DNA of 64,000 nucleotides, from contig NZ_SNWQ01000017.1 of assembly GCF_004361855.1 (NCBI RefSeq), positions 1 through 64,000 of the forward strand, given 5' to 3'. The position numbers were made by a program, and so were the translations under genes. Below are positions 1-64,000 of the stretch, piece by piece; positions within the stretch are counted from its first letter, which is position 1, and every line of letters begins with the position of its first letter. Origin of the DNA: Kribbella caucasensis (lineage in GTDB: Bacteria > Actinomycetota > Actinomycetes > Propionibacteriales > Kribbellaceae). Below the pieces are notes generated by a model. That model searched no databases. It saw only the letters and a list, made by a program, of their open reading frames with translations, and was not told where the DNA came from.

Positions 1-423
1 CGCGGTCGCGGTCACGATCCACGGAAACGGTGCCCCGGTGATCGGGTTGTGCCGCCGCTCGGTCCGGAACACGTGCGCCTTCTCCTGGGCCACCCCGATG
101 AACACCACCTGGTCGGTGCCGGTGAAGCCGGCCAGGTACTCGTGCATCACGTCGTCCTTGCGCTGCCCCTTGGTGAAGTGGACCAGCGGCACATCATGGG
201 CCGCGGCATAGTCATAGATGCCGGCCACGAACTGCTTCGACATCGGCGCGACCAGCGCGGTCGAGGCGATCGGTTGCCCGCGATGCCGCATCAGGTAGCC
301 GGCCACCTGCCCGGTGCGCTGCAACTCCGGCACGAACACATTCAGATACATCCGGTCGATGCACTCGACCTCGAACCGCACATGCTCGGCCAGCACATCA
401 GAAACCGTGCGAGGTACTGTCAT
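1..423 (-). CDS. Conserved hypothetical protein, 3' end beyond window
   Basis: An open frame starts at an ATG at 423 and runs without a stop for 141 codons to the left edge, so the C-terminus is missing. The product begins MTVPRTVSDVLAEH and contains the segments ECIDRMYLNV, APMSKQFVAG and HFTKGQRKDD. I recall a family with this start and a KGQRKDD stretch that recurs in actinobacterial genomes without assigned function, but I cannot name a domain. There is no signal peptide or membrane segment. It lies about 160 bp from a foldback mobile element, so it may be carried by, or be neighbour to, mobile DNA. Function unknown. Confidence 0.6.
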   Translation of the reverse strand, partial: MTVPRTVSDVLAEHVRFEVECIDRMYLNVFVPELQRTGQVAGYLMRHRGQPIASTALVAPMSKQFVAGIYDYAAAHDVPLVHFTKGQRKDDVMHEYLAGFTGTDQVVFIGVAQEKAHVFRTERRHNPITGAPFPWIVTATA

Positions 424-486
424 AACAAGCTCCGGTCGTCGGGCCGGCCCACCGGGCCACACCACCGCCATCGAGCGGATCAACGA

Positions 487-506
487 CGAGGACCCCAGGG
501 TCCTCG
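487..506. promoter_or_regulatory. Perfect palindrome upstream of the leftmost gene
   Basis: CGAGGACCC is followed after two bases by its exact reverse complement GGGTCCTCG. It sits about 64 bp upstream of the gene starting at 423 on the minus strand. It could be an operator or a structured leader; no regulator is recognised. Confidence 0.35.
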
Positions 507-581
507 ACTGACCCACGACCGGAGCCTACGAGCCCGGGCCACCCACGGACATGCCTCGGCGGGCTGGGGCGAAGCCCCGTT

Positions 582-748
582 AGGGCCTGTCTGACGGTTC
601 CCTGCGTGCTGCGCGGCACTCGGCACGGCATCTCGCCGCACTGGAGCAAAGGCCACGATGAACACCGCATCGAGGCCTTCACTCCAGCACACCGAGCTAC
701 CGCACCGAGCACCTGCTCGCGACTGCAGGGAACCGTCAGACAGGCCCT
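582..748. mobile_element. 167-bp foldback/MITE-like element, copy 1
   Basis: Perfect 24-bp terminal inverted repeats lie at 582-605 and 725-748 and begin AGGGCCTGTCTGACGG. Inside them, 40-bp arms at 615-654 and 674-713 pair with 28 identities, so almost the whole element folds back on itself around a loop of about 19 bases. A second copy of exactly the same length lies at 41875-42041. There is no transposase gene, so it must move in trans if it is mobile; the termini resemble those of IS5-type elements as I remember them. The bases just outside are TT on the left and TG on the right, with no clear target duplication. Confidence 0.8.
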
Positions 749-781
749 TGGCGAGCGGTACGTCGGACGGCCCGCGCCAGG

Positions 782-825
782 CTCGACATTTTCGAAATGT
801 CGAGAAGTTCCGGCAGCCTCCGACC
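782..825 (+). promoter_or_regulatory. Palindrome and ECF42-like promoter of the YCII gene
   Basis: CTCGACATTT (782-791) and AAATGTCGAG (795-804) form a perfect 10-bp inverted repeat around TCG. Its right half contains TGTCGA (798-803), followed after 17 bp by CGACC (821-825). As I recall, ECF42 sigma factors, which control DGPF/YCII proteins, read TGTCGA at -35 and CGA(T/C)C at -10. The match in sequence and spacing is seen; the promoter assignment is inferred. No ECF42 gene is adjacent here. Confidence 0.55.
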
Positions 826-863
826 TCTGCTGCGAGGATCCATTCGAACGAGAGGAACCGGTC

Positions 864-1247
864 ATGAAGTACCTGTTGTTGATTCACAGCAACCCCGAGA
901 CCTGGGGGCACCCGTCGTTCCTGCACACCAAGGCGGGGAAGGCGCTGCCCGAGTCGGCGCGGCAGGCGCTGTCCGACCAGTTGGAGAAGCTGCTCGCCGA
1001 GCTGGCCGAGAACGGCGAGCTGGTGGTGGCGGAACCGCTCGACGCCCCGGAGAAGACCAAGGTGGTCCGGATCCGCAAGGGCGTCCGGGCGACCACCGAC
1101 GGTCCGTATTCCGAGGCGAAGGAGCAGCTCGCCGGCGTCTTCATCGTCGACGTGGCCACCCCGGAACGCGCCGAGGAGATCGCCGCCCGCATCCCCGAAG
1201 CCCAGTTCGTCGGCGTCGAGCTGAGGCCGATCTCGGTCTTCGACTAG
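864..1247 (+). CDS. YCII/DGPF-domain protein
   Basis: This is a 127-residue protein of the YCII-related (DGPF) family, small ferredoxin-like-fold proteins of uncertain biochemical role that are usually co-inherited with ECF42 sigma factors. It starts MKYLLLIHSNPE, carries the signature region TTDGPYSEAKEQLAGVFIVD near residues 74-93, and ends in the family-typical strand ELRPISVFD. The ATG at 864 is chosen because AGAGGA lies 8 bp upstream and the family start MKYLLLI is reproduced. Longer in-frame starts run back into the foldback element. The gene stands alone, with an ECF42-like promoter upstream and a hairpin downstream. Confidence 0.85.
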   Translation: MKYLLLIHSNPETWGHPSFLHTKAGKALPESARQALSDQLEKLLAELAENGELVVAEPLDAPEKTKVVRIRKGVRATTDGPYSEAKEQLAGVFIVDVATPERAEEIAARIPEAQFVGVELRPISVFD

Positions 1248-1254
1248 TGAATGC

Positions 1255-1345
1255 CGGACCGCCAGCCCATCACAATCGACGATCCCGGCCCTGCCGCACG
1301 CTCAGCGGCAGCCCGCTCAACCCCGATTGATGTGCTGGCGGTCCG
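1255..1345. terminator. Large inverted repeat between convergent genes
   Basis: Arms at 1255-1278 and 1324-1345 (CGGACCGCCAGC... against ...GCTGGCGGTCCG) pair with small bulges. A second hairpin, CTGCCGC/GCGGCAG (1291-1297, 1305-1311), is nested inside. It lies between two convergent stops and probably acts as a two-way terminator, though there is no T-run. Confidence 0.6.
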
Positions 1346-1346
1346 C

Positions 1347-2405
1347 CTAACTCACCAGCCGAGCATGGTTGGCCTTGGTCGCCAAGGCGGGGTCGAGGGT
1401 GCCGAGGGCTAGCCAGGTGGCGCCGCCGACGCCGTTGTGGGCGGTGAGGACCTCGCCGGGGAAGTGCTGGTGGATGTTTTCGCGGAGCAGCCGGCCGACC
1501 GGCGAGGATTCACCCGCGACACTTCCCGCGAGCACCAATGGGCCGTTGTCCGACGTTGTCCGGAGCCCGCCGACCGTCTCTGTGAGCAACTCGGCTGCGC
1601 GTTTCACCAGCGCCTGCGCGGTCTCGTCGTCCTGGTCGTACGCCGCCACGACGGTGCGGGCCAGTTCGGCCAACAGGACCGGTGGGCGCGAGTTCACCGT
1701 GCGAATCAGGTCGTCACGGAGCCGGTCGTACCCCTCACGTTCGGCGACACCGTGCTCGTCGTAGTCCGGCAGCACCTGCTGGATCACCGCTTCACCGAGC
1801 GCTCCGATCGGCTCCCCGAGATCCAGGGTGCGCAGCAGACTGCGCATCGCCTCACGGCCGAGCCAGAACCCCGAACCGTCGTCGCCGAGCAGCCAGCCGT
1901 GCCCGCCGGAAGTCCGGACCAATCGGTGGTCGCGGACCAGGCCGGCGTTGCTTCCGGTCCCCGCTATCAGGACGGCACCGTCCGGTTCCGGCGTTCCGGA
2001 GGCGAAGGCGACCTCCAGGTCGCCGATGTAGTCGGGTTCGCAGACCAGGCCGGCGCCGTTCCAGGCCGCGTCGAACTGGGCCCGCACGTCCGGCTTGGAC
2101 AGCGCCGAACCGCCGGCCGCGCCGATCACGGCGGCCTTCACCATCGTCGGGTCGAGCGGCGGCGTCCCGGACTCCAGACCGGCGAGCGCTTGCCTGAGTG
2201 CCGTGCCGAAGTTCGCCGCGGCACTCGCCGGATGGCTGGTCGGATTTCCGCCGGCAGCGGCTCCGCGGCCTACTACCTTGCCGTCGTGGTCCGCGATCAT
2301 GATCCGGGTGGAGGTGCCGCCGAGATCGCCGCCCAGGACCAGTGCGGTCGCCGGTATTACGACCACTGATTCCCGTGGTTCCTGGAGCGAGGGTTCGTGC
2401 GACAT
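1347..2405 (-). CDS. N-acetylglucosamine kinase (BadF/BadG family)
   Basis: A 352-residue sugar kinase of the BadF/BadG/BcrA/BcrD ATPase fold, the family of eukaryotic-type N-acetylglucosamine kinase. The phosphate-1 loop GGDLGGTSTRI is near residue 24, and further ATPase motifs include AGTGSNAG and SGGHGWLLGDDGSGFWLG. It probably phosphorylates the amino sugar imported by the divergent transporter. The start at 2405 is preferred over a longer frame (to 2549) because GGAG precedes it and the extra 48 residues look like untranslated leader. It shares a 209-bp divergent promoter region with the SIS gene. Substrate is inferred from context. Confidence 0.75.
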   Translation of the reverse strand: MSHEPSLQEPRESVVVIPATALVLGGDLGGTSTRIMIADHDGKVVGRGAAAGGNPTSHPASAAANFGTALRQALAGLESGTPPLDPTMVKAAVIGAAGGSALSKPDVRAQFDAAWNGAGLVCEPDYIGDLEVAFASGTPEPDGAVLIAGTGSNAGLVRDHRLVRTSGGHGWLLGDDGSGFWLGREAMRSLLRTLDLGEPIGALGEAVIQQVLPDYDEHGVAEREGYDRLRDDLIRTVNSRPPVLLAELARTVVAAYDQDDETAQALVKRAAELLTETVGGLRTTSDNGPLVLAGSVAGESSPVGRLLRENIHQHFPGEVLTAHNGVGGATWLALGTLDPALATKANHARLVS

Positions 2406-2614
2406 AGGCGATGCTCCAAACTGCTCAGAGTTGTCCAGTTTCGAACAGCCACGGACAAGGTCACGCAACGGTCCCGATCTGGGCGAGAGAGTGAGATGAG
2501 CCTTGACTTTAGCTGCCAGGTGAGAAAAGTTCTGTCCAGCAAACCGCAAACTTGCGCAGTTGTCGGCACCAGGAGTGTCGCGCCGAACACATTAGTCGAG
2601 GGGTGGGGCCTCAG
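2406..2614. promoter_or_regulatory. Divergent control region of kinase and transporter operon
   Basis: Both transcription units start from this interval. It contains TTGTCC (2431-2436) and its complement GGACAA (2453-2458) as an inverted pair, another TGTCCAG near 2533, and a possible -35 TTGACT (2503-2508). No DasR-type ACTGGTCTAGACC site is visible, so the regulator is unknown. Confidence 0.35.
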
Positions 2615-3412
2615 ATGGCCAGCACGGCAGAGGGCAGCACGAGCGTCAACAAGGGGATTGGCGCCTTGAGTGCGCAGTCCTATGTTCAAGCGCTCACGCC
2701 GATCATGTCTGCTGTCACCGAGCAGATCGACGGCCCGATCCAGCAGGCCGCGGACCTGATGGCCGCCTCGCTGCGCGCCGACGGCGTCATCCAGGCCTTC
2801 GGCTCCGGTCACTCCGAGGCGCTCGCGATGGAGATCGCCGGCCGGGCCGGCGGCCTGATCGCGACCAACCGGATCGCGCTGCGCGACCTGGTGCTGCTCG
2901 GCGGCGAATCACCCGAGCTGCTCCGTGGTGGCGAGCTCGAGCGCGACCCGTCGTACTCCCGCAAGCTCTACGAACTGTCGGCCGCACGACCGGGCGACCT
3001 GTTCGTGATCGCCTCCAACTCCGGCGTGAACGGCTCCATCGTCGAGCTCGCAGGAGTGGTGAAGGAGAAGGGCCACCCCCTGATCGCGATCACCTCGCTG
3101 CAGCACACCAGCGGGGTGGAGTCGCGGCACCCGTCCGGCAAGAAGCTGATCGACTTCGCCGACGTGGTGCTGGACAACCACGCTCCGTACGGCGACTCCG
3201 TGCTCGACCTGCCAACTGGTGGCAAGGTTTGCGCCGTGTCGTCCATCACCGCCGCGCTGATTGCGCAGATGCTGGTCGCTGAGGTACTGCGCCGGCTGAC
3301 CGAGGCCGGTGAGACCCCACCGGTCTACCTGTCCGCGAACATCCCGGGCGGCGACGACCACAACCACGCCCTTGAAGCACAGTACGCCGGCCGGATCCGT
3401 CGTACTGCCTGA
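2615..3412 (+). CDS. SIS-domain phosphosugar-binding protein
   Basis: A 265-residue single SIS-domain protein (COG4821 type). These bind phosphosugars and act as isomerases, aldolase-like enzymes or sensors. The phosphosugar loop is AFGSGHSEALAMEI and a second SIS segment is FVIASNSGVNGSIVELA; the C-terminus GGDDHNHALEAQY is typical of the group. The ATG at 2615 has GAGGGGTGGGG about 7 bp upstream. It is the first gene of an operon with the NgcEFG-like transporter, and lies opposite an amino-sugar kinase. A likely role is handling or sensing the imported sugar phosphate, such as an etherase-like or isomerase step; the exact reaction is unknown. Confidence 0.7.
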   Translation: MASTAEGSTSVNKGIGALSAQSYVQALTPIMSAVTEQIDGPIQQAADLMAASLRADGVIQAFGSGHSEALAMEIAGRAGGLIATNRIALRDLVLLGGESPELLRGGELERDPSYSRKLYELSAARPGDLFVIASNSGVNGSIVELAGVVKEKGHPLIAITSLQHTSGVESRHPSGKKLIDFADVVLDNHAPYGDSVLDLPTGGKVCAVSSITAALIAQMLVAEVLRRLTEAGETPPVYLSANIPGGDDHNHALEAQYAGRIRRTA

Positions 3413-3434
3413 AACACTCTCGGAAGGCGGGACC

Positions 3435-4850
3435 ATGACCACACCCAACAACCTGTCGCGGCGGCTTTTCCTCCAGCGCGCGGCGGTCGGCACCTTGCTG
3501 GCCACGGGTGGCAGTACGCTCGCGGCCTGCGCGAGCGGCGGCGGTGACGACAGCGGCGGCGGTGGCGGCGCCGAGAAAACCTCGGAAAACCCGTTCGGCG
3601 TCAAGGCGGCCGACCCGTTGGACGTCGTCATCTTCAAGGGCGGCTACGGCGACGACTACGCCAAGGCCCACGAGGAGCTCTACAAGAAGAAGTTCCCCGA
3701 GACGACCGTCAAGCACGCCGGTATCACCGACATCACGCCGCAGCTGCAGCCGCGGTTCAACGGTGGCAACCCGCCGGACGTGATCGACAACTCCGGTGCC
3801 TCGGCGCTGCCGTCGTCGACGCTGGCCACGAGCGGTCAGCTCGCTGACCTGACCCAGCTGTTCGACGCCGCCTCGATCGACGACGCAAGCAAGAAGGTCC
3901 GCGACACGATCGAGCCGATCACCCTGGAGGCGGCCCAGCTGAGCGGCAAGCCGCTGCTGCTCAACTACGTCCTGACCGTCTACGCGATCTGGTACAACAA
4001 GCCGCTGTTCGCCAAGAACGGCTGGGAGCCGGCGAAGACCTGGCAGGAGTTCCTCGACCTGTGCGAGACGATCAAGAAGGCGGGCATCGCACCGATGGCC
4101 CACCAGGGCAAGCACCCGTACTACATCGGCCAGGTGCATATGGACATGGCCGTCAAGCACGGTGGCCACGACGTCATCAAGGCGATCGACCAACTCGAGC
4201 CGAACGCGTGGAAGCACGAGTCGATCAAGGCCGCCGCCGAGGCGATCCTGGAGATCAAGGGCAAGGGCTACTTCATGCAGGGCACCGAGGGTCTGGACCA
4301 CATCCAGTCCCAGACCGCCTGGAACCAGGGCAAGGCGGCGTTCATCCCGTCCGGCTCGTGGCTGGAGAACGAGCAGAAGCCGGTCGCGCCCGCGGACTTC
4401 GAGACCACCGCGGCCTACACTCCGCTGCTGGACGGCTCGAAGCTGCCGGTCGACTGCACCGAGATCGCCGCCGGTGAGCCCTTCATCGTGCCGGAGCAGG
4501 CGAAGAACAAGGCCGGTGGCCTGGAGTACATGCGGATCATGCTGTCGAAGGAGGCGGCCGGCAAGTTCACCGAGCTGACCGGTTCCCCGACCGTGGTCAA
4601 GGGTGCCGGCGAGGGGCTCAAGCTCAGCCCGGGCGCGTCGTCCTCGAGCGCGCTGCTGAAGTCCGGTGGCGACAACAACTGGACGACGTACTTCGCCGCG
4701 TGGTACTCGACGATGGACAAGCCGATCCGTAGCGTGTGGGGAGAGCTTGCCGCCGCCCGCATCACGGCCGACGAGTTCTGCAACCGTGCCCAGAAGATCG
4801 CCGACGACACGGCCAAGGACCCGAAGACGGTCAAGCAGACCCGCAGCTGA
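3435..4850 (+). CDS. ngcE: NgcE-like sugar-binding lipoprotein of ABC importer
   Basis: A 471-residue family-1 extracellular solute-binding protein. The N-terminus has a twin-arginine signal (SRRLFLQR, residues 8-15) and a lipobox LAAC with the lipidated Cys32, so it should be exported folded and anchored to the outer face of the membrane. A linker rich in Gly and Ser follows. The pattern NPFGVKAADPLDVVIFKGGY resembles NgcE, the N-acetylglucosamine/chitobiose-binding protein of streptomycetes. The permease genes follow in order, 35 bp downstream. No ATPase gene is present; such importers normally borrow MsiK. A paralogue lies at 8302. Ligand assignment rests on similarity recalled and on the neighbouring kinase. 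Confidence 0.8.
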   Translation: MTTPNNLSRRLFLQRAAVGTLLATGGSTLAACASGGGDDSGGGGGAEKTSENPFGVKAADPLDVVIFKGGYGDDYAKAHEELYKKKFPETTVKHAGITDITPQLQPRFNGGNPPDVIDNSGASALPSSTLATSGQLADLTQLFDAASIDDASKKVRDTIEPITLEAAQLSGKPLLLNYVLTVYAIWYNKPLFAKNGWEPAKTWQEFLDLCETIKKAGIAPMAHQGKHPYYIGQVHMDMAVKHGGHDVIKAIDQLEPNAWKHESIKAAAEAILEIKGKGYFMQGTEGLDHIQSQTAWNQGKAAFIPSGSWLENEQKPVAPADFETTAAYTPLLDGSKLPVDCTEIAAGEPFIVPEQAKNKAGGLEYMRIMLSKEAAGKFTELTGSPTVVKGAGEGLKLSPGASSSSALLKSGGDNNWTTYFAAWYSTMDKPIRSVWGELAAARITADEFCNRAQKIADDTAKDPKTVKQTRS

Positions 4851-4885
4851 GCTGATCCTCCGCCCCCCTGCTCTGAAGGAGAGAG

Positions 4886-5797
4886 ATGCGGCACGGCAGT
4901 TACCGGTTCGTCGCGAGTTTCCTCGCGATTCCACTGGCGTTGTATGCGATCTTCGTGATCTCCCCGTTCGTCCAGGCGTTCTACTACTCGCTGACCGACT
5001 GGACCGGGATCTCACCGGAGTTCAACTTCGTGGGTTTCGACAACTTCCAGACCCTCGCTCGCGACGCGGTGTTTCGCCAGGCACTCGGGCACAACCTGAT
5101 CCTGCTGATCGGGCTGCCGCTGATCACGATCTTCCTCGCCCTGGTGTTCGCCTACCTGCTCAACGTGGGTGGGCGGGCGAACGCCGCGGGCGTGCAGGGG
5201 GTCCGGGGCAACGGCTTCTACAAGCTGGCGTTCTTCCTGCCCCAGGTGCTGTCGGTCCCGGTCATCGCGGTCATCTGGGCGACGGTGATGACCTCGACCG
5301 ACACCGGCCTGCTCAACTCCTTCACGAAGGCGATCGGCCTGGGTACGTCGGAGTACCTGGCCGACCCCAACATCGCGCTGTACTGCGTGATGTGGGTGCT
5401 GATCTGGGGCAGCGTCGGGTTCTACCTGGTGCTGTTCAACGCGGCCATGTCCGGGATCCCGAAGGACATCTTCGAGGCCGCCATCATCGATGGTGCGGGC
5501 CGGTTCGCGACGTTCTACCGGATCACCCTGCCGCTGCTGTGGGACACCATCCAGACCTCCTGGGTGTACCTGGCCATCCTGGCGCTGGACGCGTATGCGT
5601 TGGTCGCGGTGATGACCGCGGGACCGGGCGGACCCGACAACTCCACCCAGGTGATGGGTCTGCAGATCGCGGACAACGGCTTCCAGTACGGCCGGGCCGG
5701 CTACGCCTCGGCGATGGGTGTGGTGCTGTTCTTCCTGACGCTGATCATCGCCGCTGTCATGCTCCGGGCCACCCGCCGCGACCGGATCGAATACTGA
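4886..5797 (+). CDS. ngcF: NgcF-like ABC sugar permease
   Basis: A 303-residue inner-membrane permease of the binding-protein-dependent (MalF-like) type with about six membrane spans. The cytoplasmic EAA loop that contacts the ATPase reads EAAIIDGAG near residues 194-202. It starts at an ATG preceded by AAGGAGAGAG. It is the second transporter gene of the operon, between the binding protein and the second permease. Confidence 0.85.
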   Translation: MRHGSYRFVASFLAIPLALYAIFVISPFVQAFYYSLTDWTGISPEFNFVGFDNFQTLARDAVFRQALGHNLILLIGLPLITIFLALVFAYLLNVGGRANAAGVQGVRGNGFYKLAFFLPQVLSVPVIAVIWATVMTSTDTGLLNSFTKAIGLGTSEYLADPNIALYCVMWVLIWGSVGFYLVLFNAAMSGIPKDIFEAAIIDGAGRFATFYRITLPLLWDTIQTSWVYLAILALDAYALVAVMTAGPGGPDNSTQVMGLQIADNGFQYGRAGYASAMGVVLFFLTLIIAAVMLRATRRDRIEY

Positions 5798-5807
5798 GGG
5801 GCCGGAA

Positions 5808-8247
<2,440 letters not shown>

Positions 8248-8251
8248 TCGG

Positions 8252-8279
8252 ATTCCTTCCCCACCCCACCGCCCCGGTC
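8252..8279 (-). repeat. 28-bp G-rich dispersed repeat, copy A
   Basis: Read on the minus strand this matches GACCGGGGYGGTGGGGYGGGGAAGGAAT exactly (shown split: GACCGGGGCGGTGGGG, then TGGGGAAGGAAT). It fills most of the gap between the argG stop and the next gene. Other copies are at 23322, 24423 and 38998. The closely spaced G runs could form a quadruplex in single-stranded DNA or RNA. Confidence 0.85.
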
Positions 8280-8301
8280 GAGTTCCGCTAGCCTGCGGAA
8301 G

Positions 8302-9651
8302 GTGCTCAGACGAAGGACTGTCCTGCAGGGCGCTCTTGCGGGCGCCCTGTTGACCGGTTGCTCCTCCGGAGGGTCGACGAAGCCGACTGCTTCCCCTGCG
8401 GACAACCCGTTCGCGGTGGGTGGGGATACGCCGCTGGAAGTCGTGGTGTCCGAGGAGTACGGCGGGTTCGCGGCAGCGCCGTACAGGAAGAAGTATGCGC
8501 AGGCGGTGGTCACGGTGACGCCGACCAAGCAGCTCAGGGACCTACTGCAGTCGCGGTTCGCAGCGGGGAGTCCGCCGGATGTGGTGCTGAGTACGGGGGA
8601 CAAGGCGCTGACCGTGAGCCGGTTGGTCGCGGACGGCCAGCTGGCCGATCTGCAGAAGCTCCTGGATGCGCCGTCGTGGGACAATCAGGGCGTGCCGGTC
8701 AAGGACTTGGTGCTGCCGGGGATGCTCGACGCGGGGCGGTACGAGGGCAAGCAGTACGCGCTGAACTACGTGGTGAACGTCTACGGGCTCTGGTACTCGG
8801 CGCAGCTCTTCCAGAAACACGGCTGGGACGTGCCGCGGACGTGGCCCGAGCTACTGGCGCTTGGTGCCGAAATGAAGGCCGCGGGCGTAGGGCCGTTCAC
8901 GTACGCCGGAGTGCACCCGTACTACGTGCTCGAGGCTGTACTGACCCTTGCGGCCAAGGCCGGCGGGCACGATGTCGTCAAGCGGATCGACAACCTCGAA
9001 GCCGGCGCCTGGAAGGACCAGAGCATGGTCCGGGCGATCACGGCGTTCGCGGAGCTGACCAAGCGCGGGCTGATCGCGCAGGGGAGTCAGCAGATGGACC
9101 ACATCGGTTCGCAGACCCGGCTGATGACGTCGAAGGCCGGCCTGCTCCCGTGCGGGAACTGGCTGGAGAACGAGATGAAGGCCGTCACCCCGCAGAACTT
9201 CGGTCTGACCATGTTCGGCGTGCCACCGCTGGACGGGTCGTCCGCGATGCCGAAGGGCGTGCATGTGGCTCCGACCGCGCCGTTGCTGGTCGCCGCGAAG
9301 GCGAAGAACCAGCCGGGCGGGCTCGACTACCTCCGCGCGATGCTGTCCAAGGAGGTCGCCGCCCAGGTGACGAGCCAGACCAGCCAGCTGACCGTCGTAC
9401 GGGGTGCCGCGGACGGCCTGGAGATCAGTACGGCGCTGCGCTCGGCCCGGGATCTCCTCACAGCCGCCGGGGATCAGGCGATCACCTGGTACTTCGACAC
9501 GTGGTACGCCGAGTTCGCGAAGACCGCCGGCGAGATCACCGGGCAATGCCTGGCGGGCGCCTTCCGGCCGGACGAGTGGGCGGCCCGGATCCAGGCGGCC
9601 GCCGACCAGGTCAAGCAGGACAAGACCATCACGAAGTATCACCGCGACTGA
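8302..9651 (+). CDS. Second NgcE-like sugar-binding lipoprotein (orphan)
   Basis: A 449-residue extracellular solute-binding lipoprotein, paralogous to the product of the gene at 3435: both share a run near NPFAVGG/NPFGVKA, HPYY, LEAGAWK/LEPNAWK and an NWLENE/SWLENE segment. The signal peptide is short, with LLTGC and the lipidated Cys20, and there is no clear twin-arginine motif beyond RRRT. The GTG at 8302 opens the frame only 54 bp after argG. No permease follows, so it may feed the NgcFG-like channel or work with a distant one. It may also bind a different ligand and sense it. Confidence 0.75.
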   Translation: MLRRRTVLQGALAGALLTGCSSGGSTKPTASPADNPFAVGGDTPLEVVVSEEYGGFAAAPYRKKYAQAVVTVTPTKQLRDLLQSRFAAGSPPDVVLSTGDKALTVSRLVADGQLADLQKLLDAPSWDNQGVPVKDLVLPGMLDAGRYEGKQYALNYVVNVYGLWYSAQLFQKHGWDVPRTWPELLALGAEMKAAGVGPFTYAGVHPYYVLEAVLTLAAKAGGHDVVKRIDNLEAGAWKDQSMVRAITAFAELTKRGLIAQGSQQMDHIGSQTRLMTSKAGLLPCGNWLENEMKAVTPQNFGLTMFGVPPLDGSSAMPKGVHVAPTAPLLVAAKAKNQPGGLDYLRAMLSKEVAAQVTSQTSQLTVVRGAADGLEISTALRSARDLLTAAGDQAITWYFDTWYAEFAKTAGEITGQCLAGAFRPDEWAARIQAAADQVKQDKTITKYHRD

Positions 9652-9660
9652 CCTCCTGGA

Positions 9661-9679
9661 TAAGGTTAGGGCAACCTAA
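9661..9679 (+). promoter_or_regulatory. IdeR/DmdR-type iron box
   Basis: TAAGGTTAGGGCAACCTAA matches the 19-bp iron-box consensus TTAGGTTAGSCTAACCTAA at 16 positions. A TAGCCT hexamer (9681-9686) directly downstream could be the -10. The siderophore-binding protein gene starts 18 bp after the box, so iron repression of that gene is expected. Confidence 0.85.
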
Positions 9680-9697
9680 CTAGCCTGTGAGGTCTCA

Positions 9698-10723
9698 ATG
9701 TGTTCCTTCCTGCGACCGGTCGTCGCGCTGCTCGTTCTGCCTCTGCTTGCACTGACGGGGTGTGGTTCCGATACCGAGGACCCCGTCGCCGGGAGCACCG
9801 CCGGCGCCGAGGCGGGCGCGTTCCCGGTGTCGATCAAGAACAAGTTCGGCACCGCGGAGATCAAGTCGGCGCCGCAGCGGGTGGTGACGGTCGGACTGGT
9901 CGAGCAGGACGCGTTGCTCGCACTCGGCGTGGTCCCGGTCGCCACCACCGAGTGGTTCGGCGAGAAGCCGGGCGCGCTGTTCCCGTGGGCGAAGGAGAAG
10001 CTCGGCAGCGCGGCGGTGCCGACCGTGCTGAACGACAAGGACGGGATCCAGTTCGAGAAGCTCGCCTCGCTCCAGCCGGACCTGATCATCGGGCTGTACT
10101 CCGGGATCACAGCCGAGGACTACAAGAAGCTCGAGGCGATCGCGCCGACGGTCGCCCAGCCGGCCGGCGTACCGGACTACGGCGTCGCCTGGCAGGACGT
10201 GGCCCGTACCGTCGGCCAGGCGGTCGGCAAGGCCAAGCAGGCGGACGAGCTGGTGAAGGGGATCGAGCAGCGGTTCGCCACCGTGCGATCCGAGCACCCC
10301 GAGTTCCAGGGCAAGACCGCGCTGGCGGCGACGCCGTGGGAGGGCTACTTCGTCTACGGCACCCAGGATCCGCGCTCGCGGCTGCTGACTGACTTCGGCT
10401 TCACGCTACCGTCCGGGCTGGACAAGGTGATCGGCGACAAGTTCGGCGGCAACATCAGCGCCGAGCGGCTCTCGGTCCTCGACCAGCAGGTGCTCGTCTG
10501 GTTCCCGGCCAAGGGCGGTACGGCGAAGCTCAAGGCGGACCCGCTCTACATGAACTTCAAGGTCCGCACCGAGGGTCGTGATGTGTTCATCGAGGAGAAC
10601 TACGACGACCAGGTGTACGGCGCGATCCAGTTCGTATCGGTGCTGAGCCTGCCGATCGTTCTCGACCAGCTCGTGCCCAAGCTGTCCAAGGCCGTCGACG
10701 GCGACCCGGCAACAAACGCCTAG
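9698..10723 (+). CDS. Iron-siderophore-binding lipoprotein (FecB/FepB family)
   Basis: A 341-residue periplasmic-binding-type lipoprotein that captures ferric siderophores outside the membrane for an ABC importer. The signal peptide ends in LALTGC with Cys22. The FecB fold segments PQRVVTVGLVEQDALLALGV and LQPDLIIGLYSG are present, as is the long connecting helix. GTGAGG before the ATG is the ribosome site. The iron box lies immediately upstream. No permease or ATPase gene is adjacent, which is common for these orphan receptors. A short relic of a paralogue lies at 11246. Confidence 0.85.
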   Translation: MCSFLRPVVALLVLPLLALTGCGSDTEDPVAGSTAGAEAGAFPVSIKNKFGTAEIKSAPQRVVTVGLVEQDALLALGVVPVATTEWFGEKPGALFPWAKEKLGSAAVPTVLNDKDGIQFEKLASLQPDLIIGLYSGITAEDYKKLEAIAPTVAQPAGVPDYGVAWQDVARTVGQAVGKAKQADELVKGIEQRFATVRSEHPEFQGKTALAATPWEGYFVYGTQDPRSRLLTDFGFTLPSGLDKVIGDKFGGNISAERLSVLDQQVLVWFPAKGGTAKLKADPLYMNFKVRTEGRDVFIEENYDDQVYGAIQFVSVLSLPIVLDQLVPKLSKAVDGDPATNA

Positions 10724-10742
10724 CCACCACAAAAGATCTCGC

Positions 10743-10761
10743 CGTCGGAGAGGAGCCGACG
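10743..10761 (+). terminator. Hairpin after the siderophore-binding gene
   Basis: CGTCGG and CCGACG pair around a 7-base loop 20 bp after the stop codon. There is no T-run, as is usual for high-GC actinobacterial terminators. Confidence 0.4.
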
Positions 10762-10788
10762 TAACCTCGAAAGAGGGTGGTGAGGTCG

Positions 10789-11202
10789 ATGGAGTGGGTG
10801 GCTTTCCTCTTCCTGTTCGTTTCCTTTTGGGCGTTCCTTTGGGTGCTGCTCAGTCTCGTGTTGCCGCAGCCGCCGTCGCGCTGGCGCCAGGGGCTGCAGA
10901 CGTCGGCGGAGCGCCTCGCCGGACGGTTTCGCCGGCGCACTGTCCCCGAGCCCGACCCGTTCGACACGTTGCGATTGCAGACCAGGCTCGGCGATCTCGC
11001 CGGAAAGATCCGGCGGGTCGAGGCCACGCCGCGAATCTACGCGAAAGCGCATCGGTTGATGGCCCTCGAGGCCGCGTACGACGACCTGCTCGACGAGGCC
11101 TGCCGGCTCGCCGGCGTACCCGCGGAGGCCGACCTGAAGCGAGGCGACGAGAAGCGCTGGCACGAGGAGCAGGAACTGGCTTCCCGCGGCTGGTCCTGGT
11201 AA
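10789..11202 (+). CDS. Small membrane-anchored hypothetical protein
   Basis: This 137-residue product starts MEWVAFLFLFVSFW, with one strongly hydrophobic segment at residues 2-26. A charged cytoplasmic-looking tail with Arg- and Glu-rich helices follows. No domain is recognised. GTG codons at 10777 and 10780 are alternative in-frame starts; the ATG is chosen since the hydrophobic segment then begins directly. It could be a regulatory or scaffold protein; function unknown. Confidence 0.55.
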   Translation: MEWVAFLFLFVSFWAFLWVLLSLVLPQPPSRWRQGLQTSAERLAGRFRRRTVPEPDPFDTLRLQTRLGDLAGKIRRVEATPRIYAKAHRLMALEAAYDDLLDEACRLAGVPAEADLKRGDEKRWHEEQELASRGWSW

Positions 11203-11245
11203 CTCTTCGCCTAGGGCCACACCACCTGGTCCAGGAAGTCCTCCA

Positions 11246-11288
11246 CCGCGGTCGCGGCTGCTGACCGACTTCGGATTCGCCCTGCCGA
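11246..11288 (+). pseudogene. Fragment of a second siderophore-binding protein gene
   Basis: About 43 bp reading RSRLLTDFGFALPS closely match the segment at about 10373-10415 of the siderophore-binding gene (RSRLLTDFGFTLPS). The match includes the run TCGCGGCTGCTGA. Flanking sequence no longer matches. It is most simply a leftover of a duplicated paralogue. Confidence 0.6.
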
Positions 11289-11297
11289 GCGTTCGGC

Positions 11298-11483
11298 TTA
11301 ACAGCACCGGTTGTGAGCTTGATCTTCCCGGTGTCGGGCCCGCATCCGCTCGTACTCGCGGCGGGTGGGCGGCGGTCCGTCGGTCAGGCGTGCGCGGTAC
11401 CGGTCGTACTCCGCTTCGCCGGTGAACTCCCGGATGTACCAATGCAACTGGCGCAGGATGCGGCGAAGGGCAGCCGACCTCAT
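11298..11483 (-). CDS. YbdD/YjiX family small protein
   Basis: This 61-residue protein has the family core LHWYIREFTGEAEYDRY and PPTRREYERMRARHRE. YbdD/YjiX proteins are encoded directly after CstA-type pyruvate or peptide transporters and are thought to act as their small partner, needed for uptake in some bacteria. The start ATG at 11483 overlaps the cstA stop as ATGA, so the two should be translationally coupled. Confidence 0.85.
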   Translation of the reverse strand: MRSAALRRILRQLHWYIREFTGEAEYDRYRARLTDGPPPTRREYERMRARHREDQAHNRCC

Positions 11484-13603
11484 TCGCGGGTCCCGGCGAG
11501 TTCCCTGCCCGGCTCCGGAAGGGTCGCGTCGATCCGCGACTCGACGTACGGCGCCTCGGTCGTCGGCAGCGGCTCGGGCGAGCGCAGGGAGCGTACGCAC
11601 ACCACCGTTGCGTTGGCTATCACAGTTGCGACGAGGAGCAGGAACAGCGCGATCAGCACACCATCGACCGTGGAATTGGTGACCACGGTGTGCATGTCGT
11701 CCATCGACTTGGCGGGTGCCAGCACGGTGCCGGAATCGATGCCGTCGGCGTACTTGGCGCGCTGGGCGAAGAAGCCCACCCGCGGGTCGGCGGAGAAGAT
11801 CTTCTGCCAGCCAGCGGTGAAGGTCACCGCTACCACCCACACCAGGGGTACGCCGGTCACCCAGGCCCAGCGGATCCGGCCTGACTTCACCAGTACGGTC
11901 GTGCAGACGGTGAGCGCGACGGCGGCGAGCAGTTGGTTCGCGATGCCGAACAGCGGGAAGAGCTGGTTGATGCCGCCGAGCGGATCGGTGGCGCCGGCGT
12001 AGAGGAAATAGCCCCAGGCTGCGACGACGAGGGCGCTGGTGATCCAGATGCCGGGCTTCCAGTTGACCCGGCCGATCGGCTTCCAGATGTTGCCCAGCAT
12101 GTCCTGGAGCATGAACCGCCCGACCCGGGTGCCCGCATCGACGGTCGTCAGGATGAACAGCGCCTCGAACATGATCGCGAAGTGGTACCAGAAGGCCTTC
12201 ATCCCGGCGCCCCCGAAGACCCCGGAGAAGATCTCCGACATACCGACGGCCAGGGTCGGGGCCCCGCCGGAGCGGGCGATCAGCGTTTGCTCCTCCACCG
12301 CCTTGGCGGCGGCCACGAGTTCGCCGGGGGTGATGCTGAAGCCGAGGTTCGCCACGGCCTGGGCGGCGGATTCGGCGGTGCCGCCGAGCAGCCCGGCCGG
12401 GGCGTTCATCGCGTAGTACAACCCCGGGTCGAGGACGGCGGCGGCGATCAGCGCCATGACGGCGACGAAGGACTCCATCAGCATCGCCCCGTAGCCGATC
12501 ATCCGGACCTGGGACTCCTTCTGGATCAGTTTCGGAGTAGTACCGGAGGCGACGAGGGCATGGAAGCCGGACAGCGCGCCGCAGGCGATGGTGATGAAGA
12601 GGAAGGGGAAGAGCGAGCCCGCGAAGACCGGTCCGGCGCCGGACGAGGCGAAGTCGGTGATCGCCTCGGCCTTGAGGGCGGGGGCGGCGACCAGCACACC
12701 GATCGCGAGCAGCGCGATCGTGCCGACCTTCATGAAGGTGGACAGGTAGTCGCGGGGCGCGAGAAGCATCCACACGGGGAGGACGGAGGCGACGAAACCG
12801 TATCCGGCCAGGCAGAGGACCAGCGTCGTCGGGCTCCAGGTGAAGGCGCTGGCGAGGGCGGGGGAGTTGTCCACCCAGCCGCCGCCGACGATGGCGAGCA
12901 GCAGCAGCGCCACGCCGATCAGGGAGGTTTCCGTCACCCGGCCGGGGCGGACGATGCGCAGGTAGAAGCCCATGAAGATGGCGATCGGGATGGTCATGGC
13001 GACCGAGAAGGTGCCCCAGGGCGAGTGCGCGAGGGCGTTGACCACGACCAGGGCCAGGACGGCGAGCAGGATGATCATGATGGCGAACACCGCGATCAGC
13101 GCGGCTGCTCCGCCGACCTTACCGATCTCCTCGCGGGCCATCTGGCCGAGCGATTTGCCGTCCCGTCGCATCGAGAGGAACAGGACCACCATGTCCTGCA
13201 CCGCTCCCGCGAAGATCACCCCGACGACGATCCAGATGGTGCCGGGGAGGTAGCCCATCTGGGCCGCGAGGACAGGGCCGACCAGCGGTCCGGCGCCCGC
13301 GATCGCGGCGAAATGGTGGCCGAGGAGGATGCGGCGGTCGGTCGGTTGGTAGTCGACACCATCCTCCAGCCGCTCGGCGGGGGTGGCCCGGCGGTCGTTC
13401 AGCTTCAACACCCGGCGGGCGATGAAGCGGGAGTAGAAGCGGTACGCGATGGCGTACGAGCCAAGGGCGGCGATCACCAGCCAGACGGCGGAGATCTCCT
13501 CGCCCCGGGCCAGGGCCACCATGCCCCAGCCGGCGGCGCCGAGCAGGGCGACGCAGGTCCACAAAAGGACTGATCTAGGGCGATGCTGAGCGGTTTTGAG
13601 CAT
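11480..13603 (-). CDS. cstA: Carbon starvation protein CstA
   Basis: A 707-residue polytopic membrane transporter of the CstA family, which imports pyruvate and possibly peptides when carbon is short. The hallmark segments YRFYSRFIA, GHHFAAIAGAGPLVGPVLAA and ALSGFHALVASGTTPKLI are all present, with many membrane spans. It starts at the ATG at 13603. The YbdD partner overlaps its 3' end. A possible monocarboxylate symporter operon lies divergently upstream, suggesting a pair of uptake routes for small organic acids. Confidence 0.93.
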   Translation of the reverse strand: MLKTAQHRPRSVLLWTCVALLGAAGWGMVALARGEEISAVWLVIAALGSYAIAYRFYSRFIARRVLKLNDRRATPAERLEDGVDYQPTDRRILLGHHFAAIAGAGPLVGPVLAAQMGYLPGTIWIVVGVIFAGAVQDMVVLFLSMRRDGKSLGQMAREEIGKVGGAAALIAVFAIMIILLAVLALVVVNALAHSPWGTFSVAMTIPIAIFMGFYLRIVRPGRVTETSLIGVALLLLAIVGGGWVDNSPALASAFTWSPTTLVLCLAGYGFVASVLPVWMLLAPRDYLSTFMKVGTIALLAIGVLVAAPALKAEAITDFASSGAGPVFAGSLFPFLFITIACGALSGFHALVASGTTPKLIQKESQVRMIGYGAMLMESFVAVMALIAAAVLDPGLYYAMNAPAGLLGGTAESAAQAVANLGFSITPGELVAAAKAVEEQTLIARSGGAPTLAVGMSEIFSGVFGGAGMKAFWYHFAIMFEALFILTTVDAGTRVGRFMLQDMLGNIWKPIGRVNWKPGIWITSALVVAAWGYFLYAGATDPLGGINQLFPLFGIANQLLAAVALTVCTTVLVKSGRIRWAWVTGVPLVWVVAVTFTAGWQKIFSADPRVGFFAQRAKYADGIDSGTVLAPAKSMDDMHTVVTNSTVDGVLIALFLLLVATVIANATVVCVRSLRSPEPLPTTEAPYVESRIDATLPEPGRELAGTRE

Positions 13604-13669
13604 GGCGGATCCTCGCCTCGGCGGGTCGGTGGGTTCGGGGTCGGGCTGAGCTGGACGACTGGTGGATTG

Positions 13670-13897
13670 TTACGGCTGGTGGGAGCGGCGGGTCAGCAGG
13701 TACGCGGCGAGCATGCCGAGGGTGCACCCCGGCACCCAGGCGAGTTGGTACCAGTAGAAGAACGGCACCCCGGCCAGCCGTGGCCGGTCCTGCGCGTACC
13801 AGGGCACGCAGACCAGCGCGACGACCGGTGTGAGCAGGCAGAGGGCGGCCGCGAACCGGCGCCGGCGCGGTGGGCCGGGATGTGCGAGTGGTGCCAC
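13670..13897 (-). CDS. DUF3311 small membrane protein
   Basis: A 75-residue protein with two membrane spans and the DUF3311-type core VPFFYWYQLAWVPGCTLG. Genes of this family commonly sit beside sodium:solute symporters, whose small subunit they may form. Here the symporter gene is divergent, 200 bp away, rather than downstream. The GTG at 13897 is chosen because GGGAGGAG precedes it; ATG at 13912 would include the ribosome site in the coding region. It follows the same direction as cstA, 66 bp upstream of it. Confidence 0.7.
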   Translation of the reverse strand: MAPLAHPGPPRRRRFAAALCLLTPVVALVCVPWYAQDRPRLAGVPFFYWYQLAWVPGCTLGMLAAYLLTRRSHQP

Positions 13898-14096
13898 GGT
13901 CTCCTCCCTCATTCCCGTCGTTGGTGGTCTGTGCAAGAGTTGCGCCTGCACACACTTCGGTTGACAGCGGATTTCATCAAGGTTTCCGCGGCCCTCCTGT
14001 CATCCGAATGCGCCGCCCGCGCAACTCGTAGGCAACACACCCCGGATGCGCGAGTTCAGGGCACCAGGCCTGGTAGGACGCCAAGGGCGGTGAGCG

Positions 14097-15587
14097 ATGA
14101 CCGAAGGCCCCATGGCTGCGGCATTCCTCGCCGTTGTCCTCGGCGCGTCCCTGCTCGCCTTCGCCGCCCGCCGCCTGCACACCGACGACAGCCTGCCCTC
14201 GTTGGAGGGATGGGCCCTGGCCGACCGTCGCCTCGGGACGCTGTGGACGTGGCTGCTGCTCGGCGGCACGATCTTCACGGCGTACACCTTCGCGGCCGTT
14301 CCCGGCCTGGTGTACGGCAACGGGGCGCCCGCCTTCTTCGCCCTTCCTTACACGGTGATCGTCTGTCCGCTGGCCTTCGTCCTGCTGCCCCGGATGTGGA
14401 CGATCGCAAAGGAACATGGCTATGTCACGGTCGGTGACTTCGTGCGCGGACACTACGGATCCGCGCCTCTCGCCCTGGTCGTCGCGCTCACCGGCATCCT
14501 CGCGACGATGCCCTATCTCGCGCTGCAACTGCTCGGCATCCGCGCCGTGCTCACGGCCGGCGGGCTCTATCCCCGCGCCGCCACCGGCGACCTGGTCATG
14601 GTCGCGATCTTCGCGGGGCTGGCGGTTGCCACGTACCGGCACGGCCTGCGCGCCCCCACCGTCATCTCGGCGCTCAAGGGCGTGGCCGTCTTCTGCTCGG
14701 TGCTGGCGGTCTGCTGGCTGGTGCTGGCCCGGCTCGGCGGCCCCGGCGGGATCTTCGACGCGGCCGAACGACGGTTGGGCGAAACCGGGGGCGCCTCCCT
14801 CCTTCTCACCCCCGAGCAGCAGCCCGCGTTCGCCACCCTCGCCATCGGCTCGGCGCTCGCCCTGCTGATGTACCCGCACGTCCAGATCGCCGCCTTCGCG
14901 GCTTCCAGCCCGCGCGTACTGCAGCGGGTCGCCGTTGCCCTCCCGGCATGGACCGCGGTGCTCGCCCTCTTCGGCCTGCTCGGCATCGCGGCGCTTGCCT
15001 ACGGCGTGCGCGCCCCGGTGGGTGGCGCCGAGGCTGCCGTCCCGATGCTGGTCGACCGCCTCATGCCCGCGGCGCTGGCCGGCCTGGTGTTCGGCGCGAT
15101 CACCGTCGGCGCGCTCGTTCCGGCCGCCATCATGTCGATCGCGGCCGCCACCTCGTTCGTACGCAATGTGTACGTGGAGTACTTCCACCCAACCGCCACG
15201 CCCAAGCGACAGGTGCGCATCGCCAAGGCGGTCTCCCTGACGGCGAAGGTCGGGGCGGTCGCGTTCGTCTTCGGTCTGCGCGACCAGGACGCCATCAACC
15301 TGCAACTGCTGGGCGGGGTGTGGATCCTGCAGATCTTCCCCGCTGTCGCAATCGGCCTCTACACTCGCCGGTTACACCCGCGCGCGCTGCTCGCCGGGTG
15401 GGCCACCGGGATGCTGGCCGGCACGGTGATGGTCGTCCGAGAGGGGTTCTCGCCCGTGGTCCCGATCGGCGGGCAGGTCGAAATTTACGCGGGGCTGGTG
15501 GCCCTGCTGCTCAATCTGGCTGTCGCGGTGGCAGGTACGGCGATCCTCGACAGACACCGCCAGGGGACGGGAGCGCTCAACCGATGA
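14097..15587 (+). CDS. Sodium:solute symporter family transporter
   Basis: A 496-residue transporter with about 13 membrane spans of the SSS family, which couples sodium entry to solute uptake. Segments such as GWALADRRLGTLWTWLLLGG, EHGYVTVGDFVRGHYGS and FGAITVGALVPAAIMSIAAA are typical of the monocarboxylate (MctP-like) branch. It starts at an ATG with GGTGAGCG just before it. The stop overlaps the start of an ECF sigma factor gene as ATGA, an unusual pairing that suggests the sigma factor and transporter are made together. Substrate not shown by the sequence. Confidence 0.8.
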   Translation: MTEGPMAAAFLAVVLGASLLAFAARRLHTDDSLPSLEGWALADRRLGTLWTWLLLGGTIFTAYTFAAVPGLVYGNGAPAFFALPYTVIVCPLAFVLLPRMWTIAKEHGYVTVGDFVRGHYGSAPLALVVALTGILATMPYLALQLLGIRAVLTAGGLYPRAATGDLVMVAIFAGLAVATYRHGLRAPTVISALKGVAVFCSVLAVCWLVLARLGGPGGIFDAAERRLGETGGASLLLTPEQQPAFATLAIGSALALLMYPHVQIAAFAASSPRVLQRVAVALPAWTAVLALFGLLGIAALAYGVRAPVGGAEAAVPMLVDRLMPAALAGLVFGAITVGALVPAAIMSIAAATSFVRNVYVEYFHPTATPKRQVRIAKAVSLTAKVGAVAFVFGLRDQDAINLQLLGGVWILQIFPAVAIGLYTRRLHPRALLAGWATGMLAGTVMVVREGFSPVVPIGGQVEIYAGLVALLLNLAVAVAGTAILDRHRQGTGALNR

Positions 15588-16152
15588 ACATGAGCATGAG
15601 ACGGATCGGCCCGGCCGCCGCTGCCGAGGGCCCACCGGTGAAAGCGAGTACGGCCGACCCCGTCGAGCAGGAGCGGGAGGCGGCCGTCGCCAGGCTCGAT
15701 CTGCACTACACCTCGATGCTTCGCCTCGCCGCGCTGCTTGGTGCCGACGACCCGGAGAACATCGTGGCCGAGGCGTACTACCAGATCTACCGCAAGTGGC
15801 GGAAGCTGCGGGACGCCGAGTCGGCGGAGGCCTATCTGCGCTCCACCGTCTGCAATCTGACCCGGATGCGCATCCGCCACCTCCAGGTCGCCCGCCGCCA
15901 CGCCGCGGCGCCGGCGGCGGCCAATTCGGTGGCCTCCGCCGAGAACTCGGCGCTGCTCAAGGATGATCAGCGGGTGCTGGTCGACGCCCTGCAGGCGCTG
16001 CCCGCGCGGCAGCGCGAAGCCCTCGTACTGCGGCACTGGCTGGGTCTCAAGGAGAGCGAGATCGCAGCGGCGATGGGGATTTCGGCAGGTTCGGTCAAGA
16101 CGCACACGGCGCGCGGACTGGCCGCCCTGACCCAGGCGATGGAGGCCCGGCG

Positions 16153-16156
<4 letters not shown>
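15584..16156 (+). CDS. ECF-type RNA polymerase sigma factor
   Basis: A 190-residue sigma-70 family protein with region 2 near residues 38-95 (AEAYYQIYRKWRKLRDAESA, STVCNLTRMRIRHL) and region 4 near 125-185 (ALQALPARQREALVLRHWLG, MGISAGSVKTHTARGLAAL). Its ATG overlaps the symporter stop and its stop overlaps the next start, so three genes form one coupled unit. The following small membrane protein is its likely anti-sigma partner. The N-terminal extension of about 35 residues, rich in Ala and Pro, is unusual. Confidence 0.85.
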
Positions 16157-17587
<1,431 letters not shown>

Positions 17588-17595
17588 GCCGCCGG

Positions 17596-18108
17596 ATGGC
17601 GACGATCGGTGTCGCGATCCCGATCGCGGAACCCTATGGTTCGGAGTTGCAGAAGTACCGGGCCGACTTCGGTGATCCGATGGCGTCGTCGATCCCGACG
17701 CACGTGACGTTGCTGCCGCCGACCGAGGTGGACGACGCGGAACTCGAGCGGGTCGACGAGCACCTGCTGCGGGTCGCCGCCCGGTTCCCGAGCTTCCGTA
17801 TCCGGCTGCGCGGTACGGCGACCTTCCGGCCGATCTCGCCGGTGGTGTTCGTGACCCTGGCGGAGGGGATCTCGTCCTGCGAGGTGCTGCAGTCGCAGGT
17901 CCGGTCCGGGCCGCTCAAGGTCGAGCTGCGCTTCCCGTACCACCCGCACGTGACCGTGGCGCACGATCTGGACAAGGAATCACTGGACCGGGCGTACGAC
18001 ACTCTGTCGACGTACGACTGCGGCTTCGACGTGACCGCCTTCAGCCGGTACGAGCACGGTGCCGACGGCGTGTGGCGGCCGCAGCGAAGCTTCCCGCTGG
18101 CAGGCTAG
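17596..18108 (+). CDS. 2'-5' RNA ligase / LigT-like phosphoesterase
   Basis: A 170-residue 2H-phosphoesterase family protein. The two catalytic H-x-T motifs are visible as HVTLL (near residue 36) and HVTVAH (near residue 118). Family members cleave or join 2',5'- or 2',3'-cyclic phosphodiester bonds in RNA or nucleotides; the actual substrate is unknown. It lies between trpS and a BrkB-family gene, an order I recall from other actinobacteria. Confidence 0.85.
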   Translation: MATIGVAIPIAEPYGSELQKYRADFGDPMASSIPTHVTLLPPTEVDDAELERVDEHLLRVAARFPSFRIRLRGTATFRPISPVVFVTLAEGISSCEVLQSQVRSGPLKVELRFPYHPHVTVAHDLDKESLDRAYDTLSTYDCGFDVTAFSRYEHGADGVWRPQRSFPLAG

Positions 18109-18136
18109 ACAGCCTCAGTCGGGGTACGGGAGAACC

Positions 18137-19186
18137 ATGGGCGTCAAGGCACGGGGCAAGGCTGTCTGGGCACGGTTCAAGCGTTCGCAACTCTGGCGAG
18201 CCTGGAAGCGGTACGGCGACCGCCGGGGCAACCGATTGGCCGGCGCGACCACCTTTTTCGGCTTCCTGTCGCTGTTCCCGTTGATCGTGCTGGCGGCGGC
18301 CGTCACCGGTGTCCTGCTGCCCGCGTCGGCGATCGACGACCTGAAGGACGCCCTCAAGCAGAACCTGCCTGGTATCGGCGACCGGATCGACCTCGACTCG
18401 CTGGTGAACAACGCCGGCACCATCGGACTCATCTCCGCCGCGTCCCTGCTGTTCACCGGGCTCGGCTGGATCGACTCGTTGCGAGCCTCGATCCGGTCGA
18501 TGCACGAGCTGGATGACCAGCCCGGCAACCCGGTCAAGCTCAAACTGGTCGATCTCGGTGCGTTGATCGGTCTCGGCCTGATCGGGCTGCTGGCGACGGG
18601 CGCCTCGTCGGTGCTGACCGGGCTGTCGAAGAAGATCGTCGAGTGGTCCGATCTGGACGGCACCTGGCTGGCGGACTGGGGCCTCGGGCTGATCAGTCTG
18701 GTGGTCGGGATCGCGGCGGGCGCGGTGCTGTTCCTGTACCTGCAGACGGCGTTGCCGCGGATCATCCTGCCGCGCAAGGTCGCCCTGATCGCGGCGCTGG
18801 TCGGAGGCGCCCTCTTCTATGCGGCGCAGCGGCTGGGCAACGTGTACGTCGACCAGGTGATCGGCAACAACGCGGCGTACGGGGCGCTGGCGTTGCCGCT
18901 GGCGCTGCTGGTGTGGATCTACCTGCTGACCCGGGGGATCATGCTGATCGCCGCATGGACGAAGGAGGCCGCACTCGATCGCGAGCCGGTCGCCGTCGAG
19001 GCAGAGACCCCGGAGCCGGTCGAAGAGCCGCTGCTGAAGGGTCCGCCGGGGAAGCGGTACAAGGTGGTCCCGATCCCGGCGAAGAAGGCCGATTCCGTCG
19101 CCGTCGCGGCGGGTGCCCTGCTCGGAGCGACGGCGGCTGCCTTGACCGTCCAACTCGCCCGAGCGGCCAAATCTCTGCGCCGATAG
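18137..19186 (+). CDS. YihY/virulence factor BrkB family membrane protein
   Basis: A 349-residue integral membrane protein of the YihY/BrkB (UPF0761) family, with six membrane spans between residues about 35 and 290. Family motifs include AGATTFFGFLSLFPLIVL near residue 36. It has a cytoplasmic tail rich in Pro and Lys and a last hydrophobic stretch near the C-terminus. No biochemical function is established for the family, though a role at the cell envelope is often assumed. The start at 18137 gives a normal amphipathic N-terminus; a longer frame reads back over the previous stop. Confidence 0.85.
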   Translation: MGVKARGKAVWARFKRSQLWRAWKRYGDRRGNRLAGATTFFGFLSLFPLIVLAAAVTGVLLPASAIDDLKDALKQNLPGIGDRIDLDSLVNNAGTIGLISAASLLFTGLGWIDSLRASIRSMHELDDQPGNPVKLKLVDLGALIGLGLIGLLATGASSVLTGLSKKIVEWSDLDGTWLADWGLGLISLVVGIAAGAVLFLYLQTALPRIILPRKVALIAALVGGALFYAAQRLGNVYVDQVIGNNAAYGALALPLALLVWIYLLTRGIMLIAAWTKEAALDREPVAVEAETPEPVEEPLLKGPPGKRYKVVPIPAKKADSVAVAAGALLGATAAALTVQLARAAKSLRR

Positions 19187-19187
19187 T

Positions 19188-20351
19188 TCAGTGGCGGCGG
19201 CTGCGCGTGCTGCGGCGGTTGCGGATGCGGAGGGCGCGGGGGCGGCGCAGGAACAAGCTCAGCAAGAGGATCGGCGGCGCGGCGTACGCCCAGACCGGGA
19301 TCCGGTAGACGATCCCCTGGACGGCCTGGCCTGAAGCCAGCACGGTCCGACTGCGCTTGGGGAGAGTCGGCCTTTCAACGGCCTTTCTCTCGACTTCGCG
19401 GCTCTTCCCCGTGGCCGGTGCGGGGACCGCCGGCTTCACCAGGGTCCCGATCGGGTTGAGCGCGTCGTAGTGCAGAAAGCCCCAGTCCAGCAGGCTGCTG
19501 GCGTCCTCGGTGATGCCGTGCGGTGAGTTCATCAGCGTGACCACGAGCGTGTGGCCGCCGCGGCGGGCGGCGCCGACGAAGGTGTTGCGGGCAAGCGTGG
19601 TGTAACCCGTCTTCACGCCCAGCGCACCGTCGTACCCGAACAGCAGCCGGTTCTGGTTCGCCACCTGGTACGTACCGGTTTTCGCCAGCGGGAAGGTCGT
19701 GTACTTCGTCCCCGCGTACTTCGCGAAGTCCGGCCGGGCCAGTCCCGCCTGGGCGAACAACGCCAGGTCGTACGCCGACGAGTACTGCCCGTCCGCGTCG
19801 AGCCCGGTCGGATCGGTGACGTGGGTGTCGAGCGCACCGAGTTGGCCGGCCAGCTTGTTCATCCGCTGGGTCGTCGCGGGAATGCCACCGGCATCGTGGT
19901 TCGCCAGTGCGTGGACGGCGTCGTTGCCGGACGCCAGGAACATCCCCTGGAACAACAGGTCCACCGAGTACCGCAGGCCCGGGGAGATGCCGACCTTGCT
20001 GCCCTCGATACCCGCGTCCTCGTCCGTGCCGACCAAGACGTCCGTCTTGGTCAGTCGCGGCAGCAGAACCAGGGCGGTGAGGGTCTTGAGCGTGCTGGCC
20101 GGCCGGAGTTTGGCGTGTGGCGCCTTGGCCGCCAGGACCGTGCCGGTGGTCAGGTCGGCGAGCACGTACGACGCCGCGTGCACCGGCGGTGGTGTCGCGC
20201 CGTCCGCGACGACCTTGGGTTCCGCGGTCAGCAGAGCGCCGCCGACCGGGCTTCCGGAGCCCTGGGCGGCGGCGGTCGCCGTGAACGGCCCCGCGACCAG
20301 CATGGCCGTACTGGCCATACCGGTCGCGAGAGCCGTCAGAAGACAACGCAT
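19188..20351 (-). CDS. D-alanyl-D-alanine carboxypeptidase (PBP5/DacA type)
   Basis: A 387-residue penicillin-binding protein of the S11 family that trims the terminal D-Ala from peptidoglycan side chains outside the membrane. A signal peptide ends near residue 29. Catalytic motifs are S86-TLK-K89, SGN in ASGND, and KTG in VKTGYT. A C-terminal membrane segment (VYRIPVWAYAAPPILLLSLF) with a basic tail anchors it, replacing the amphipathic helix of E. coli PBP5. It is convergent with the BrkB gene, with only 1 bp between the two stops. Confidence 0.93.
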   Translation of the reverse strand: MRCLLTALATGMASTAMLVAGPFTATAAAQGSGSPVGGALLTAEPKVVADGATPPPVHAASYVLADLTTGTVLAAKAPHAKLRPASTLKTLTALVLLPRLTKTDVLVGTDEDAGIEGSKVGISPGLRYSVDLLFQGMFLASGNDAVHALANHDAGGIPATTQRMNKLAGQLGALDTHVTDPTGLDADGQYSSAYDLALFAQAGLARPDFAKYAGTKYTTFPLAKTGTYQVANQNRLLFGYDGALGVKTGYTTLARNTFVGAARRGGHTLVVTLMNSPHGITEDASSLLDWGFLHYDALNPIGTLVKPAVPAPATGKSREVERKAVERPTLPKRSRTVLASGQAVQGIVYRIPVWAYAAPPILLLSLFLRRPRALRIRNRRSTRSRRH

Positions 20352-20361
20352 CGGCGGCACT

Positions 20362-20407
20362 CTAGACAAACATCCGGTCCCTCCGAAACCCGGCCCAGCT
20401 TGTCTAG
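20362..20407 (-). repeat. 8-bp inverted repeat spanning a stop codon
   Basis: CTAGACAA (20362-20369) and TTGTCTAG (20400-20407) are perfect complements. The right arm contains the stop of the metalloprotease gene. It may mark a terminator or junction between the carboxypeptidase and metalloprotease genes. Confidence 0.35.
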
Positions 20408-21345
20408 CCGCGGTACGCCGTCCACATGCTGCTGATCCGGGTGCTCTGGCCGGGGGTGAACTGGTTGTAGCAGGAGTCGTACGAGTAATCCATGTAGTTG
20501 TAGATCGGGTCGAGACCGGGCAACGAGCAGGAGTCCCGGCCGGCCGGGCAGCCGCTGGTCGCGCTGCTCTGCGCCGGGGTGTCGGACACCGAGTCGTTCG
20601 TGCTGGTGCAGCCACCCTGGAACGTGTGGTACAGCCCGAACCAGTGGCCGGCCTCGTGCGTGGCCGTCTTGCCGAGGTTGAAGTTCGTCGCCGAACCGCC
20701 CGGCAGCGAGGTGTACTGCACCCGGATGCCGTCGATGCTGGGGTTGCTCGAGTAGTCCCACGGGAAGGTGGCGATACCGAGGTAGCTGAAGTTCACCAGC
20801 CAGATGTTCAGCGCGTTGGCGCCGCCCTTGCGGGTCTGCGACCGGTACGTCGTGCTCTGCCGGTCCTTGTGCCACTGGTTGTTGTTGTACCGGAACGTGC
20901 CGGCCAAGGTGAAGTTGAAGCCGGTGTTCGCCGCGGCCGAGGACTCGCCGCCGGCGAAGTCCTGGTTCAGTTCGGCGATCTGCTGCGCGATCTGCGTGTC
21001 GGTGACGTCGCCGTTGCCGGCCGAGTCACGCATCACGTGGATGTAGACCGGCACCGTGGCCGAGGCGAGCGTCCCGGCGGCCGGCGCGAGGCCGCGGGCC
21101 TTCTTGGCCTTCAGGATCTCCGCGGTGCGCGCGTCGATCGCCTTCTGCTCGGCCACGCTCAGCTCGCGGTGGTCGGCCTTCTGACCGCCACGCGCGGAGG
21201 TGCTGTTCTCCGGGGTGAAGCAGGGGTTGGTCAGCTGGTCCACTGGGAGTTTGGCCGTGGCCTGGCCGCCGAGTGGGCTGAACGCGAGCGCCGTACCGGC
21301 CAACAGCACGGCCAGGACGCGGGGACGGGTGGTGAAAGATCGCAT
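20404..21345 (-). CDS. Secreted zinc metalloprotease, M43 family
   Basis: A 313-residue secreted protease of the pappalysin/cytophagalysin (M43) group. The signal peptide ends near residue 31. The zinc motif HEAGHWFGLYH (HExxHxxGxxH) is complete and the Met-turn YNYMDYS follows. Four cysteines around CTSTND, GCPAG, SCSLPG and SCYNQF probably form disulfides. A pro-region at about residues 32-95 precedes the catalytic domain. It probably degrades extracellular protein. The gene is transcribed towards the carboxypeptidase gene in the same direction, with 52 bp between them. Confidence 0.92.
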   Translation of the reverse strand: MRSFTTRPRVLAVLLAGTALAFSPLGGQATAKLPVDQLTNPCFTPENSTSARGGQKADHRELSVAEQKAIDARTAEILKAKKARGLAPAAGTLASATVPVYIHVMRDSAGNGDVTDTQIAQQIAELNQDFAGGESSAAANTGFNFTLAGTFRYNNNQWHKDRQSTTYRSQTRKGGANALNIWLVNFSYLGIATFPWDYSSNPSIDGIRVQYTSLPGGSATNFNLGKTATHEAGHWFGLYHTFQGGCTSTNDSVSDTPAQSSATSGCPAGRDSCSLPGLDPIYNYMDYSYDSCYNQFTPGQSTRISSMWTAYRG

Positions 21346-21429
21346 GCTGCGTTCCTCCAGGATGGGGCCGCTTCGGGCGGTGCGGCCGAATCAGGTGATT
21401 TTCAGCGTCATCCCGCGAACCGCCAAGCC

Positions 21430-24321
21430 CTATCCCGTCCCACCAGTGCCTTGGCAGTACTGCGCCTCACCTAAGCCGTCCAGGACAAGATCGGCAGCGG
21501 AGAACACGACGAACAGGGTGTGTACGCCGCCAGCCGCGACCAGGTCGCACTCAGCGTCGATCCAAGTACCACGACCGGTAGGCGGAACCCGGAAGACGCC
21601 AAGCAGGTCACCGTGCATCGGATCATCGACTCGCAACTCGACTGTCGCCGGTGCCGTCCCCTGATTGGCAATGCGAGCCGTGTACTTCGAGACCACGGAG
21701 CCCAAATCGACATCATCGAAGGCCAGCCAAGCACCGGGATCCAGCGAGAGAGCGGCGTCCCCGCGATCGTCGGAGCCCGGCGTCAGCGTCATCGCGCAGT
21801 ACTGGTCGAAGCTCGACGCGGCGAGCCGGCGCATCGTCCGGGGCGGGATCCGTTCACCCTGTACGTCGATGGTGGTGGCGAGCCGGATGTCGGTGCTGGA
21901 TCGGCCGACCATGACGCTGTGCCGCGCGGCCTCGACACAGGGCCGATCCCGGGTGACATCCCAACCGGCGAGATCGGCCGCGGTGATCCGCATTGCGACC
22001 TGCCTGCTTTCGCCGGGATTCAACGAGAGCCGCTGGAAACCGCGGAGTTGGCGCAGTGGTTGTTTGACCCGCGAGCGTTGCTGATGGGCGTACAGCTGGA
22101 CCACCTCCTGCCCGGGCCGGCTGCCGGTGTTGGTAACGGTGAAGCTGACTTCCACCTCGCCGTCAGCGGGGACGGTGATCGCGTCGAGCCGGAGGTCGGA
22201 GTACGCGAACGTCGTGTAGCTGAGGCCGTGGCCGAAGGGGTAGAGCGGCGTGCCGCGGTAGTACAGGTAGGTGGCGTCCGTGGCGATGATGTCGTAGTCG
22301 AGCAGATCGGGCAGATCGGCGACGGAGTGGTACCACGTCTGCGGCAGTCGCCCGGCGGGATCCCGGTCGCCGAAGAGGATGTCGGCCAGCGCCCGGCCGT
22401 ACTCCTGACCGCCGTGCGCCGACCACAACAGGGCAGGCAGGTTCCGCTGGGCCCAATCCACCGAGAACGGGTAGCTGCTGCTCATCACCATGACCGTGCG
22501 GCAATTCGCTTGATGGACCGCGCGCACCAGCCGGTCCTGGGCGGCGGGCAGATCGAGGTCGGCGCGGTCCTCGGTCTCCCGCCCGTTCACCAGCGGATGG
22601 TTGCCGACGACAACGACTGCGCTGTCCGCCCGGGCCGCTGCCTCGGCCGCCCGAGCGGCGCCGTCGATGACGAGATCGATCTCGAAGGGTGTCGCTTCAT
22701 CCGGATCGGCGAGCGTGACCGTGCCGGTCGCGTCCACGTGCAGGTACAAGCCGCTGTTCAGTTGCCGGACCAGTGTGGTCCCGGCGGCGGTCTCGATCAG
22801 CTGGAACGTCTGCTTGACCTCCCAGCCGTTCGGGCCGGGCTGATCGGCGACCAGCTCGCCGTCCTCGGTGACGGTCAGGTGGCGGCCGGTGCGGACCGCC
22901 CGCAGGGCCCAAGCGCTGCCGCCCCAGTCGAACACGTCGAACCAGGTGTGCTCGCCGGCGTCGGCCTCGGCGCGCAGTACGGTGTCGGCGCCGATCGACA
23001 ACCACGAAGCGGAGCCCGCGATCCGGAGGGCGATCCGGTCGACGCCCTCGCAGTACTCGACTCGCTCCTGCCCGAGCCGTTCGACGATTCCGTCCAGCGC
23101 CGTGACCTGGTAGGGGAGCGTCCCGGCGTACCAGTCCGCGGTGAGGGTGTTCGCGAGCGGGCCGATGACGGCGATCCGCTGAATCGAGGCGGCGTCAAGC
23201 GGCAGGACGTGGCACTCGTGCTTCAGCAGGACGATGGACTGCCTGGCCGCCTCGTGCGCGAGGTCGCGGTGCGCGGGGCAGTTCACCAGGTCGGGCTCGA
23301 GCGTCTGGTACGGGTCGGCCAGACCGGGGTGGTGGGGCGGGGAAGGAAATTGGGACTGATCGAACTCGCCGAGGCGGAGCCGGATCGCGAGCGCATGCTT
23401 GGCGGCTGCGTCGATGTCCGCGAGCGTGATGAGGCCCCGATCGAGAGCCTCGGTGAGGTGGCGGATCGAGGGGCCGGCGTCGTTGTCGTCCTGGGTGAAG
23501 CTGTCCACGCCGGCTTTCAGGGCCGCCGCGTACGCGGTCGGACGGTCGGTGTACGCCCGCTGGAGGTCGACCAGGTTGGCGGGTGCGCCGGCGTCGCTGA
23601 CCACGAGCAGTTCGTCGTCGGTCCAGCTCCGGATGGCGTCGTTGATGAGCGGGCTGAGGTGGGCCGGCCGTCCGTTCACCAGGTTGTACGACGGCATCAC
23701 GGCGACCGCGGCACCGGCTTCGATCGGGGCCCGGAAGGCCGGCAGCTCGTACTCGTGCAGGACCCGGGGCGGAAGGTTGCTCGACGTCGTACAGCGATCG
23801 GTTTCGTTGTTGTAGGCAAGGAAATGCTTGAGCGTGGGCGCCGTCTTCAGCCGACCCGGATCGTCACCCGCCAACCCGTGCCCGTACGCCGTGGCGATGA
23901 CGCCGGTCAGCCACGGATCCTCGGAGTACCCCTCCTCGTTGCGGCCCCAGCGGGGGTCACGCAATGGGTTGACGACGGGCGCCCAGACGTTGAGTCCGAC
24001 GCCGGCCGGGTCCTTCTGATGGAAGACCCGGACCTCGTCGCCGACCGCGGACCCGACCGCGCGGACGAGCTCCGGGTGCCACGTCGTGGCGAGGCCGAGC
24101 GCCTGCGGGAAGACGGTCGCGGGACCCAGCCAGGCGACTCCGTGGAGCGCCTCGGTACCGGTCCGGAAGGAGTCGAGACCGAGGCGGTGAACCGGTGCCT
24201 GGTGCTGGTGCAGGAGGGCCAGCTTCTCCTCGGTGGTGAGCCGGCCGAGGAGGTCATCGAGCCGTTCGCCGAGCGGTCGCGTGACATCGCGGAACGGGGG
24301 AGGCGGGGCCGGAGTACTCAT
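21430..24321 (-). CDS. GH3 beta-glycosidase with inserted and C-terminal accessory domains
   Basis: A 963-residue family 3 glycoside hydrolase, probably a beta-glucosidase or beta-xylosidase. The N-terminal barrel (about 20-330) has APVVNPLRDPRWGRNEEGYS, KHFLAYNNE and the nucleophile Asp in VVSDAGAP. An insertion of about 150 residues (about 430-590, GRHLTVTEDGEL...) resembles a fascin- or trefoil-like module and splits the second GH3 domain, which resumes at AAARADSAVVVVGNH. A fibronectin-like domain (VSFTVTNTGSRPGQEVVQLY) follows, and the last 150 residues look like a CBM6-type carbohydrate-binding module. No signal peptide is seen, so it is probably cytoplasmic, acting on imported oligosaccharides. 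Two LacI-type operators lie just upstream. A 28-bp repeat is inserted in frame at residues near 325-335. Confidence 0.88.
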   Translation of the reverse strand: MSTPAPPPPFRDVTRPLGERLDDLLGRLTTEEKLALLHQHQAPVHRLGLDSFRTGTEALHGVAWLGPATVFPQALGLATTWHPELVRAVGSAVGDEVRVFHQKDPAGVGLNVWAPVVNPLRDPRWGRNEEGYSEDPWLTGVIATAYGHGLAGDDPGRLKTAPTLKHFLAYNNETDRCTTSSNLPPRVLHEYELPAFRAPIEAGAAVAVMPSYNLVNGRPAHLSPLINDAIRSWTDDELLVVSDAGAPANLVDLQRAYTDRPTAYAAALKAGVDSFTQDDNDAGPSIRHLTEALDRGLITLADIDAAAKHALAIRLRLGEFDQSQFPSPPHHPGLADPYQTLEPDLVNCPAHRDLAHEAARQSIVLLKHECHVLPLDAASIQRIAVIGPLANTLTADWYAGTLPYQVTALDGIVERLGQERVEYCEGVDRIALRIAGSASWLSIGADTVLRAEADAGEHTWFDVFDWGGSAWALRAVRTGRHLTVTEDGELVADQPGPNGWEVKQTFQLIETAAGTTLVRQLNSGLYLHVDATGTVTLADPDEATPFEIDLVIDGAARAAEAAARADSAVVVVGNHPLVNGRETEDRADLDLPAAQDRLVRAVHQANCRTVMVMSSSYPFSVDWAQRNLPALLWSAHGGQEYGRALADILFGDRDPAGRLPQTWYHSVADLPDLLDYDIIATDATYLYYRGTPLYPFGHGLSYTTFAYSDLRLDAITVPADGEVEVSFTVTNTGSRPGQEVVQLYAHQQRSRVKQPLRQLRGFQRLSLNPGESRQVAMRITAADLAGWDVTRDRPCVEAARHSVMVGRSSTDIRLATTIDVQGERIPPRTMRRLAASSFDQYCAMTLTPGSDDRGDAALSLDPGAWLAFDDVDLGSVVSKYTARIANQGTAPATVELRVDDPMHGDLLGVFRVPPTGRGTWIDAECDLVAAGGVHTLFVVFSAADLVLDGLGEAQYCQGTGGTG
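23322..23349 (+). repeat. 28-bp G-rich dispersed repeat, copy B (inside a gene)
   Basis: GACCGGGGTGGTGGGG continues as CGGGGAAGGAAA, one base from the consensus end. It lies inside the GH3 gene on the opposite strand and encodes FPSPPHHPGL between GEFDQSQ and ADPYQTL, where related enzymes pass straight from GEFD to NPY. It keeps the reading frame. Confidence 0.85.
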
Positions 24322-24345
24322 GGCGGACTCCACTGCTGGCTGGTG

Positions 24346-24359
24346 TCGAAGCGCTTCGA
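24346..24359. promoter_or_regulatory. LacI-type operator 1 of the GH3 gene
   Basis: TCGAAGCGCTTCGA is a perfect 14-bp palindrome with the central CG typical of LacI-family sites. It lies 25 bp upstream of the GH3 start. Identical sites are at 24392 and 33473. Confidence 0.85.
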
Positions 24360-24391
24360 GTGAGCATCGGAGTTCGCCGCTCTGATGATGA

Positions 24392-24405
24392 TCGAAGCGC
24401 TTCGA
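24392..24405. promoter_or_regulatory. LacI-type operator 2 of the GH3 gene
   Basis: A second identical TCGAAGCGCTTCGA, centred 46 bp from the first. Paired sites could allow cooperative binding or looping across the GH3 promoter. Confidence 0.85.
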
Positions 24406-24422
24406 CGATGGCGGTTGAAAAA

Positions 24423-24450
24423 GACCGGGGTGGTGGGGCGGGGAAGGTAT
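24423..24450 (+). repeat. 28-bp G-rich dispersed repeat, copy C
   Basis: GACCGGGGTGGTGGGG continues as CGGGGAAGGTAT. It lies in the GH3 upstream region, 18 bp beyond the second operator. It is identical to copy B over the first 26 bases except where GGAA becomes GGTA. Confidence 0.85.
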
Positions 24451-24524
24451 CAAAATCCGTCTCGGTCTGTGACGACCTTGTTACGACGGAGTGACTCAGA
24501 GGCTCGCATCCCGGTCGCGGCAGG

Positions 24525-25727
24525 TCAAGAGTTCACCGTCAACTTCGGGAGACGGCCGGAGTTCAGTGAGATCAGCGAATGGGCCGCGGCGCCGAGGGTG
24601 GTCGCGGTCCGGGGGAAGGCCGAGGGGGCGATCGTGCAGCCGCCCGCGTCGGGGGTGATGACCGACTCGGAAAGGACTTGCTCGATGGACGGGATGAGGT
24701 GGTCGGCCAGCAGGGCGTAGGAGCCGCCCAGGGTGATGGCCGCCGGGTTGAGGACGTTGACGAGCGCGGCGATGCCGTTGCCCAGGTGGGTCCCGGCTTC
24801 GGCCAGGATCTTGGTGACCGCGGCCTCGCCGGCCTCGGCCCGGCGGATCAGGTGTTCGAGCTGGACCTGTGGATCGGGATCGGCGGCGGGATCGCTGCGG
24901 GACAGGATGGCGGGCAGGCCGGCCAGCGCCTCCAGACAGCCGCGGCGACCGCAGCCGCAGAGCGGACCGTCGGCGACCAGCCGCAGGTGTCCGATCTCGC
25001 CGGCATAGCCGAGGTCACCGCGGAGCAACCGGCCGTCGGCGATCACGCCGGCGCCGATGCCGGTGTCGCCGGTCAGGTGGATCAGGTTGTCGCACCCCGC
25101 GAACGGGCCGTGCAGCTGGTCGGCCAGCGCGCCCAGATTGGCGTCGTTGTCGACCGCCACCGGGATGTCCGGACGGCCGAGGGCGGCCGTCAGCTCGGTG
25201 CGCAGCCGGACGTCCCGCCAGCCCAGGCCGGCGGCCAGGACGACGACTCCGTCCCGGTCGATCAGCCCCGGAACGCCGACCGTGATCCCCAGCACCTCGC
25301 GACCGGACGACTGGACCGTGCTGATCGCGCGGCGGGCCAGCACCGCCAGCGCGGCGATCGTCTTCGCCGGCCCGGCGTCCGCGCCCGGCCCGGCTCGGTG
25401 CCAGCGCAGCAGCTGGTCGCCGGCGGTGTCGAAGGCGAGGGCGCTGAGCCCGTTCGCGCTGACCTCCAGGCCGACCGCGGCGTATGCCGAACCGTCCAGG
25501 ACCAGCAGGGTGGCGGGCCGGCCGACGTGGTTCTGGGTCTGCTGGGTCTCGCGGACCAGTCGCCGCTCGAGCAGATCGCCGACGATGCTCGTCACGGTCG
25601 CCTTGTTCAGCCCTGTCCCGCTCGCGATCGCCGCTCGCGAACACGGCGCTTCCCGGCGCAGGAAACCCAGCACCGCGGCCAGGTTGGTGGCGCGGATGTC
25701 CGTATGGCCAGCGGTCTGTGTGATCAA
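24525..25727 (-). CDS. ROK-family transcriptional repressor (NagC/XylR type)
   Basis: A 400-residue ROK regulator: an N-terminal winged helix (DIRATNLAAVLGFLRR, GLNKATVTSIVGDLLERRLV, about residues 10-60) followed by a sugar-kinase-like domain. The ROK zinc cluster CGCGRRGCLE and the GDTGIGAGVI segment are intact. Such proteins release DNA when they bind the sugar. The frame opens with TTG at 25727; no better start is seen. It is divergent from the ABC importer operon, and a 29-bp palindrome lies between them, so it probably represses that operon and itself. Confidence 0.88.
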   Translation of the reverse strand: MITQTAGHTDIRATNLAAVLGFLRREAPCSRAAIASGTGLNKATVTSIVGDLLERRLVRETQQTQNHVGRPATLLVLDGSAYAAVGLEVSANGLSALAFDTAGDQLLRWHRAGPGADAGPAKTIAALAVLARRAISTVQSSGREVLGITVGVPGLIDRDGVVVLAAGLGWRDVRLRTELTAALGRPDIPVAVDNDANLGALADQLHGPFAGCDNLIHLTGDTGIGAGVIADGRLLRGDLGYAGEIGHLRLVADGPLCGCGRRGCLEALAGLPAILSRSDPAADPDPQVQLEHLIRRAEAGEAAVTKILAEAGTHLGNGIAALVNVLNPAAITLGGSYALLADHLIPSIEQVLSESVITPDAGGCTIAPSAFPRTATTLGAAAHSLISLNSGRLPKLTVNS

Positions 25728-25791
25728 GGTCCGTCCCGTCGAATTGTGCCTGGCTCAGTTCTACACCTTGTGGCGTCATCGGGTGTGAGTT

Positions 25792-25820
25792 AATTTGTTT
25801 GGCTACTAGCCCAACTAATT
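25792..25820. promoter_or_regulatory. 29-bp palindromic operator, probable ROK site
   Basis: AATTTGTTTGGCTA (25792-25805) and TAGCCCAACTAATT (25807-25820) pair at 12 of 14 positions around one base. The TTTGTTTGG core resembles the XylR operator of Bacillus as I remember it. It lies in the AT-rich gap between the ROK gene and the importer operon. Confidence 0.7.
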
Positions 25821-25848
25821 CTAGGTCAAGAGATCCAGGAGAGCCATC

Positions 25849-27516
25849 GTGACTGGACCAGTGGGCGGCGGCACCAGCCGCCGGACGTTCATCTCCCTGC
25901 TCGGCGCGGGCGCCGCGGTGACCGCCGGCGGCGCCACGCTGACCGGTTGCTCGGACGGCAAGTCCGGTTCGTCGACGTCCGGGCGGGCCGAGACCGAGGA
26001 CAAGCTGTCCGGGCTGCTGCCGAAGTACATCGCGTACGAGTCGGTCAAACCGGACCTGCCGGGTGAGAACGGCGCCGCGCCGGGTTTCACCAAGTACCCG
26101 GCCGAGCTGAAGCGGGCCGTCCCGGACAAGGCGGTCACGAGCGGCAAGGAAGTGTCCGCGATGACGCCGCTGTGGAGCCCGATGCCGCCCGGCCTCGGCA
26201 ACAACTCGTACTACGACGTGAACAACGAGCGGATCGGCGCGCCGGTCCGGTTCAACATCCTGAACGGCAACGACTACGGCGACAAGCTCGGCCCGATCCT
26301 TGCCGCGGGCAACGTGCCGGAGCTGCTCTGCGTCCCGGGCTGGAACATCGCCGGGCTGACCCGGTTCGGTCAGGCGGTGGACAAGCTGTTCGAGGACCTG
26401 ACGCCGTATCTGGCCGGGGACAAGGCTTCGGCGTACCCGATGCTGGCCAACCTGCCGACCAGGGCCTGGGCGTACGGCGTCTGGAACAACCAGCTCAAGG
26501 CGGTGCCGTTCCCCTCGGACGGCTTCCCCTGGATGCTGATGTATCGCAAGGACATCTGCGACCAGTTCGGCGCCGAACCGCCGAAGAACGGCGACGACCT
26601 GCTCGCGCTGGGCAAGCAACTGACCGATGCGAAGGCGAACCGCTGGGCCTTCGGCGGGGTCTCCGACGAGGTGATCCGGGCGTTCGGGGCACCGTCGGGC
26701 TGGCGCAAGGAATCTGACGGCAAGCTGGTGCACAAGATCGAGACACCGGAGTTCGAGGAGGCGGTGGCCTTCATCCGGAAGCTGTTCCAGACCGGCTACG
26801 TGCACCCCGAGGTCGTCGGCAACGCCGGCGCGGACCAGAACGCGCTGTTCGAGGGCGGCAAGCTGGTGATCCGCCAGAACGGGCTCGGTGGCTGGCAGGA
26901 GTCGCTGCAGCGCCAGGCCACGATCAACCCGAAGTACAACCCGCAGCCAGTGATGCCGTTCGCCCATGACGGCGGGACGCCGATCACCTGGGGCGGCGAC
27001 CCGGCCGGCATCTTCACCTTCGTGAAGAAGGGGCTCGGCGAGGCCCGGGTGAAGGAGCTGCTCGGCGTCCTCAACTACACCGCCGCGCCGTTCGGGACCG
27101 AGGAGAACCAGCTCTACATGTACGGGAAGGAGGGCACGCACTACACCAAACAGCCGTCCGGTGCGCCGAAGCTCACCGCTCTGGGCCAGAAGGAGGTGTC
27201 GCAGACCTACATCTTCCTCGGCGGCCGGCCGACGGCTATCACCCAGAGCGAGTACCCGGGCTACGTGCAGTCGATGAGCGAGTGGCAGAACGCGGCGGCC
27301 AAGGTGCAGGAGAAGAACCTGTTCGACGGGATCCGAGTCGAGCAGCCGGCCAAGATGGCGGCGCTCAACCAACCGTTCGACGACGCGCTGCAGGACATCT
27401 TCCGCGGCCGTAAGCCGGTCAGCGAGCTGAAGACCGCGGTCAAGGCGTGGCAGACCAACGGCGGCAACGAGGGCCGGGACTTCTACGCCAAGGTACTCAG
27501 TGACAACGGTCGCTAA
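25849..27516 (+). CDS. Oligosaccharide-binding lipoprotein of ABC importer
   Basis: A 555-residue solute-binding lipoprotein of the large LplA-like type, which binds oligosaccharides outside the membrane. It has a twin-arginine signal (SRRTFISLL, residues 10-18) and a lipobox LTGC with Cys34. The GTG start is preceded by CCAGGAGAG. The permease genes follow; the first overlaps its 3' end by 17 bp. Given the GH74 gene in the same operon, xyloglucan oligosaccharides are the likely ligand (inference). Confidence 0.85.
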   Translation: MTGPVGGGTSRRTFISLLGAGAAVTAGGATLTGCSDGKSGSSTSGRAETEDKLSGLLPKYIAYESVKPDLPGENGAAPGFTKYPAELKRAVPDKAVTSGKEVSAMTPLWSPMPPGLGNNSYYDVNNERIGAPVRFNILNGNDYGDKLGPILAAGNVPELLCVPGWNIAGLTRFGQAVDKLFEDLTPYLAGDKASAYPMLANLPTRAWAYGVWNNQLKAVPFPSDGFPWMLMYRKDICDQFGAEPPKNGDDLLALGKQLTDAKANRWAFGGVSDEVIRAFGAPSGWRKESDGKLVHKIETPEFEEAVAFIRKLFQTGYVHPEVVGNAGADQNALFEGGKLVIRQNGLGGWQESLQRQATINPKYNPQPVMPFAHDGGTPITWGGDPAGIFTFVKKGLGEARVKELLGVLNYTAAPFGTEENQLYMYGKEGTHYTKQPSGAPKLTALGQKEVSQTYIFLGGRPTAITQSEYPGYVQSMSEWQNAAAKVQEKNLFDGIRVEQPAKMAALNQPFDDALQDIFRGRKPVSELKTAVKAWQTNGGNEGRDFYAKVLSDNGR

Positions 27517-28501
27517 GCGTCCAGTGAGCGCGGACCCGGTGGTCGAGGCACGGGCCGGCACCGGGTCGGGTGGACGACGCCGTCGCGGTGGCGCGGGGTT
27601 TCGGCATCGGTTGCGTCGGGACTGGCCCTTGCTGTTGATGGTCTTGCCGGTGGTCGTGCTGCTCGGGGTGTTCCACTACTTCCCGACCCTCGGCAACGTG
27701 ATCGCGTTCCAGGACTACTCCCCGTACGCCGGGATCCGGGACAGCGAGTTCATCGGGCTGGCCAACTTCAGCCGGATGTTCGCCGAACCCGCCTTCTGGA
27801 CGGCGGTGCTCAACACCCTGTCGATCACCGCGGTCCAGCTGGTGTTCTTCTTCCCGATCCCGATCGCGTTGGCCCTGCTGCTCAACAGCGTGCTGTCGGT
27901 CCGGTTGCGCACCTTGATCCAGGGCGTCGTGTACCTCCCGCATTTCTTCTCCTGGGTACTGGTCGTCTCGTTGTTCCAGCAGATGATCGGCGGAGCCGGG
28001 CTGCTGGCCCAGTCGCTGCGGGCGAATGGGTACGAGGCCATCGACCTGATGACCAAACCCCACACGTTCATCCTGCTGGTGACCGCGCAGTCGATCTGGA
28101 AGGACGCCGGCTGGGGCATGATCGTGTTCCTCGCCGCCCTCAGCACGATCAACCCCGCCCTGTACGAGGCCGCGGCGGCCGACGGCGCGAACCGGCGGCG
28201 CAGGTTGTGGCACATCACGCTGCCCGGGCTCCGACCGGTGATCGTGCTGCTGCTCATCCTCCGGCTCGGCGACGCGCTGACGGTCGGCTTCGAGCAGTTC
28301 ATCCTGCAGCGCAGCGCCGTCGGTGGCAACGCGGCTGAGGTGCTCGACACCTACGTCTACTACCAGGGCCTGCTGGTCGGCGATTTCGGGTACGGCGCCG
28401 CGGCCGGCCTCTTCAAGGGCGTCGTCGGACTCGTCCTGGTCCTGGTGGCCAATCGATTCGCCCATCTCGTGGGTGAGCAGGGGGTGTATTCCCGATCTTG
28501 A
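27500..28501 (+). CDS. ABC sugar permease (LplB-like)
   Basis: A 333-residue MalF-like permease with six membrane spans and an EAA loop reading EAAAADGAN. The GTG start lies inside the last codons of the binding-protein gene. The end is remarkable: the native junction was probably CGATCATGACC, with stop and next start overlapping as ATGA. An IS605-type element now begins straight after CCCGATC. Its first bases TTGA complete the Ser codon TCT and give a new TGA, so the protein still ends YSRS. Confidence 0.88.
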   Translation: MTTVAKRPVSADPVVEARAGTGSGGRRRRGGAGFRHRLRRDWPLLLMVLPVVVLLGVFHYFPTLGNVIAFQDYSPYAGIRDSEFIGLANFSRMFAEPAFWTAVLNTLSITAVQLVFFFPIPIALALLLNSVLSVRLRTLIQGVVYLPHFFSWVLVVSLFQQMIGGAGLLAQSLRANGYEAIDLMTKPHTFILLVTAQSIWKDAGWGMIVFLAALSTINPALYEAAAADGANRRRRLWHITLPGLRPVIVLLLILRLGDALTVGFEQFILQRSAVGGNAAEVLDTYVYYQGLLVGDFGYGAAAGLFKGVVGLVLVLVANRFAHLVGEQGVYSRS

Positions 28502-29252
28502 CGTCCTCCCCGCCCTGAGGGACGGGGATTCCAACTACTACGTGGAGGTAGTGTGTTGAGGTTCACGCTTCGGCGAGACGCGTGGTGGCGTCTCTCGGCG
28601 TGCGCTGACGGCCCGTCCGGCCGCGATGTTGGCTGCCGCGTTCACGTCCGCGTTCGCCCGGTGTCCGCAGGCTGCGCACCGGAACACCGCTTGGCTCTCG
28701 CGGTTGTCCGGTGCGGTTCCCGACGCCAAGTCGTACCGGATCAGCCGGAACCGGACCCGGCCGACCTTGGGCACGCTGACCGCGGCCCACTTGCGGTTCA
28801 GCTTGACGATCCGGGACGCCTGGCGGCCGACGATCCGGAACCCCTCGTGCAGCCCGGCTTTGCGCCAGGTCGGCCGCCGATGGGTCCCTGCGTAGAAGTT
28901 CCGGACGGCCTGGTCGAAGTCGCGCAGCGCCTGCTGCTGGACGGTCTGCGACCCGGCGCGCAGCCAGCCGAACGCGGCCCGGGCCTCGGTCAACTGTCGG
29001 CACTGCTCGACGTATCCCGGTGTTGGGCCCTTGTCGGGGGTCCACATGGACCATTGCTCGAGCGCCAGGTTCCAGACGTACCGGGCCTGCCGGCACTGCT
29101 CCAGCAACGCAATCTGCTGCGCGGGTGTCGGGTACATCCGGTAGCGGGACATGCCACTTACCCAATCAGGCGGGACCGACAATCCCCGATCCCCGAAGGG
29201 AGGGAGTCGCGGTTCCTCCCCGCCCTCAAAGACGGGGCCTTCCCGCGACCAA
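28498..29252 (-). mobile_element. Deleted TnpB-type IS605-like element, copy 1
   Basis: This 755-bp relative of the element at 33755-35092 keeps both ends: TTGACGTCCTCCCCGCCCTG at the left and a matching GGAGGA/GGGCGGGG hairpin before CGCGACCAA at the right. The interior has lost about 600 bp. CCCGATC occurs directly on both sides (28491-28497 and 29253-29259). It separates two permease genes of one operon. The left end, downstream of tnpB, has the hairpin shape of an omega-RNA 3' end. Confidence 0.8.
28538..29152 (-). pseudogene. TnpB remnant with internal deletion
   Basis: The frame starts MSRYRMYPTPAQQ and stays open to a TAG at 28538 (204 residues). It joins the first about 140 residues of TnpB directly to the last about 65. 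The RuvC-I Asp and RuvC-II Glu segments and half of the zinc finger are missing, while FRCAACGHRANADVNAA with the RuvC-III Asp remains. Nuclease activity is not expected. At the junction about 30 bp are present in inverted orientation relative to the intact copy. Confidence 0.8.
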
Positions 29253-29259
29253 CCCGATC

Positions 29260-30222
29260 ATGACCACGCAATCGTTGACGACCACTCGGCAACTGGCCCG
29301 GCGGCAGGCACGGGTCGAGTCGGGCCGCCCGGTCTGGGAGGAGGAGCCGACCAGACTCGAGCGACTGAGCAAACCTGTCGTCCTGGCCCTGGTCGCCCTC
29401 GCCGTGACATTCCCGTTGTACGTCGTTGTGGTGACGAGCCTGTCCAGCACGGAGGCGGTGACGCGCGCCGGCGGACTGGTGGTCGTCCCCCGGGAGCTGA
29501 CGGTGGCCGCCTACGCGCAACTGTTGTCTGGTGGAGTGGTCACCCGTGCGTTGTTGATCAGTATCGTGATCACTTTCATCGGTACGGCGTTCAGCCTGGG
29601 GATCACGGTGTTGGCGGCGTACGGGCTGTCGCGGCCGGGGTCGTTGTTTCACCGGCCGCTGTTGTTCGTCGTCCTGCTGACGTTTCTGTTCGGGCCGGGC
29701 ATCATCCCGAGCTACCTGGTGGTGAACGCGCTCGGGCTGATCGACAGCTACGCGTCGCTGATCCTGCCGACCGCGGTGTCGGCGTTCAACCTGATCGTGA
29801 TGCGGTCGTTCTTCATGGGCATCCCGAGTGAGCTGATCGACAGCGCCCGCATCGACGGTGCCGGGGAGTTCGCGATCTTGCGCCGGATCGTGATGCCGCT
29901 GTCCAAGGCGGTGGTGGCCGTGGTCGGGCTGTTCTACGCGGTCGGGTACTGGAACGCGTTCTTCAATGCGCTCTTGTACATCAACGACAACAACAAGTGG
30001 CCGTTGCAGATGGTGCTGCGGACGTACATCGTGCAGGCGCAGGTGCTGCCGACCGGAGCCGGCGGGATCGCGTCCGGGACCGGGCTGGGGATGGCGCCCG
30101 CGCCGAGCCTGGCGATCAAGATGGCGATCGTGGTGATCGCGATCGTGCCGGTGCTGCTGGTCTACCCGTTCATCCAGCGGCACTTCACCAAGGGCGTCAT
30201 CATCGGCGCGGTCAAAGGCTGA
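29260..30222 (+). CDS. ABC sugar permease (LplC-like)
   Basis: A 320-residue MalG-like permease with six membrane spans, partner of the permease at 27500. The binding-protein-dependent loop reads DSARIDGAG. The ATG at 29260 immediately follows the inserted element, which has replaced the native upstream junction and any ribosome site. Expression may now depend on sequences in the element's end (GGCCTTCCCGCGACC) or be impaired. Confidence 0.87.
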   Translation: MTTQSLTTTRQLARRQARVESGRPVWEEEPTRLERLSKPVVLALVALAVTFPLYVVVVTSLSSTEAVTRAGGLVVVPRELTVAAYAQLLSGGVVTRALLISIVITFIGTAFSLGITVLAAYGLSRPGSLFHRPLLFVVLLTFLFGPGIIPSYLVVNALGLIDSYASLILPTAVSAFNLIVMRSFFMGIPSELIDSARIDGAGEFAILRRIVMPLSKAVVAVVGLFYAVGYWNAFFNALLYINDNNKWPLQMVLRTYIVQAQVLPTGAGGIASGTGLGMAPAPSLAIKMAIVVIAIVPVLLVYPFIQRHFTKGVIIGAVKG

Positions 30223-30245
30223 CCGGCCCGAACCAGAGGAGCGAA

Positions 30246-32435
30246 ATGTCCTTTCCGCGACGGCAGTTCCTTGCTCTAGGCACCGGTACGGCGCTGGCGG
30301 TGGCCGCCGGCGGCGTTCCGGTTGCGGCCGGTGCATCGCCGGCGAACCGGTATCGGTGGCGCAATGTCGAGATCGTCGGCGGCGGGTTCGTCACCGGGAT
30401 CATCCACCACCCGAGGCAGCGCGGCCTGGTCTACGCGCGGACCGACATCGGCGGCGCGGTCCGGCTCGACAACCGGACGAACCGCTGGGTTCAGCTGCTC
30501 GCCTGGATCGGCTGGGACGAGTGGAACTGGACCGGAGTGGAGAGCCTCGCCCTCGATCCGGAGGATCCCGCCCGGCTGTTCCTTGCCGTCGGCACCTACA
30601 CCAACGAGTGGTCGCCGATCAACGGTGCGATCCTGCGCTCAGCAGATCAGGGCAGGACCTTCGAGCGGGCCGATCTGCCGTTCAAACTGGGCGGCAACGA
30701 GCCGGGTCGATCGATGGGTGAGCGGCTGGTGGTCGATCCGCGCGACGGCCGAGTGCTCCTGTTCGGCACCCGGAACCAGGGACTGTGGCGCAGCGCCGAT
30801 CGAGGTGAGACCTGGAGTCGACTCGACAGCTTCCCGTCGACCGGAACGCCGGGAATCGGGATCGCCTTCGTCTTCTTCGATCCACGCGGCGCCCGTCGCG
30901 GCCGCCCGACGCCGGTGATCTACGCCGGCGTGACGGATCCGGCCGTCCCGCTCTATCGCAGTACCGACGCCGGACTGTCGTGGGCGCCGGTCGACGGCCA
31001 GCCCGTCGGACTGCTCCCGCACCACGGCGAACTGGGGGCCGATGGCAACATCTACCTGACCTACGGCGACCTGCCCGGTCCGTACGAGATGTACGACGGT
31101 GCCGTGCACAAGCTGGACCCCTCGACCGGTGGGTGGACCGACATCACCCCGTTGCGGCCGAACGAAGGCGGTGAGGCGGGGTTCGGGTATGGCGGACTCG
31201 CGACGGATCCACGGCGGCCGGGCACCGTGATGGTGTCGACGATGAGCAGGTGGGGCCCGGTCGACGACGTGTTCCGCACGATCGACGGCGGCCGGACCTG
31301 GCACTCGATCGCCGAACGGATCGTGCTCGACACCTCGGGCGCGCCGTACCTGAACTTCCACGGGACGCCCAAGCTGGGCTGGATGATCGGGGACATCTCG
31401 ATCGACCCGTTCGACTCGGACAAGGTCCTCTATGTCACCGGCGCCACGATCTTCGGCACCGACGACGCGACCGAGGCGGAGGCGGGCCGCAGCACCCACT
31501 GGTCGGTCCGGGCGCAGGGGCTGGAGGAGACCGCGGTACTCGATCTGATCAGTCCACCGTGGGGACCGCCGCTGATCAGTGCTCTCGGGGACATCGGGGT
31601 CTATCGGCACGCCCGGCTGGACGTCGTACCGCCGGACGGTCAGGCGGCCAACCCCGTCAGCGGAACGTCCACCAGCCTGGACTACGCGGCCAAGGCGGAG
31701 GGTTTCGTGGTCCGGGTCGCGTACGGCGATCCCTTGCAGCGTGGGGCCTATTCGACGGATGCCGGGGTGAGCTGGCAGCCGTTTGCGGGCGAGCCGGCCG
31801 GGCTCACGCGACCTGGCCGGATCGTCGTCAGTGCCGACGCGAGGACCCTGGTCTGGATCCCGGGAGACGTCGTCCCGCACTACTCGAGGGATCGCGGTAC
31901 GACCTGGACGGCGATCACCGGTCTGCTGCCGACCGCGGTGGTTGTCGGCGATCGAGTGGAGGCTGGTGTCTTCTATGCATTCGACCCGGCCACCGGTACG
32001 GCGTACGTGAGTGAGAACGGGGCCGGCAGCTTCTCGCCGACGGCAGACTCGCTGCCGGTCGGATCCGGGAAGTTGGAGACCGTGCTCGATCGAGCCGGGC
32101 ATTGCTGGCTGGCGGCGGGCGCGGGTGGGATGTATCGATCGGTGGATCGCGGCCTGACCTATTCGCCGGTGACCAGCATCGAGGAGGCGTACACGGTCGG
32201 CTTCGGCAAGGCATGTCCTGGCCGGACCGAGATGGCCGTCTACACCTCGGGCAAGGTCGGCGGCGTGCGCGGGATCTTCCGGTCGGACGACAGCGGGCGG
32301 AGTTGGCTGCGGGTGAACGACGACCGGCATCAGTACGCGTCGACGGGGGAGGCGATCGCAGCCGATCCCCGGGTCTACGGGCGCGTCTTCATCTCCACCA
32401 ACGGGTTCGGGATCCCTTATGGAGAACCGATATGA
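30246..32435 (+). CDS. GH74 xyloglucanase, secreted
   Basis: A 729-residue family 74 glycoside hydrolase, two seven-bladed propellers that cut xyloglucan main chains. The signal is twin-arginine (PRRQFLALG) and should be cleaved near residue 30. The catalytic Asp candidates are in YARTDIGG (D67) and GDISIDPF near residue 383. BNR-type Asp-box repeats such as SADQGRTF, SADRGETW, STDAGLSW and SVDRGLTY are spread through it. No carbohydrate-binding module or dockerin is present. It is the last gene of the importer operon. Its last 19 bp overlap the end of the convergent lacI gene. Confidence 0.9.
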   Translation: MSFPRRQFLALGTGTALAVAAGGVPVAAGASPANRYRWRNVEIVGGGFVTGIIHHPRQRGLVYARTDIGGAVRLDNRTNRWVQLLAWIGWDEWNWTGVESLALDPEDPARLFLAVGTYTNEWSPINGAILRSADQGRTFERADLPFKLGGNEPGRSMGERLVVDPRDGRVLLFGTRNQGLWRSADRGETWSRLDSFPSTGTPGIGIAFVFFDPRGARRGRPTPVIYAGVTDPAVPLYRSTDAGLSWAPVDGQPVGLLPHHGELGADGNIYLTYGDLPGPYEMYDGAVHKLDPSTGGWTDITPLRPNEGGEAGFGYGGLATDPRRPGTVMVSTMSRWGPVDDVFRTIDGGRTWHSIAERIVLDTSGAPYLNFHGTPKLGWMIGDISIDPFDSDKVLYVTGATIFGTDDATEAEAGRSTHWSVRAQGLEETAVLDLISPPWGPPLISALGDIGVYRHARLDVVPPDGQAANPVSGTSTSLDYAAKAEGFVVRVAYGDPLQRGAYSTDAGVSWQPFAGEPAGLTRPGRIVVSADARTLVWIPGDVVPHYSRDRGTTWTAITGLLPTAVVVGDRVEAGVFYAFDPATGTAYVSENGAGSFSPTADSLPVGSGKLETVLDRAGHCWLAAGAGGMYRSVDRGLTYSPVTSIEEAYTVGFGKACPGRTEMAVYTSGKVGGVRGIFRSDDSGRSWLRVNDDRHQYASTGEAIAADPRVYGRVFISTNGFGIPYGEPI

Positions 32436-33439
32436 CCGGTTGGCTGGGAGGAGCTGGCTCGCGCGGTCAACCCCGGCGGGAGCAGCGTCAGCGCCGGGAC
32501 GGAGCCGCCTTCCAGCTTGGTGATCAGGGATTCGACCGCTTGCAGGCCGATCTGCTCGGCCGGGATGGTGACCGAGGACAGCCGCGGGACCTGGCTCTCG
32601 GCGACGTCGTCGGCGCAGATCGCCACCAGCGACATGTCCTCAGGCACCCGGCGGCCGAGGCGACGCAAGACGTCGAGCAGTGGGCCGATGATCGGCTCGT
32701 TCTGCACCACCAGGCCGGTGATGCCGGGGTGATCGCGGAGCAGTTGCTCGACCGTGTGCAGGACGGCGTCGAAGGTGTGCTCGCACGGCGTTTCGACACC
32801 GAGCACACCTCGTCGTCCGGCCGCGTCGACGAAGCCGGTGAGGGTGCGCTGGGCGAATCCGGTCTGCCGCTCGTAGACCGCGGACGGCGTACCGAGCAAG
32901 GCGATCGAGTGGTGGCCGAGGTCGGCGAGATGGTCGACGCACTGCGCGCCGGCCGCGACGAAGTCCAGGTCGATACAGGTCAGCCCGTCGGCGTCGGCCG
33001 GGTAGCCGATCAGCACGGACGGCATCGGCAGCTCACGCAGTACGGGGACTCGCTCGTCGTGCAGCTCGACGTCCATCACCACCAGTGCGTCCACCAGCGA
33101 GCTTTGCGCCACCCGCTCGAGGCCCTCGGGACCTTCGTCGGCGGTCAGCAGCAGTACGTCGTGGTCGAACCGGCGGGCCGTGGTGACGACCGAGGTCGCG
33201 AACTGCATCATCACCGGGACGTGCATGCCGGTCCGCAACGGGACGACGAGCGCGAGCACGTTCGCCCGCTGACTGGCGAGCGCACGGGCACTCGCGTTCG
33301 GCCGGTAGCCCAGGGCCTGGACGCTGCGCTGGACCCGCGCGCGGGTGTCGGACGAGATCGAGCGCTTGCCGCTCAGCACGTAGGAGACGGTGCTGGCCGC
33401 GACCCCCGCATGACGAGCCACCTCGGCGATCGTGACCAT
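32417..33439 (-). CDS. LacI-family transcriptional repressor
   Basis: A 340-residue repressor starting MVTIAEVARHAGVAASTVSY, the LacI helix-turn-helix, with the hinge helix NASARALASQRANVLAL and a periplasmic-binding-like sensor domain. The ATG at 33439 is chosen because AAGGTAGG precedes it and the family normally starts M-V-T-I; GTG at 33454 is the longer alternative. A perfect operator, TCGAAGCGCTTCGA, lies 33 bp upstream, and two more lie before the GH3 gene. It should control its own gene and the GH3 gene in response to a beta-glucan or xyloglucan sugar. Confidence 0.9.
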   Translation of the reverse strand: MVTIAEVARHAGVAASTVSYVLSGKRSISSDTRARVQRSVQALGYRPNASARALASQRANVLALVVPLRTGMHVPVMMQFATSVVTTARRFDHDVLLLTADEGPEGLERVAQSSLVDALVVMDVELHDERVPVLRELPMPSVLIGYPADADGLTCIDLDFVAAGAQCVDHLADLGHHSIALLGTPSAVYERQTGFAQRTLTGFVDAAGRRGVLGVETPCEHTFDAVLHTVEQLLRDHPGITGLVVQNEPIIGPLLDVLRRLGRRVPEDMSLVAICADDVAESQVPRLSSVTIPAEQIGLQAVESLITKLEGGSVPALTLLPPGLTARASSSQPTGHIGSP

Positions 33440-33472
33440 CTGGCCTACCTTCACTTAGTCGCACTGCCATTG

Positions 33473-33486
33473 TCGAAGCGCTTCGA
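33473..33486. promoter_or_regulatory. LacI-type operator upstream of lacI
   Basis: TCGAAGCGCTTCGA, identical to the two sites before the GH3 gene 9 kb away. Its place just upstream of the lacI start indicates autoregulation. Confidence 0.88.
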
Positions 33487-33708
33487 TCGGACCTCCAGAT
33501 TCGATTGGCAGCCGTCGGCTGTCAAGTCTCAGATCCGCCCCGATGAGACCATCCGAACACCGGCGGCGTGAAGGCGTACCCGCACTCGGCCCGTGCCGTC
33601 GGCAAGAAGATCAGCGCCCTCGGCACCTTGACCAGCAGCTTCAACGTCAACCGGCCCGGCAGCGGCGCCTACGCGACGGCGTACGACATCTGGGCCGACG
33701 GTCACGCC

Positions 33709-33739
33709 TACTGCTGCTGCTACTACTAACTACTACTAC
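33709..33739 (+). repeat. TAC/TGC trinucleotide tract in the GH12 relic
   Basis: The run is TACTGCTGCTGCTACTAC, then TAACTACTACTAC. It lies between GCC (Ala) and GAG (the likely nucleophile codon). It adds a number of bases not divisible by three and a TAA stop. It looks like slippage expansion of one TAC codon. Confidence 0.75.
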
Positions 33740-33754
33740 GAGGTCATGCTGTGG

Positions 33755-35092
33755 TTGACGTCCTCCCCGCCCTGAAGGACGGGGGATTCCAACCACTACC
33801 CGGAGGCAGCGAGTTGAGGTTCACGCTTCGGCGAGACCCGTGCCGGCGTCTCTCGGCGTGCGCTGACGGCCCGTCCGGCCGCGATGTTCACTGCCGCGTT
33901 CACATCCGCATTCGCCCGGTGCCCGCAGGCCGCGCACCGGAACACCGCTTGGCTCTCGCGGTTGTCCGGTGCGCAGTGCCCACAGACGCTGCAGGTCTGC
34001 GACGTGTACGCAGGATTCACCTTCTCCACCCGGCCCGCGGCCTTGTGCTCCAGCCGGGCCACCAGGTCGCCCCACCCGTTGGCCAGGATCCCCCGGTTCA
34101 GCCCGGCCTTGGCGCGGCGACGGTTCGGCAGGTACCGACCTGGTCGTTCCGGATCGGGCTTGGGCTTGGGGCGCCGGGTCATCGGTCCGATCCGCAGGTT
34201 CTCGACGCGGATGACATCGAACCGTCGGGCGAGGTCGGTGCTGGTCTGCTCCACCCAGTCCTTGCGCCGGTCACCGGCCCGGGCGTACAGCTTCGCGATC
34301 GCGGCCTTCACCCGCCCACGGCGCTTGGAGCCGCGACGGCAGCGGGCGCGGCGGCGCTGCAGCTGCTTGAGCCGTGCCTGTTCGCGCTCCGTCAGCCCGG
34401 GGCAGGTCAGCAGTTCGCCGGTGGACAGGGCCGCCGAGACGGTGACGCCGCGGTCCACCCCGACCACCTCACCGGTACCGGGTGCGGGGATCGGCGGCGG
34501 GATCGCGGCGAACGCGAGGTGCCAACGGCCCATCCGGTCGCGGGTGATCCGGTACGACTTCGCGTCCGGAACCGCACGGGACAGCCGGAACCGGACCCAG
34601 CCGACCTTCGGCACCTTGACCGCGGCCCACTTCCGGTTCAGCTTGACGACCCGGGACGCCTGGGAGCCGACGATGCGGAACCCCTCGTGCACTCCGGCTC
34701 TGCGCCAGGTTGGCCGCCGGTGGGTCCCGGCGTAGAAGTTCCTGACCGCCTGGTCGAAGTCCCGCAACGCCTGTTGCTGCACGGTCTGCGACCCGGCCCG
34801 CAGCCAGCCGGACGCGGCCCGGGCCTCGGTCAACTGGCGGGCCTGCTCGACGTACCCGGGCGTCGGGCGTTTGTCGGGGGTCCACATCGACCATTGCTCC
34901 AGCGCCATGTTCCACAGGTACCGGGCGTGCCTGCACTGTTCCAGCAACGCGGCCTGCTGCGTGGGAGTCGGGTACAGCCGGTATCGGGACATGCCACCGA
35001 TCCAATCAGCAGGGACCGACAGTTCCCAGTTTCCGAAGGGAGGGGGTCGCGGTTCCTCCCCGCCTTGAAGGACGGGCTTTCCCCGCGACCAA
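33755..35092 (-). mobile_element. TnpB-type IS605-like element, complete, copy 2
   Basis: A 1,338-bp element defined by comparison with copy 1. The left end starts TTGACGTCCTCCCCGCCCTG and carries the hairpin CCCGCCCTGAAGGACGGGGG. The right end carries CCCCGCCTTGAAGGACGGG and finishes CGCGACCAA. Similar subterminal hairpins at both ends are typical of the IS200/IS605 superfamily. It encodes only TnpB (IS1341-like), no TnpA transposase. The DNA after tnpB probably encodes an omega RNA whose guide would be the flank CCACAGCATGACCTC. The insertion lies in a GH12 relic. Confidence 0.85.
33796..34992 (-). CDS. tnpB: TnpB RNA-guided nuclease (IS605-family accessory protein)
   Basis: A 398-residue TnpB protein starting MSRYRLYPTPTQQAALLEQC. 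The RuvC residues look intact: Asp in GVDRGVTVSAAL, Glu in VIRVENLRIGP and Asp in RANADVNAAVN. The zinc finger CSVCGHCAPDN...FRCAACGH is present. TnpB proteins cut DNA guided by an RNA from the element's end and help to retain the element at its site. Copy 1 is a deletion derivative of the same family. Activity is inferred from intact motifs. Confidence 0.9.
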   Translation of the reverse strand: MSRYRLYPTPTQQAALLEQCRHARYLWNMALEQWSMWTPDKRPTPGYVEQARQLTEARAASGWLRAGSQTVQQQALRDFDQAVRNFYAGTHRRPTWRRAGVHEGFRIVGSQASRVVKLNRKWAAVKVPKVGWVRFRLSRAVPDAKSYRITRDRMGRWHLAFAAIPPPIPAPGTGEVVGVDRGVTVSAALSTGELLTCPGLTEREQARLKQLQRRRARCRRGSKRRGRVKAAIAKLYARAGDRRKDWVEQTSTDLARRFDVIRVENLRIGPMTRRPKPKPDPERPGRYLPNRRRAKAGLNRGILANGWGDLVARLEHKAAGRVEKVNPAYTSQTCSVCGHCAPDNRESQAVFRCAACGHRANADVNAAVNIAAGRAVSARRETPARVSPKREPQLAASG

Positions 35093-35206
35093 TCCGATGA
35101 ACTGGATCCGCGGCCGGGGCTGGATCGGTGACGCCACCATGAACGAGGTGCAGTTCGGCTTCGAGATCACCTCGTCCAGCGGCGGCATGAACTTCACCAG
35201 CAACAG

Positions 35207-36034
35207 TTACTCGGTCACGTCGTCCTGATCCCACCCGGGTCCGGCCCGGACGACGGCTCTGACCTCGTCGACGGTCAGGTCGTTCGGGCCGAACGCGACC
35301 AACCGCCAGGTCGCCCCGGCTTCGGCGTACGGGGCCGGATCGGCATCGGGTGGGAGCCCGACCGCGATGTCGTAAGTCGTGGTCGCGGGCGCGCGGAGTG
35401 ATCCGATCGTGGCCGCGACCTCGGCGACCTGGTCCGGGTGTTCGAGGTTGACGGGGAAGAACCCGTCGTACTGCGCGGCGCGGCGCATCGGCCTGGTCTT
35501 GCCCGTGTACCCGGCGACCCAGATCGGCACCCCGGGTCGCTGGGCCGGGCGAGGCTCGAAGGAGATCCCGTCGACCGTGAAGTGCTTGCCCTGATGGTCG
35601 ACGGGATCGCCGGTCCACGCCGCCTTGAGGATCTCCAGCGACTCGTCTAGCAACTCGGCCCGGACCCGATCGTCGGTCTCGTCACCCAGCGCCGAGTACT
35701 CGCGCCCGAACCGGTCGCTCCCGAGCCCGACCCCCAACGTCAGCCGTCCGCCGCTCAGCTGATCCAGCGTCGCCGTCTCCCGTGCGAGCTTCGCCGGCCG
35801 GCGCCGGGCCACCGGCGTCACCATCGGCCCGACCCGCAATCGTTCGGTCCGCGCCACGATCGCCGCCATCACGATCCACGGATCAGCCACGGCCCGAACG
35901 GGCGCCCGCCAGTTCACGTGATCCCAAACGAAGAACCCGTCCCACCCGGCCTCCTCAGCCTCCACCGCCAGCCGCACCACGGCCGCAGGCTCCGCCAACG
36001 CATCGAACAACGGCACCCAGATCGCGGACCGCAT
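35207..36034 (-). CDS. LLM-class flavin-dependent oxidoreductase
   Basis: A 275-residue luciferase-like monooxygenase family protein (F420- or FMN-dependent barrel) with segments AEEAGWDGFFVWDHVNW, ETATLDQLSGGRLTLGVGLG and GVPIWVAGYTGKTRPMRRAA. The reaction is unknown. Its ATG overlaps the stop of the permease gene upstream by one base (TGATG), so they form an operon. Its last codons (DDVTE) are read antisense through the end of the GH12 relic, so the present C-terminus may be altered by the rearrangement there. Confidence 0.85.
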   Translation of the reverse strand: MRSAIWVPLFDALAEPAAVVRLAVEAEEAGWDGFFVWDHVNWRAPVRAVADPWIVMAAIVARTERLRVGPMVTPVARRRPAKLARETATLDQLSGGRLTLGVGLGSDRFGREYSALGDETDDRVRAELLDESLEILKAAWTGDPVDHQGKHFTVDGISFEPRPAQRPGVPIWVAGYTGKTRPMRRAAQYDGFFPVNLEHPDQVAEVAATIGSLRAPATTTYDIAVGLPPDADPAPYAEAGATWRLVAFGPNDLTVDEVRAVVRAGPGWDQDDVTE

Positions 36035-37473
36035 CAACCGAGCTCCGATTCGGCCTGCTGGATGGCGGCGAACTCTTCTTCCGGTGCGGAGGCGACCAGG
36101 TGGTGGCGGCTGTAGAACCAGAAGTAGGCGATCGCGATGAGCAGGATCCCCGCGGTGATCGCGGCGGCCTTCTCGTCGACGAAGAAGGTGGCGACGACGG
36201 CCGTGATCGCGAGGACCAGCGCGATGCCGGTCGTCACAACGCCGCCGGGGGTCCGGTACGGGCGGTCCAGGCCTGGTTCGCGGACGCGCAGGACGATGTG
36301 GGCGAGCATCATCAGCACGTACGAGACTGTCGCGCCGAAGACCGCGATGTTGATCAGCAACGCGCCGTCCTGGGTGATCGCGGCCAGCAGGAAGCCGATC
36401 GCGCCGGGGACCACCAGGGCGAGGTACGGCGTCTTGCGCTTGCCCGTCACGGACAGGAAGCGTGGGAGGTAGCCGGCCCGGGACAACGCGAACAGCTGCC
36501 GGGAGTACGCGTAGACGATGGAGAAGAAGCTCGCCACCAGGCCCGCGAGGCCGACGTAGTTGACGAAGTCCGCGACCCAGGTGTCCCCGCCGAACGCGGT
36601 ACGGAGTGCCAGTGGCAGTGGGTTGTCGGAGTCGGAGACGACCGACGAGCCCGCGCCGCCGGCGGTGAAGACGAGCATCAGGGCGGCGAAGACCAGCAGG
36701 ATCCCCATCGCGGTGATGATCCCGCGCGGCATGTCCTTGCGCGGATCGCGGGCCTCCTCGGCGGCCAGCGGGACGCCTTCGACGGCGAGGAAGAACCAGA
36801 TCCCGTAGACGAGCGCGGCCAGCACGCCGGCGTACCCGAACGGGATGAAGTCGCTCGCCCCGGCCGCGTTGTTCGGCACGATGTCGAACAGCTTGTCGGC
36901 GTCGAACTTCGGGATCATCGCGATCACGAACACCACCAGGCCGACGACCGCGAGCGCGGTGATCGCCATCGTCAGCCGGAGCGCCTCGCCGACGCCGTAC
37001 AGGTGGATGCCGACGAAGATCACGTAGCAGGCCAGGTACACCACCCAGCTGGAGGTCAGGCCGAACAGGCCGAGCGCCTCGACGTAACCGCCGATGAAGA
37101 CGGCGATCGCGCCCGGTGCGATCGCGTACTCGATCAGGATGGCGGTGCCGGTGGCGAACCCGCCGAGCGGTCCGAGCGCCCGCCGGGCGAACCCGTAGCC
37201 GGCCCCGGAGACCGGGATCGCGGAGGCCAGTTCGGCCAGCCCGAACACCATGCAGGTGTACATCGTGGCCATCAGCACGGTCGCGATCAGCAGGCCGCCC
37301 CAGCCGCCCTCGGCCAGCCCGAAGTTCCAGCCGGCGAAGTCGCCGGAGATGACGTAGGCGACGCCGAGACCGGCCAGCAGCACCCAACCGGCCGCACCGC
37401 GTTTCAGCTGGCGGTGCTCCAGGTACTCCTTGCCCACCTGCTGATAGTCGACGCGTGAACTCTTCCGGCTCAT
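36034..37473 (-). CDS. APC-family permease, probable ethanolamine permease
   Basis: A 479-residue amino acid/polyamine/organocation transporter with 12 membrane spans. The start region EYLEHRQLKRGAAGWVLLAG and VISGDFAGWNFGLAEGGWGG closely resemble ethanolamine permeases of the Eat type. It is divergent from a gamma-glutamyl ligase gene, and a pair of GntR-like half sites lies between them. Ethanolamine or another small amine is the likely substrate, from family and context. Confidence 0.8.
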   Translation of the reverse strand: MSRKSSRVDYQQVGKEYLEHRQLKRGAAGWVLLAGLGVAYVISGDFAGWNFGLAEGGWGGLLIATVLMATMYTCMVFGLAELASAIPVSGAGYGFARRALGPLGGFATGTAILIEYAIAPGAIAVFIGGYVEALGLFGLTSSWVVYLACYVIFVGIHLYGVGEALRLTMAITALAVVGLVVFVIAMIPKFDADKLFDIVPNNAAGASDFIPFGYAGVLAALVYGIWFFLAVEGVPLAAEEARDPRKDMPRGIITAMGILLVFAALMLVFTAGGAGSSVVSDSDNPLPLALRTAFGGDTWVADFVNYVGLAGLVASFFSIVYAYSRQLFALSRAGYLPRFLSVTGKRKTPYLALVVPGAIGFLLAAITQDGALLINIAVFGATVSYVLMMLAHIVLRVREPGLDRPYRTPGGVVTTGIALVLAITAVVATFFVDEKAAAITAGILLIAIAYFWFYSRHHLVASAPEEEFAAIQQAESELG

Positions 37474-37486
37474 GGCGGGACCTCCA

Positions 37487-37623
37487 ATGGTCTACCGGCA
37501 TACCACTAGCGGGGTTGGCATGAGGTTCCCCGTACGCCGGGGCGCTGTCAAGAGAAACCGCGGATCTCGCGTTGACAGCAGTACCCTGGATCGAATCCAA
37601 TGGACTGACCGTAGACCAATAGA
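37487..37623. promoter_or_regulatory. Divergent promoter region with two FadR/GntR-like sites
   Basis: Site 1 on the plus strand (37487-37507) begins ATGGTCTACCGGCATACCA. Site 2 on the minus strand (37598-37623) reads TGGTCTACGGTCAGTCCA. They share TGGTCTACSG in opposite orientation, each beside the start of one gene. A consensus -35 TTGACA is at 37572-37577; the matching -10 is weak. The FadR-type gene at 42072 is the likely regulator. Confidence 0.55.
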
Positions 37624-37634
37624 ACGGAGCGACC

Positions 37635-38999
37635 GTGGCCGCCATCTCCGGGAAGCTGACCGTGCAGGACCTTCGCGACCTGGTCGCGGAGGGGACGATC
37701 GACACCGTTCTGGTCGCCATCACCGACATGCAGGGACGCCTGCAGGGCAAGCGCTGCGGCGCCCGCTACTTCGTCGAGGAAGTGCTCAAACACGGCACCG
37801 AGGGCTGCAACTACCTGCTCGCGGTGGACGTCGACATGAACACCGTCGACGGGTACGCGATGTCCTCCTGGGAGCGCGGGTACGGCGATCTGCTGATGGC
37901 GCCGGATCTCGACACGTTGCGGCTGCTGCCGTGGCTGGAGGGCACCGCGCTGGTGCTCTGCGACGTCCAGTGGCTCGACAGCTCGCCGGTCCCGGCCAGC
38001 CCGCGGCAGATCCTCCGGGCCCAGCTCGACCGGCTCGCCGAGCGCGGCCTCAAGGCGTACGTCGGGACCGAGCTGGAGTTCATCGTCTTCAACGACACCT
38101 TCGAGTCCGCCTGGACCAAGCGGTACCGCGACCTCGACCCGGCGAACCAGTACAACGTCGACTACTCGTTGCTCGGCACCGCCCGGATCGAGCCGTTGCT
38201 GCGCGACATCCGCAACTCGATGACCGGCGCCGGCCTGTACGTCGAGTCGGCCAAGGGCGAGTGCAACCTCGGCCAGCAGGAGATCGCGTTCCGGTTCGAC
38301 GAGGCGCTGGCCACCTGCGACAACCACTCGATCTACAAGACCGGGGCCAAGGAGATCGCGGCCAAACACGGCAAGAGCCTGACGTTCATGGCGAAGTACG
38401 ACGCACGCGAGGGCAACTCGTGCCACATCCACCTGAGCTTCCGCTCGGACACCGGGGATCCGGTGCTGGCGGGGGATCGGGAGCACGGGTTCTCGGTGCT
38501 GATGGAGCAGTTCATCGCCGGCCAACTCGCCTGCCTGCCCGAGCTCACCTACCTGCTGGCGCCGAACATCAACTCCTACAAGCGATTCGTGCCCGGCAGC
38601 TTCGCGCCGACCGCGGTCGCCTGGGGCCTGGACAACCGGACCTGCGCCTTGCGGGTGGTCGGCCACGGCGAGTCGCTCCGGGTGGAGAACCGGCTGCCCG
38701 GCGGTGATGTGAACCCGTATCTCGCGGTCGCCGCGCTGATCGCCTCCGGCCTGCACGGGATCGAGAACGAGCTGGAGATGGAACCGCTGCTGGCCGGCAA
38801 CGCCTACACCAGCGACAAGCCGCACGTGCCGACGACGCTGCGCGAGGCCACGGCCTTGTTCGGCGGGTCGAAGATCGCCCGGGAGGCGTTCGGCGACGAG
38901 ATGGTCGACCACTACGTCAACGCGGCCCGGGTCGAACTCGACGCCTACGACGCGGCCGTCACCGACTGGGAGCTGGTCCGTGGTTTCGAACGACTCTGA
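37635..38999 (+). CDS. Glutamine synthetase-like gamma-glutamyl ligase (GlnA4-like)
   Basis: A 454-residue protein of the glutamine synthetase fold. Metal- and ATP-binding segments are visible: GTELEFIVF, AKGECNLGQQEIAFRFDE, GNSCHIHLSF, LAPNINSYKRFVPGSFAPT and RVENRLPGGDVNPYLAVAA. The subgroup does not make glutamine but joins glutamate to amines, as in gamma-glutamylethanolamide or polyamine ligases. With an ethanolamine-type permease opposite and a gamma-glutamyl hydrolase and dehydrogenases downstream, it should start amine breakdown. It starts at GTG 37635. A 28-bp repeat begins at its stop codon. Confidence 0.85.
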   Translation: MAAISGKLTVQDLRDLVAEGTIDTVLVAITDMQGRLQGKRCGARYFVEEVLKHGTEGCNYLLAVDVDMNTVDGYAMSSWERGYGDLLMAPDLDTLRLLPWLEGTALVLCDVQWLDSSPVPASPRQILRAQLDRLAERGLKAYVGTELEFIVFNDTFESAWTKRYRDLDPANQYNVDYSLLGTARIEPLLRDIRNSMTGAGLYVESAKGECNLGQQEIAFRFDEALATCDNHSIYKTGAKEIAAKHGKSLTFMAKYDAREGNSCHIHLSFRSDTGDPVLAGDREHGFSVLMEQFIAGQLACLPELTYLLAPNINSYKRFVPGSFAPTAVAWGLDNRTCALRVVGHGESLRVENRLPGGDVNPYLAVAALIASGLHGIENELEMEPLLAGNAYTSDKPHVPTTLREATALFGGSKIAREAFGDEMVDHYVNAARVELDAYDAAVTDWELVRGFERL

Positions 39000-39738
39000 C
39001 CGGGGCGGTGGGGCGGGGAAGGAATCTCACAAGCCACGCATCGGGATCACGACCTACCTCGAACCGACCATCTGGGGAGTGTGGGAACGCGACGCGGCCC
39101 TGCTGCCCCGTGTGTACCTCGACTCCGTGGTCGCGGCGGGCGGCGTACCGGTGTTGCTTCCGCCGGTCGGGACCGATCCGACCGTGCTGGAACTGCTTGA
39201 CGGGTTGGTGATCGCGGGCGGTTGTGATGTCGACCCCGCGTCGTACGGCGCTGCGCAGCACCCGGAGACGGTCGACACGCGGCCGGGGCGGGACGAGCAT
39301 GAAGCGATCCTGATCCGGGCCGCGCTCGACGCGGACCTGCCGTTGCTGGCGATCTGCCGTGGACTGCAGATGCTCAACGTGACGCTCGGCGGGACGCTGC
39401 AACAGCACCTGCCGGACAGGGTGGCGCACGACGAGCATCGGCCGTCGCCCGCGGTCTTCGGCCAGACCGAGGTCAAGGTCGAGCCGGACACGTTGACCGG
39501 GCGGCTCTTCGGCGACCGATCCACCGTGGCCTGTTACCACCACCAGGCCATCGACGTGGTCGCGCCGACTCTGCAGGTCACGGCCCGCGCGGGGGACGGC
39601 ACGGTCGAGGCGGCCGAGGTGACGGGACACGACTTCGCGATCGGCGTCCAGTGGCACCCCGAGGAGAACCCCGACGACCTGCGGCTGTTCACGGCACTCA
39701 TCAGCGCCGCAAACAAGGCTGCAAGGAGAAACCAGTGA
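38980..39738 (+). CDS. C26 gamma-glutamyl hydrolase (PuuD-like)
   Basis: A 252-residue class I glutamine-amidotransferase-like hydrolase that would release glutamate from the gamma-glutamyl intermediate. The catalytic Cys is in AICRGLQMLNV and the His-Glu pair in GVQWHPEE. The GTG start at 38980 overlaps the end of the ligase gene by 20 bp. The first 17 residues (VSNDSDRGGGAGKESH) are mostly encoded by a 28-bp G-rich repeat; relatives start close to KPRIGITTY, so this is an added N-terminal extension. The stop overlaps the next start as GTGA. Confidence 0.87.
   Translation: MVSNDSDRGGGAGKESHKPRIGITTYLEPTIWGVWERDAALLPRVYLDSVVAAGGVPVLLPPVGTDPTVLELLDGLVIAGGCDVDPASYGAAQHPETVDTRPGRDEHEAILIRAALDADLPLLAICRGLQMLNVTLGGTLQQHLPDRVAHDEHRPSPAVFGQTEVKVEPDTLTGRLFGDRSTVACYHHQAIDVVAPTLQVTARAGDGTVEAAEVTGHDFAIGVQWHPEENPDDLRLFTALISAANKAARRNQ
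38998..39025 (+). repeat. 28-bp G-rich dispersed repeat, copy D (in coding sequence)
   Basis: GACCGGGGCGGTGGGG continues as CGGGGAAGGAAT. It starts on the second base of the ligase stop codon and encodes DRGGGAGKE in the hydrolase frame. It matches copy A, 30 kb away, at 27 of 28 bases. Confidence 0.85.
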
Positions 39739-41093
39739 CGCACGACGTGATCAACCCGGCCACGGAGAAGGTGGTCCGGACGATCGAGCTGGCCACCGAG
39801 GCCGACGCGGACGCGGCGATCGCGCGCGCGGCCACGGCGTACGAGAGCTGGCGCGAGGTGAGTCCGGCGGATCGCGGCCGGCTACTGCGGCGGTTCGCCG
39901 ACGCGGTCGACGCGGACCTGGAGAACCTGGCCGCTCTGGAGGTGGAGAACGCCGGGCACACGATCGGCAACGCCCGCTGGGAGGCGGGGAACGTCCGGGA
40001 CGTCCTGCACTACTACTCGGCGGCGCCGGAGCGGTTGTTCGGTCGGCAGATTCCCGTTGCTGACGGCATCAACATCACCTTCGCCGAACCGCTGGGCGTG
40101 GTCGGCGTGATCGTCCCGTGGAACTTCCCGATGCCCATCGCGGGCTGGGGTTTCGCGCCCGCGCTGGCGGCCGGGAACACGGTCGTCCTGAAGCCGGCCG
40201 AGCTGACCCCGTTGACCGCGATGCGGTTGGGGGAGCTGGCGTTGGAGGCCGGGCTGCCGCCGGGGGTGCTGGAGATCGTGCCGGGTGCGGGGAAGGTGGT
40301 GGGGCAGCGGTTCGTCATGCATCCCGCCGTCCGCAAGGTGGTCTTCACCGGCTCGACGCAGGTGGGCAAGCAGATCATGGCCGGCTGCTCGGAGCAGGTG
40401 AAGCGCGTGACGCTCGAGCTCGGCGGGAAGTCGGCGAACATCGTGTTCGCGGATGCCGACCTGGAGAAGGCGGCCGCGCAGGCGCCGTACGGGGTGTTCG
40501 ACAACGCGGGACAGGACTGTTGCGCGCGGTCGCGGATCCTGGTCGAGCGGTCGGCGTACGACCGGTTCCTGGAGTTGCTGGAGCCGGCTGTGAAGGGCGT
40601 GAAGGTCGGCGATCCGGCGGACACGGCGACCGAGATGGGGCCGCTGATCTCGGCGCAGCAGCGGGAGCGAGTCGCCGGGTATGTGGACGAGGCCGCGGTT
40701 GCCTTCCGTGGGTCGATGCCGGAGGGGCCCGGGTTCTGGTTCCCGCCGACCGTGCTCGCGCCGGTGTCGCCCGATGCGCCGGCGATGCGCGAGGAGATCT
40801 TCGGGCCGGTGGTCGTGGTCGCGCCGTTCGAGGACGAGACCGACGCGGTTCGGCTCGCCAACGACTCGCAGTACGGGCTGTCCGGGTCGATCTGGACCCG
40901 CGACGTCGGCCGCGCGCTGCGGGTGGGACGTGGTGTCGAGGCGGGCAACCTGTCGGTGAACTCGCACTCCTCGGTGCGCTACTCCACGCCGTTCGGCGGC
41001 TTCAAGCAGTCCGGGCTCGGCCGTGAACTCGGGCCGGACGCGCTGGCCGCGTTCACCGAGACCAAGAACATCTTCATCTCCACGGAGGACTAA
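39735..41093 (+). CDS. Aldehyde dehydrogenase
   Basis: A 452-residue NAD(P)-dependent aldehyde dehydrogenase. The catalytic Cys is in NAGQDCCARS and the general base Glu in VTLELGGKSANIV. The Rossmann segment VFTGSTQVGK and the substrate loop EEIFGPVVVV are present. It should oxidise the gamma-glutamyl aldehyde in the amine pathway. The GTG start has AAGGAG 6 bp upstream and overlaps the hydrolase stop. Confidence 0.92.
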   Translation: MTHDVINPATEKVVRTIELATEADADAAIARAATAYESWREVSPADRGRLLRRFADAVDADLENLAALEVENAGHTIGNARWEAGNVRDVLHYYSAAPERLFGRQIPVADGINITFAEPLGVVGVIVPWNFPMPIAGWGFAPALAAGNTVVLKPAELTPLTAMRLGELALEAGLPPGVLEIVPGAGKVVGQRFVMHPAVRKVVFTGSTQVGKQIMAGCSEQVKRVTLELGGKSANIVFADADLEKAAAQAPYGVFDNAGQDCCARSRILVERSAYDRFLELLEPAVKGVKVGDPADTATEMGPLISAQQRERVAGYVDEAAVAFRGSMPEGPGFWFPPTVLAPVSPDAPAMREEIFGPVVVVAPFEDETDAVRLANDSQYGLSGSIWTRDVGRALRVGRGVEAGNLSVNSHSSVRYSTPFGGFKQSGLGRELGPDALAAFTETKNIFISTED

Positions 41094-41098
41094 TCCAA

Positions 41099-41887
41099 AT
41101 GACAGACGTGCACGCTCATCGGCTCGACGGCCGGGTCGCGGTGGTGACCGGCGGCGCCAGCGGGATCGGGCTGGCCAGCGTACGGCGGCTCGCGGCCGAG
41201 GGCGCGAAGGTCGTCATCGGCGACCTCGACCCGGACGCGGGCAAGACCACCGCGGACGAGGTCGGCGGGCTGTTCGTACCGACTGACGTGACCAGCGCGG
41301 CCGAGGTGGACAACCTGTTCAAGCAGGCCGACGACGTCTTCGGCAGCGTCGACATCGCGTTCAACAACGCGGGCATCTCACCGCCTGAGGACGCGTCGAT
41401 CCTGGACACTGGGCTGGACGCGTGGCGCAAGGTCCAGGAGGTCAACCTGACCTCGGTCTACCTGTGCTGCAAGGCCGTGATCCCGTACATGCAGCGACAG
41501 AGCAAGGGCTCGATCATCAACACCGCCTCCTTCGTCGCCGTGATGGGCGCCGCCACGTCGCAGATCTCGTACTCCGCGTCGAAGGGCGGCGTGCTCTCGA
41601 TGAGCCGCGAACTGGGTGTCGAGTTCGCCCGCCAGGGCATCCGGGTCAACGCGCTCTGCCCGGGGCCGGTGAACACCCCGCTGCTGAAGGAGTTGTTCGC
41701 CTCCGACCCCGAGCGGGCCCAGCGCCGGCTGGTCCACGTCCCGATGGGCCGCTTCGGCGAACCCGAGGAGATCGCCGCCGCGGTGGCCTTCCTGGCCTCC
41801 GACGACTCGTCCTTCATCACCGCCAACACCTTCCTGGTCGACGGCGGTATCTCAGGCGCCTACGTGACGCCTTTAGGCCATGTCTGA
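41099..41887 (+). CDS. Short-chain dehydrogenase/reductase with transposon-derived end
   Basis: A 262-residue SDR oxidoreductase. The cofactor motif TGGASGIG is at residues 18-25, NNAG follows, and the catalytic Tyr and Lys are in ISYSASKGG. It could oxidise the hydroxyl of gamma-glutamylethanolamide to the aldehyde used by the previous enzyme. The last residues GHV and the stop TGA come from the left end of a foldback element inserted at 41875. Relatives usually end near GAYVTP(L), so the native tail is replaced by only a few residues. Confidence 0.9.
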   Translation: MTDVHAHRLDGRVAVVTGGASGIGLASVRRLAAEGAKVVIGDLDPDAGKTTADEVGGLFVPTDVTSAAEVDNLFKQADDVFGSVDIAFNNAGISPPEDASILDTGLDAWRKVQEVNLTSVYLCCKAVIPYMQRQSKGSIINTASFVAVMGAATSQISYSASKGGVLSMSRELGVEFARQGIRVNALCPGPVNTPLLKELFASDPERAQRRLVHVPMGRFGEPEEIAAAVAFLASDDSSFITANTFLVDGGISGAYVTPLGHV

Positions 41888-42041
41888 CGGTTTCCTGCGT
41901 GCTGCGCGGCACTCGGCACGGCATCTCGCTGCACTGGAGCAAAGGCCACGATGAACACCGCATCGAGGCCTTCACTCCAGCACACCGAGCTACCGCACCG
42001 AGCACCTGCTCGCGACTGCAGGAAACCATCAGACACGGCCT
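41875..42041. mobile_element. 167-bp foldback/MITE-like element, copy 2
   Basis: It has the same length as copy 1 and an almost identical interior. Its 24-bp terminal repeats (41875-41898, 42018-42041) differ from each other at two positions. It lies between the SDR and FadR genes and supplies the SDR stop codon. The outer bases extend symmetrically to TTAGGCC...GGCCTAA, so no target duplication is evident. Confidence 0.8.
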
Positions 42042-42071
42042 AAGCTGACGGGGACGCTGAGCGGGGAGAAG

Positions 42072-42806
42072 GTGGATGGTTTGCTGGAGGAGGCGCGGGC
42101 TGGGGACGCGTTGTTCCGGCCGGTTCGGGCCGGCAACCCGTTCGAGGAGACCGTCGAGCGGTTGCTGCAGGCGATCAAGCTCGGCGTGGTCGCCCCGGGC
42201 GAGCGGCTGCCCTCCGAACGCGACCTGGCCGCCCGGCTCAGCGTCTCCCGCGTCACCCTGCGGGAGGCGATCCGCGCGCTCACCGAGGCCGGGTACGTCG
42301 AGTCACGGCGCGGCCGGTACGGCGGGACGTTCGTCAACGAACGCCTCCCCAAACCCCGCCGCGTCGGTCCCCGCAAACTCGCGAAGGAACTCGGCGGCGG
42401 TCTCGACGACGCCCTGATCCTCCGCTCGGCCCTCGAGGTCGGCGCGGCCGAGGCGGCAGCCGCCCGCGACCTCGGCCCCGCCGAACGCGCCCACCTGGAA
42501 CGGTGCCTCGCCGACACCGCGGCCGCCAAGCTCGCCGACTACCGCCGGATGGATTCCCGGCTGCACCTCGCCATCGCGGAGGTGAGCGGTTCGCCGTCGC
42601 TGACCACCGCGGTCGCCGACGTCCGGATGCGGCTGAACGCCCTGCTCGACGCGATCCCACTGCTGGAGCGGAATATCGAGCATTCGGACAAGCAGCACCA
42701 GGCCGTCATCGACGCCATCCTCGCCGCCGACCCACCGGCCGCCCGCCAGGCCATGCAGGAACACCTGGCCGGCACCGCCGCGCTGCTGCGAGCCTTCCTC
42801 ACCTGA
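42072..42806 (+). CDS. FadR-subfamily GntR transcriptional regulator
   Basis: A 244-residue regulator: the winged helix (LPSERDLAARLSVSRVTLRE, residues about 47-66) and an all-helical FCD ligand-binding domain with Asp/His metal ligands around DSRLHLAIAEVSG. The GTG start has GGGGAGAAG before it. It closes the amine operon and probably recognises the TGGTCTAC sites in front of the ligase and permease genes. The element at 41875 separates it from the SDR gene and may change its expression. Confidence 0.88.
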   Translation: MDGLLEEARAGDALFRPVRAGNPFEETVERLLQAIKLGVVAPGERLPSERDLAARLSVSRVTLREAIRALTEAGYVESRRGRYGGTFVNERLPKPRRVGPRKLAKELGGGLDDALILRSALEVGAAEAAAARDLGPAERAHLERCLADTAAAKLADYRRMDSRLHLAIAEVSGSPSLTTAVADVRMRLNALLDAIPLLERNIEHSDKQHQAVIDAILAADPPAARQAMQEHLAGTAALLRAFLT

Positions 42807-42917
42807 TTATGGTGTCGAGGGGGTGGCGGACGGGTTTCGGTGTGTGACACTCGCCGTGTCGATTGGCGCTCGACTGTGATGTCGGCGAATGTAATCCTTC
42901 GGGGAGAATGTGGATCG

Positions 42918-45674
42918 ATGACTGACGACGAGCTGGTCGGGCGCGCCGGGCTGGTCGAGCGTGCGCGGACGCAGCTCGAGACCAGCGGCAGCGTGCTGCT
43001 CTACGGGCCGACCGGGATCGGCAAGTCCGCGGTCGGGCGCGCTCTCGTCGCCGAGCGGGCCCGGTCCGGCTGGCGGGTGCTCAGTGCGGCGCCCTCCCAG
43101 AGCGAGGCCGGTCTGCCGTATGTCACCCTCCTCGACCTCCTCTCGAACCAGCTCGAGCTGGCCTGGCAGGTGCTCCCCGACCATCTCCGGCAGCCCCTCG
43201 AGGTTGCCCTGCTCAAGGCGAGCGCCCCCGACACCGTCCGCGACGAGCTGGCCGTGCGCCTGGCCGTCCTGCACGTACTGCGTCGCCTGGCGGCGTCCGG
43301 GCCGGTGTTGCTGGTCGTGGACGACATCCAGTGGGTCGACCCGTCAAGTCTTGAAGTACTGACCTTCTGCGCGCGCAGGTTGACCGAGGGCGTGCATATG
43401 CTCGCCACCGAGCAGGTGGCCGACGGCGATCTCCCGCTGATGGCCGAGGCCTGCCCCGAGCCGGTGCTGCAGCTGGAGGTCCCGCCGCTGGGCGAGCCCG
43501 ACGTACTGGCTCTGCTGCGCAACCGGCTGTCCAGCCCACTGCCGGTGCGGACGGCGCGCCGGATTCATGCCGCGAGCGGGGGCAATCCGTTCATGGCGCT
43601 GGAGCTGGGCCGGGCTGTGCTGCGGCACCCGCAAGGGGTCTCGCCCAACGATCCACTTCCGGTGTCGAGCCGGCTGAAGACGCTGCTGGGCGATCGGCTG
43701 GCCGATCTCAGTACGGCGACCCACGAGCTGTTGCTGCACGCGGCCTCGTCGCCCCGGCCGACCACGGCCCAGCTGACGCACTCGCTGGGCCGTCCAATCG
43801 ATGCCGAGCTCGCCGAGGCCGAGGGACTCGGATTGATCGACGTCTCCTCGGAGCGGTTGCGGTTCAACCACCCGTTGCTGCGCGAGTTCGTGTACGCCGA
43901 GGCGACGTCCGCGGCCCGTCGGCAGGCGCACGCGCAGCTGGCCTCGGTGGTCGAGGAGCCGGTGGAGAACGCGACCCACCGGGCGCTGGCCACCCAGGAA
44001 GCGGATGCGGATCTTGCGACCGCGATCGAGGAGGCGGCCGTGACCGCGGGCGGCCGTGGTGCGCTCGGAGCCGCCGCGACCCTCTGGCGACTCGCTGCCG
44101 AGCGGACCCCGGCGGACCAGCCCGACGACCGCGGACGTCGCCTCACCCGAGCCGCCGACGATGCGGCCGCTGCCGGCCATCTGGTGGAGTCGGCCGAGAT
44201 GGCCCGGCTCGCAGTACGGGCTGCGACTCGGGCGGACGTGAAGGTGCCTGCCCTTCTGCTGCTGGTGGATGCGGCGTGGTCCGAGCACGACCAGCGGATC
44301 GAGTTGCTGACCGAGGCCTTCGAGGCGGCCGCCGGCGACGAGCGGCTCGAGGCGAAGGTGTGGATCGTGCGCAGCCACAGCGCGTACTTCGACCGCCGGC
44401 TCGACGAGGCCCGCGAGGCTGCCCGGGTGGCCGAGAAGCTGGCTCGCAAGTGCGACGACACCGAGGTGCTGGTGGACGCGCTGAGCGCGGCGAACTCGGT
44501 CGAGATCTCGGTCGGCGGCGGCGAAGCGGCGGACCGGTTGCTCGAACAGGCCGGTGAGCTGGCGATCGGGTTGCCGCTGACCAAGACCGTGATCCTCGCC
44601 CGGCAGATGGCCGCGATGCGGGAGCTGTTCCGCGGCCGGACCACCGAGGCGATCGCCGGGATCAGCACATTGGTCGACGAGGTCCGCGCTGTTGGCGCGA
44701 TCCGCTGGCTGGCCGGGGTGCTGATCTCCGCGACCGCGATCTACGAGCGGAGCGGGCGCGGCGCCGAGGCACTCGCCGCCGGACATGAGTGCCTGCAGCT
44801 GATGCAGGACCTGGGCGACGAGCCCGAGGTCGGCCTGGTGATCGCCAGCCGGGCCGAATGGGCCGGCGGTACGGCGACGGCGGCGCGCGAGCTGTCCGAG
44901 GCGGCGCTGGAGGCGGTCCGCTCGATCGGCAACGACGAGTGGACCGGACCGGCCCTGGCCAGCGTCGGCCTGGTCGGCGTACTGACCGGGGATCCGCAGC
45001 GCGCGGTCGAGGCGTTCGACGCGATCGCCGAATCCGGCGAGGCCGCGATGCCGTACGACCCGGCCGTGATCCCCTGGCACGCGGACTACGCCGAGGCCCT
45101 GGTCGCCGCCGGCCGGCTGGACGACGCGGCCGCGCTGATCGCGGAGATCCGGAACCGGGCCGAGACGCTAGATCGTGAGGTCGTGAAGATCGGCCTGTCC
45201 CGGGCCGAGGCGTTGCTGATCGCCAAGCAGGGCGATCCGGCCGCCGCGCTGGATCTGCTGGAGAAGACGATCACCTCCGCGGGCGACCAGCTCTACCCGC
45301 TCGACCTGGCCCGCTGCGAGCTCACCCGAGGCCGGGTCGCCCGGCAGGCCCGGCGCCGGTCGGTGGCCCGGACCGCGTTCCTGGACGCGATCGAGCAGTT
45401 CGAGTCGTACGGCGCGCCCGCGTGGCGCGAGGTGGCCGAGACCGAGCTGGCCCGGCTCGACGTCCCGAGCCGGAGCCGGCAGCCGTCCGAGCTAACCGAC
45501 AACGAGCTGCAGATCGTCGCGATGGTCCGGGACGGTTCCACCAACCGCGAGATCGCCGCCGCGCTCTACCTGAGCGTCAAGGCCGTCGAGTCGCAGCTCA
45601 CCCGCCTCTACCGCCGCTTCGGTGTCGCCAACCGCACCCAGCTCCTCCGCACGGTCGACCGCGGCGGCTCCTGA
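42918..45674 (+). CDS. Large ATP-binding LuxR-family regulator (LAL type)
   Basis: A 918-residue regulator. The N-terminal AAA-like domain has Walker A GPTGIGKS (about residues 32-39) and Walker B LLVVDDIQW. The middle 600 residues are TPR-like helical repeats. A LuxR helix-turn-helix ends the protein (ELTDNELQIVAMVRDGSTNR, AALYLSVKAVESQLTRLYRR). Such proteins often control carbon use or secondary metabolism after binding a ligand and ATP. The ATG at 42918 has GGAGAATG about 10 bp upstream. Its target is unknown. Confidence 0.9.
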   Translation: MTDDELVGRAGLVERARTQLETSGSVLLYGPTGIGKSAVGRALVAERARSGWRVLSAAPSQSEAGLPYVTLLDLLSNQLELAWQVLPDHLRQPLEVALLKASAPDTVRDELAVRLAVLHVLRRLAASGPVLLVVDDIQWVDPSSLEVLTFCARRLTEGVHMLATEQVADGDLPLMAEACPEPVLQLEVPPLGEPDVLALLRNRLSSPLPVRTARRIHAASGGNPFMALELGRAVLRHPQGVSPNDPLPVSSRLKTLLGDRLADLSTATHELLLHAASSPRPTTAQLTHSLGRPIDAELAEAEGLGLIDVSSERLRFNHPLLREFVYAEATSAARRQAHAQLASVVEEPVENATHRALATQEADADLATAIEEAAVTAGGRGALGAAATLWRLAAERTPADQPDDRGRRLTRAADDAAAAGHLVESAEMARLAVRAATRADVKVPALLLLVDAAWSEHDQRIELLTEAFEAAAGDERLEAKVWIVRSHSAYFDRRLDEAREAARVAEKLARKCDDTEVLVDALSAANSVEISVGGGEAADRLLEQAGELAIGLPLTKTVILARQMAAMRELFRGRTTEAIAGISTLVDEVRAVGAIRWLAGVLISATAIYERSGRGAEALAAGHECLQLMQDLGDEPEVGLVIASRAEWAGGTATAARELSEAALEAVRSIGNDEWTGPALASVGLVGVLTGDPQRAVEAFDAIAESGEAAMPYDPAVIPWHADYAEALVAAGRLDDAAALIAEIRNRAETLDREVVKIGLSRAEALLIAKQGDPAAALDLLEKTITSAGDQLYPLDLARCELTRGRVARQARRRSVARTAFLDAIEQFESYGAPAWREVAETELARLDVPSRSRQPSELTDNELQIVAMVRDGSTNREIAAALYLSVKAVESQLTRLYRRFGVANRTQLLRTVDRGGS

Positions 45675-45678
45675 GGGG

Positions 45679-46470
45679 TCAGCGTCTGACGAAGCGGCCG
45701 GGGCTGACGCCGAGCATCCGGCGGAAATGCCGGGTCAGGTGCGACTGGTCGTAGAAACCGGCCAGCCCGGCGACCTCGGCGGCCGGGCGGCCCTCGAGCA
45801 GGTACCGCCGGGCCAGGTCGACCCGGCGGCCGGTGAGGTACCGGTGCGGCGGCATGCCGTACTCGCGGGTGAACGCGCGGACCAGGTGGGTCGGATGCGC
45901 GAGCACCAGTTTCGACGCCTCGTCGAGGGTGATGCCGTCCGGCAGGTTGGCATCCAGCACCTCGCGCAGCCGCCCGGCGACTCCGGGGTCGCGACTGTCC
46001 GGCGGAGCGATGGCCTGCCTGCGGAGGTGCTGGCGCAGCCGCTTCTCGATCAGCCTCAGCCGGCTCTCGGCCTCGAATCCCTCGCGGCCGTCCACCAGCA
46101 CGTCGTGCAGCTGGTGGAGCCGTCGGCGCAGTACCGGGTCCACCAGTTCGGGCCGGTCGACGGCCGCGCCGACCAGGTCCTCGCCGAGCTGGTCGGGGGC
46201 CAGGTAGAGCACCCGCTTGCGGAATCCCTCCGGCCGGACCGAGCGGCCGTCGTGCGGGACGTTCGGCGGGAGCAGGGAGATCTGGGCCTGGGCCAACCCG
46301 TGTTCGCGGTGGTCCAGGTCGTACCGGACCACGCCCTCGTCGACCATCAGCACGGTCCACGCGTCGTGCGTGTGACTGGGGTAGGCGTGCGACGGGAAGT
46401 ACGCGTGCAGCACCTCGACGATCCCGTTCACCTCGGGACGCCACGCACTGACCTGCGCGTCACCGCTCAC
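45679..46470 (-). CDS. AraC-family transcriptional regulator
   Basis: A 263-residue regulator: an N-terminal cupin-like sensor domain (HAYPSHTHDAWTVLMVDEGV, ISLLPPNVPHDG) and a C-terminal double helix-turn-helix (PTHLVRAFTREYGMPPHRYL, FYDQSHLTRHFRRMLGVSPG). It starts at GTG 46470. It converges on the LAL regulator with 4 bp between stops, and is divergent from the D-aminopeptidase gene, which it may control. Confidence 0.88.
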   Translation of the reverse strand: MSGDAQVSAWRPEVNGIVEVLHAYFPSHAYPSHTHDAWTVLMVDEGVVRYDLDHREHGLAQAQISLLPPNVPHDGRSVRPEGFRKRVLYLAPDQLGEDLVGAAVDRPELVDPVLRRRLHQLHDVLVDGREGFEAESRLRLIEKRLRQHLRRQAIAPPDSRDPGVAGRLREVLDANLPDGITLDEASKLVLAHPTHLVRAFTREYGMPPHRYLTGRRVDLARRYLLEGRPAAEVAGLAGFYDQSHLTRHFRRMLGVSPGRFVRR

Positions 46471-46525
46471 AGGTCAGAACATACGCTGCCACTCGGAGAC
46501 ACGGGTTCCGAGGAGGGGTTGCGAG

Positions 46526-47353
46526 TTGAGGGTCTACATCAGCGCGGACATGGAAGGCATCACCGGACTGGTCGACGCCGAGGATGTCCAGCCGCCAGGC
46601 CGGGACTACGAGCGCGGCCGGGTGATGATGACCGAGGACGTGAACGCGGCGATCCGGGGCGCCTACGCGGCCGGCGCGACGTCGGTGCTGGTGAACGACG
46701 CGCACGGCCCGATGCGCAACCTGCTGCCGGAGCTGCTCGATCCCCGGGCCGCGCTGATCAAGGGCCGGCCGAAGGCGTTCGGGATGATCGAGGGACTGAC
46801 CGCCGAGTACGACGCCGCGCTGTGCGTCGGATTCCACTCGCGCGCGGGCGTTCTCGGCGTACTCAGCCACAGCTTCATGGGGCACGAGATCGAGGACATG
46901 TGGCTCGACGACCAGCTGGTCGGGGAGATCGGGATGTTGCACGCGGCCGCCGCCTCGCTCGGGGTCCCGGTCGCGCTGCTCACCGGTGACGACACCGCCT
47001 GCGCCGAGATGACCGCCTGGGACGACAGGGTCTCCACCGTTGCCGTCAAGCACGCAAGGGACCGGTTCGCCGCGCAGCTCGTCCCCGTCCCCGAGGCCCG
47101 CGCGGCGATCGAGTCGACCACCGCGGTGGCGCTTGGCCGGATCCCTTCCGTGCCGACGCCCGCGGAGCGTCGTACCTTGACCGTCCGCTGGCAATCCGCG
47201 TCTGTCCCCGCCCACCTGATCGCGATCCCGGGGGTTGAACGGCGCGACGACCGGACCGTCGTGGTCGAGGGCGTCATGCTCGACCTCTATCGGCTGTTCT
47301 GCCTTTACTTGCGGGTGGCAACGGCCGTCACCACCAACCCGCCGTACTGCTGA
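46526..47353 (+). CDS. M55 family D-aminopeptidase (DppA-like)
   Basis: A 275-residue zinc aminopeptidase of the DppA family, which removes N-terminal D-amino acids, for example from D-Ala-D-Ala or D-Ala-Gly. Metal ligands are in SADMEGITG, VNDAHGPMRN, GFHSRAG and SHSFMGHEIE. The TTG start at 46526 follows a strong ribosome site (GAGGAGGGG). It probably recycles peptidoglycan peptides in the cytoplasm. Confidence 0.88.
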   Translation: MRVYISADMEGITGLVDAEDVQPPGRDYERGRVMMTEDVNAAIRGAYAAGATSVLVNDAHGPMRNLLPELLDPRAALIKGRPKAFGMIEGLTAEYDAALCVGFHSRAGVLGVLSHSFMGHEIEDMWLDDQLVGEIGMLHAAAASLGVPVALLTGDDTACAEMTAWDDRVSTVAVKHARDRFAAQLVPVPEARAAIESTTAVALGRIPSVPTPAERRTLTVRWQSASVPAHLIAIPGVERRDDRTVVVEGVMLDLYRLFCLYLRVATAVTTNPPYC

Positions 47354-47357
47354 CAGG

Positions 47358-48389
47358 TCAGAGCGGGCGGGCCAACGCTGTCGCCAGCGCGATGGTGACG
47401 GCCATCAGCGTGACCTCGACCGTCGCGAGCTTGGCCAGTCCAGACGTCTCCTCGCGTTGCACCGAAGGCATCAGGAACTGCCGGATGTAGCCGCCGGTCG
47501 CCGCCAGCAGCATCAGGCCGATGAGCTTGCCGGTGACCAGCCAGCCGGCCGGACTGTGCATCATCACATTGACCAGCGCGAAGGGGTCCGGCGTCGCGTC
47601 CTTGAGCAGCCGGGGACCCGCGAGCAGAAACCCAGTGACGGCGACGGTCGCGAGCGAAAGCCCTGCCACGGTTGAGAAACGCGGCAACACGAGCGCGAGC
47701 GCCGACCGGTGAGCCGACACCAGTACGGCGGTGAGCGCGAGCCCGCCGACCCAGAGGCTGACCGCGCACAGGTGCAGACAGATCGCCGGCGAGGTGAGCC
47801 ACATCGCCGTACTCTGCGACGCGTGCCCGGTCAGCGGGACCGCGATCAGACCGATCAACGCGACCGCCAGGCAACCCTCGGCCCACCAGTTGTGCGGCTT
47901 CGTGAGTGCGAGCAGGGTGAAGGCCGCGGCCGCGAGCACGGTGACGACCAGCGCGCGGCCCGACGACACCCGCAGCGCGTACGACGCGAGGCCGGCGAAC
48001 GGCATCGTGGATCCGGACTCGGAGACGGATGCGGCCTGCAACCACCAGGTCGTCGTGCTCGCGGTGACCCAGATGAGGCCGGCGCCGACCGCGATCACCC
48101 GGGCGCGGTCGGCGATGGCGGCGTACCGCGCTCTCCCTGCGGCCCCCAGTAGGAGCAGGAAGAGCGCAGAACCGACGGCGGCGATCGCGGCCGCGTTCGA
48201 GGCGAACCGGGCCAGTGGGGTGGTGTAGGCGAGGCCGGGACTGGTCATCGCGACGGCCGGTTCGGGGTCCGGGCGGGTGACCATGATCGCCCAGACGAGT
48301 GCGACGACACTGAGCGCGGCGATCCCGGCGAAGACCAACGTCCGGCGCCCCGATCGCCGGACGGGAGCCGTGACGGTGGTGGTCTCCAT
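47358..48389 (-). CDS. copD: CopD-family copper transport membrane protein
   Basis: A 343-residue membrane protein with eight or nine spans and a CopD domain (HLCAVSLWVGGLALTAVLV, TGHASQSTAMWL). CopD works with the extracytoplasmic CopC in copper uptake or homeostasis. The gene follows copC by 8 bp in the same operon. Confidence 0.85.
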   Translation of the reverse strand: METTTVTAPVRRSGRRTLVFAGIAALSVVALVWAIMVTRPDPEPAVAMTSPGLAYTTPLARFASNAAAIAAVGSALFLLLLGAAGRARYAAIADRARVIAVGAGLIWVTASTTTWWLQAASVSESGSTMPFAGLASYALRVSSGRALVVTVLAAAAFTLLALTKPHNWWAEGCLAVALIGLIAVPLTGHASQSTAMWLTSPAICLHLCAVSLWVGGLALTAVLVSAHRSALALVLPRFSTVAGLSLATVAVTGFLLAGPRLLKDATPDPFALVNVMMHSPAGWLVTGKLIGLMLLAATGGYIRQFLMPSVQREETSGLAKLATVEVTLMAVTIALATALARPL

Positions 48390-48397
48390 GCAGGTCC

Positions 48398-48994
48398 TTA
48401 GCCGTGGGAGGCGGAGTCGAGGCGGCCGCCGTGGTCGAAGCGCGCCTTGGCCGGCCGGACGGCGACCCAGGCTGCCGAGCGGGAGCGGAGGAACGCTTGC
48501 AGCAGGAAGATCGCGACCGCCAGCTCGAGCATCCAGATCCAGGCCGGCACCCCACCCTTCGGGGCGGCCAGGGCGTTGGTCACCAGCGAACCGGAGCCGG
48601 CCCCGCCCAGTACGACGGAGATGTGGCCCGCGACGGGATGGCCGTCGCCGGAGATCACCCGGTAGCTGATCGCGTACCGGCCCTGCGGTCCGAACTGGTT
48701 GCCTGCGGCGACGATGCTCTTGCCGTCGACGCTGACGGACTGCACCGGCCGGCTCACTCCGTCCGGGCCGGTCACGACGATCGCATCCCAGCCGGGCACG
48801 GGCTGCAGGGTCTGGTCGAAGCTGAGCCGCAGCTCGGCCGGGTTCGAGGTCAGCTGGGAGCCGTCGGCCGGCGTACTGCCGACGAGTCCGGTATGGGCCT
48901 GGGCGGGGATGACGGGGGCGAGTGCCAGCACCAGGGCGGCAGCCGCCGGCAGCGCGGAACGGGTCGCGGTTCGGGCAAGCGGAGAAAGTATCAT
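48398..48994 (-). CDS. copC: CopC-domain copper-binding protein
   Basis: A 198-residue exported protein. The signal peptide ends ...PVIPAQAH, so the mature N-terminal His (H34) can bind copper, as in CopC. The beta-barrel core includes HTGLVGSTPADGSQL and VISGDGHPVAGHISVVL, with the second His ligands. A C-terminal membrane span anchors it. It is the first gene of the copCD unit. Confidence 0.88.
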   Translation of the reverse strand: MILSPLARTATRSALPAAAALVLALAPVIPAQAHTGLVGSTPADGSQLTSNPAELRLSFDQTLQPVPGWDAIVVTGPDGVSRPVQSVSVDGKSIVAAGNQFGPQGRYAISYRVISGDGHPVAGHISVVLGGAGSGSLVTNALAAPKGGVPAWIWMLELAVAIFLLQAFLRSRSAAWVAVRPAKARFDHGGRLDSASHG

Positions 48995-49185
48995 CTGGGT
49001 CCTCCAGGCACGAAGGAATTGCGGGGCGAAATGCTGTGGCGGTGCACCTCGGGACGCACCGCCGGAAATTGATTCGTAACGTCGGCGGGCATTTCCGAAA
49101 TCGCCAGGAAACCTCTCACCGGTATTTTGTTGGTGTGAGAACTTCGACCTGGGACGCCGGCCGCGAATTACCGGCTACGGCGACT

Positions 49186-49222
49186 GCCCGTACTCGCGGA
49201 GTCGACTTCCGCGAGTACGGGC
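49186..49222 (-). terminator. 15-bp perfect hairpin between the His-rich gene and copC
   Basis: GCCCGTACTCGCGGA (49186-49200) and TCCGCGAGTACGGGC (49208-49222) pair perfectly around a 7-base loop. A second stem, GGCGGGC/GCCCGCC (49233-49239, 49247-49253), lies nearer the stop. No T-run follows. Confidence 0.65.
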
Positions 49223-49266
49223 TCCCGGGTCCGGCGGGCGGTCAGCGCCCGCCGATCCGATCGGGA

Positions 49267-49590
49267 TCAGTGGTCGTGGTCTTCGCCGGTGTGGTCGTCC
49301 GCGATCGGGTGGCCGGTCAGCGTGTAGGAGACGATGTTGACGCCGGTGCCGAGCACGTGGCCGGACACGTAGCCGTAGGGGTCGTCGATGGCCGGGTTCA
49401 GGCCCAGCATCGGGGCGTCCAGGTGCAGCTGGACCGCGTGGGTCCCGTACTGCACCGCGTCGCCGACGTTGCCGACCGGCGTCGGGCTCTCGTGCGCCGA
49501 GGCGCTGGTGGCGGCGAACAACCCGCCGGCGAGGGCCAGGGCGATACCGGCCAGCGGGACGGTGACGAGGCGGGTCTTGAGCTTGGGCAC
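49267..49590 (-). CDS. Small secreted His-rich hypothetical protein
   Basis: A 107-residue protein with a signal peptide ending ATSASA-H. Its mature form starts HESPTPVG and ends DDHTGEDHDH, so both ends can bind metal. The GTG start has a consensus AAGGAG 8 bp upstream. No family is recognised. Position before copCD suggests an extracellular copper-binding role; this is inference. Confidence 0.65.
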   Translation of the reverse strand: MPKLKTRLVTVPLAGIALALAGGLFAATSASAHESPTPVGNVGDAVQYGTHAVQLHLDAPMLGLNPAIDDPYGYVSGHVLGTGVNIVSYTLTGHPIADDHTGEDHDH

Positions 49591-49879
49591 GTTGGATCTC
49601 CTTGTGATTGGGGTGCCCGGATTGCCGTCCGGGCACCACACGAATGGCCCGGGAGAGTGGGCCATCAAATGAACGCTTCGGACTCGCTGTATCGAACGGG
49701 TCACGCTGCGCGTTGAAAGGAATGTATTGAGGCCGCAGATGGCCCACAAGTACTTCCTTGATATTGACCAATGATTGGCATTACGGGGTCACACGGAATT
49801 TACGTGCGACCGGTTTTGCTGAGTCGGCAGGCAAGAAACGTACAAGACCCGGTCGGGCTCTCACCGGCAAAGTGGTGCT
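49591..49879. other. Intergenic region with one small palindrome
   Basis: This AT-richer gap lies between the divergent His-rich and DUF2000 genes. CCAATGATTGG (49770-49780) is a perfect palindrome in TTGACCAATGATTGGCATTA and could be an operator. No gene or RNA is recognised. Confidence 0.4.
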
Positions 49880-50305
49880 GTGAGCAACGAACTGATCAGA
49901 TTCGACACCAAGATCGCGGTGCTGCTGCGTGACGATCTGGCCGGCTGGCAGCGACTGAACGTGACCGCGTTCCTGATCAGCGGGATCGCCGCGACGTCGC
50001 CCGAGCTGGTCGGCGAACCCTACGCGGACGCCGACGGCACGCCGTACCTGCCGATGTTCCGCCAGCCGGTGCTGGTGTTCGAGGGCTCGATGGAGTTCCT
50101 CAGCAGCGCGCACGGCCGGGTCCTGAGCCGGCAGCTGCCGCACTCGATCTTCACCGCGGATCTGTTTGCGACCGGCAACGATCGGGACAACCGAGCCGCC
50201 GTCCGAGCGGTTGCTCAGGACAAGCTCGACCTGGTCGGACTGGCCCTGCACGGCCCCAAGAACGCCGTCGACAAGATCCTCAAAGGCGCCCTGATGCACC
50301 CCTAG
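49880..50305 (+). CDS. DUF2000 family protein
   Basis: A 141-residue protein of the DUF2000 family, recognised from KIAVLLRDDLAGWQRLNVTA, FLISGIAATSPELVGEPYAD and YLPMFRQPVLVF. Function is unknown; the fold is related to peptidyl-tRNA hydrolase II as I recall. It starts at GTG 49880 and stands alone. Confidence 0.8.
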   Translation: MSNELIRFDTKIAVLLRDDLAGWQRLNVTAFLISGIAATSPELVGEPYADADGTPYLPMFRQPVLVFEGSMEFLSSAHGRVLSRQLPHSIFTADLFATGNDRDNRAAVRAVAQDKLDLVGLALHGPKNAVDKILKGALMHP

Positions 50306-50313
50306 CCAACCTC

Positions 50314-50882
50314 TCACCGGGGTTCGAAGGCCTGCCAACTCCTGCCGTCATCGGTGCTCGTCACGGCCTTCGTCATCGCGACCGGGGCGTTGTCGATCCT
50401 GGAGCCCAGAGGAAGCACCAGCAGCTCGCGACTCTGGCTCAGCTCGGTGGTGAGGATCTCGTCCGCGCCGAAGGTCTGCGTGGCCCTGGCATACCGCAGC
50501 GGTGTCACCGCCCGACCCTGCGCGGTCAGTCGCACCAATACGGCCTTGGCCCAGCTCGGATCGCTTGCGCTGAAGGAATCCGCGGCCAGCACGGTCCCGG
50601 CGATCACGTCGTCACCGTTCCGCAGTACGGCTTACTCGAGGTCGCTCGCCGGAGCGGTCACCCGCAGACCGTCCCGCCTGAGCACCGCACTGTTCTTGCA
50701 GGACCCACCTGGGCACCCGTTCCAGGCCGCAGCCCACCGCCTGTGGTGGCCGCCGCGACCCCGACCCCGGCTAGCGCCTGCTTCCGCCGGCGACGCCGTA
50801 TGCCGCGGCGTTCCAGTTGCTCGAACGGCACCGGCTCGACCTTCTCCTGGACCGACCACGACAATTCCTTCAGCTCAGACAT
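50314..50882 (-). pseudogene. Relic of the protein encoded after an ECF sigma factor
   Basis: The frame starts MSELKELSWSVQEKVEPVPF, with a basic stretch and hydrophobic segment typical of membrane proteins encoded after SigE-like ECF factors. It is then frameshifted, and the second frame (NGCPGGSCKNSAVLRRDGLR) is cut by a TAA near 50632. Beyond the stop the same frame continues (VLRNGDDVIAGTVLAADSFS) and ends WQAFEPR. It is not functional as it stands. Confidence 0.7.
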
Positions 50883-50988
50883 GGCCGACCTCCTCGGCAT
50901 CATCCGCGAACTCACGAACCAGCGGAGCGAGCCGCGCCCGCCCCCGCGTCAACCGAGCCTTCACCGTGCCCTCCGGAACCCCTAGCGT
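50875..50988 (-). pseudogene. C-terminal fragment of an ECF sigma factor gene
   Basis: Region 4 reads TLGVPEGTVKARLTRGRARL, then LAPLVREFADDAEEVGHV and TGA. The stop overlaps the start of the next relic, as in an intact sigma operon. Upstream sequence is unrelated. The N-terminal part may be the relic at 56868-57128. Confidence 0.75.
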
Positions 50989-51369
50989 CTTCGACCACCA
51001 CACACACCTGCGCCACGACATGGCCCCCGCACTCGGCCGGGGTGCACCGCCGACCGACGCCGACCGGATGCGCGCGGTCCTGACCTGGATGATCGCCGTA
51101 CTGAGCAACCAGATCGCGCAGGCGCCAATCGCCGGGCTCGACGCCCGCGTCGCCCTGACCCTCACCGGCCCCGGCGGCGGGACCTGGTGGATCGACGAAG
51201 CCGGCGTCCTCACCCCATCCGACGACAAGGTGGCCGCGCACATCACCGCCCCGCGCTGACCTTCCCCGACTGGGGCACGCAGCGGTCGTCCTGGCGCGAC
51301 AGCGACGTCACAGTCACTGGCGACGCCCAGCTTGCCGCTCGCTTGCTGGACGCCGTCAACGTCATCTGA
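50982..51369 (+). pseudogene. Relic of a mycothiol-dependent maleylpyruvate isomerase-like gene
   Basis: The piece FDHHTHLRHDMAPALG...GGGTWWIDEAGV resembles the C-terminal half of DinB-like mycothiol-dependent enzymes. A frameshift near 51259 moves the end (SSWRDSDVTVTGDAQLAARL, LDAVNVI, stop) to another frame. The N-terminal half is absent. Confidence 0.55.
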
Positions 51370-51480
51370 TTGAGGTGAAGCCCTGCTGCCTTCTGATTCG
51401 TCGATGGGTGGGTTGTTGCTGGGTCGTCACCTGTCCGAGCGGGACCAAGTCAAGGCACCGGGGTCACACTGTGGCTATGG

Positions 51481-51740
51481 GCAACTTGTCTGCGGCCGGG
51501 GCGGCGGTGGCCGATCAGGGCCGCACGGTCGTCCAGGCGGCCCGGGACCATGCGCTGTCCTGGCCGGTCGTCGCGGCGGCGTTCACCAGTCACGCCCGGG
51601 CGGTGCTGCCGGCCCAGCCCGAGCCGATGCAGATGCTCGGTATCGACGAGATCCGCCGAGGCCGGCCGAGATGGATCCCCGACGAGGTCACCGGGGTCTG
51701 GCAGACCGCCGTGGACCGTTGGCACGTCACGTGGGCACCT
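51481..51740 (+). pseudogene. ISL3-family transposase fragment
   Basis: The segment AARDHALSWPVVAAAFTSHA, MLGIDEIRRGRPRW and VDRWHVTW matches the middle of ISL3 transposases, with the first catalytic Asp in GIDE. Both the zinc-finger N-terminus and the rest of the catalytic domain are missing. Confidence 0.75.
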
Positions 51741-51845
51741 CGACGCCCGGTAATTTCGTTGAGCCCGCACCTGTGATCGTGTTGGCTAGCGGCACCGAAC
51801 TGTCAGTACCGCTGGTGTCCGCTTGGCTGTAGCAGGGAGTTAAAA

Positions 51846-52637
51846 GTGCAGGACATTGTCGTCGACCCCGGTGCCCATAATCGGGCAGCCTGGGACAAGT
51901 ATGTCCAGGAGGGCAACGAGTGGTCGAGGCCGGTGAGTGCTGAGGATGTCGAGCGCGCCCGCATGGGCGATTGGTCGATTGTTCTCATCGGGCGTGAGCC
52001 AGTCGACCGCTCCTGGCTGCCGACGGACCTGACCGGCAAGGACGTGTTGTGCCTGGCCTCCGGCGGTGGCCAGCAGGGTCCGATCCTCGCCGCCGCGGGG
52101 GCGCGGGTCACCGTGTTCGACAACTCGCCCCGCCAGCTCGGCCAGGACCAGATGGTGGCGGCGCGCGACGGACTCGAGCTGCGCACCGTCCTGGGTGACA
52201 TGCGCGACCTCAGCGCCTTCGGCGACGCAGCATTCGACGTTGTGTTCCACCCGGTCTCGAACTTATTTGTACCCGACTTGGCACCGGTGTGGCGTGAGTG
52301 CTTCCGCGTCCTGCGACCGGGCGGAACTCTGCTCGTGGGCTTCCTCAACCCTGATGTGTACTTGTTCGACCACGAGGCCCTCGACGAGCGCGGCGAGCTG
52401 GTCGTCGTGCACAAGCTGCCCTACAGCGATGTCACGCAGTACTCCGCCGAGGAACGCGCCACGAAGTTCGGCGCGGATGCCCCTCTTGAATATAGTCACA
52501 CCCTCACCGACCAGATCGGCGGGCAACTCGCCGCGGGGTTCGTCCTCACCGGCTTCGCAGAAGCACCGGACCAATCCAACGCATCCGCCCAATACATGTC
52601 GAACTATTTTGCGACGCTGGCGGTCAAGCCAGGCTGA
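51846..52637 (+). CDS. Class I SAM-dependent methyltransferase
   Basis: A 263-residue methyltransferase. The SAM motif reads VLCLASGGGQQGPILAAAGA, with the acidic residue in VTVFDNS. It starts at GTG 51846. Substrate unknown. It follows an ISL3 relic and precedes a convergent hydrolase gene, within the plastic stretch. Confidence 0.85.
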   Translation: MQDIVVDPGAHNRAAWDKYVQEGNEWSRPVSAEDVERARMGDWSIVLIGREPVDRSWLPTDLTGKDVLCLASGGGQQGPILAAAGARVTVFDNSPRQLGQDQMVAARDGLELRTVLGDMRDLSAFGDAAFDVVFHPVSNLFVPDLAPVWRECFRVLRPGGTLLVGFLNPDVYLFDHEALDERGELVVVHKLPYSDVTQYSAEERATKFGADAPLEYSHTLTDQIGGQLAAGFVLTGFAEAPDQSNASAQYMSNYFATLAVKPG

Positions 52638-52741
52638 CCCAGCCTCTCCGACTGGCCAAGTGGAGCGCTGTGCCAGCCGACCCCCACTAACTTCGCTGAC
52701 CCGGTTTGGGTTCGGTCTTGACCGTGCGTCGCCTTGTCAGG

Positions 52742-53416
52742 TCACCACCCATGGCGCTGCAGCCAATCGGCCACCACGGCCGTTGCTGGGCTGTCAGGAT
52801 CGCCGAGACCGCAGCCGCCGTGGTCAAGACCAGCGAATTCGGCGACATCGATCCCAAGACCGCGAAGGATGTGCTGGTCCTTGAGCGATACGCGCTGCGC
52901 GTCCAGAGTGCCCCAGTACATCAACTTCGGTACTGCCATCTGACGAAGCTCGGCGTGCCAGTTGTAGCTATGGAACCAGTTCCAGAACGTTCGGCTGCCG
53001 ACCGGGACGCGACGCTCTCGGTTCATCCGGGCAAGCCACGCGTCGGACAAACCACGCAGCACGTTGAACCCACCGCACACCATCAGGCGAGCCCGGGGAG
53101 TTGCTTGAGCGATCGTGCAGGCCATTGCGCCACCCTGCGAGAAGCCCCACACCGCGAACTCGGGAATGTCTTCTTGGTCGCAGACCGCGAGGATCTGTTC
53201 GTGGATGCCGGCTGAGGGGTAGGGGTCTGGGCGGTCGCTTCGGCAGAACCCGAGCGGCTCGATCTGCACCATCGTGTATTGGTCCGCGAGTCGCTCGAAC
53301 GGTACATACGAGCCGCGGTCCTTCTTCGGCATCACCACCGCTGGGCCGCTCCCGGCCACCGCGTATCGGAGCTGATGACCGGCAAACGTTGCAGTCTTCC
53401 AGCGCACCGCGTCCAC
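52742..53416 (-). CDS. Alpha/beta-fold hydrolase
   Basis: A 224-residue hydrolase. The nucleophile elbow is GFSQGG and the likely catalytic His is in GLDHGGCG near the C-terminus; the acid is probably the Asp in WGTLDAQ. It starts at GTG 53416. No signal peptide. Substrate unknown. Confidence 0.8.
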   Translation of the reverse strand: MDAVRWKTATFAGHQLRYAVAGSGPAVVMPKKDRGSYVPFERLADQYTMVQIEPLGFCRSDRPDPYPSAGIHEQILAVCDQEDIPEFAVWGFSQGGAMACTIAQATPRARLMVCGGFNVLRGLSDAWLARMNRERRVPVGSRTFWNWFHSYNWHAELRQMAVPKLMYWGTLDAQRVSLKDQHILRGLGIDVAEFAGLDHGGCGLGDPDSPATAVVADWLQRHGW

Positions 53417-53464
53417 GACACCTCCTGGAGCCGGCGAGTCACACTCAGGCCAGTTGCCGGGATG

Positions 53465-53659
53465 CTATGTGAGAGCGCCGACAGTTGTACCCAGGTCAAC
53501 GAGCCGGGGCGTCAGCGGCGGCGATAGCGGCACGTGCGCTCCGCCGGCCTTGGCGCGGCGCTGTACCGCGAGCAGCACCGTCACCAGCTCCGGACTCATG
53601 GGGATGAGGCGCTCCGCGTCGGGCCTGCTGGGCACGATGTGCAGGAGCGGCACGGCCAT
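53465..53659 (-). pseudogene. Fragment of a site-specific integrase
   Basis: A 64-codon frame reads PLLHIVPSRPDAERLIPMSP and ELVTVLLAVQRRAKAG, resembling the middle of actinobacterial tyrosine recombinases. The catalytic Arg-His-Arg-Tyr segments are not present. Confidence 0.55.
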
Positions 53660-53970
53660 GTCGCCGGGGGTGCCTTATGCCTGGTCAGGTGGCTGGTGTC
53701 GGGTGGGTTGCTGTGCGCGACAGGTGTCGCGGACCTGCGGTGATGGCGTGATGGTGGATCTGCCGGTGGGGCTGGCTGGGCCGGTGGACTTCGAGCTGGC
53801 TTCCCGCGGATGCGCGAGCGGTACGGCTCAAGGGGTGGAGGCGTGCCTGGGGAGAAGGCTGCCGGGCGGGTCGAGGTATGAGCCGAAGTTATTGACAGGG
53901 TTTCGTTACCTGTCCGTTGTCCGCTGTGGGCGTCTTACTGGCGGTGTGTTGATGGGACACGTCTGAGTGC
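53660..53970. other. No gene recognised
   Basis: About 310 bp upstream of the integrase fragment and beside the phosphoesterase stop. Frames that stay open here have no recognisable domain. It may be decayed DNA of the same mobile element. Confidence 0.4.
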
Positions 53971-54738
53971 TCAACTGGTTGAGCGGCCGTCGCGTGGTGC
54001 GAAGGAGGTCAGGGCCTGGGCGTCGCTTGAGGTGGCTCGGAGGTAGTACTCGGCCCAGTCGCGCCGGTCGGGGTAGTTCGAGTCGGCGATGACATCAGCG
54101 ATCGCGGCGTCGATGTCGACCGCGGTCGATCGCAGCGTGACGGCTCCGTCTCGCAGGAGTGCCCAGGATCCGCCTGGGCGCCCGTAGGGCATGCCGATGC
54201 TGCCTGGGTTGATCACTAGCCGGCGATCGACGAGGCGGGTGAATGGCATGTGGGTGTGCCCGCAGACCACGGTCTGGACATCGGCCGGTAGGTCGGCGAA
54301 TGCTTCGGCCCAGCGGTCCAGTCGGGTGTCGACCAGCACGACTTCGTCGTCGTCGCGGGGGGAGCCGTGGCAGAACAGCACCGGGCCGAAGCCCGTCACT
54401 TCGAGGGTCACGGGGTGGGGCAGGCCCGCGAGCAGTGCGACGTGCTTGGGCGACAGCTGCTTGGCGGCCCACATGTCGATCTCGTAGGGCTCGCCGACGG
54501 TCGACGGCCTGCCTTCGGCTAGCGCGACCAGTTCGCGGTCGGCGTTGCCTCGCACGAGCACGACACGGTTGCCTAGCGCGGTCAGGCGATCCAGAACCGC
54601 GACCGGCTGTGGACCCGCCGCATGATCACCAGTGACCACGACGGCGTCGGCGCCGGCGACCTCGGGCTCGGCCAGCACCGCGTCGAGCACCGGCAGCACA
54701 CCATGGACATCGGACAGAACCGCGACACTGCTCAGCAT
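53971..54738 (-). CDS. Metallophosphoesterase (YfcE/calcineurin-like)
   Basis: A 255-residue phosphoesterase. Metal-binding motifs are in order: VLSDVHG, TGDHAAG, RGNAD, FCHGSP and CGHTHMP, then NPGSIGMPYGR. The second motif has TGDHAAG in place of the usual GDxxxRG. It probably cleaves small phosphodiesters. The ATG at 54738 places VLSDVHG near residue 7, as usual; longer frames do not. Confidence 0.85.
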   Translation of the reverse strand: MLSSVAVLSDVHGVLPVLDAVLAEPEVAGADAVVVTGDHAAGPQPVAVLDRLTALGNRVVLVRGNADRELVALAEGRPSTVGEPYEIDMWAAKQLSPKHVALLAGLPHPVTLEVTGFGPVLFCHGSPRDDDEVVLVDTRLDRWAEAFADLPADVQTVVCGHTHMPFTRLVDRRLVINPGSIGMPYGRPGGSWALLRDGAVTLRSTAVDIDAAIADVIADSNYPDRRDWAEYYLRATSSDAQALTSFAPRDGRSTS

Positions 54739-55114
54739 TCCGCGACACTCGCAGCCCGATCGCCCCAACGCAAGGCGACGCGGCAGGTCAGCGTCGCAGC
54801 TCACGACGAGCGAAATGCACCCGCCAGCCAGGAGAAGACATGAGCCCGGAGACTAGACCAGCGACCACCACCGGACAGTGTCAAACACACATAACCGAAG
54901 TGGGATGGCTTCCTTCACTGAACAAGTCAAGCCGGGCTGATTGTCGGCGTTGTGTTGTGGTCTCCGTTTGATCGTGGTGTCTTTCGCCCGGCCGCGGTAG
55001 CTCCGGTTCCAGGGGCCGCCACCAATAGATAGGGGTCACCAGCCCTCATCACGTCCGCTCTTCGGCGGGGGAAAATGGCAAGCGCTGGGGCGTGGAAGGT
55101 GCCAGGATGCCGGC
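54739..55114. other. No convincing gene; spacer between divergent genes
   Basis: This 376-bp gap separates a phosphoesterase and a methyltransferase gene. A 43-codon frame at 54840 has an AGGAG before it, but its codons (AGA, ATA, several NNT) do not look like this genome. No hairpin or operator stands out. Confidence 0.4.
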
Positions 55115-55879
55115 ATGATTGCGCGCGCGTTGAGCTTCGGGGTGGTGGCGGAAGCGTACGAACGGTTCCGGCCTGAGTATCCCGTGGAACTCCTCGATCT
55201 GGTGATCGCGTACGCCGGTGGGCCGATCCGGACCGCCCTCGAGTTCGGCGCCGGGACAGGCAAGGCAACGCGTCTGTTCGCGCAGGCAGGGATCGCGGTC
55301 ACGGCGACCGAGCCTGACGCGGCCATGCTCGCGGAGATGCGCAAACACCTGCCGGCAAACGTCACAACCGTGCAAGCCGCCTTCGAGGACTTGCCGCCGG
55401 ATTCGTCGTACGAGCTGGTGTATTCGGCTGCCGCGCTCCATTGGACCAACCCTGAAGGCCGGTGGGCCCGCATGGCCGCACTCGTCCAACCGGGTGGCGT
55501 GTTCGCCTCGTTCGGTGTACCGATCCAGCTGGCCGACCCGGCCCTCAAGGAGGCTGTGCGCGCGGCACGTTCGCCGTACCTGGAGAACGACGGCATCCCG
55601 TCGCCTGACGGCACACCCCCCGCGGATCGCCCGATGGAATGGCCCGGCACGGAGCTCCAGCAGTCCGAGTGGTTCACCGATGTCCGCCAGTCGGTGATCG
55701 AACGGCGCTTGACGATGAGCGCCCACGACTACATCGGACAACTCTCGACGGTCTCGGCGTACGTGATGCTGCAACCCGCCGACCGAGACCAGGTCTTCCG
55801 CCGAATCCTCCAGGTCCTGCCCGAAACCGTGGAACTCAACGCCGAGATCCATGCCCACCTCGCCCGCCGCCACCACTAG
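55115..55879 (+). CDS. Class I SAM-dependent methyltransferase
   Basis: A 254-residue methyltransferase starting FGVVAEAYERFRPEYPVELL after seven residues, typical of the Methyltransf_11 group. Motif I reads ALEFGAGTGKATRLFAQAG and the acidic residue is in ATEPD. Substrate unknown. It is followed by another methyltransferase gene 100 bp downstream. Confidence 0.88.
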   Translation: MIARALSFGVVAEAYERFRPEYPVELLDLVIAYAGGPIRTALEFGAGTGKATRLFAQAGIAVTATEPDAAMLAEMRKHLPANVTTVQAAFEDLPPDSSYELVYSAAALHWTNPEGRWARMAALVQPGGVFASFGVPIQLADPALKEAVRAARSPYLENDGIPSPDGTPPADRPMEWPGTELQQSEWFTDVRQSVIERRLTMSAHDYIGQLSTVSAYVMLQPADRDQVFRRILQVLPETVELNAEIHAHLARRHH

Positions 55880-55979
55880 GACGACGCCCGCGCCACCGGC
55901 AGACACGCCGGCGGTGCACGCTTGAATCAGCAGGCCATCACGGCTGACCGCGGATGAGTCGGAAAGGAGGAGGCGCTTA

Positions 55980-56732
55980 ATGAGTGAAGCGTTCTACTCG
56001 CACGCGAGGCTGTACGACCTGATGTTCCCGGGCGGCGGGCCCGCAGTCGACTTCTACCGGGCCGACGTCAATCGGCAAGGCGGGCGCGTACTGGAACTCG
56101 GGTGCGGCACCGGGCACAAGCTGATCCCCATCGCGTCCGACGGGCATCCGTGCGTCGGCATGGACTTCTCGTCAGACATGCTGGCTGAGGCTCAGCGTAA
56201 GGCGGACGAGCGCGGTATAGCGGTGGAATGGATGCAGGGCGACATGCGGGCCTTCGATCTGGGCCGCACATTCGACTTCGTGTTCATCACAGCCAATTCT
56301 CTACTGCATCTGCATGAGGCTGAAGATCTGGTGAGCTGCTTCCGGTCGGTCCGAAGACACCTGGCACCTGGAGCACGGTTCGTCTTCGATGTATTCAACC
56401 CGAGCGTTCGCCTCCTTGCCGAAGCCGATGGCGTGCGGCGCACCCGGGAGTCGTTGTCGTTCATGGATCCTGACCGTGGCAACGTCAGCGTCGATGTCGC
56501 TGAGATCTACGATGCGCCTGCGCAAGTTACACGCGGGACGTGGTACCTCTCGACTGACTCCGAGCCCGAGTTCGTCGTCGCACCGCTCGAAATCAGGAGC
56601 ATCTTCCCGCAGGAGCTGCCGCTGCTCCTCTCGCTCGGCGGCCTTCGGCTCGTCGAGCGCTTCGGCGATTGGTTCGGTCGGCCATTTGCCGTGGATTCGC
56701 CGCTTCAACTCTGCATCTGCGAGTCCGCGTGA
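55980..56732 (+). CDS. Class I SAM-dependent methyltransferase
   Basis: A 250-residue methyltransferase. Motif I is VLELGCGTGHKLIPIASDG and the acidic residue is in GMDFS. A strong ribosome site (GGAAAGGAGG) lies before the ATG. Substrate unknown. Codon choice is less GC-biased than the core genes here (ATA, CTA, TTC/TTT mixed), in keeping with acquired DNA. Confidence 0.88.
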   Translation: MSEAFYSHARLYDLMFPGGGPAVDFYRADVNRQGGRVLELGCGTGHKLIPIASDGHPCVGMDFSSDMLAEAQRKADERGIAVEWMQGDMRAFDLGRTFDFVFITANSLLHLHEAEDLVSCFRSVRRHLAPGARFVFDVFNPSVRLLAEADGVRRTRESLSFMDPDRGNVSVDVAEIYDAPAQVTRGTWYLSTDSEPEFVVAPLEIRSIFPQELPLLLSLGGLRLVERFGDWFGRPFAVDSPLQLCICESA

Positions 56733-56800
56733 ATGAAGGCGAGAGCACAGTCTCGGTCAAGCAAACTGTAGAAGTGCCTGTCGACGGTGCGGGAGCGGGG

Positions 56801-56847
56801 TGTCGTGCACCTGTCCAAAGACCACCTCAGTGCGACAGTGCACGACA
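56801..56847. repeat. Inverted repeat at the edge of a sigma-factor relic
   Basis: TGTCGTGCACCTGTC (56801-56815) and GACAGTGCACGACA (56834-56847) pair except for one extra C. It sits about 20 bp from the point where sigma-factor similarity stops. It could be the end of the inserted DNA or a terminator. Confidence 0.5.
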
Positions 56848-56867
56848 CATAAGTCTGCCCTCTAAAA

Positions 56868-57128
56868 GCTGTCTCAACGCGTCGACGAGGACGACGTGAT
56901 CAGGTGACAGCCCTGGTACGTCGGAGGGCGGTGGTCCGGCAGCGGCGCGAGCCAGCAGCCCGTGGTACCGGGTCGATCGGCGGAATCTGCTTCGGACCAC
57001 GTTCAGCGCGACGGTTCGCAGCCAGGCCTCGGGGTTGTCCACCTTCGCGAATCGGCGCGGTACAGCTGCCCGACCAGCCGGCGGTAGCAGCCGTCGTACA
57101 GGTCGCGCAGGCTTTCGTCGTCTCCCAT
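56868..57128 (-). pseudogene. N-terminal and middle fragment of an ECF sigma factor gene
   Basis: From the ATG at 57128 it reads MGDDESLRDLYDGCYRRLVG and then loses about 30 codons and the frame. In the next frame it reads RFAKVDNPEAWLRTVALNVV and LSPDHVVLVDALRQL, which is region 2 and the linker to region 4. Region 4 is absent here. The missing part corresponds to the relic at 50875-50988. Confidence 0.75.
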
Positions 57129-57132
57129 CCGG

Positions 57133-57174
57133 CCTCCCAGGAGTCATCCGTACAGTCAGACGACTCCTGGGAGG
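57133..57174 (-). terminator. 13-bp perfect hairpin
   Basis: CCTCCCAGGAGTC (57133-57145) and GACTCCTGGGAGG (57162-57174) pair fully around 16 bases. It lies downstream of the I36-like gene on its strand and directly before the sigma relic. Confidence 0.6.
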
Positions 57175-57209
57175 GCAGAGTTGGTTGCATTCCGATCAGA
57201 AACTGCCTG

Positions 57210-57584
57210 CTAGCACTTGAACTGGAAGCTATCGGCCTCGTTGTCGAAGCCGATCTGCTCCAGGTTGGAGTACGAGGTGTTGGCCGCCAGGTCGACCGAG
57301 CGGCCGCCGAAGTTGTCGTCGGCGTACAGACGAACGGTGCAGTTGGTCTCGTTCCGGACCGACGAGATCTCGTTGTCACCGTCCCACCCGTCGATGTCGC
57401 ACCCGTCCGGGCAGTTGGCGGGTGTCGCGTCGACGTACTGGCTCCCCGTGTAGTTCGGGTCCTCCCACATCCGCACCGACCCGGCGGCCGGGGCGGTTTC
57501 CGAGGCAGTCGCAGGGTTGATGGCGCCGAACATTGCGACGGCCACTCCAGCGACCAGGGTGGCGGCTACGCGCTTGCGGTACAT
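57210..57584 (-). CDS. Secreted peptidase inhibitor I36/crystallin-like protein
   Basis: A 124-residue secreted protein. A signal peptide ends near ATA-SETAP. The mature part has a Greek-key pattern (MWEDPNYTGSQYV, WDGDNEISSVRN, RLYADDNFGGRSVDLA) of the beta/gamma-crystallin type found in the I36 metalloprotease inhibitors of streptomycetes. Cys residues (ANCPDGC, TNC, final C) can form two disulfides. The ATG at 57584 has AAGGAG 5 bp upstream; GTG at 57590 overlaps that site. Confidence 0.75.
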   Translation of the reverse strand: MYRKRVAATLVAGVAVAMFGAINPATASETAPAAGSVRMWEDPNYTGSQYVDATPANCPDGCDIDGWDGDNEISSVRNETNCTVRLYADDNFGGRSVDLAANTSYSNLEQIGFDNEADSFQFKC

Positions 57585-57746
57585 CTTCACTCCTTCTGTC
57601 AGCGGATCTCTCAGAACGCCTTCAATCCAAGGCGTCCCGGCTTTCAGACCGCTGTCAGGCAGCTGTCGACATCTGCCCGCCGCACCACTGAGATACCGGT
57701 GTGGAGAAGTTGTTGCCCAGTCGACACAAACCCCGGCGTGGCGGGA

Positions 57747-58451
57747 TCAGACGCGACGGAAGATGAGGGCGCGTTTGACTTCCTGGATGGCCTTGGTCAC
57801 CTCGATACCGCGCGGGCAGGCCTCCGTGCAGTTGAAGGTGGTCCGGCAGCGCCAGACGCCCTCCTTGTCGTTCAGGATCTCCAGTCGTTGCTCAGTGCCC
57901 TCATCCCGGCTGTCGAAGATGAACCGGTGCGCGCCGACGATCGCCTGCGGGCCGAAGTACTGGCCGTCGGACCAGAACACCGGGCAGGACGTCGTGCACG
58001 CGGCGCAGAGGATGCACTTGGTGGTGTCGTCGAACCGGTCCCGGTCGGCCTGCGACTGGATCCGCTCCCGGGTCGGCTCGTGCCCACTGGTGACCAGGAA
58101 CGGCATCACCGAGCGGTACGCGTCGAAGAACGGCTCCATGTCGACGACCAGGTCCTTGAGCACCGGCAGGCCCTTGATCGGCTCGACGGTGATCTCCTTC
58201 TCCGGGTTCAGGTCCTTGATCAGCGTCTTGCAGGCCAGCCGGTTGCGGCCGTTGATCCGCATCGCGTCGGAGCCGCAGACGCCGTGTGCGCAGGACCTGC
58301 GGAAGGTCAGCGTGCCGTCCTGCTCCCACTTGATCTTGTGCAGCGCGTCCAGCACGCGGTCGGTCGGCTGCAGGCTGACCGAGTAGGTCTTCCACTCGGA
58401 CTCGTCCACGACCTCCGGGTTGTACCGCAGGATCTTGACCTTGACGTCCAT
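57747..58451 (-). CDS. sdhB: Succinate dehydrogenase iron-sulfur subunit
   Basis: A 234-residue subunit that passes electrons from SdhA to quinone. Cysteines for the 2Fe-2S centre are in RRSCAHGVCGSDAM and the following Cys in RLACKT. Those for the 4Fe-4S and 3Fe-4S centres are in CILCAACTTSCP and CRTTFNCTEACPRGI. Its ATG overlaps the sdhA stop by one base (TGATG). It is the last gene of the operon. Confidence 0.95.
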   Translation of the reverse strand: MDVKVKILRYNPEVVDESEWKTYSVSLQPTDRVLDALHKIKWEQDGTLTFRRSCAHGVCGSDAMRINGRNRLACKTLIKDLNPEKEITVEPIKGLPVLKDLVVDMEPFFDAYRSVMPFLVTSGHEPTRERIQSQADRDRFDDTTKCILCAACTTSCPVFWSDGQYFGPQAIVGAHRFIFDSRDEGTEQRLEILNDKEGVWRCRTTFNCTEACPRGIEVTKAIQEVKRALIFRRV

Positions 58452-60193
58452 CAGTACTTGCGCTCCATCGGCTTGTAGCGGGTCTGGACGACCGGTTTGT
58501 AGTCGAGCCGGATGTTCACGTTGCCTTCGGCATCGAGCTCGCGATACGCCATCGTGTGCCGCATGAAGTTGACGTCGTCGCGCTTGGCGTAGTCCTCGCG
58601 GAAGTGACCGCCGCGGGACTCCTTGCGGGCCAGCGCGGACACCACCAGCACCTCGGCCAGGTCGAGCAGGAAGCCGAGTTCGACGGCCTCCAGCAGGTCG
58701 GTGTTGAACCGTTTGCCCTTGTCCTGCACACCGACCCGGGTGAACCGCTCCTTCAGCGCCTCGATGTCGGTCAGCGCCTGCTTCAGCGAGCCCTCGGTCC
58801 GGTACACCTGCGCGTTCAGGTCCATCGTCGCCTGCAGGTCGGCCCGGATCGCCGCGATCCGCTCGTCACCGGTCGAGGTGCGCAGTCCTTCGACCAGGTC
58901 GACGACGAACTGCTCCGGTGCGTCCGGCAGTTCCTCGAACTCCGCGGTCGCGGCGTACTCCGCGGCCGCGATCCCGGCCCGGCGGCCGAACACGTTGATG
59001 TCGAGCAGGCTGTTCGTACCGAGCCGGTTGGCGCCGTGCACGGACACGCAGGCGACCTCACCGGCGGCGTACAGGCCGGGGATGACGTCGTCGTTGCTGG
59101 CCAGCGCCTCGCCCTTGATGTTGGTCGGGATGCCGCCCATCGCGTAGTGCGCGGTGGGGAACACCGGGATCTGCTCGGTGTACGGCTCCACGCCCAGGTA
59201 GGTGCGGGCGAACTCGGTGATGTCCGGCAGCTTCGCGTCGATGTGAGCCGGCTCGAGGTGGGTCAGGTCGAGCATCACGTACGCGCCGTCCGGGCCGCAG
59301 CCACGGCCTTCGCGGACCTCGTTCGCCATCGCCCGGGCCACCATGTCCCGCGGCGCCAGGTCCTTCACGGTCGGGGCGTAGCGCTCCATGAACCGCTCGT
59401 TGTCCTTGTTCCGCAGGATCCCGCCCTCACCACGAGCGGCCTCCGACAGCAGTACGCCGAGGCCCGCGAGCCCGGTCGGGTGGAACTGGAAGAACTCCAT
59501 GTCCTCCAGCGGCAGGCCCTTGCGCCAGGTGATGCCCATCCCGTCACCGGTCAGGGTGTGCGCGTTCGACGTGGTCCGGAAGACCTTGCCGAAACCACCC
59601 GAGGCGAACACGATCGACTTGGCCGAGAAGATGTGCAGCTCACCGGTGGCCAGCTCGTACGCGACCACGCCGGTCGCCTTGCCGGCCACCATCAGCAGGT
59701 CGAGAACGTAGTACTCGTTGAAGAACTCGACGTTCTGCTTGATGCACTGCTGGTACAGGGTCTGCAGGATCATGTGGCCGGTACGGTCCGCGGCGAAGCA
59801 GGAGCGGCGTACGACGGCCTCGCCGTGGTTGCGGGTGTGGCCGCCGAAGAACCGCTGGTCGATCTTGCCCTCGGCGGTCCGGTTGAACGGCAGGCCCATC
59901 TTCTCCAGGTCGAGCACCGCGTCGACGGCCTCCCGGCACATCACCTCGGCCGCGTCCTGGTCGACCAGGAAGTCGCCACCCTTGACCGTGTCGAAGGTGT
60001 GCCACTCCCAGTTGTCCTCCTCGACGTTGGCCAGCGCGGCGCACATGCCGCCCTGGGCCGCGCCGGTGTGCGACCGGGTCGGGTACAGCTTGGTGAGGAC
60101 CGCGGTCCGGGTCCGCTTGCTGCTCTCCAGCGCCGCGCGCATCCCGGCGCCACCCGCGCCGACGATCACCACGTCGTACTGATGCCGTTGCAT
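58451..60193 (-). CDS. sdhA: Succinate dehydrogenase flavoprotein subunit
   Basis: A 580-residue catalytic subunit that oxidises succinate to fumarate. The FAD-binding GAGGAGMRAALES is at the N-terminus and the covalent flavin His is in SHTGAAQGGM. Active-site segments include FHPTGLAGLGVLLSEAARGE and HGANRLGTNSLLD. It sits between sdhD and sdhB and acts at the inner face of the membrane. Confidence 0.96.
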   Translation of the reverse strand: MQRHQYDVVIVGAGGAGMRAALESSKRTRTAVLTKLYPTRSHTGAAQGGMCAALANVEEDNWEWHTFDTVKGGDFLVDQDAAEVMCREAVDAVLDLEKMGLPFNRTAEGKIDQRFFGGHTRNHGEAVVRRSCFAADRTGHMILQTLYQQCIKQNVEFFNEYYVLDLLMVAGKATGVVAYELATGELHIFSAKSIVFASGGFGKVFRTTSNAHTLTGDGMGITWRKGLPLEDMEFFQFHPTGLAGLGVLLSEAARGEGGILRNKDNERFMERYAPTVKDLAPRDMVARAMANEVREGRGCGPDGAYVMLDLTHLEPAHIDAKLPDITEFARTYLGVEPYTEQIPVFPTAHYAMGGIPTNIKGEALASNDDVIPGLYAAGEVACVSVHGANRLGTNSLLDINVFGRRAGIAAAEYAATAEFEELPDAPEQFVVDLVEGLRTSTGDERIAAIRADLQATMDLNAQVYRTEGSLKQALTDIEALKERFTRVGVQDKGKRFNTDLLEAVELGFLLDLAEVLVVSALARKESRGGHFREDYAKRDDVNFMRHTMAYRELDAEGNVNIRLDYKPVVQTRYKPMERKY

Positions 60194-60203
60194 TGTCCGG
60201 TCC

Positions 60204-60668
60204 TTACTTGCTGCAGACCGACAGCGTGGAGCTGGGGTCGAGGCAGGGGTCGAAGGTGAAGATGACCAGGGTGCCGAGCACCACGATCACGATCGAGGCG
60301 GTGATCAGCAGCGCCTTCAGCCAGAACCTGGTCTGGTCCTTCTCGGCGTAGTCGTTGGTGATCGTGCGCAGCCCGTTGGTGCCGTGCAGCATCGCCAGCC
60401 ACAGCATCAGCAGATCCCACACCTGCCACAGCGGGTTGGCCCACTTGCCGGCCACGAAGCCGAAGTCGAGCGCGGTGATCCCGCCGCCGAGCATCAGGTT
60501 CACGAACAGGTGGCCGAGCACCAGCACCACCAGGGCGAGCCCGGACAGCCGCATGAACAGCCAGCTGTAGAGCTCGAAGTTGGTCTGGCCGGACCGGTTC
60601 CGGCCGCCGCCCTTCAGCGACACCGCCCGGGTGGACGAGCGGGGCTGGGCGATCTCTGGGGTCGTCAT
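60204..60668 (-). CDS. sdhD: Succinate dehydrogenase membrane anchor subunit
   Basis: A 154-residue protein with three membrane spans and the heme/quinone-region segments ELYSWLFMRLSGLALVVLVL, GHLFVNLM and MLHGTNGLRTITNDY. It anchors the complex together with SdhC. The last residues SVCSK are hydrophilic. It lies 1 bp after the sdhC stop. Confidence 0.9.
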   Translation of the reverse strand: MTTPEIAQPRSSTRAVSLKGGGRNRSGQTNFELYSWLFMRLSGLALVVLVLGHLFVNLMLGGGITALDFGFVAGKWANPLWQVWDLLMLWLAMLHGTNGLRTITNDYAEKDQTRFWLKALLITASIVIVVLGTLVIFTFDPCLDPSSTLSVCSK

Positions 60669-60669
60669 C

Positions 60670-61047
60670 TCAGCCTCCGAAGACGTGGCTCAGGTGCCGG
60701 ATCACGAACGGCACGAACAGGACCACCCAGACCACACCGACGCCGATCATCATCTGGCGCTGGTACCGCGGGCCCTTGGCCCAGAAGTCGACCAGGATCA
60801 GCCGGATGCCGTTGAAGGCGTGGAACAGGATCGCGGCCACCAGCCCGACCTCGAGCAGGCCGATGATCGGGTTCTTGTAGGTGCCGATCACCTCGTTGTA
60901 CGCCGCCGGGGAGACCCGGACGAGTGCGGTGTCGAGCACGTGCACCAGGAGGAAGAAGAAGATCCCGACACCGGTGATCCGGTGGGCGACCCACGACCAC
61001 ATGCCTTCATGGCCGCGGTACAGCGTGCCAGCTGGCTTGCTGGGCAA
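60670..61047 (-). CDS. sdhC: Succinate dehydrogenase cytochrome b subunit
   Basis: A 125-residue protein with three membrane spans. The signature SWVAHRITGVGIFFFLLVHV contains the heme-ligand His candidates, and LFHAFNGIRLILVDF follows. It starts at TTG 61047, which gives the family start PSKPAGTLYRG; no other start fits. It is the first gene of sdhCDAB. Confidence 0.9.
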   Translation of the reverse strand: MPSKPAGTLYRGHEGMWSWVAHRITGVGIFFFLLVHVLDTALVRVSPAAYNEVIGTYKNPIIGLLEVGLVAAILFHAFNGIRLILVDFWAKGPRYQRQMMIGVGVVWVVLFVPFVIRHLSHVFGG

Positions 61048-61343
61048 ACCGATCCTCCGATCGGACGACAGACCGAGAGCCGGCGAGCGCGGCGACTCCT
61101 GGGGCGCATGGGGTCCGCGTGGCAGAGGGGGCCGCGGTCGGCTCGGCCCGGAGGGGATACCAGGCCGGTCTTGATGCTATCGCTGCCCTGAACCCTTTCA
61201 GCCCCGGTCCCGTGTGACATCGCTCTCGGCAGTGTTCCAGGTCACTGGTCGCTCAGTGGCCCGTGGGATCCCTGCCTGATTGGCCCCTGTCGGCGGACCT
61301 GTCCTCGGCTTAGCGTGGGGGAGCCGAAAGAGAGGGGATCACG

Positions 61344-62159
61344 GTGAGTTTCTGGATCTGCGCAACCTGCGCCGTCGAGCACGCCGAACAGATCGAGGTG
61401 TGCGCGATCTGCGCCGACGAACGGCAGTGGGTGCCGGCCGACGGACAGCACTGGACCACCCTGGACGAGCTGGCCGCGGCCGGCTACCAGGTGAAGATCA
61501 AGGAGGTCGAGCCCGGCCTGCACGGCATCACCTCCGAACCGAGCGCCGGGATCGGCCAGCAGTCGATGCTGGTCCGGACGGCCGAGGGGAACCTGCTCTG
61601 GGACCCGATCGGCTACCTGGACGACGACGCGGTCAGCCGGGTTCGCGAACTCGGTGAGGTCGCCGCGGTGATCGCGAGTCACCCGCACATGTACGGCGTA
61701 CAGGTCGAGTGGAGTCGCCGTCTCGGCGGCGTACCGGTCTATGTGTCCGAAGCCGATGCCGAGTGGGTCGCCCGGCCCGACTCAGCGATCCGGACCTGGT
61801 CCGGCACGCTGGAGCTGTTGCCCGGCGTCACCTTGATCCAGCCCGGCGGCCACTTCCCCGGCAGTGCGATCGTGCACTGGGCGGAGGGTGCTGAGGGCAA
61901 GGGCGTGATCCTGGCCGGCGACACCGTTTTCGCCAACCCGGACCGCACTTCGGTGAGCTTCATGCGCTCCTACCCGAACCGCATCCCGCTGTCCGGCGCC
62001 GTCGTCGACCGCGTCGCCAAGTCCCTGGACGCCTTCACCTACGACCGCCTGTACGGCAACTTCGGCGCCAGCATCCCTTCGGACGCCCGCGCCGTAGTCC
62101 GCCGCTCAGCCGACCGCCACGCCGCCTGGGCCCGCGGCGATTACGACCACCTCACCTGA
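61344..62159 (+). CDS. MBL-fold hydrolase with N-terminal zinc ribbon
   Basis: A 271-residue protein. Residues 6-24 (CATCAVEH...CAICADERQ) form a CxxC...CxxC zinc ribbon like a RanBP2 finger. The rest resembles a metallo-beta-lactamase fold, but the HxHxDH motif is reduced to SHPHMYG; the later motif PGGHFPGSAIVHW and ILAGDTVF remain. Metal binding may therefore differ from the norm. It starts at GTG 61344 with AGAGGGGA before it. Function unknown. Confidence 0.75.
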   Translation: MSFWICATCAVEHAEQIEVCAICADERQWVPADGQHWTTLDELAAAGYQVKIKEVEPGLHGITSEPSAGIGQQSMLVRTAEGNLLWDPIGYLDDDAVSRVRELGEVAAVIASHPHMYGVQVEWSRRLGGVPVYVSEADAEWVARPDSAIRTWSGTLELLPGVTLIQPGGHFPGSAIVHWAEGAEGKGVILAGDTVFANPDRTSVSFMRSYPNRIPLSGAVVDRVAKSLDAFTYDRLYGNFGASIPSDARAVVRRSADRHAAWARGDYDHLT

Positions 62160-62170
62160 GCACCTGACCT

Positions 62171-63271
62171 TCAGGCGGCGAGGGGCAGTGCCAGTCGCCT
62201 GTGCAGGTTGAGCATGTGTTGGATGCAGGTGTCCCAGTCGTAGAGTTCGGCGCGCTGACGTGCGGCGGCTCTGCGGCCGGGGACGCCGGCCAGTTCCAGT
62301 ACGGCGTCCGCGAGGGCTGCGGGGTTCGCGTCGCGCCAGCGGCCGCAGGTTTCGTCGACCAGTTCGCGGGCGCCGCCGGTGTTGGCCGTGACGACGGGGG
62401 TGCCAGCGGCGAGGGCTTCGAGGACGGCCAGGCCGAAGGTCTCGCCGGGGCAGACCGACAAGGCGATGTCGGCCTGGGCGAGGTGGCGGGCGAGGGCGAC
62501 GCGGCCGTCGATGTAGCCGTGGAAGTGGATGGGGGCGTTGCCGGCGATGGCGACGAGTTCGTCGAGGTGCGGGCCGGAGCCGTACACGTCCATCCGGACC
62601 GGTACGCCGCGGCGGTGCAGCTCGGCGGCGGTCGCGACCGCGAGATGCGGGCTCTTCTCCCGGGACAGGCGGCCGGCGTGGACGAGCTTGAGGATGCCGT
62701 CGTCGGTCGGTGTACCGAGGGACGGGTGGAAGGTGTCCAGGTCGACGCCGAGCGGGATCCGGACCAGCGGGGTGGTGACCTCGTCGAACTCCTCGGCCGC
62801 GTATCTGGAGGTGACCACGACAGCGTCGTACGTGCGGCTCAGCAGTTTGTAGAGGGCGCCCACTCCGGCGGCGACACCGAGCTGGCGGCCGGTCCGGAGG
62901 GAGAGCATGGCGTCGAGGCGTTCATGGCTGAACAGGACCGAGCCGATGCCGTTCTTACGGGCCCACCGGGCCACCGGCAGCAGGGTGGACTTGTCCGAGA
63001 TCTCGACTGTCGTCGGCTGGAACCGCTCCAGCGTCTCGATCACGCGCCACGGGTCAGTGATCAGTCGGTATCCGCCGCCGACCTTCGGGGCCTTCATCCG
63101 GACCACGGTGCCGACCTCGGTCCGGGTGATGCTGTCGCGTTCACCGGGGGTGATCAGAATCCGCTCGGCGCCGGCCTCGCAGTACCCCTGTCCCAGGTGT
63201 TCGAGCGCGGTCCGCATCCCTCCCGAGGTCGGTCCGACGAAGTTCGCGAGCTGGGCGATGCGCAGTGTCAT
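62171..63271 (-). CDS. GT4-family glycosyltransferase
   Basis: A 366-residue GT-B glycosyltransferase. The N-terminal domain starts LRIAQLANFVGPTSGGMRTA. The C-terminal donor-binding domain has LVHAGRLSREKSPHLAVATA and the E-x7-E pattern in CPGETFGLAVLEALAAGTPV. Relatives in actinobacteria add mannose to lipids or glycans. Its ATG overlaps the stop of the gene upstream as ATGA, so the two glycosyltransferases form one unit. Confidence 0.87.
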   Translation of the reverse strand: MTLRIAQLANFVGPTSGGMRTALEHLGQGYCEAGAERILITPGERDSITRTEVGTVVRMKAPKVGGGYRLITDPWRVIETLERFQPTTVEISDKSTLLPVARWARKNGIGSVLFSHERLDAMLSLRTGRQLGVAAGVGALYKLLSRTYDAVVVTSRYAAEEFDEVTTPLVRIPLGVDLDTFHPSLGTPTDDGILKLVHAGRLSREKSPHLAVATAAELHRRGVPVRMDVYGSGPHLDELVAIAGNAPIHFHGYIDGRVALARHLAQADIALSVCPGETFGLAVLEALAAGTPVVTANTGGARELVDETCGRWRDANPAALADAVLELAGVPGRRAAARQRAELYDWDTCIQHMLNLHRRLALPLAA

Positions 63272-64000
63272 GCGACCGCGACCCGCCGGACGGCCGTGAC
63301 CTCGCGCATCACTTCGGCGTAGTGCCTGTCCACGAGCTCGTCGACGACTGCGGGCCATGTCCTCGTTTGTACCCGCTTCAACCCCGCCGCCGCCATCCCC
63401 GCCCGCAGCGAGGGATCGGCCAGCAACGTGGCGACTTCGTTCCGTAGCGATCCAGGCTGCCCTGGGGCGAACAGCAGACCGGTCTCACCCGGGCGGATCA
63501 GGTCGAGCGGACCACCCGCGGCCGGCCCGACAACGGCGGCCCCGGAGGCCTGGGCTTCCTGGATGGTCTGGCAGAAGGTCTCGTGTTCACCGGTGTGCAC
63601 GAACACGTCGAGCCCGGCGAAGATCGAGGCCAGCTCCGCACCGCGCTTCATCCCCAGGAAGGTGGCGTTGGGCAACGAGTTCTCCAGTGCCGCCCGGTCC
63701 GGTCCGTCGCCGACAATGACCACGCGGCAGTCGAGATCGGTCAGCTCGGCGAGGCGGCGTACCTTCTTCTCCGCGGCGAGCCGGCCGACGTACCCGACGA
63801 TCGGTTTGCCGTCGGGGGAGAGCTGCCGGCGCCATTCGTCGCTGCGGTGGGACGGATCGAAGAGATCCAGGTTGACGCCGCGACCCCAATGGTGCACCCG
63901 CGGGATGCCGGCCTGGATCAACAGCTCCATCGACGCGGACGACGGGGCCAGGGTGCGGTCCACCCGCGAGTGGTTCCGGCGCAGCAACGCCCAGACCGCG
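63268..64000 (-). CDS. GT4-family glycosyltransferase, 5' end beyond window
   Basis: The C-terminal 243 residues of a GT-B glycosyltransferase. APSSASMELLIQAGIPRVHH, WGRGVNLDLFDP and VGYVGRLAAEKKVRRLAELT resemble GDP-mannose-dependent alpha-mannosyltransferases of the MgtA type. The E-x7-E motif is in TGEHETFCQTIQEAQASGAA. The N-terminal domain lies outside the window. Confidence 0.87.
   Translation of the reverse strand, partial: AVWALLRRNHSRVDRTLAPSSASMELLIQAGIPRVHHWGRGVNLDLFDPSHRSDEWRRQLSPDGKPIVGYVGRLAAEKKVRRLAELTDLDCRVVIVGDGPDRAALENSLPNATFLGMKRGAELASIFAGLDVFVHTGEHETFCQTIQEAQASGAAVVGPAAGGPLDLIRPGETGLLFAPGQPGSLRNEVATLLADPSLRAGMAAAGLKRVQTRTWPAVVDELVDRHYAEVMREVTAVRRVAVA

Follow-up and report, generated by a model that had tools for sequence, protein, structure and literature searches.

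Kribbella genomes carry a non-coding fold-back element whose two strands are not equivalent. The strand corresponding to the minus strand of the window (the whole 64,000-nucleotide stretch of the Kribbella caucasensis contig that was analysed) folds into a hairpin containing many G·U pairs, whereas its complement has C·A clashes at the same places, and nearly all copies have the same orientation relative to replication. The polarity of the mismatches between the arms is explained by selection for the fold of the minus strand and not by mutation bias. The near-absolute orientation relative to replication was found across genomes and is beyond what a reading of a single window could show. Two copies lie in the window, with the following parts:

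581..582, no strand: TA at the left edge of copy 1, a target duplication by analogy with copy 2
582..748, minus strand: copy 1, a fold-back element of family 1; minus is the well-folding ("GU") strand
582..605, plus strand: left terminal repeat of copy 1, AGGGCCTGTCTGACGGTTCCCTGC, 100% complementary to 725-748
615..654, plus strand: left inner arm of copy 1, carrying the C and A residues of the plus-strand clashes with the right arm
674..713, plus strand: right inner arm of copy 1, from the comparison of the arms
725..748, minus strand: right terminal repeat of copy 1, 24 bp, a perfect match to the left repeat
41874..41875, no strand: left TA of the target duplication of copy 2; relatives without the element have CTCTAAGC or CTCTAG
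41875..42041, minus strand: copy 2, in the same orientation as copy 1
42041..42042, no strand: right TA of the target duplication of copy 2, from comparison with the empty sites of relatives

The element is 165-167 bp long and reaches dozens of copies per genome; the genome of the window contains approximately 12 full-length copies and many partial ones. It is present in all 38 Kribbella genomes and was seen in none of 256 genomes from other genera of the same order, for each of which only two candidates were scored. A genome-wide pattern scan outside Kribbella returned only short chance matches, plasmid and phage records yielded no homologue (one pattern match in a viral contig is a chance match), and positions 1-2000 of the window gave no Rfam family match above the gathering score. 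The outer stem is approximately 98% paired (114 copies). The flanks of 108 copies favour CT before the element and AR after it, that is, YTAR with the TA shared. At the locus of copy 2, approximately 29 relatives have an empty site (e.g., CTCTAAGC), whereas the window has a 165-bp insert with TA on each side; these empty sites confirm that the element duplicates a TA target. Copy 1 has TT rather than TA at its right edge (748-749), which makes its duplication imperfect or mutated. Copy 2 lies upstream of a GntR-family gene and was inserted at the stop codon of an SDR dehydrogenase; the SDR gene now terminates at a TGA within the terminal repeat of the element. Many other copies likewise adjoin stop codons, a distribution that a scarcity of YTAR elsewhere in GC-rich DNA would explain. 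By its form, the element is a MITE: a genus-wide, non-coding, MITE-like insertion.

Among the loci examined, no insertion sequence with matching ends was found that could serve as an autonomous partner. An IS5-type partner with DUF4096 was rejected, as it occurs in 8 of the 38 genomes and its ends do not match those of the element. Mobilisation by an HUH/RAYT enzyme was also rejected, because a Y1_Tnp (HUH Y1 transposase) domain is found in only one of the 38 genomes; the protein concerned belongs to the genome of the window (L283, G000:C7:51482-51820). This scarcity of Y1 and the TA duplication differ from the IS200/IS605 type, which has a Y1 HUH enzyme and no target duplication. The copies are single and dispersed round the chromosome, unlike integron attC sites, which form arrays at gene-cassette boundaries. 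Two tandem copies separated by four bases were observed at one locus (L125, G019:C25:431622-431946), and a similar arrangement occurs at G019:C24:349821-350027.

The first-pass annotation, made from the window alone, had described arm mismatches of a single polarity, and this description holds within the window and beyond it. When the left arm of copy 1 is compared with the reverse complement of the right arm, there are exactly 12 differences, of which 10 are transitions, and every transition sets a left C against a right T or a left A against a right G; the two differences between the terminal repeats of copy 2 (A/G and C/T) have the same polarity. Over 76 copies, the counts were 724 cells with G·U and 5 with A·C in the core, and 40 and 5 in the terminal repeats, which is far from an equal occurrence of both polarities. 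Folded as RNA, copy 1 reaches -138.4 kcal/mol on the minus strand and -108.1 kcal/mol on the plus strand (z scores of -15.1 and -12.5 against shuffled sequences), and with DNA parameters the values are -77.2 and -64.9. Changes were counted by Fitch parsimony on a FastTree tree of 114 copies; the counts are not of strictly independent events, because gene conversion among copies and the replacement of entire copies break the assumptions of the tree model. On the minus strand, 99 single transitions from Watson-Crick pairs produced G·U and 13 produced A·C (63:6 on terminal and 36:7 on internal branches). Both types of change are polarised at paired sites (C>T 56 versus G>A 9; A>G 43 versus T>C 4), and two-sided changes between Watson-Crick pairs are common (40 events in the core and 216 in the terminal repeats). 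RNAalifold on 35 cores produced a consensus of 48 pairs, 19 of which have two-sided changes. Orthologous pairs with wholesale two-sided changes of the arms were not accepted as stepwise compensation, because several of them can be accounted for by another copy of the same genome having taken the place of the original one. The outer 10-24 bp show wholesale differences between copies with near-identical cores, with complementarity kept within each copy, which may reflect concerted change or the replacement of copies. In one copy (L123, G017:C1:5896769-5898292) the inner 3′ arm is now a perfect complement of the 5′ arm, as a template switch during replication would give.

G·U accounts for approximately 19% of the core pairs, is common to nearly all copies at eight to nine positions, and is roughly balanced in its interchange with Watson-Crick pairs (62 events from G·U and 54 to G·U). 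The tandem G·U sites consist of GTGC opposite GTGC and have the arrangement 5′UG3′/3′GU5′ in 385 of 396 tandem cells, mostly at four ancestral sites. In the nearest-neighbour model, the cost of such a tandem in RNA is 3.3 kcal for G·U and 8.6 kcal for C·A, compared with 4.6 and 6.6 kcal in DNA, a separation of 5.3 kcal for RNA and 2.0 kcal for DNA. Because RNA energies discriminate G·U from C·A better, they moderately favour RNA over single-stranded DNA as the probable selected molecule.

A second fold-back family, with 13 copies in the genome of the window (L015, L017-L024, L031-L034), has the loop-proximal core in common with family 1 and differs from it in the outer arms and ends (AGTGTCCCGTGTCGG...). 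In all 13 copies the homologous strand is the better-folding one, and the folds contain 95 G·U pairs versus 8 A·C mismatches. Orientation was scored in nine complete genomes, with the replication terminus assumed to lie opposite dnaA. Relative to replication, 109 of 111 family 1 copies face one way, and the second family is uniform in the same direction (47/47), giving 156 of 158 for both families. The leading-strand template is thereby the foldable strand and the lagging-strand template the clashing one; both exceptional copies (G020:647857 and G034:2770217) are at most 7% of the chromosome away from dnaA. The bias is seen in every genome, with an effective number of copies that is lower if some are orthologous insertions across species, and it extends to diverged copies. 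Copy density declines from origin to terminus in the nine complete genomes (38, 34, 28 and 11). Gene orientation cannot be the source of the bias of the element, since co-orientation among the neighbouring genes is only about 61% (135:85). The direction of transcription was likewise rejected as a cause, because the 42:17 excess of co-directional flanking gene pairs for one orientation is explained by the co-orientation of genes with replication. Given symmetric terminal repeats, the only large asymmetry lies in the strand-polar interior, which is therefore the probable source of the orientation; it could act via selection after insertion, a strand-specific intermediate or an insertion machinery that reads the interior. 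The pattern suggests that in Kribbella genomes the strand able to form the hairpin is kept from being exposed as single-stranded DNA.

Deletion derivatives were also observed. Some (L271, L272, L277, L278, L280 and L016) are internal deletions of approximately 35-64 bp with both ends kept; L271 retains enough of the core to reveal the disfavoured orientation, and it is the only one so oriented among the few hand-placed derivatives with a core remnant. Others (L243, L244, L245, L246, L264, L265 and L268) are tiny remnants, such as TAGGGCCTGTCTGACGGGCCCTA and TAGGGCGTGTCTCCCTA, in which one end is joined at short homologies to a few bases of the other end. Derivatives reduced to their ends show that natural loss of the palindrome occurs, apparently through deletions at short homologies.

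The reading that best accommodates these results, to which we assign a probability of about one half, is that the minus-strand hairpin is selected, probably as RNA, and that the C·A clashes and the orientation together guard the lagging-strand template. Two opposing pressures would then shape the element. On the one hand, the window-minus strand would have to fold into a hairpin of about 165 nt, most likely as RNA, with G·U tolerated and A·C not. On the other hand, a DNA palindrome would be dangerous where it becomes single-stranded, mainly on the lagging-strand template. A hairpin written with G·U in place of Watson-Crick pairs would keep its RNA fold and carry C·A clashes on the opposite DNA strand, and copies would persist (or insert) only with the clashing strand as the lagging-strand template and the foldable strand as the leading-strand template. 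Hairpin toxicity on the lagging-strand template would act as the filter, so that the orientation would arise not when copies insert but later, as those facing the wrong way are lost. Against this reading, no promoter was identified inside the element, the plus strand still makes the outer stem, and the stability gap in DNA is only 12 of 77 kcal, which may by itself be too small for a bias of 78:1. In addition, diverged copies are oriented and L271 is the only wrong-way case among the few derivatives, which leaves room for a bias at the level of insertion.

The same facts can be arranged differently. It is conceivable, at about half the probability of the preferred reading, that the selected molecule is a minus-strand single-stranded DNA hairpin used for mobilisation, comparable to the bottom strands of attC sites, and that excision removes those copies whose foldable strand is the lagging-strand template. 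Such a hairpin would fit the orientation known from sedentary integrons (PMC5371416, PMC11023631), the better DNA fold of the foldable strand (-77.2 versus -64.9) and the existence of internal deletion derivatives; yet G·T is costly in DNA, whereas G·U is frequent in the core and interchanged with Watson-Crick pairs about equally in both directions, an HUH Y1 transposase occurs in only 1 of 38 genomes, and peel-and-paste transposition would not give a TA duplication. Rather less probable is that orientation is set at insertion by a replication-coupled transposase (e.g., via the sliding clamp, as with TnsE of Tn7), with the hairpin polarity serving something else. Replication-dependent orientation is known for Tn7 and IS200/IS605 (PMC5371812), and both the orientation of diverged copies and the drop in density from origin to terminus would be in keeping with this idea. 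However, an enzyme that reads only the near-perfect inverted repeats cannot distinguish left from right, a partner transposase was not found among the loci and genomes examined, and Tn7 and IS608 prefer termination regions, which is the opposite gradient (PMC5371812).

Explanations that dispense with selection fare much worse. The first-pass annotation had offered either a selected minus-strand hairpin, as RNA or single-stranded DNA, or deamination of minus-strand cytosines. The former is borne out by the excess of derived transitions to G·U at paired sites and the many two-sided compensatory changes, whereas the latter fails, because A>G is polarised in the same way as C>T. A mutation bias in general, from deamination or replication-strand asymmetry, could act consistently on copies that all face the fork in one way, but the bias is reversed at unpaired sites (C>T 5 and A>G 7 versus G>A 22 and T>C 12), and two-sided compensatory changes require selection or templated repair. 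Moreover, on the foldable strand the replication component at flanking fourfold sites has a GC skew of -0.024 and a TA skew of -0.023, and non-coding flanks have skews of -0.021 and -0.011, against +0.147 (GC) and +0.17 (TA) in the element; the flanks are thus almost unskewed and of opposite sign, and the skew of the element is not regional. Mutation bias is accordingly given next to no weight. A founder effect, in which an ancestor happened to carry the G·U positions and its copies inherited them passively, seems scarcely more credible: the eight to nine G·U positions in nearly all copies would agree with it, whereas changes derived on terminal branches are still polarised (63:6), a contradiction unless gene conversion among copies creates them, and the second family has the same polarity (95 G·U, 8 A·C) with different outer arms.

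Several known repeats resemble the element in part. Correia/NEMIS, RUP and ERIC are TA-terminated bacterial MITEs whose transcripts are predicted to form one long stem-loop, and like the Kribbella element they occur in multiple copies of 100-200 bp that have TA at either end and carry terminal inverted repeats, which in Correia/NEMIS are 24 bp long (PMC2229807). By contrast, the Kribbella element has a strand-polar interior (G·U versus C·A) and copies that face one way relative to replication, and a search of the open-access literature found no report of either feature for TA-type MITEs. The attC sites of sedentary chromosomal integrons are likewise imperfect hairpins with one favoured strand, located on the leading-strand template (PMC5371416, PMC11023631, PMC2727003); the foldable strand has this position in 25 of 30 arrays (PMC5371416), and inversion of a sedentary integron carries a fitness cost (PMC11023631). 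In attC, however, the strand is chosen mainly by extrahelical bases, whereas the Kribbella elements are dispersed singly, duplicate TA and imply no integrase. REPINs with RAYT transposases are also mobile hairpin-forming repeats with compensatory changes (PMC3116915), but RAYTs carry the Y1_Tnp domain that is so rare in Kribbella, and the terminal sequences and target duplication of REPINs differ from those of the element. The orientation of Tn7 (TnsE) and IS200/IS605 tracks the direction of replication as well (PMC5371812); their ends can be told apart or their transposed strand lies on the lagging template, in contrast to the identical ends and leading-template foldable strand of the Kribbella element.

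It is tempting to speculate, a little more tentatively than for the preferred reading itself, that the element is a mobile palindrome written in a G·U code, of which only one strand folds, and that its persistence is governed by the template strand that carries the fold, leaving chromosomes studded with replication-oriented hairpins. The finding joins strand-polar base pairing to replication-fork orientation, a link not previously seen for this class of repeats in the open-access literature. It provides approximately 160 natural copies with which to ask to what extent hairpins are purged from the lagging-strand template, a question usually addressed with engineered palindromes or integrons, and a clean route to asking whether the hairpins of bacterial MITEs are selected as RNA or as DNA. 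Should the pattern hold more generally, fork direction and the toxicity of single-stranded DNA hairpins would both be naturally recorded in strand-polar hairpin repeats.

Follow-up and report, generated by a model that had tools for sequence, protein, structure and literature searches.

A tnpB element of Kribbella caucasensis with an internal deletion and a short inverted segment, most likely left by a template switch

The window analysed here, a stretch of 64,000 nucleotides from one contig of Kribbella caucasensis, carries two copies of a tnpB element, one of which lacks the middle of the gene and reads backwards over a short segment at the place of the loss. How such a copy could have arisen, what it can still encode, and whether it has moved since its formation are the questions that this locus raises. 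The full-length copy (copy 2) occupies positions 33755-35098 (1344 bp, minus strand) and contains an intact tnpB of 398 amino acids at 33796-34992, with profile matches above the cut-off to PF01385, PF07282 and PF12323, as expected of the tnpB of an IS1341-type element. No Y1 tnpA lies inside the element, and the sole Y1 match of the genome is found on another contig; the element is a member of the IS200/IS605 superfamily, of the IS1341 (tnpB-only) type. Copy 2 itself apparently interrupts a gene, as its flanks (window 33741-35108) form one frame across the site when judged by eye (YEVMLW / MNWIRG). The shortened copy (copy 1), delimited by local alignment, extends over 28498-29258 (761 bp), again with the tnpB sense on the minus strand; its right end is at 28498, and its left end lies near 29258, where the exact boundary is uncertain. 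The right end of copy 1 reads GTCAA on the sense strand, as do 61 of the 62 right ends compared, the exception being the short derivative L072.

To what should copy 1 be compared? The same genome holds, in addition to copy 2, seven further full-length copies with intact open frames and one copy that bears an insertion (L042, 1180-2565, an otherwise full-length copy broken by about 1.4 kb). The pairwise identities among these nine full-length copies all fall between 86.3% and 89.7% (36 pairs), which points to a family that is old and star-like in this genome. Because the nine copies differ from each other by 10-14%, copy 2 is not the direct parent of copy 1, and we use it as a reference only.

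Against this reference, copy 1 is collinear on both sides of the rearrangement: by local alignment, positions 28498-28715 correspond to 33755-33973 at 92% identity, and 28732-29258 to 34573-35098 at 87%. Between these flanks, the 608 bp of copy 2 at 33974-34581 are replaced by 26 bp, and copy 1 is 583 bp shorter overall, which bears out the deletion of about 600 bp that a preliminary description of the locus had proposed. The segment at 28716-28743 (minus strand) matches the reverse complement of 34545-34572, its counterpart on the minus strand of copy 2, at 26 of 28 positions in a base-by-base comparison; with the adjoining GTGCG that both orientations have in common, the match extends over 28711-28743 versus 34545-34577, at 31 of 33 positions. 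Local alignment gives the same picture over a wider range (28701-28755 against the reverse complement of 34533-34587, 87%). For the 27-mer at 28716-28742, the inverted match reaches 25 of 27, compared with 17 of 27 for the best match that copy 2 offers in direct orientation and a maximum of 21 of 27 in 2000 dinucleotide shuffles of copy 2 searched on both strands. Aligned on both strands as the preliminary description had suggested, the segment is inverted, and the collinear placement that would speak against it was not found, since with either flank, right or left, as the anchor and shifts of -4 to +4, collinear placements agree at only 3-11 of 26 positions. Copy 1 is, indeed, a tnpB deletion copy with a short inverted segment. 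The inversion and its two mismatches stand as first reported. A segment copied from the nearby opposite strand (26 of 28; 25 of 27 against at most 21 in shuffles) and two flanks collinear with the reference (92% and 87%) are two features of a template-switch mutation in the four-point model.

The junctions are informative as to the process. The left junction falls in an imperfect inverted repeat of 14 bp, on the arm at 28702-28715. This arm, GGTTGTCCGGTGCG, immediately precedes the switch and agrees at 12 of 14 positions with GGCTGTCCCGTGCG, which stands on the opposite strand beside the copied segment, and 5 nt of this agreement, GTGCG, are exact. Among the 614 registers on the opposite strand of the copy 2 core this one is the best, with the runner-up at 10 of 14. 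The microhomology claimed for this junction is thus present, in the form of GTGCG rather than the GGTGCG first read. At the right junction (28742-28743; 34582-34583 in copy 2) the two branches have only the 2 nt CA in common, and the collinear order resumes at 34582. In the coordinates of copy 2, the four points of the event are 1 = 33973, 2 = 34577, 3 = 34545 and 4 = 34582, in the order 1-3-2-4.

We consider it likely that copy 1 began as a full-length insertion and then lost the middle of its tnpB, most probably in a single template-switch event. A full-length IS1341-type element would have inserted first, at the ATGA stop/start overlap of two transporter-like genes, with the deletion following later. 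DNA synthesis would then have left its template at one arm of the imperfect inverted repeat, copied the opposite strand for about 30 nt, and returned to the original strand at a position where the second junction shares CA only, skipping about 600 bp; the product would be a deletion carrying an inverted segment. The single event, its direction, and the order of insertion before deletion are what we infer from the alignments. In favour of one switch are the inverted match (25 of 27, with 21 as the shuffle maximum) and the position of the left junction on the best inverted repeat of 614 registers; against it are the homology of just 2 nt at the right junction and the span of about 600 bp, more than one would expect of a switch in a single fork. 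Such a mutation is unusual yet of an ordinary kind, and a slip during replication is its most likely origin.

The same product would also result from two steps, in which recombination at the 14-bp imperfect inverted repeat inverts the core of about 600 bp and a deletion then removes most of it. The inverted repeat at the left junction would be a natural site for the first of these steps, and the outcome could not be told from that of a single switch; strand switching, the cause named in the preliminary description, is supported as the most economical account of a product that both paths would yield. The two-step path requires two events, the second of which must end within about 10 bp of the right arm of the first. 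Moreover, no copy with the inversion only was found among the matches in 38 genus genomes (one genome per species, so that a short-lived intermediate could escape), nor was such a form present in genome_contigs when searched with a looser exact pattern. We regard this path as less economical than one template switch, and as unlikely. Less probable still is the repair of a double-strand break by end joining, with a fragment of about 30 bp rejoined backwards and the adjoining 570 bp lost. Ku/LigD end joining is present in many actinobacteria, and this, like the 2-nt homology at the right junction, is in its favour; but joining has no need of the 5 exact nucleotides and the 12 of 14 inverted homology at the left junction, best of 614 registers, and we give this explanation little credence. 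Finally, reads of different copies might have been wrongly joined in the assembly, in which at least four contigs (C5, C7, C44 and C46) end inside copies of the tnpB family. The rearranged stretch is shorter than 100 bp, a length that single reads are expected to span, and the inverted 27-mer occurs once in the window. A chimeric assembly is unlikely because none of the 20 other compared stretches of the same genome contains the 27-mer exactly, and because one base of the inverted segment is absent from the 10 other copies of this genome that were compared (it is present in two copies of relatives). Such an artefact seems hardly credible. A single template switch remains our preferred reading of the junctions.

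The place of insertion shows how the element could enter a pair of genes with little harm. Upstream of copy 1 lies a gene recognised by eye as ABC-transporter permease-like (27500-28501, plus strand), whose stop codon is now supplied by the first bases of the element. The downstream gene, too, resembles an ABC-transporter permease on inspection by eye. At copy 1 this gene ends in TCT TGA where relatives have TCA TGA, in both cases serine followed by a stop, and the element begins with TTGA and leaves the ATG of the downstream gene intact. To compare empty sites, we used 14 loci of relatives, drawn from 29 genus genomes with a match to the upstream gene at 84-90% identity. The two flanking genes overlap by ATGA in the relatives and are uninterrupted in 14 of 14 loci examined; the insertion of copy 1 is specific to the source species among these relatives. 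The sequence GATCGGG is found on both sides of copy 1, so that a target duplication of 3-7 bp may be present there, or the left end may have been altered.

Across the family, 46 of 58 elements have ATGA (TCAT on the sense strand) somewhere within 35 nt at their left end, and 28 have it at its usual place, as raw counts. The family is often found beside TCAT, which on the other strand is ATGA, a possible stop/start overlap, and there the TTGA end restores the stop and the next start is intact. Of the 45 elements whose flank was long enough, 38 have an ATG frame beside the left end that stays open over 85 codons; the second control frame does so in 26, and the other downstream control frame, which starts with TGA, is bound to score 0. 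On the upstream side, the frame that the TGA of the element terminates is free of stops over 85 codons in 29 of 46 elements, against 18 and 3 for its control frames. Insertion can, in other words, spare both genes, as is shown for copy 1 and suggested for other elements by these frame counts.

With the loss of its middle, copy 1 retains a fused open frame at 28541-29182 (minus strand), of 214 amino acids if read from the TTG at 29182 and 204 from the MSRYR start. The frame keeps the N-terminal helix-turn-helix match and positions 37-60 of the Cas12f1-like_TNB profile (PF07282), and a profile search found no PF01385 in it. About 200 core residues are missing, including the GVDRG and RVENL stretches of copy 2, which we take to be RuvC motifs, and copy 1 accordingly lacks the intact RuvC core of an active TnpB nuclease. 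Because this catalytic core is absent, the product should not cut DNA. That the new frame stays open, as first noted, is borne out, but it carries little weight because 27% of simulated events of the same class keep the frame open (27.4% of 20000); the open frame is no evidence of selection. A repressor of the TldR type, a nuclease-dead TnpB, was considered as well. TldR-type repressors keep the whole RuvC fold and have lost the catalytic residues; copy 1, with some 200 core residues missing, does not fit this type. Compared with the divergence of the copies, the deletion seems to be recent, and the N-terminal part appears to have evolved as a gene until recently, because the mean dN/dS of that part is 0.21 (0.23-0.27 in intact copies) and five of its six private changes are at third positions. 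The C-terminal part has a dN/dS of 0.59, the highest of nine copies (0.28-0.56 in intact ones), from four private changes, too few to interpret. Copy 1 has the look of ordinary decay in a tnpB-only IS1341-type element and is known so far from one genome.

Occurrence of the same derivative elsewhere in the genus would indicate that it is still mobile, a check that the preliminary description had suggested. The outcome was negative: the rearranged junction is present in 1 of 38 genus genomes, at the locus of copy 1 only. With up to 3 mismatches, the junction pattern was found in these genomes at 12 places in 6 genomes, of which copy 1 has 0 mismatches, and the other 11, with 1-3, have the native orientation throughout and belong to full or contig-cut elements. 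In genome_contigs, where records of the source genome may be excluded, neither the exact junction 40-mer nor a looser pattern of 29 positions matched any record, and when the 110-base junction was sought in 58 genomes, none of the best 15 candidates per genome matched it from end to end outside copy 1. The 38 genus genomes, genome_contigs and the 14 loci of relatives gave no sign of movement after the derivative was formed. Nor did other deletion-type elements contain an opposite-strand insert, copy 1 being the only one of 19 checked; the weak inverted matches of C12, C16, C28, L093 and L130 (66-75%) are in parts also collinear. That check left out L082-L085, from genome G029, in which no left end was detected, and the divergent long or partial copies L074 and L089-L091. 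No description of a TnpB element with an inverted scar was found among the titles and abstract openings that searches of the open-licence literature returned.

Other shortened members of the family had different histories. Two deletion derivatives of the source genome, C12 and C28 (L049 and L052), have the left deletion boundary and some left-end variants in common at different sites, and show no higher identity between them than with their nearest full copies (86% and 89%); that they descend from one derivative, which moved after its deletion, is only suggested. Genome G029 has nine short elements of 279-291 bp (L076-L081 and L086-L088) that keep both family ends, with middles of 60-91 bp that have no match in either direction among 38 panel copies. 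These elements must have multiplied, because their flanks do not match each other. They are MITE-like, and no Y1 transposase was found in G029. A remnant of 165 bp in G010 and a full copy in G022 (L075 and L121) have both flanks in common, at 79% and 77%; because the full copy stands between the same two flanks, at one insertion site in two species, the remnant has decayed in place.

What copy 1 has kept entirely is the RNA region at its right end. A putative omegaRNA core at 28485-28596 (minus strand) matches the Rfam family HgcC with 27.6 bits and an E value of 0.0024, below the gathering score of 50, and 13 of the matched bases, at 28485-28497, fall outside the element, at the putative guide position. 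Copy 2 has its match in the same place, on the tnpB sense strand (33742-33850, 28.9 bits, against the same gathering score of 50). To assess conservation, we used 60 right ends of 135 bases from the 62, leaving out the short derivatives L072 and L075. In the predicted structure, 96.2% of cells are paired and 94 cells are changed on both sides (shuffled mean 24), and the covariation score of 0.233 exceeds those of shuffled (0.110, sd 0.006) and of slid alignments (0.050 at most), although the number of pairs with a two-sided change, 10, is not above that in shuffles (9.0). By this score, the family has the conserved right-end RNA of the IS200/IS605 superfamily, IS1341-type. Among the eight intact copies, synonymous differences per pair and codon, taken in windows of 20 codons, are 0.134-0.340 in the first sixteen and fall through 0.146, 0.133 and 0.096 to 0.066 in the last four; two windows far from the right end are also low (0.134 and 0.149), comparable to the first two of these four. 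The modelled right end agrees with a guide RNA of the ISDra2 kind.

Since copy 1 retains this region and its catalytic core is gone, it is at most a non-autonomous remnant. Its flank at the guide position is GATCGGGAATACACC, which stands directly after TCAT, identical in every base, in the empty site of one relative (G004, L059) and with small differences in others. In the four derivatives of the source genome, 218-278 bp are left at the right end, a length that roughly coincides with the tnpB zone where synonymous change is lowest. These derivatives, copy 1 included, might be passengers reduced to a working omegaRNA, the guide of which matches their own empty site, so that an intact TnpB of a sister copy would cut that site in trans and the remnant would be retained; we consider this reading doubtful. 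Retention of more than the omegaRNA core is not a rule, as local alignments elsewhere end at 85, 117 and 122 bp, and in G029 mostly at 127 (75-191).

What moves the family is a wider question. The right end was matched in 32 of 38 genus genomes, and the Y1 transposase model (PF01797) in only one of the 38, the source genome. The Y1 transposase of that genome was considered as the mover, and its 3.3-kb locus is without ends of the tnpB family. Copy 1 alone changes no view; it provides a clear example of a TnpB element disabled by what appears to be a single complex replication error, with its guide-RNA end surviving. The family, with no Y1 match in 37 of 38 genomes, could make it testable how tnpB-only elements spread and persist.

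Among known systems, the closest description of the event is the four-point model of short-range template switching, applied to great apes, which assumes in the excerpt considered here a local switch within one fork (PMC7954356). Copy 1 is fully described by the three fragments of that model: L to 1, 2 to 3 (in reverse, on the other strand) and 4 to R. Its order, 1-3-2-4, differs from the majority orders given in the excerpt, 1-4-3-2 and 3-2-1-4, and its points, in a model that is otherwise local, span about 600 bp, and therefore the event leaves a large deletion. In quasipalindrome mutations, as outlined in the excerpts of PMC7202029 and PMC8604942, the switch to the other strand is likewise guided by an imperfect inverted repeat, and inversion of the spacer of the repeat is one named outcome of template switching between inverted repeats (PMC8604942); in copy 1, by contrast, most of the spacer is lost. 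For the element itself the comparison is with ISDra2, whose right-end RNA is, in the excerpted account, about 150 nt long and has a flank-derived guide of about 16 nt (PMC8612924). As in ISDra2, the 3' end of tnpB and the right end of the Kribbella family have a conserved RNA with the flank as guide, and a short motif, TCAT, often stands beside the left end; unlike ISDra2, which has a tnpA, the Kribbella family has none in the element, and copy 1 has lost the nuclease core as well.
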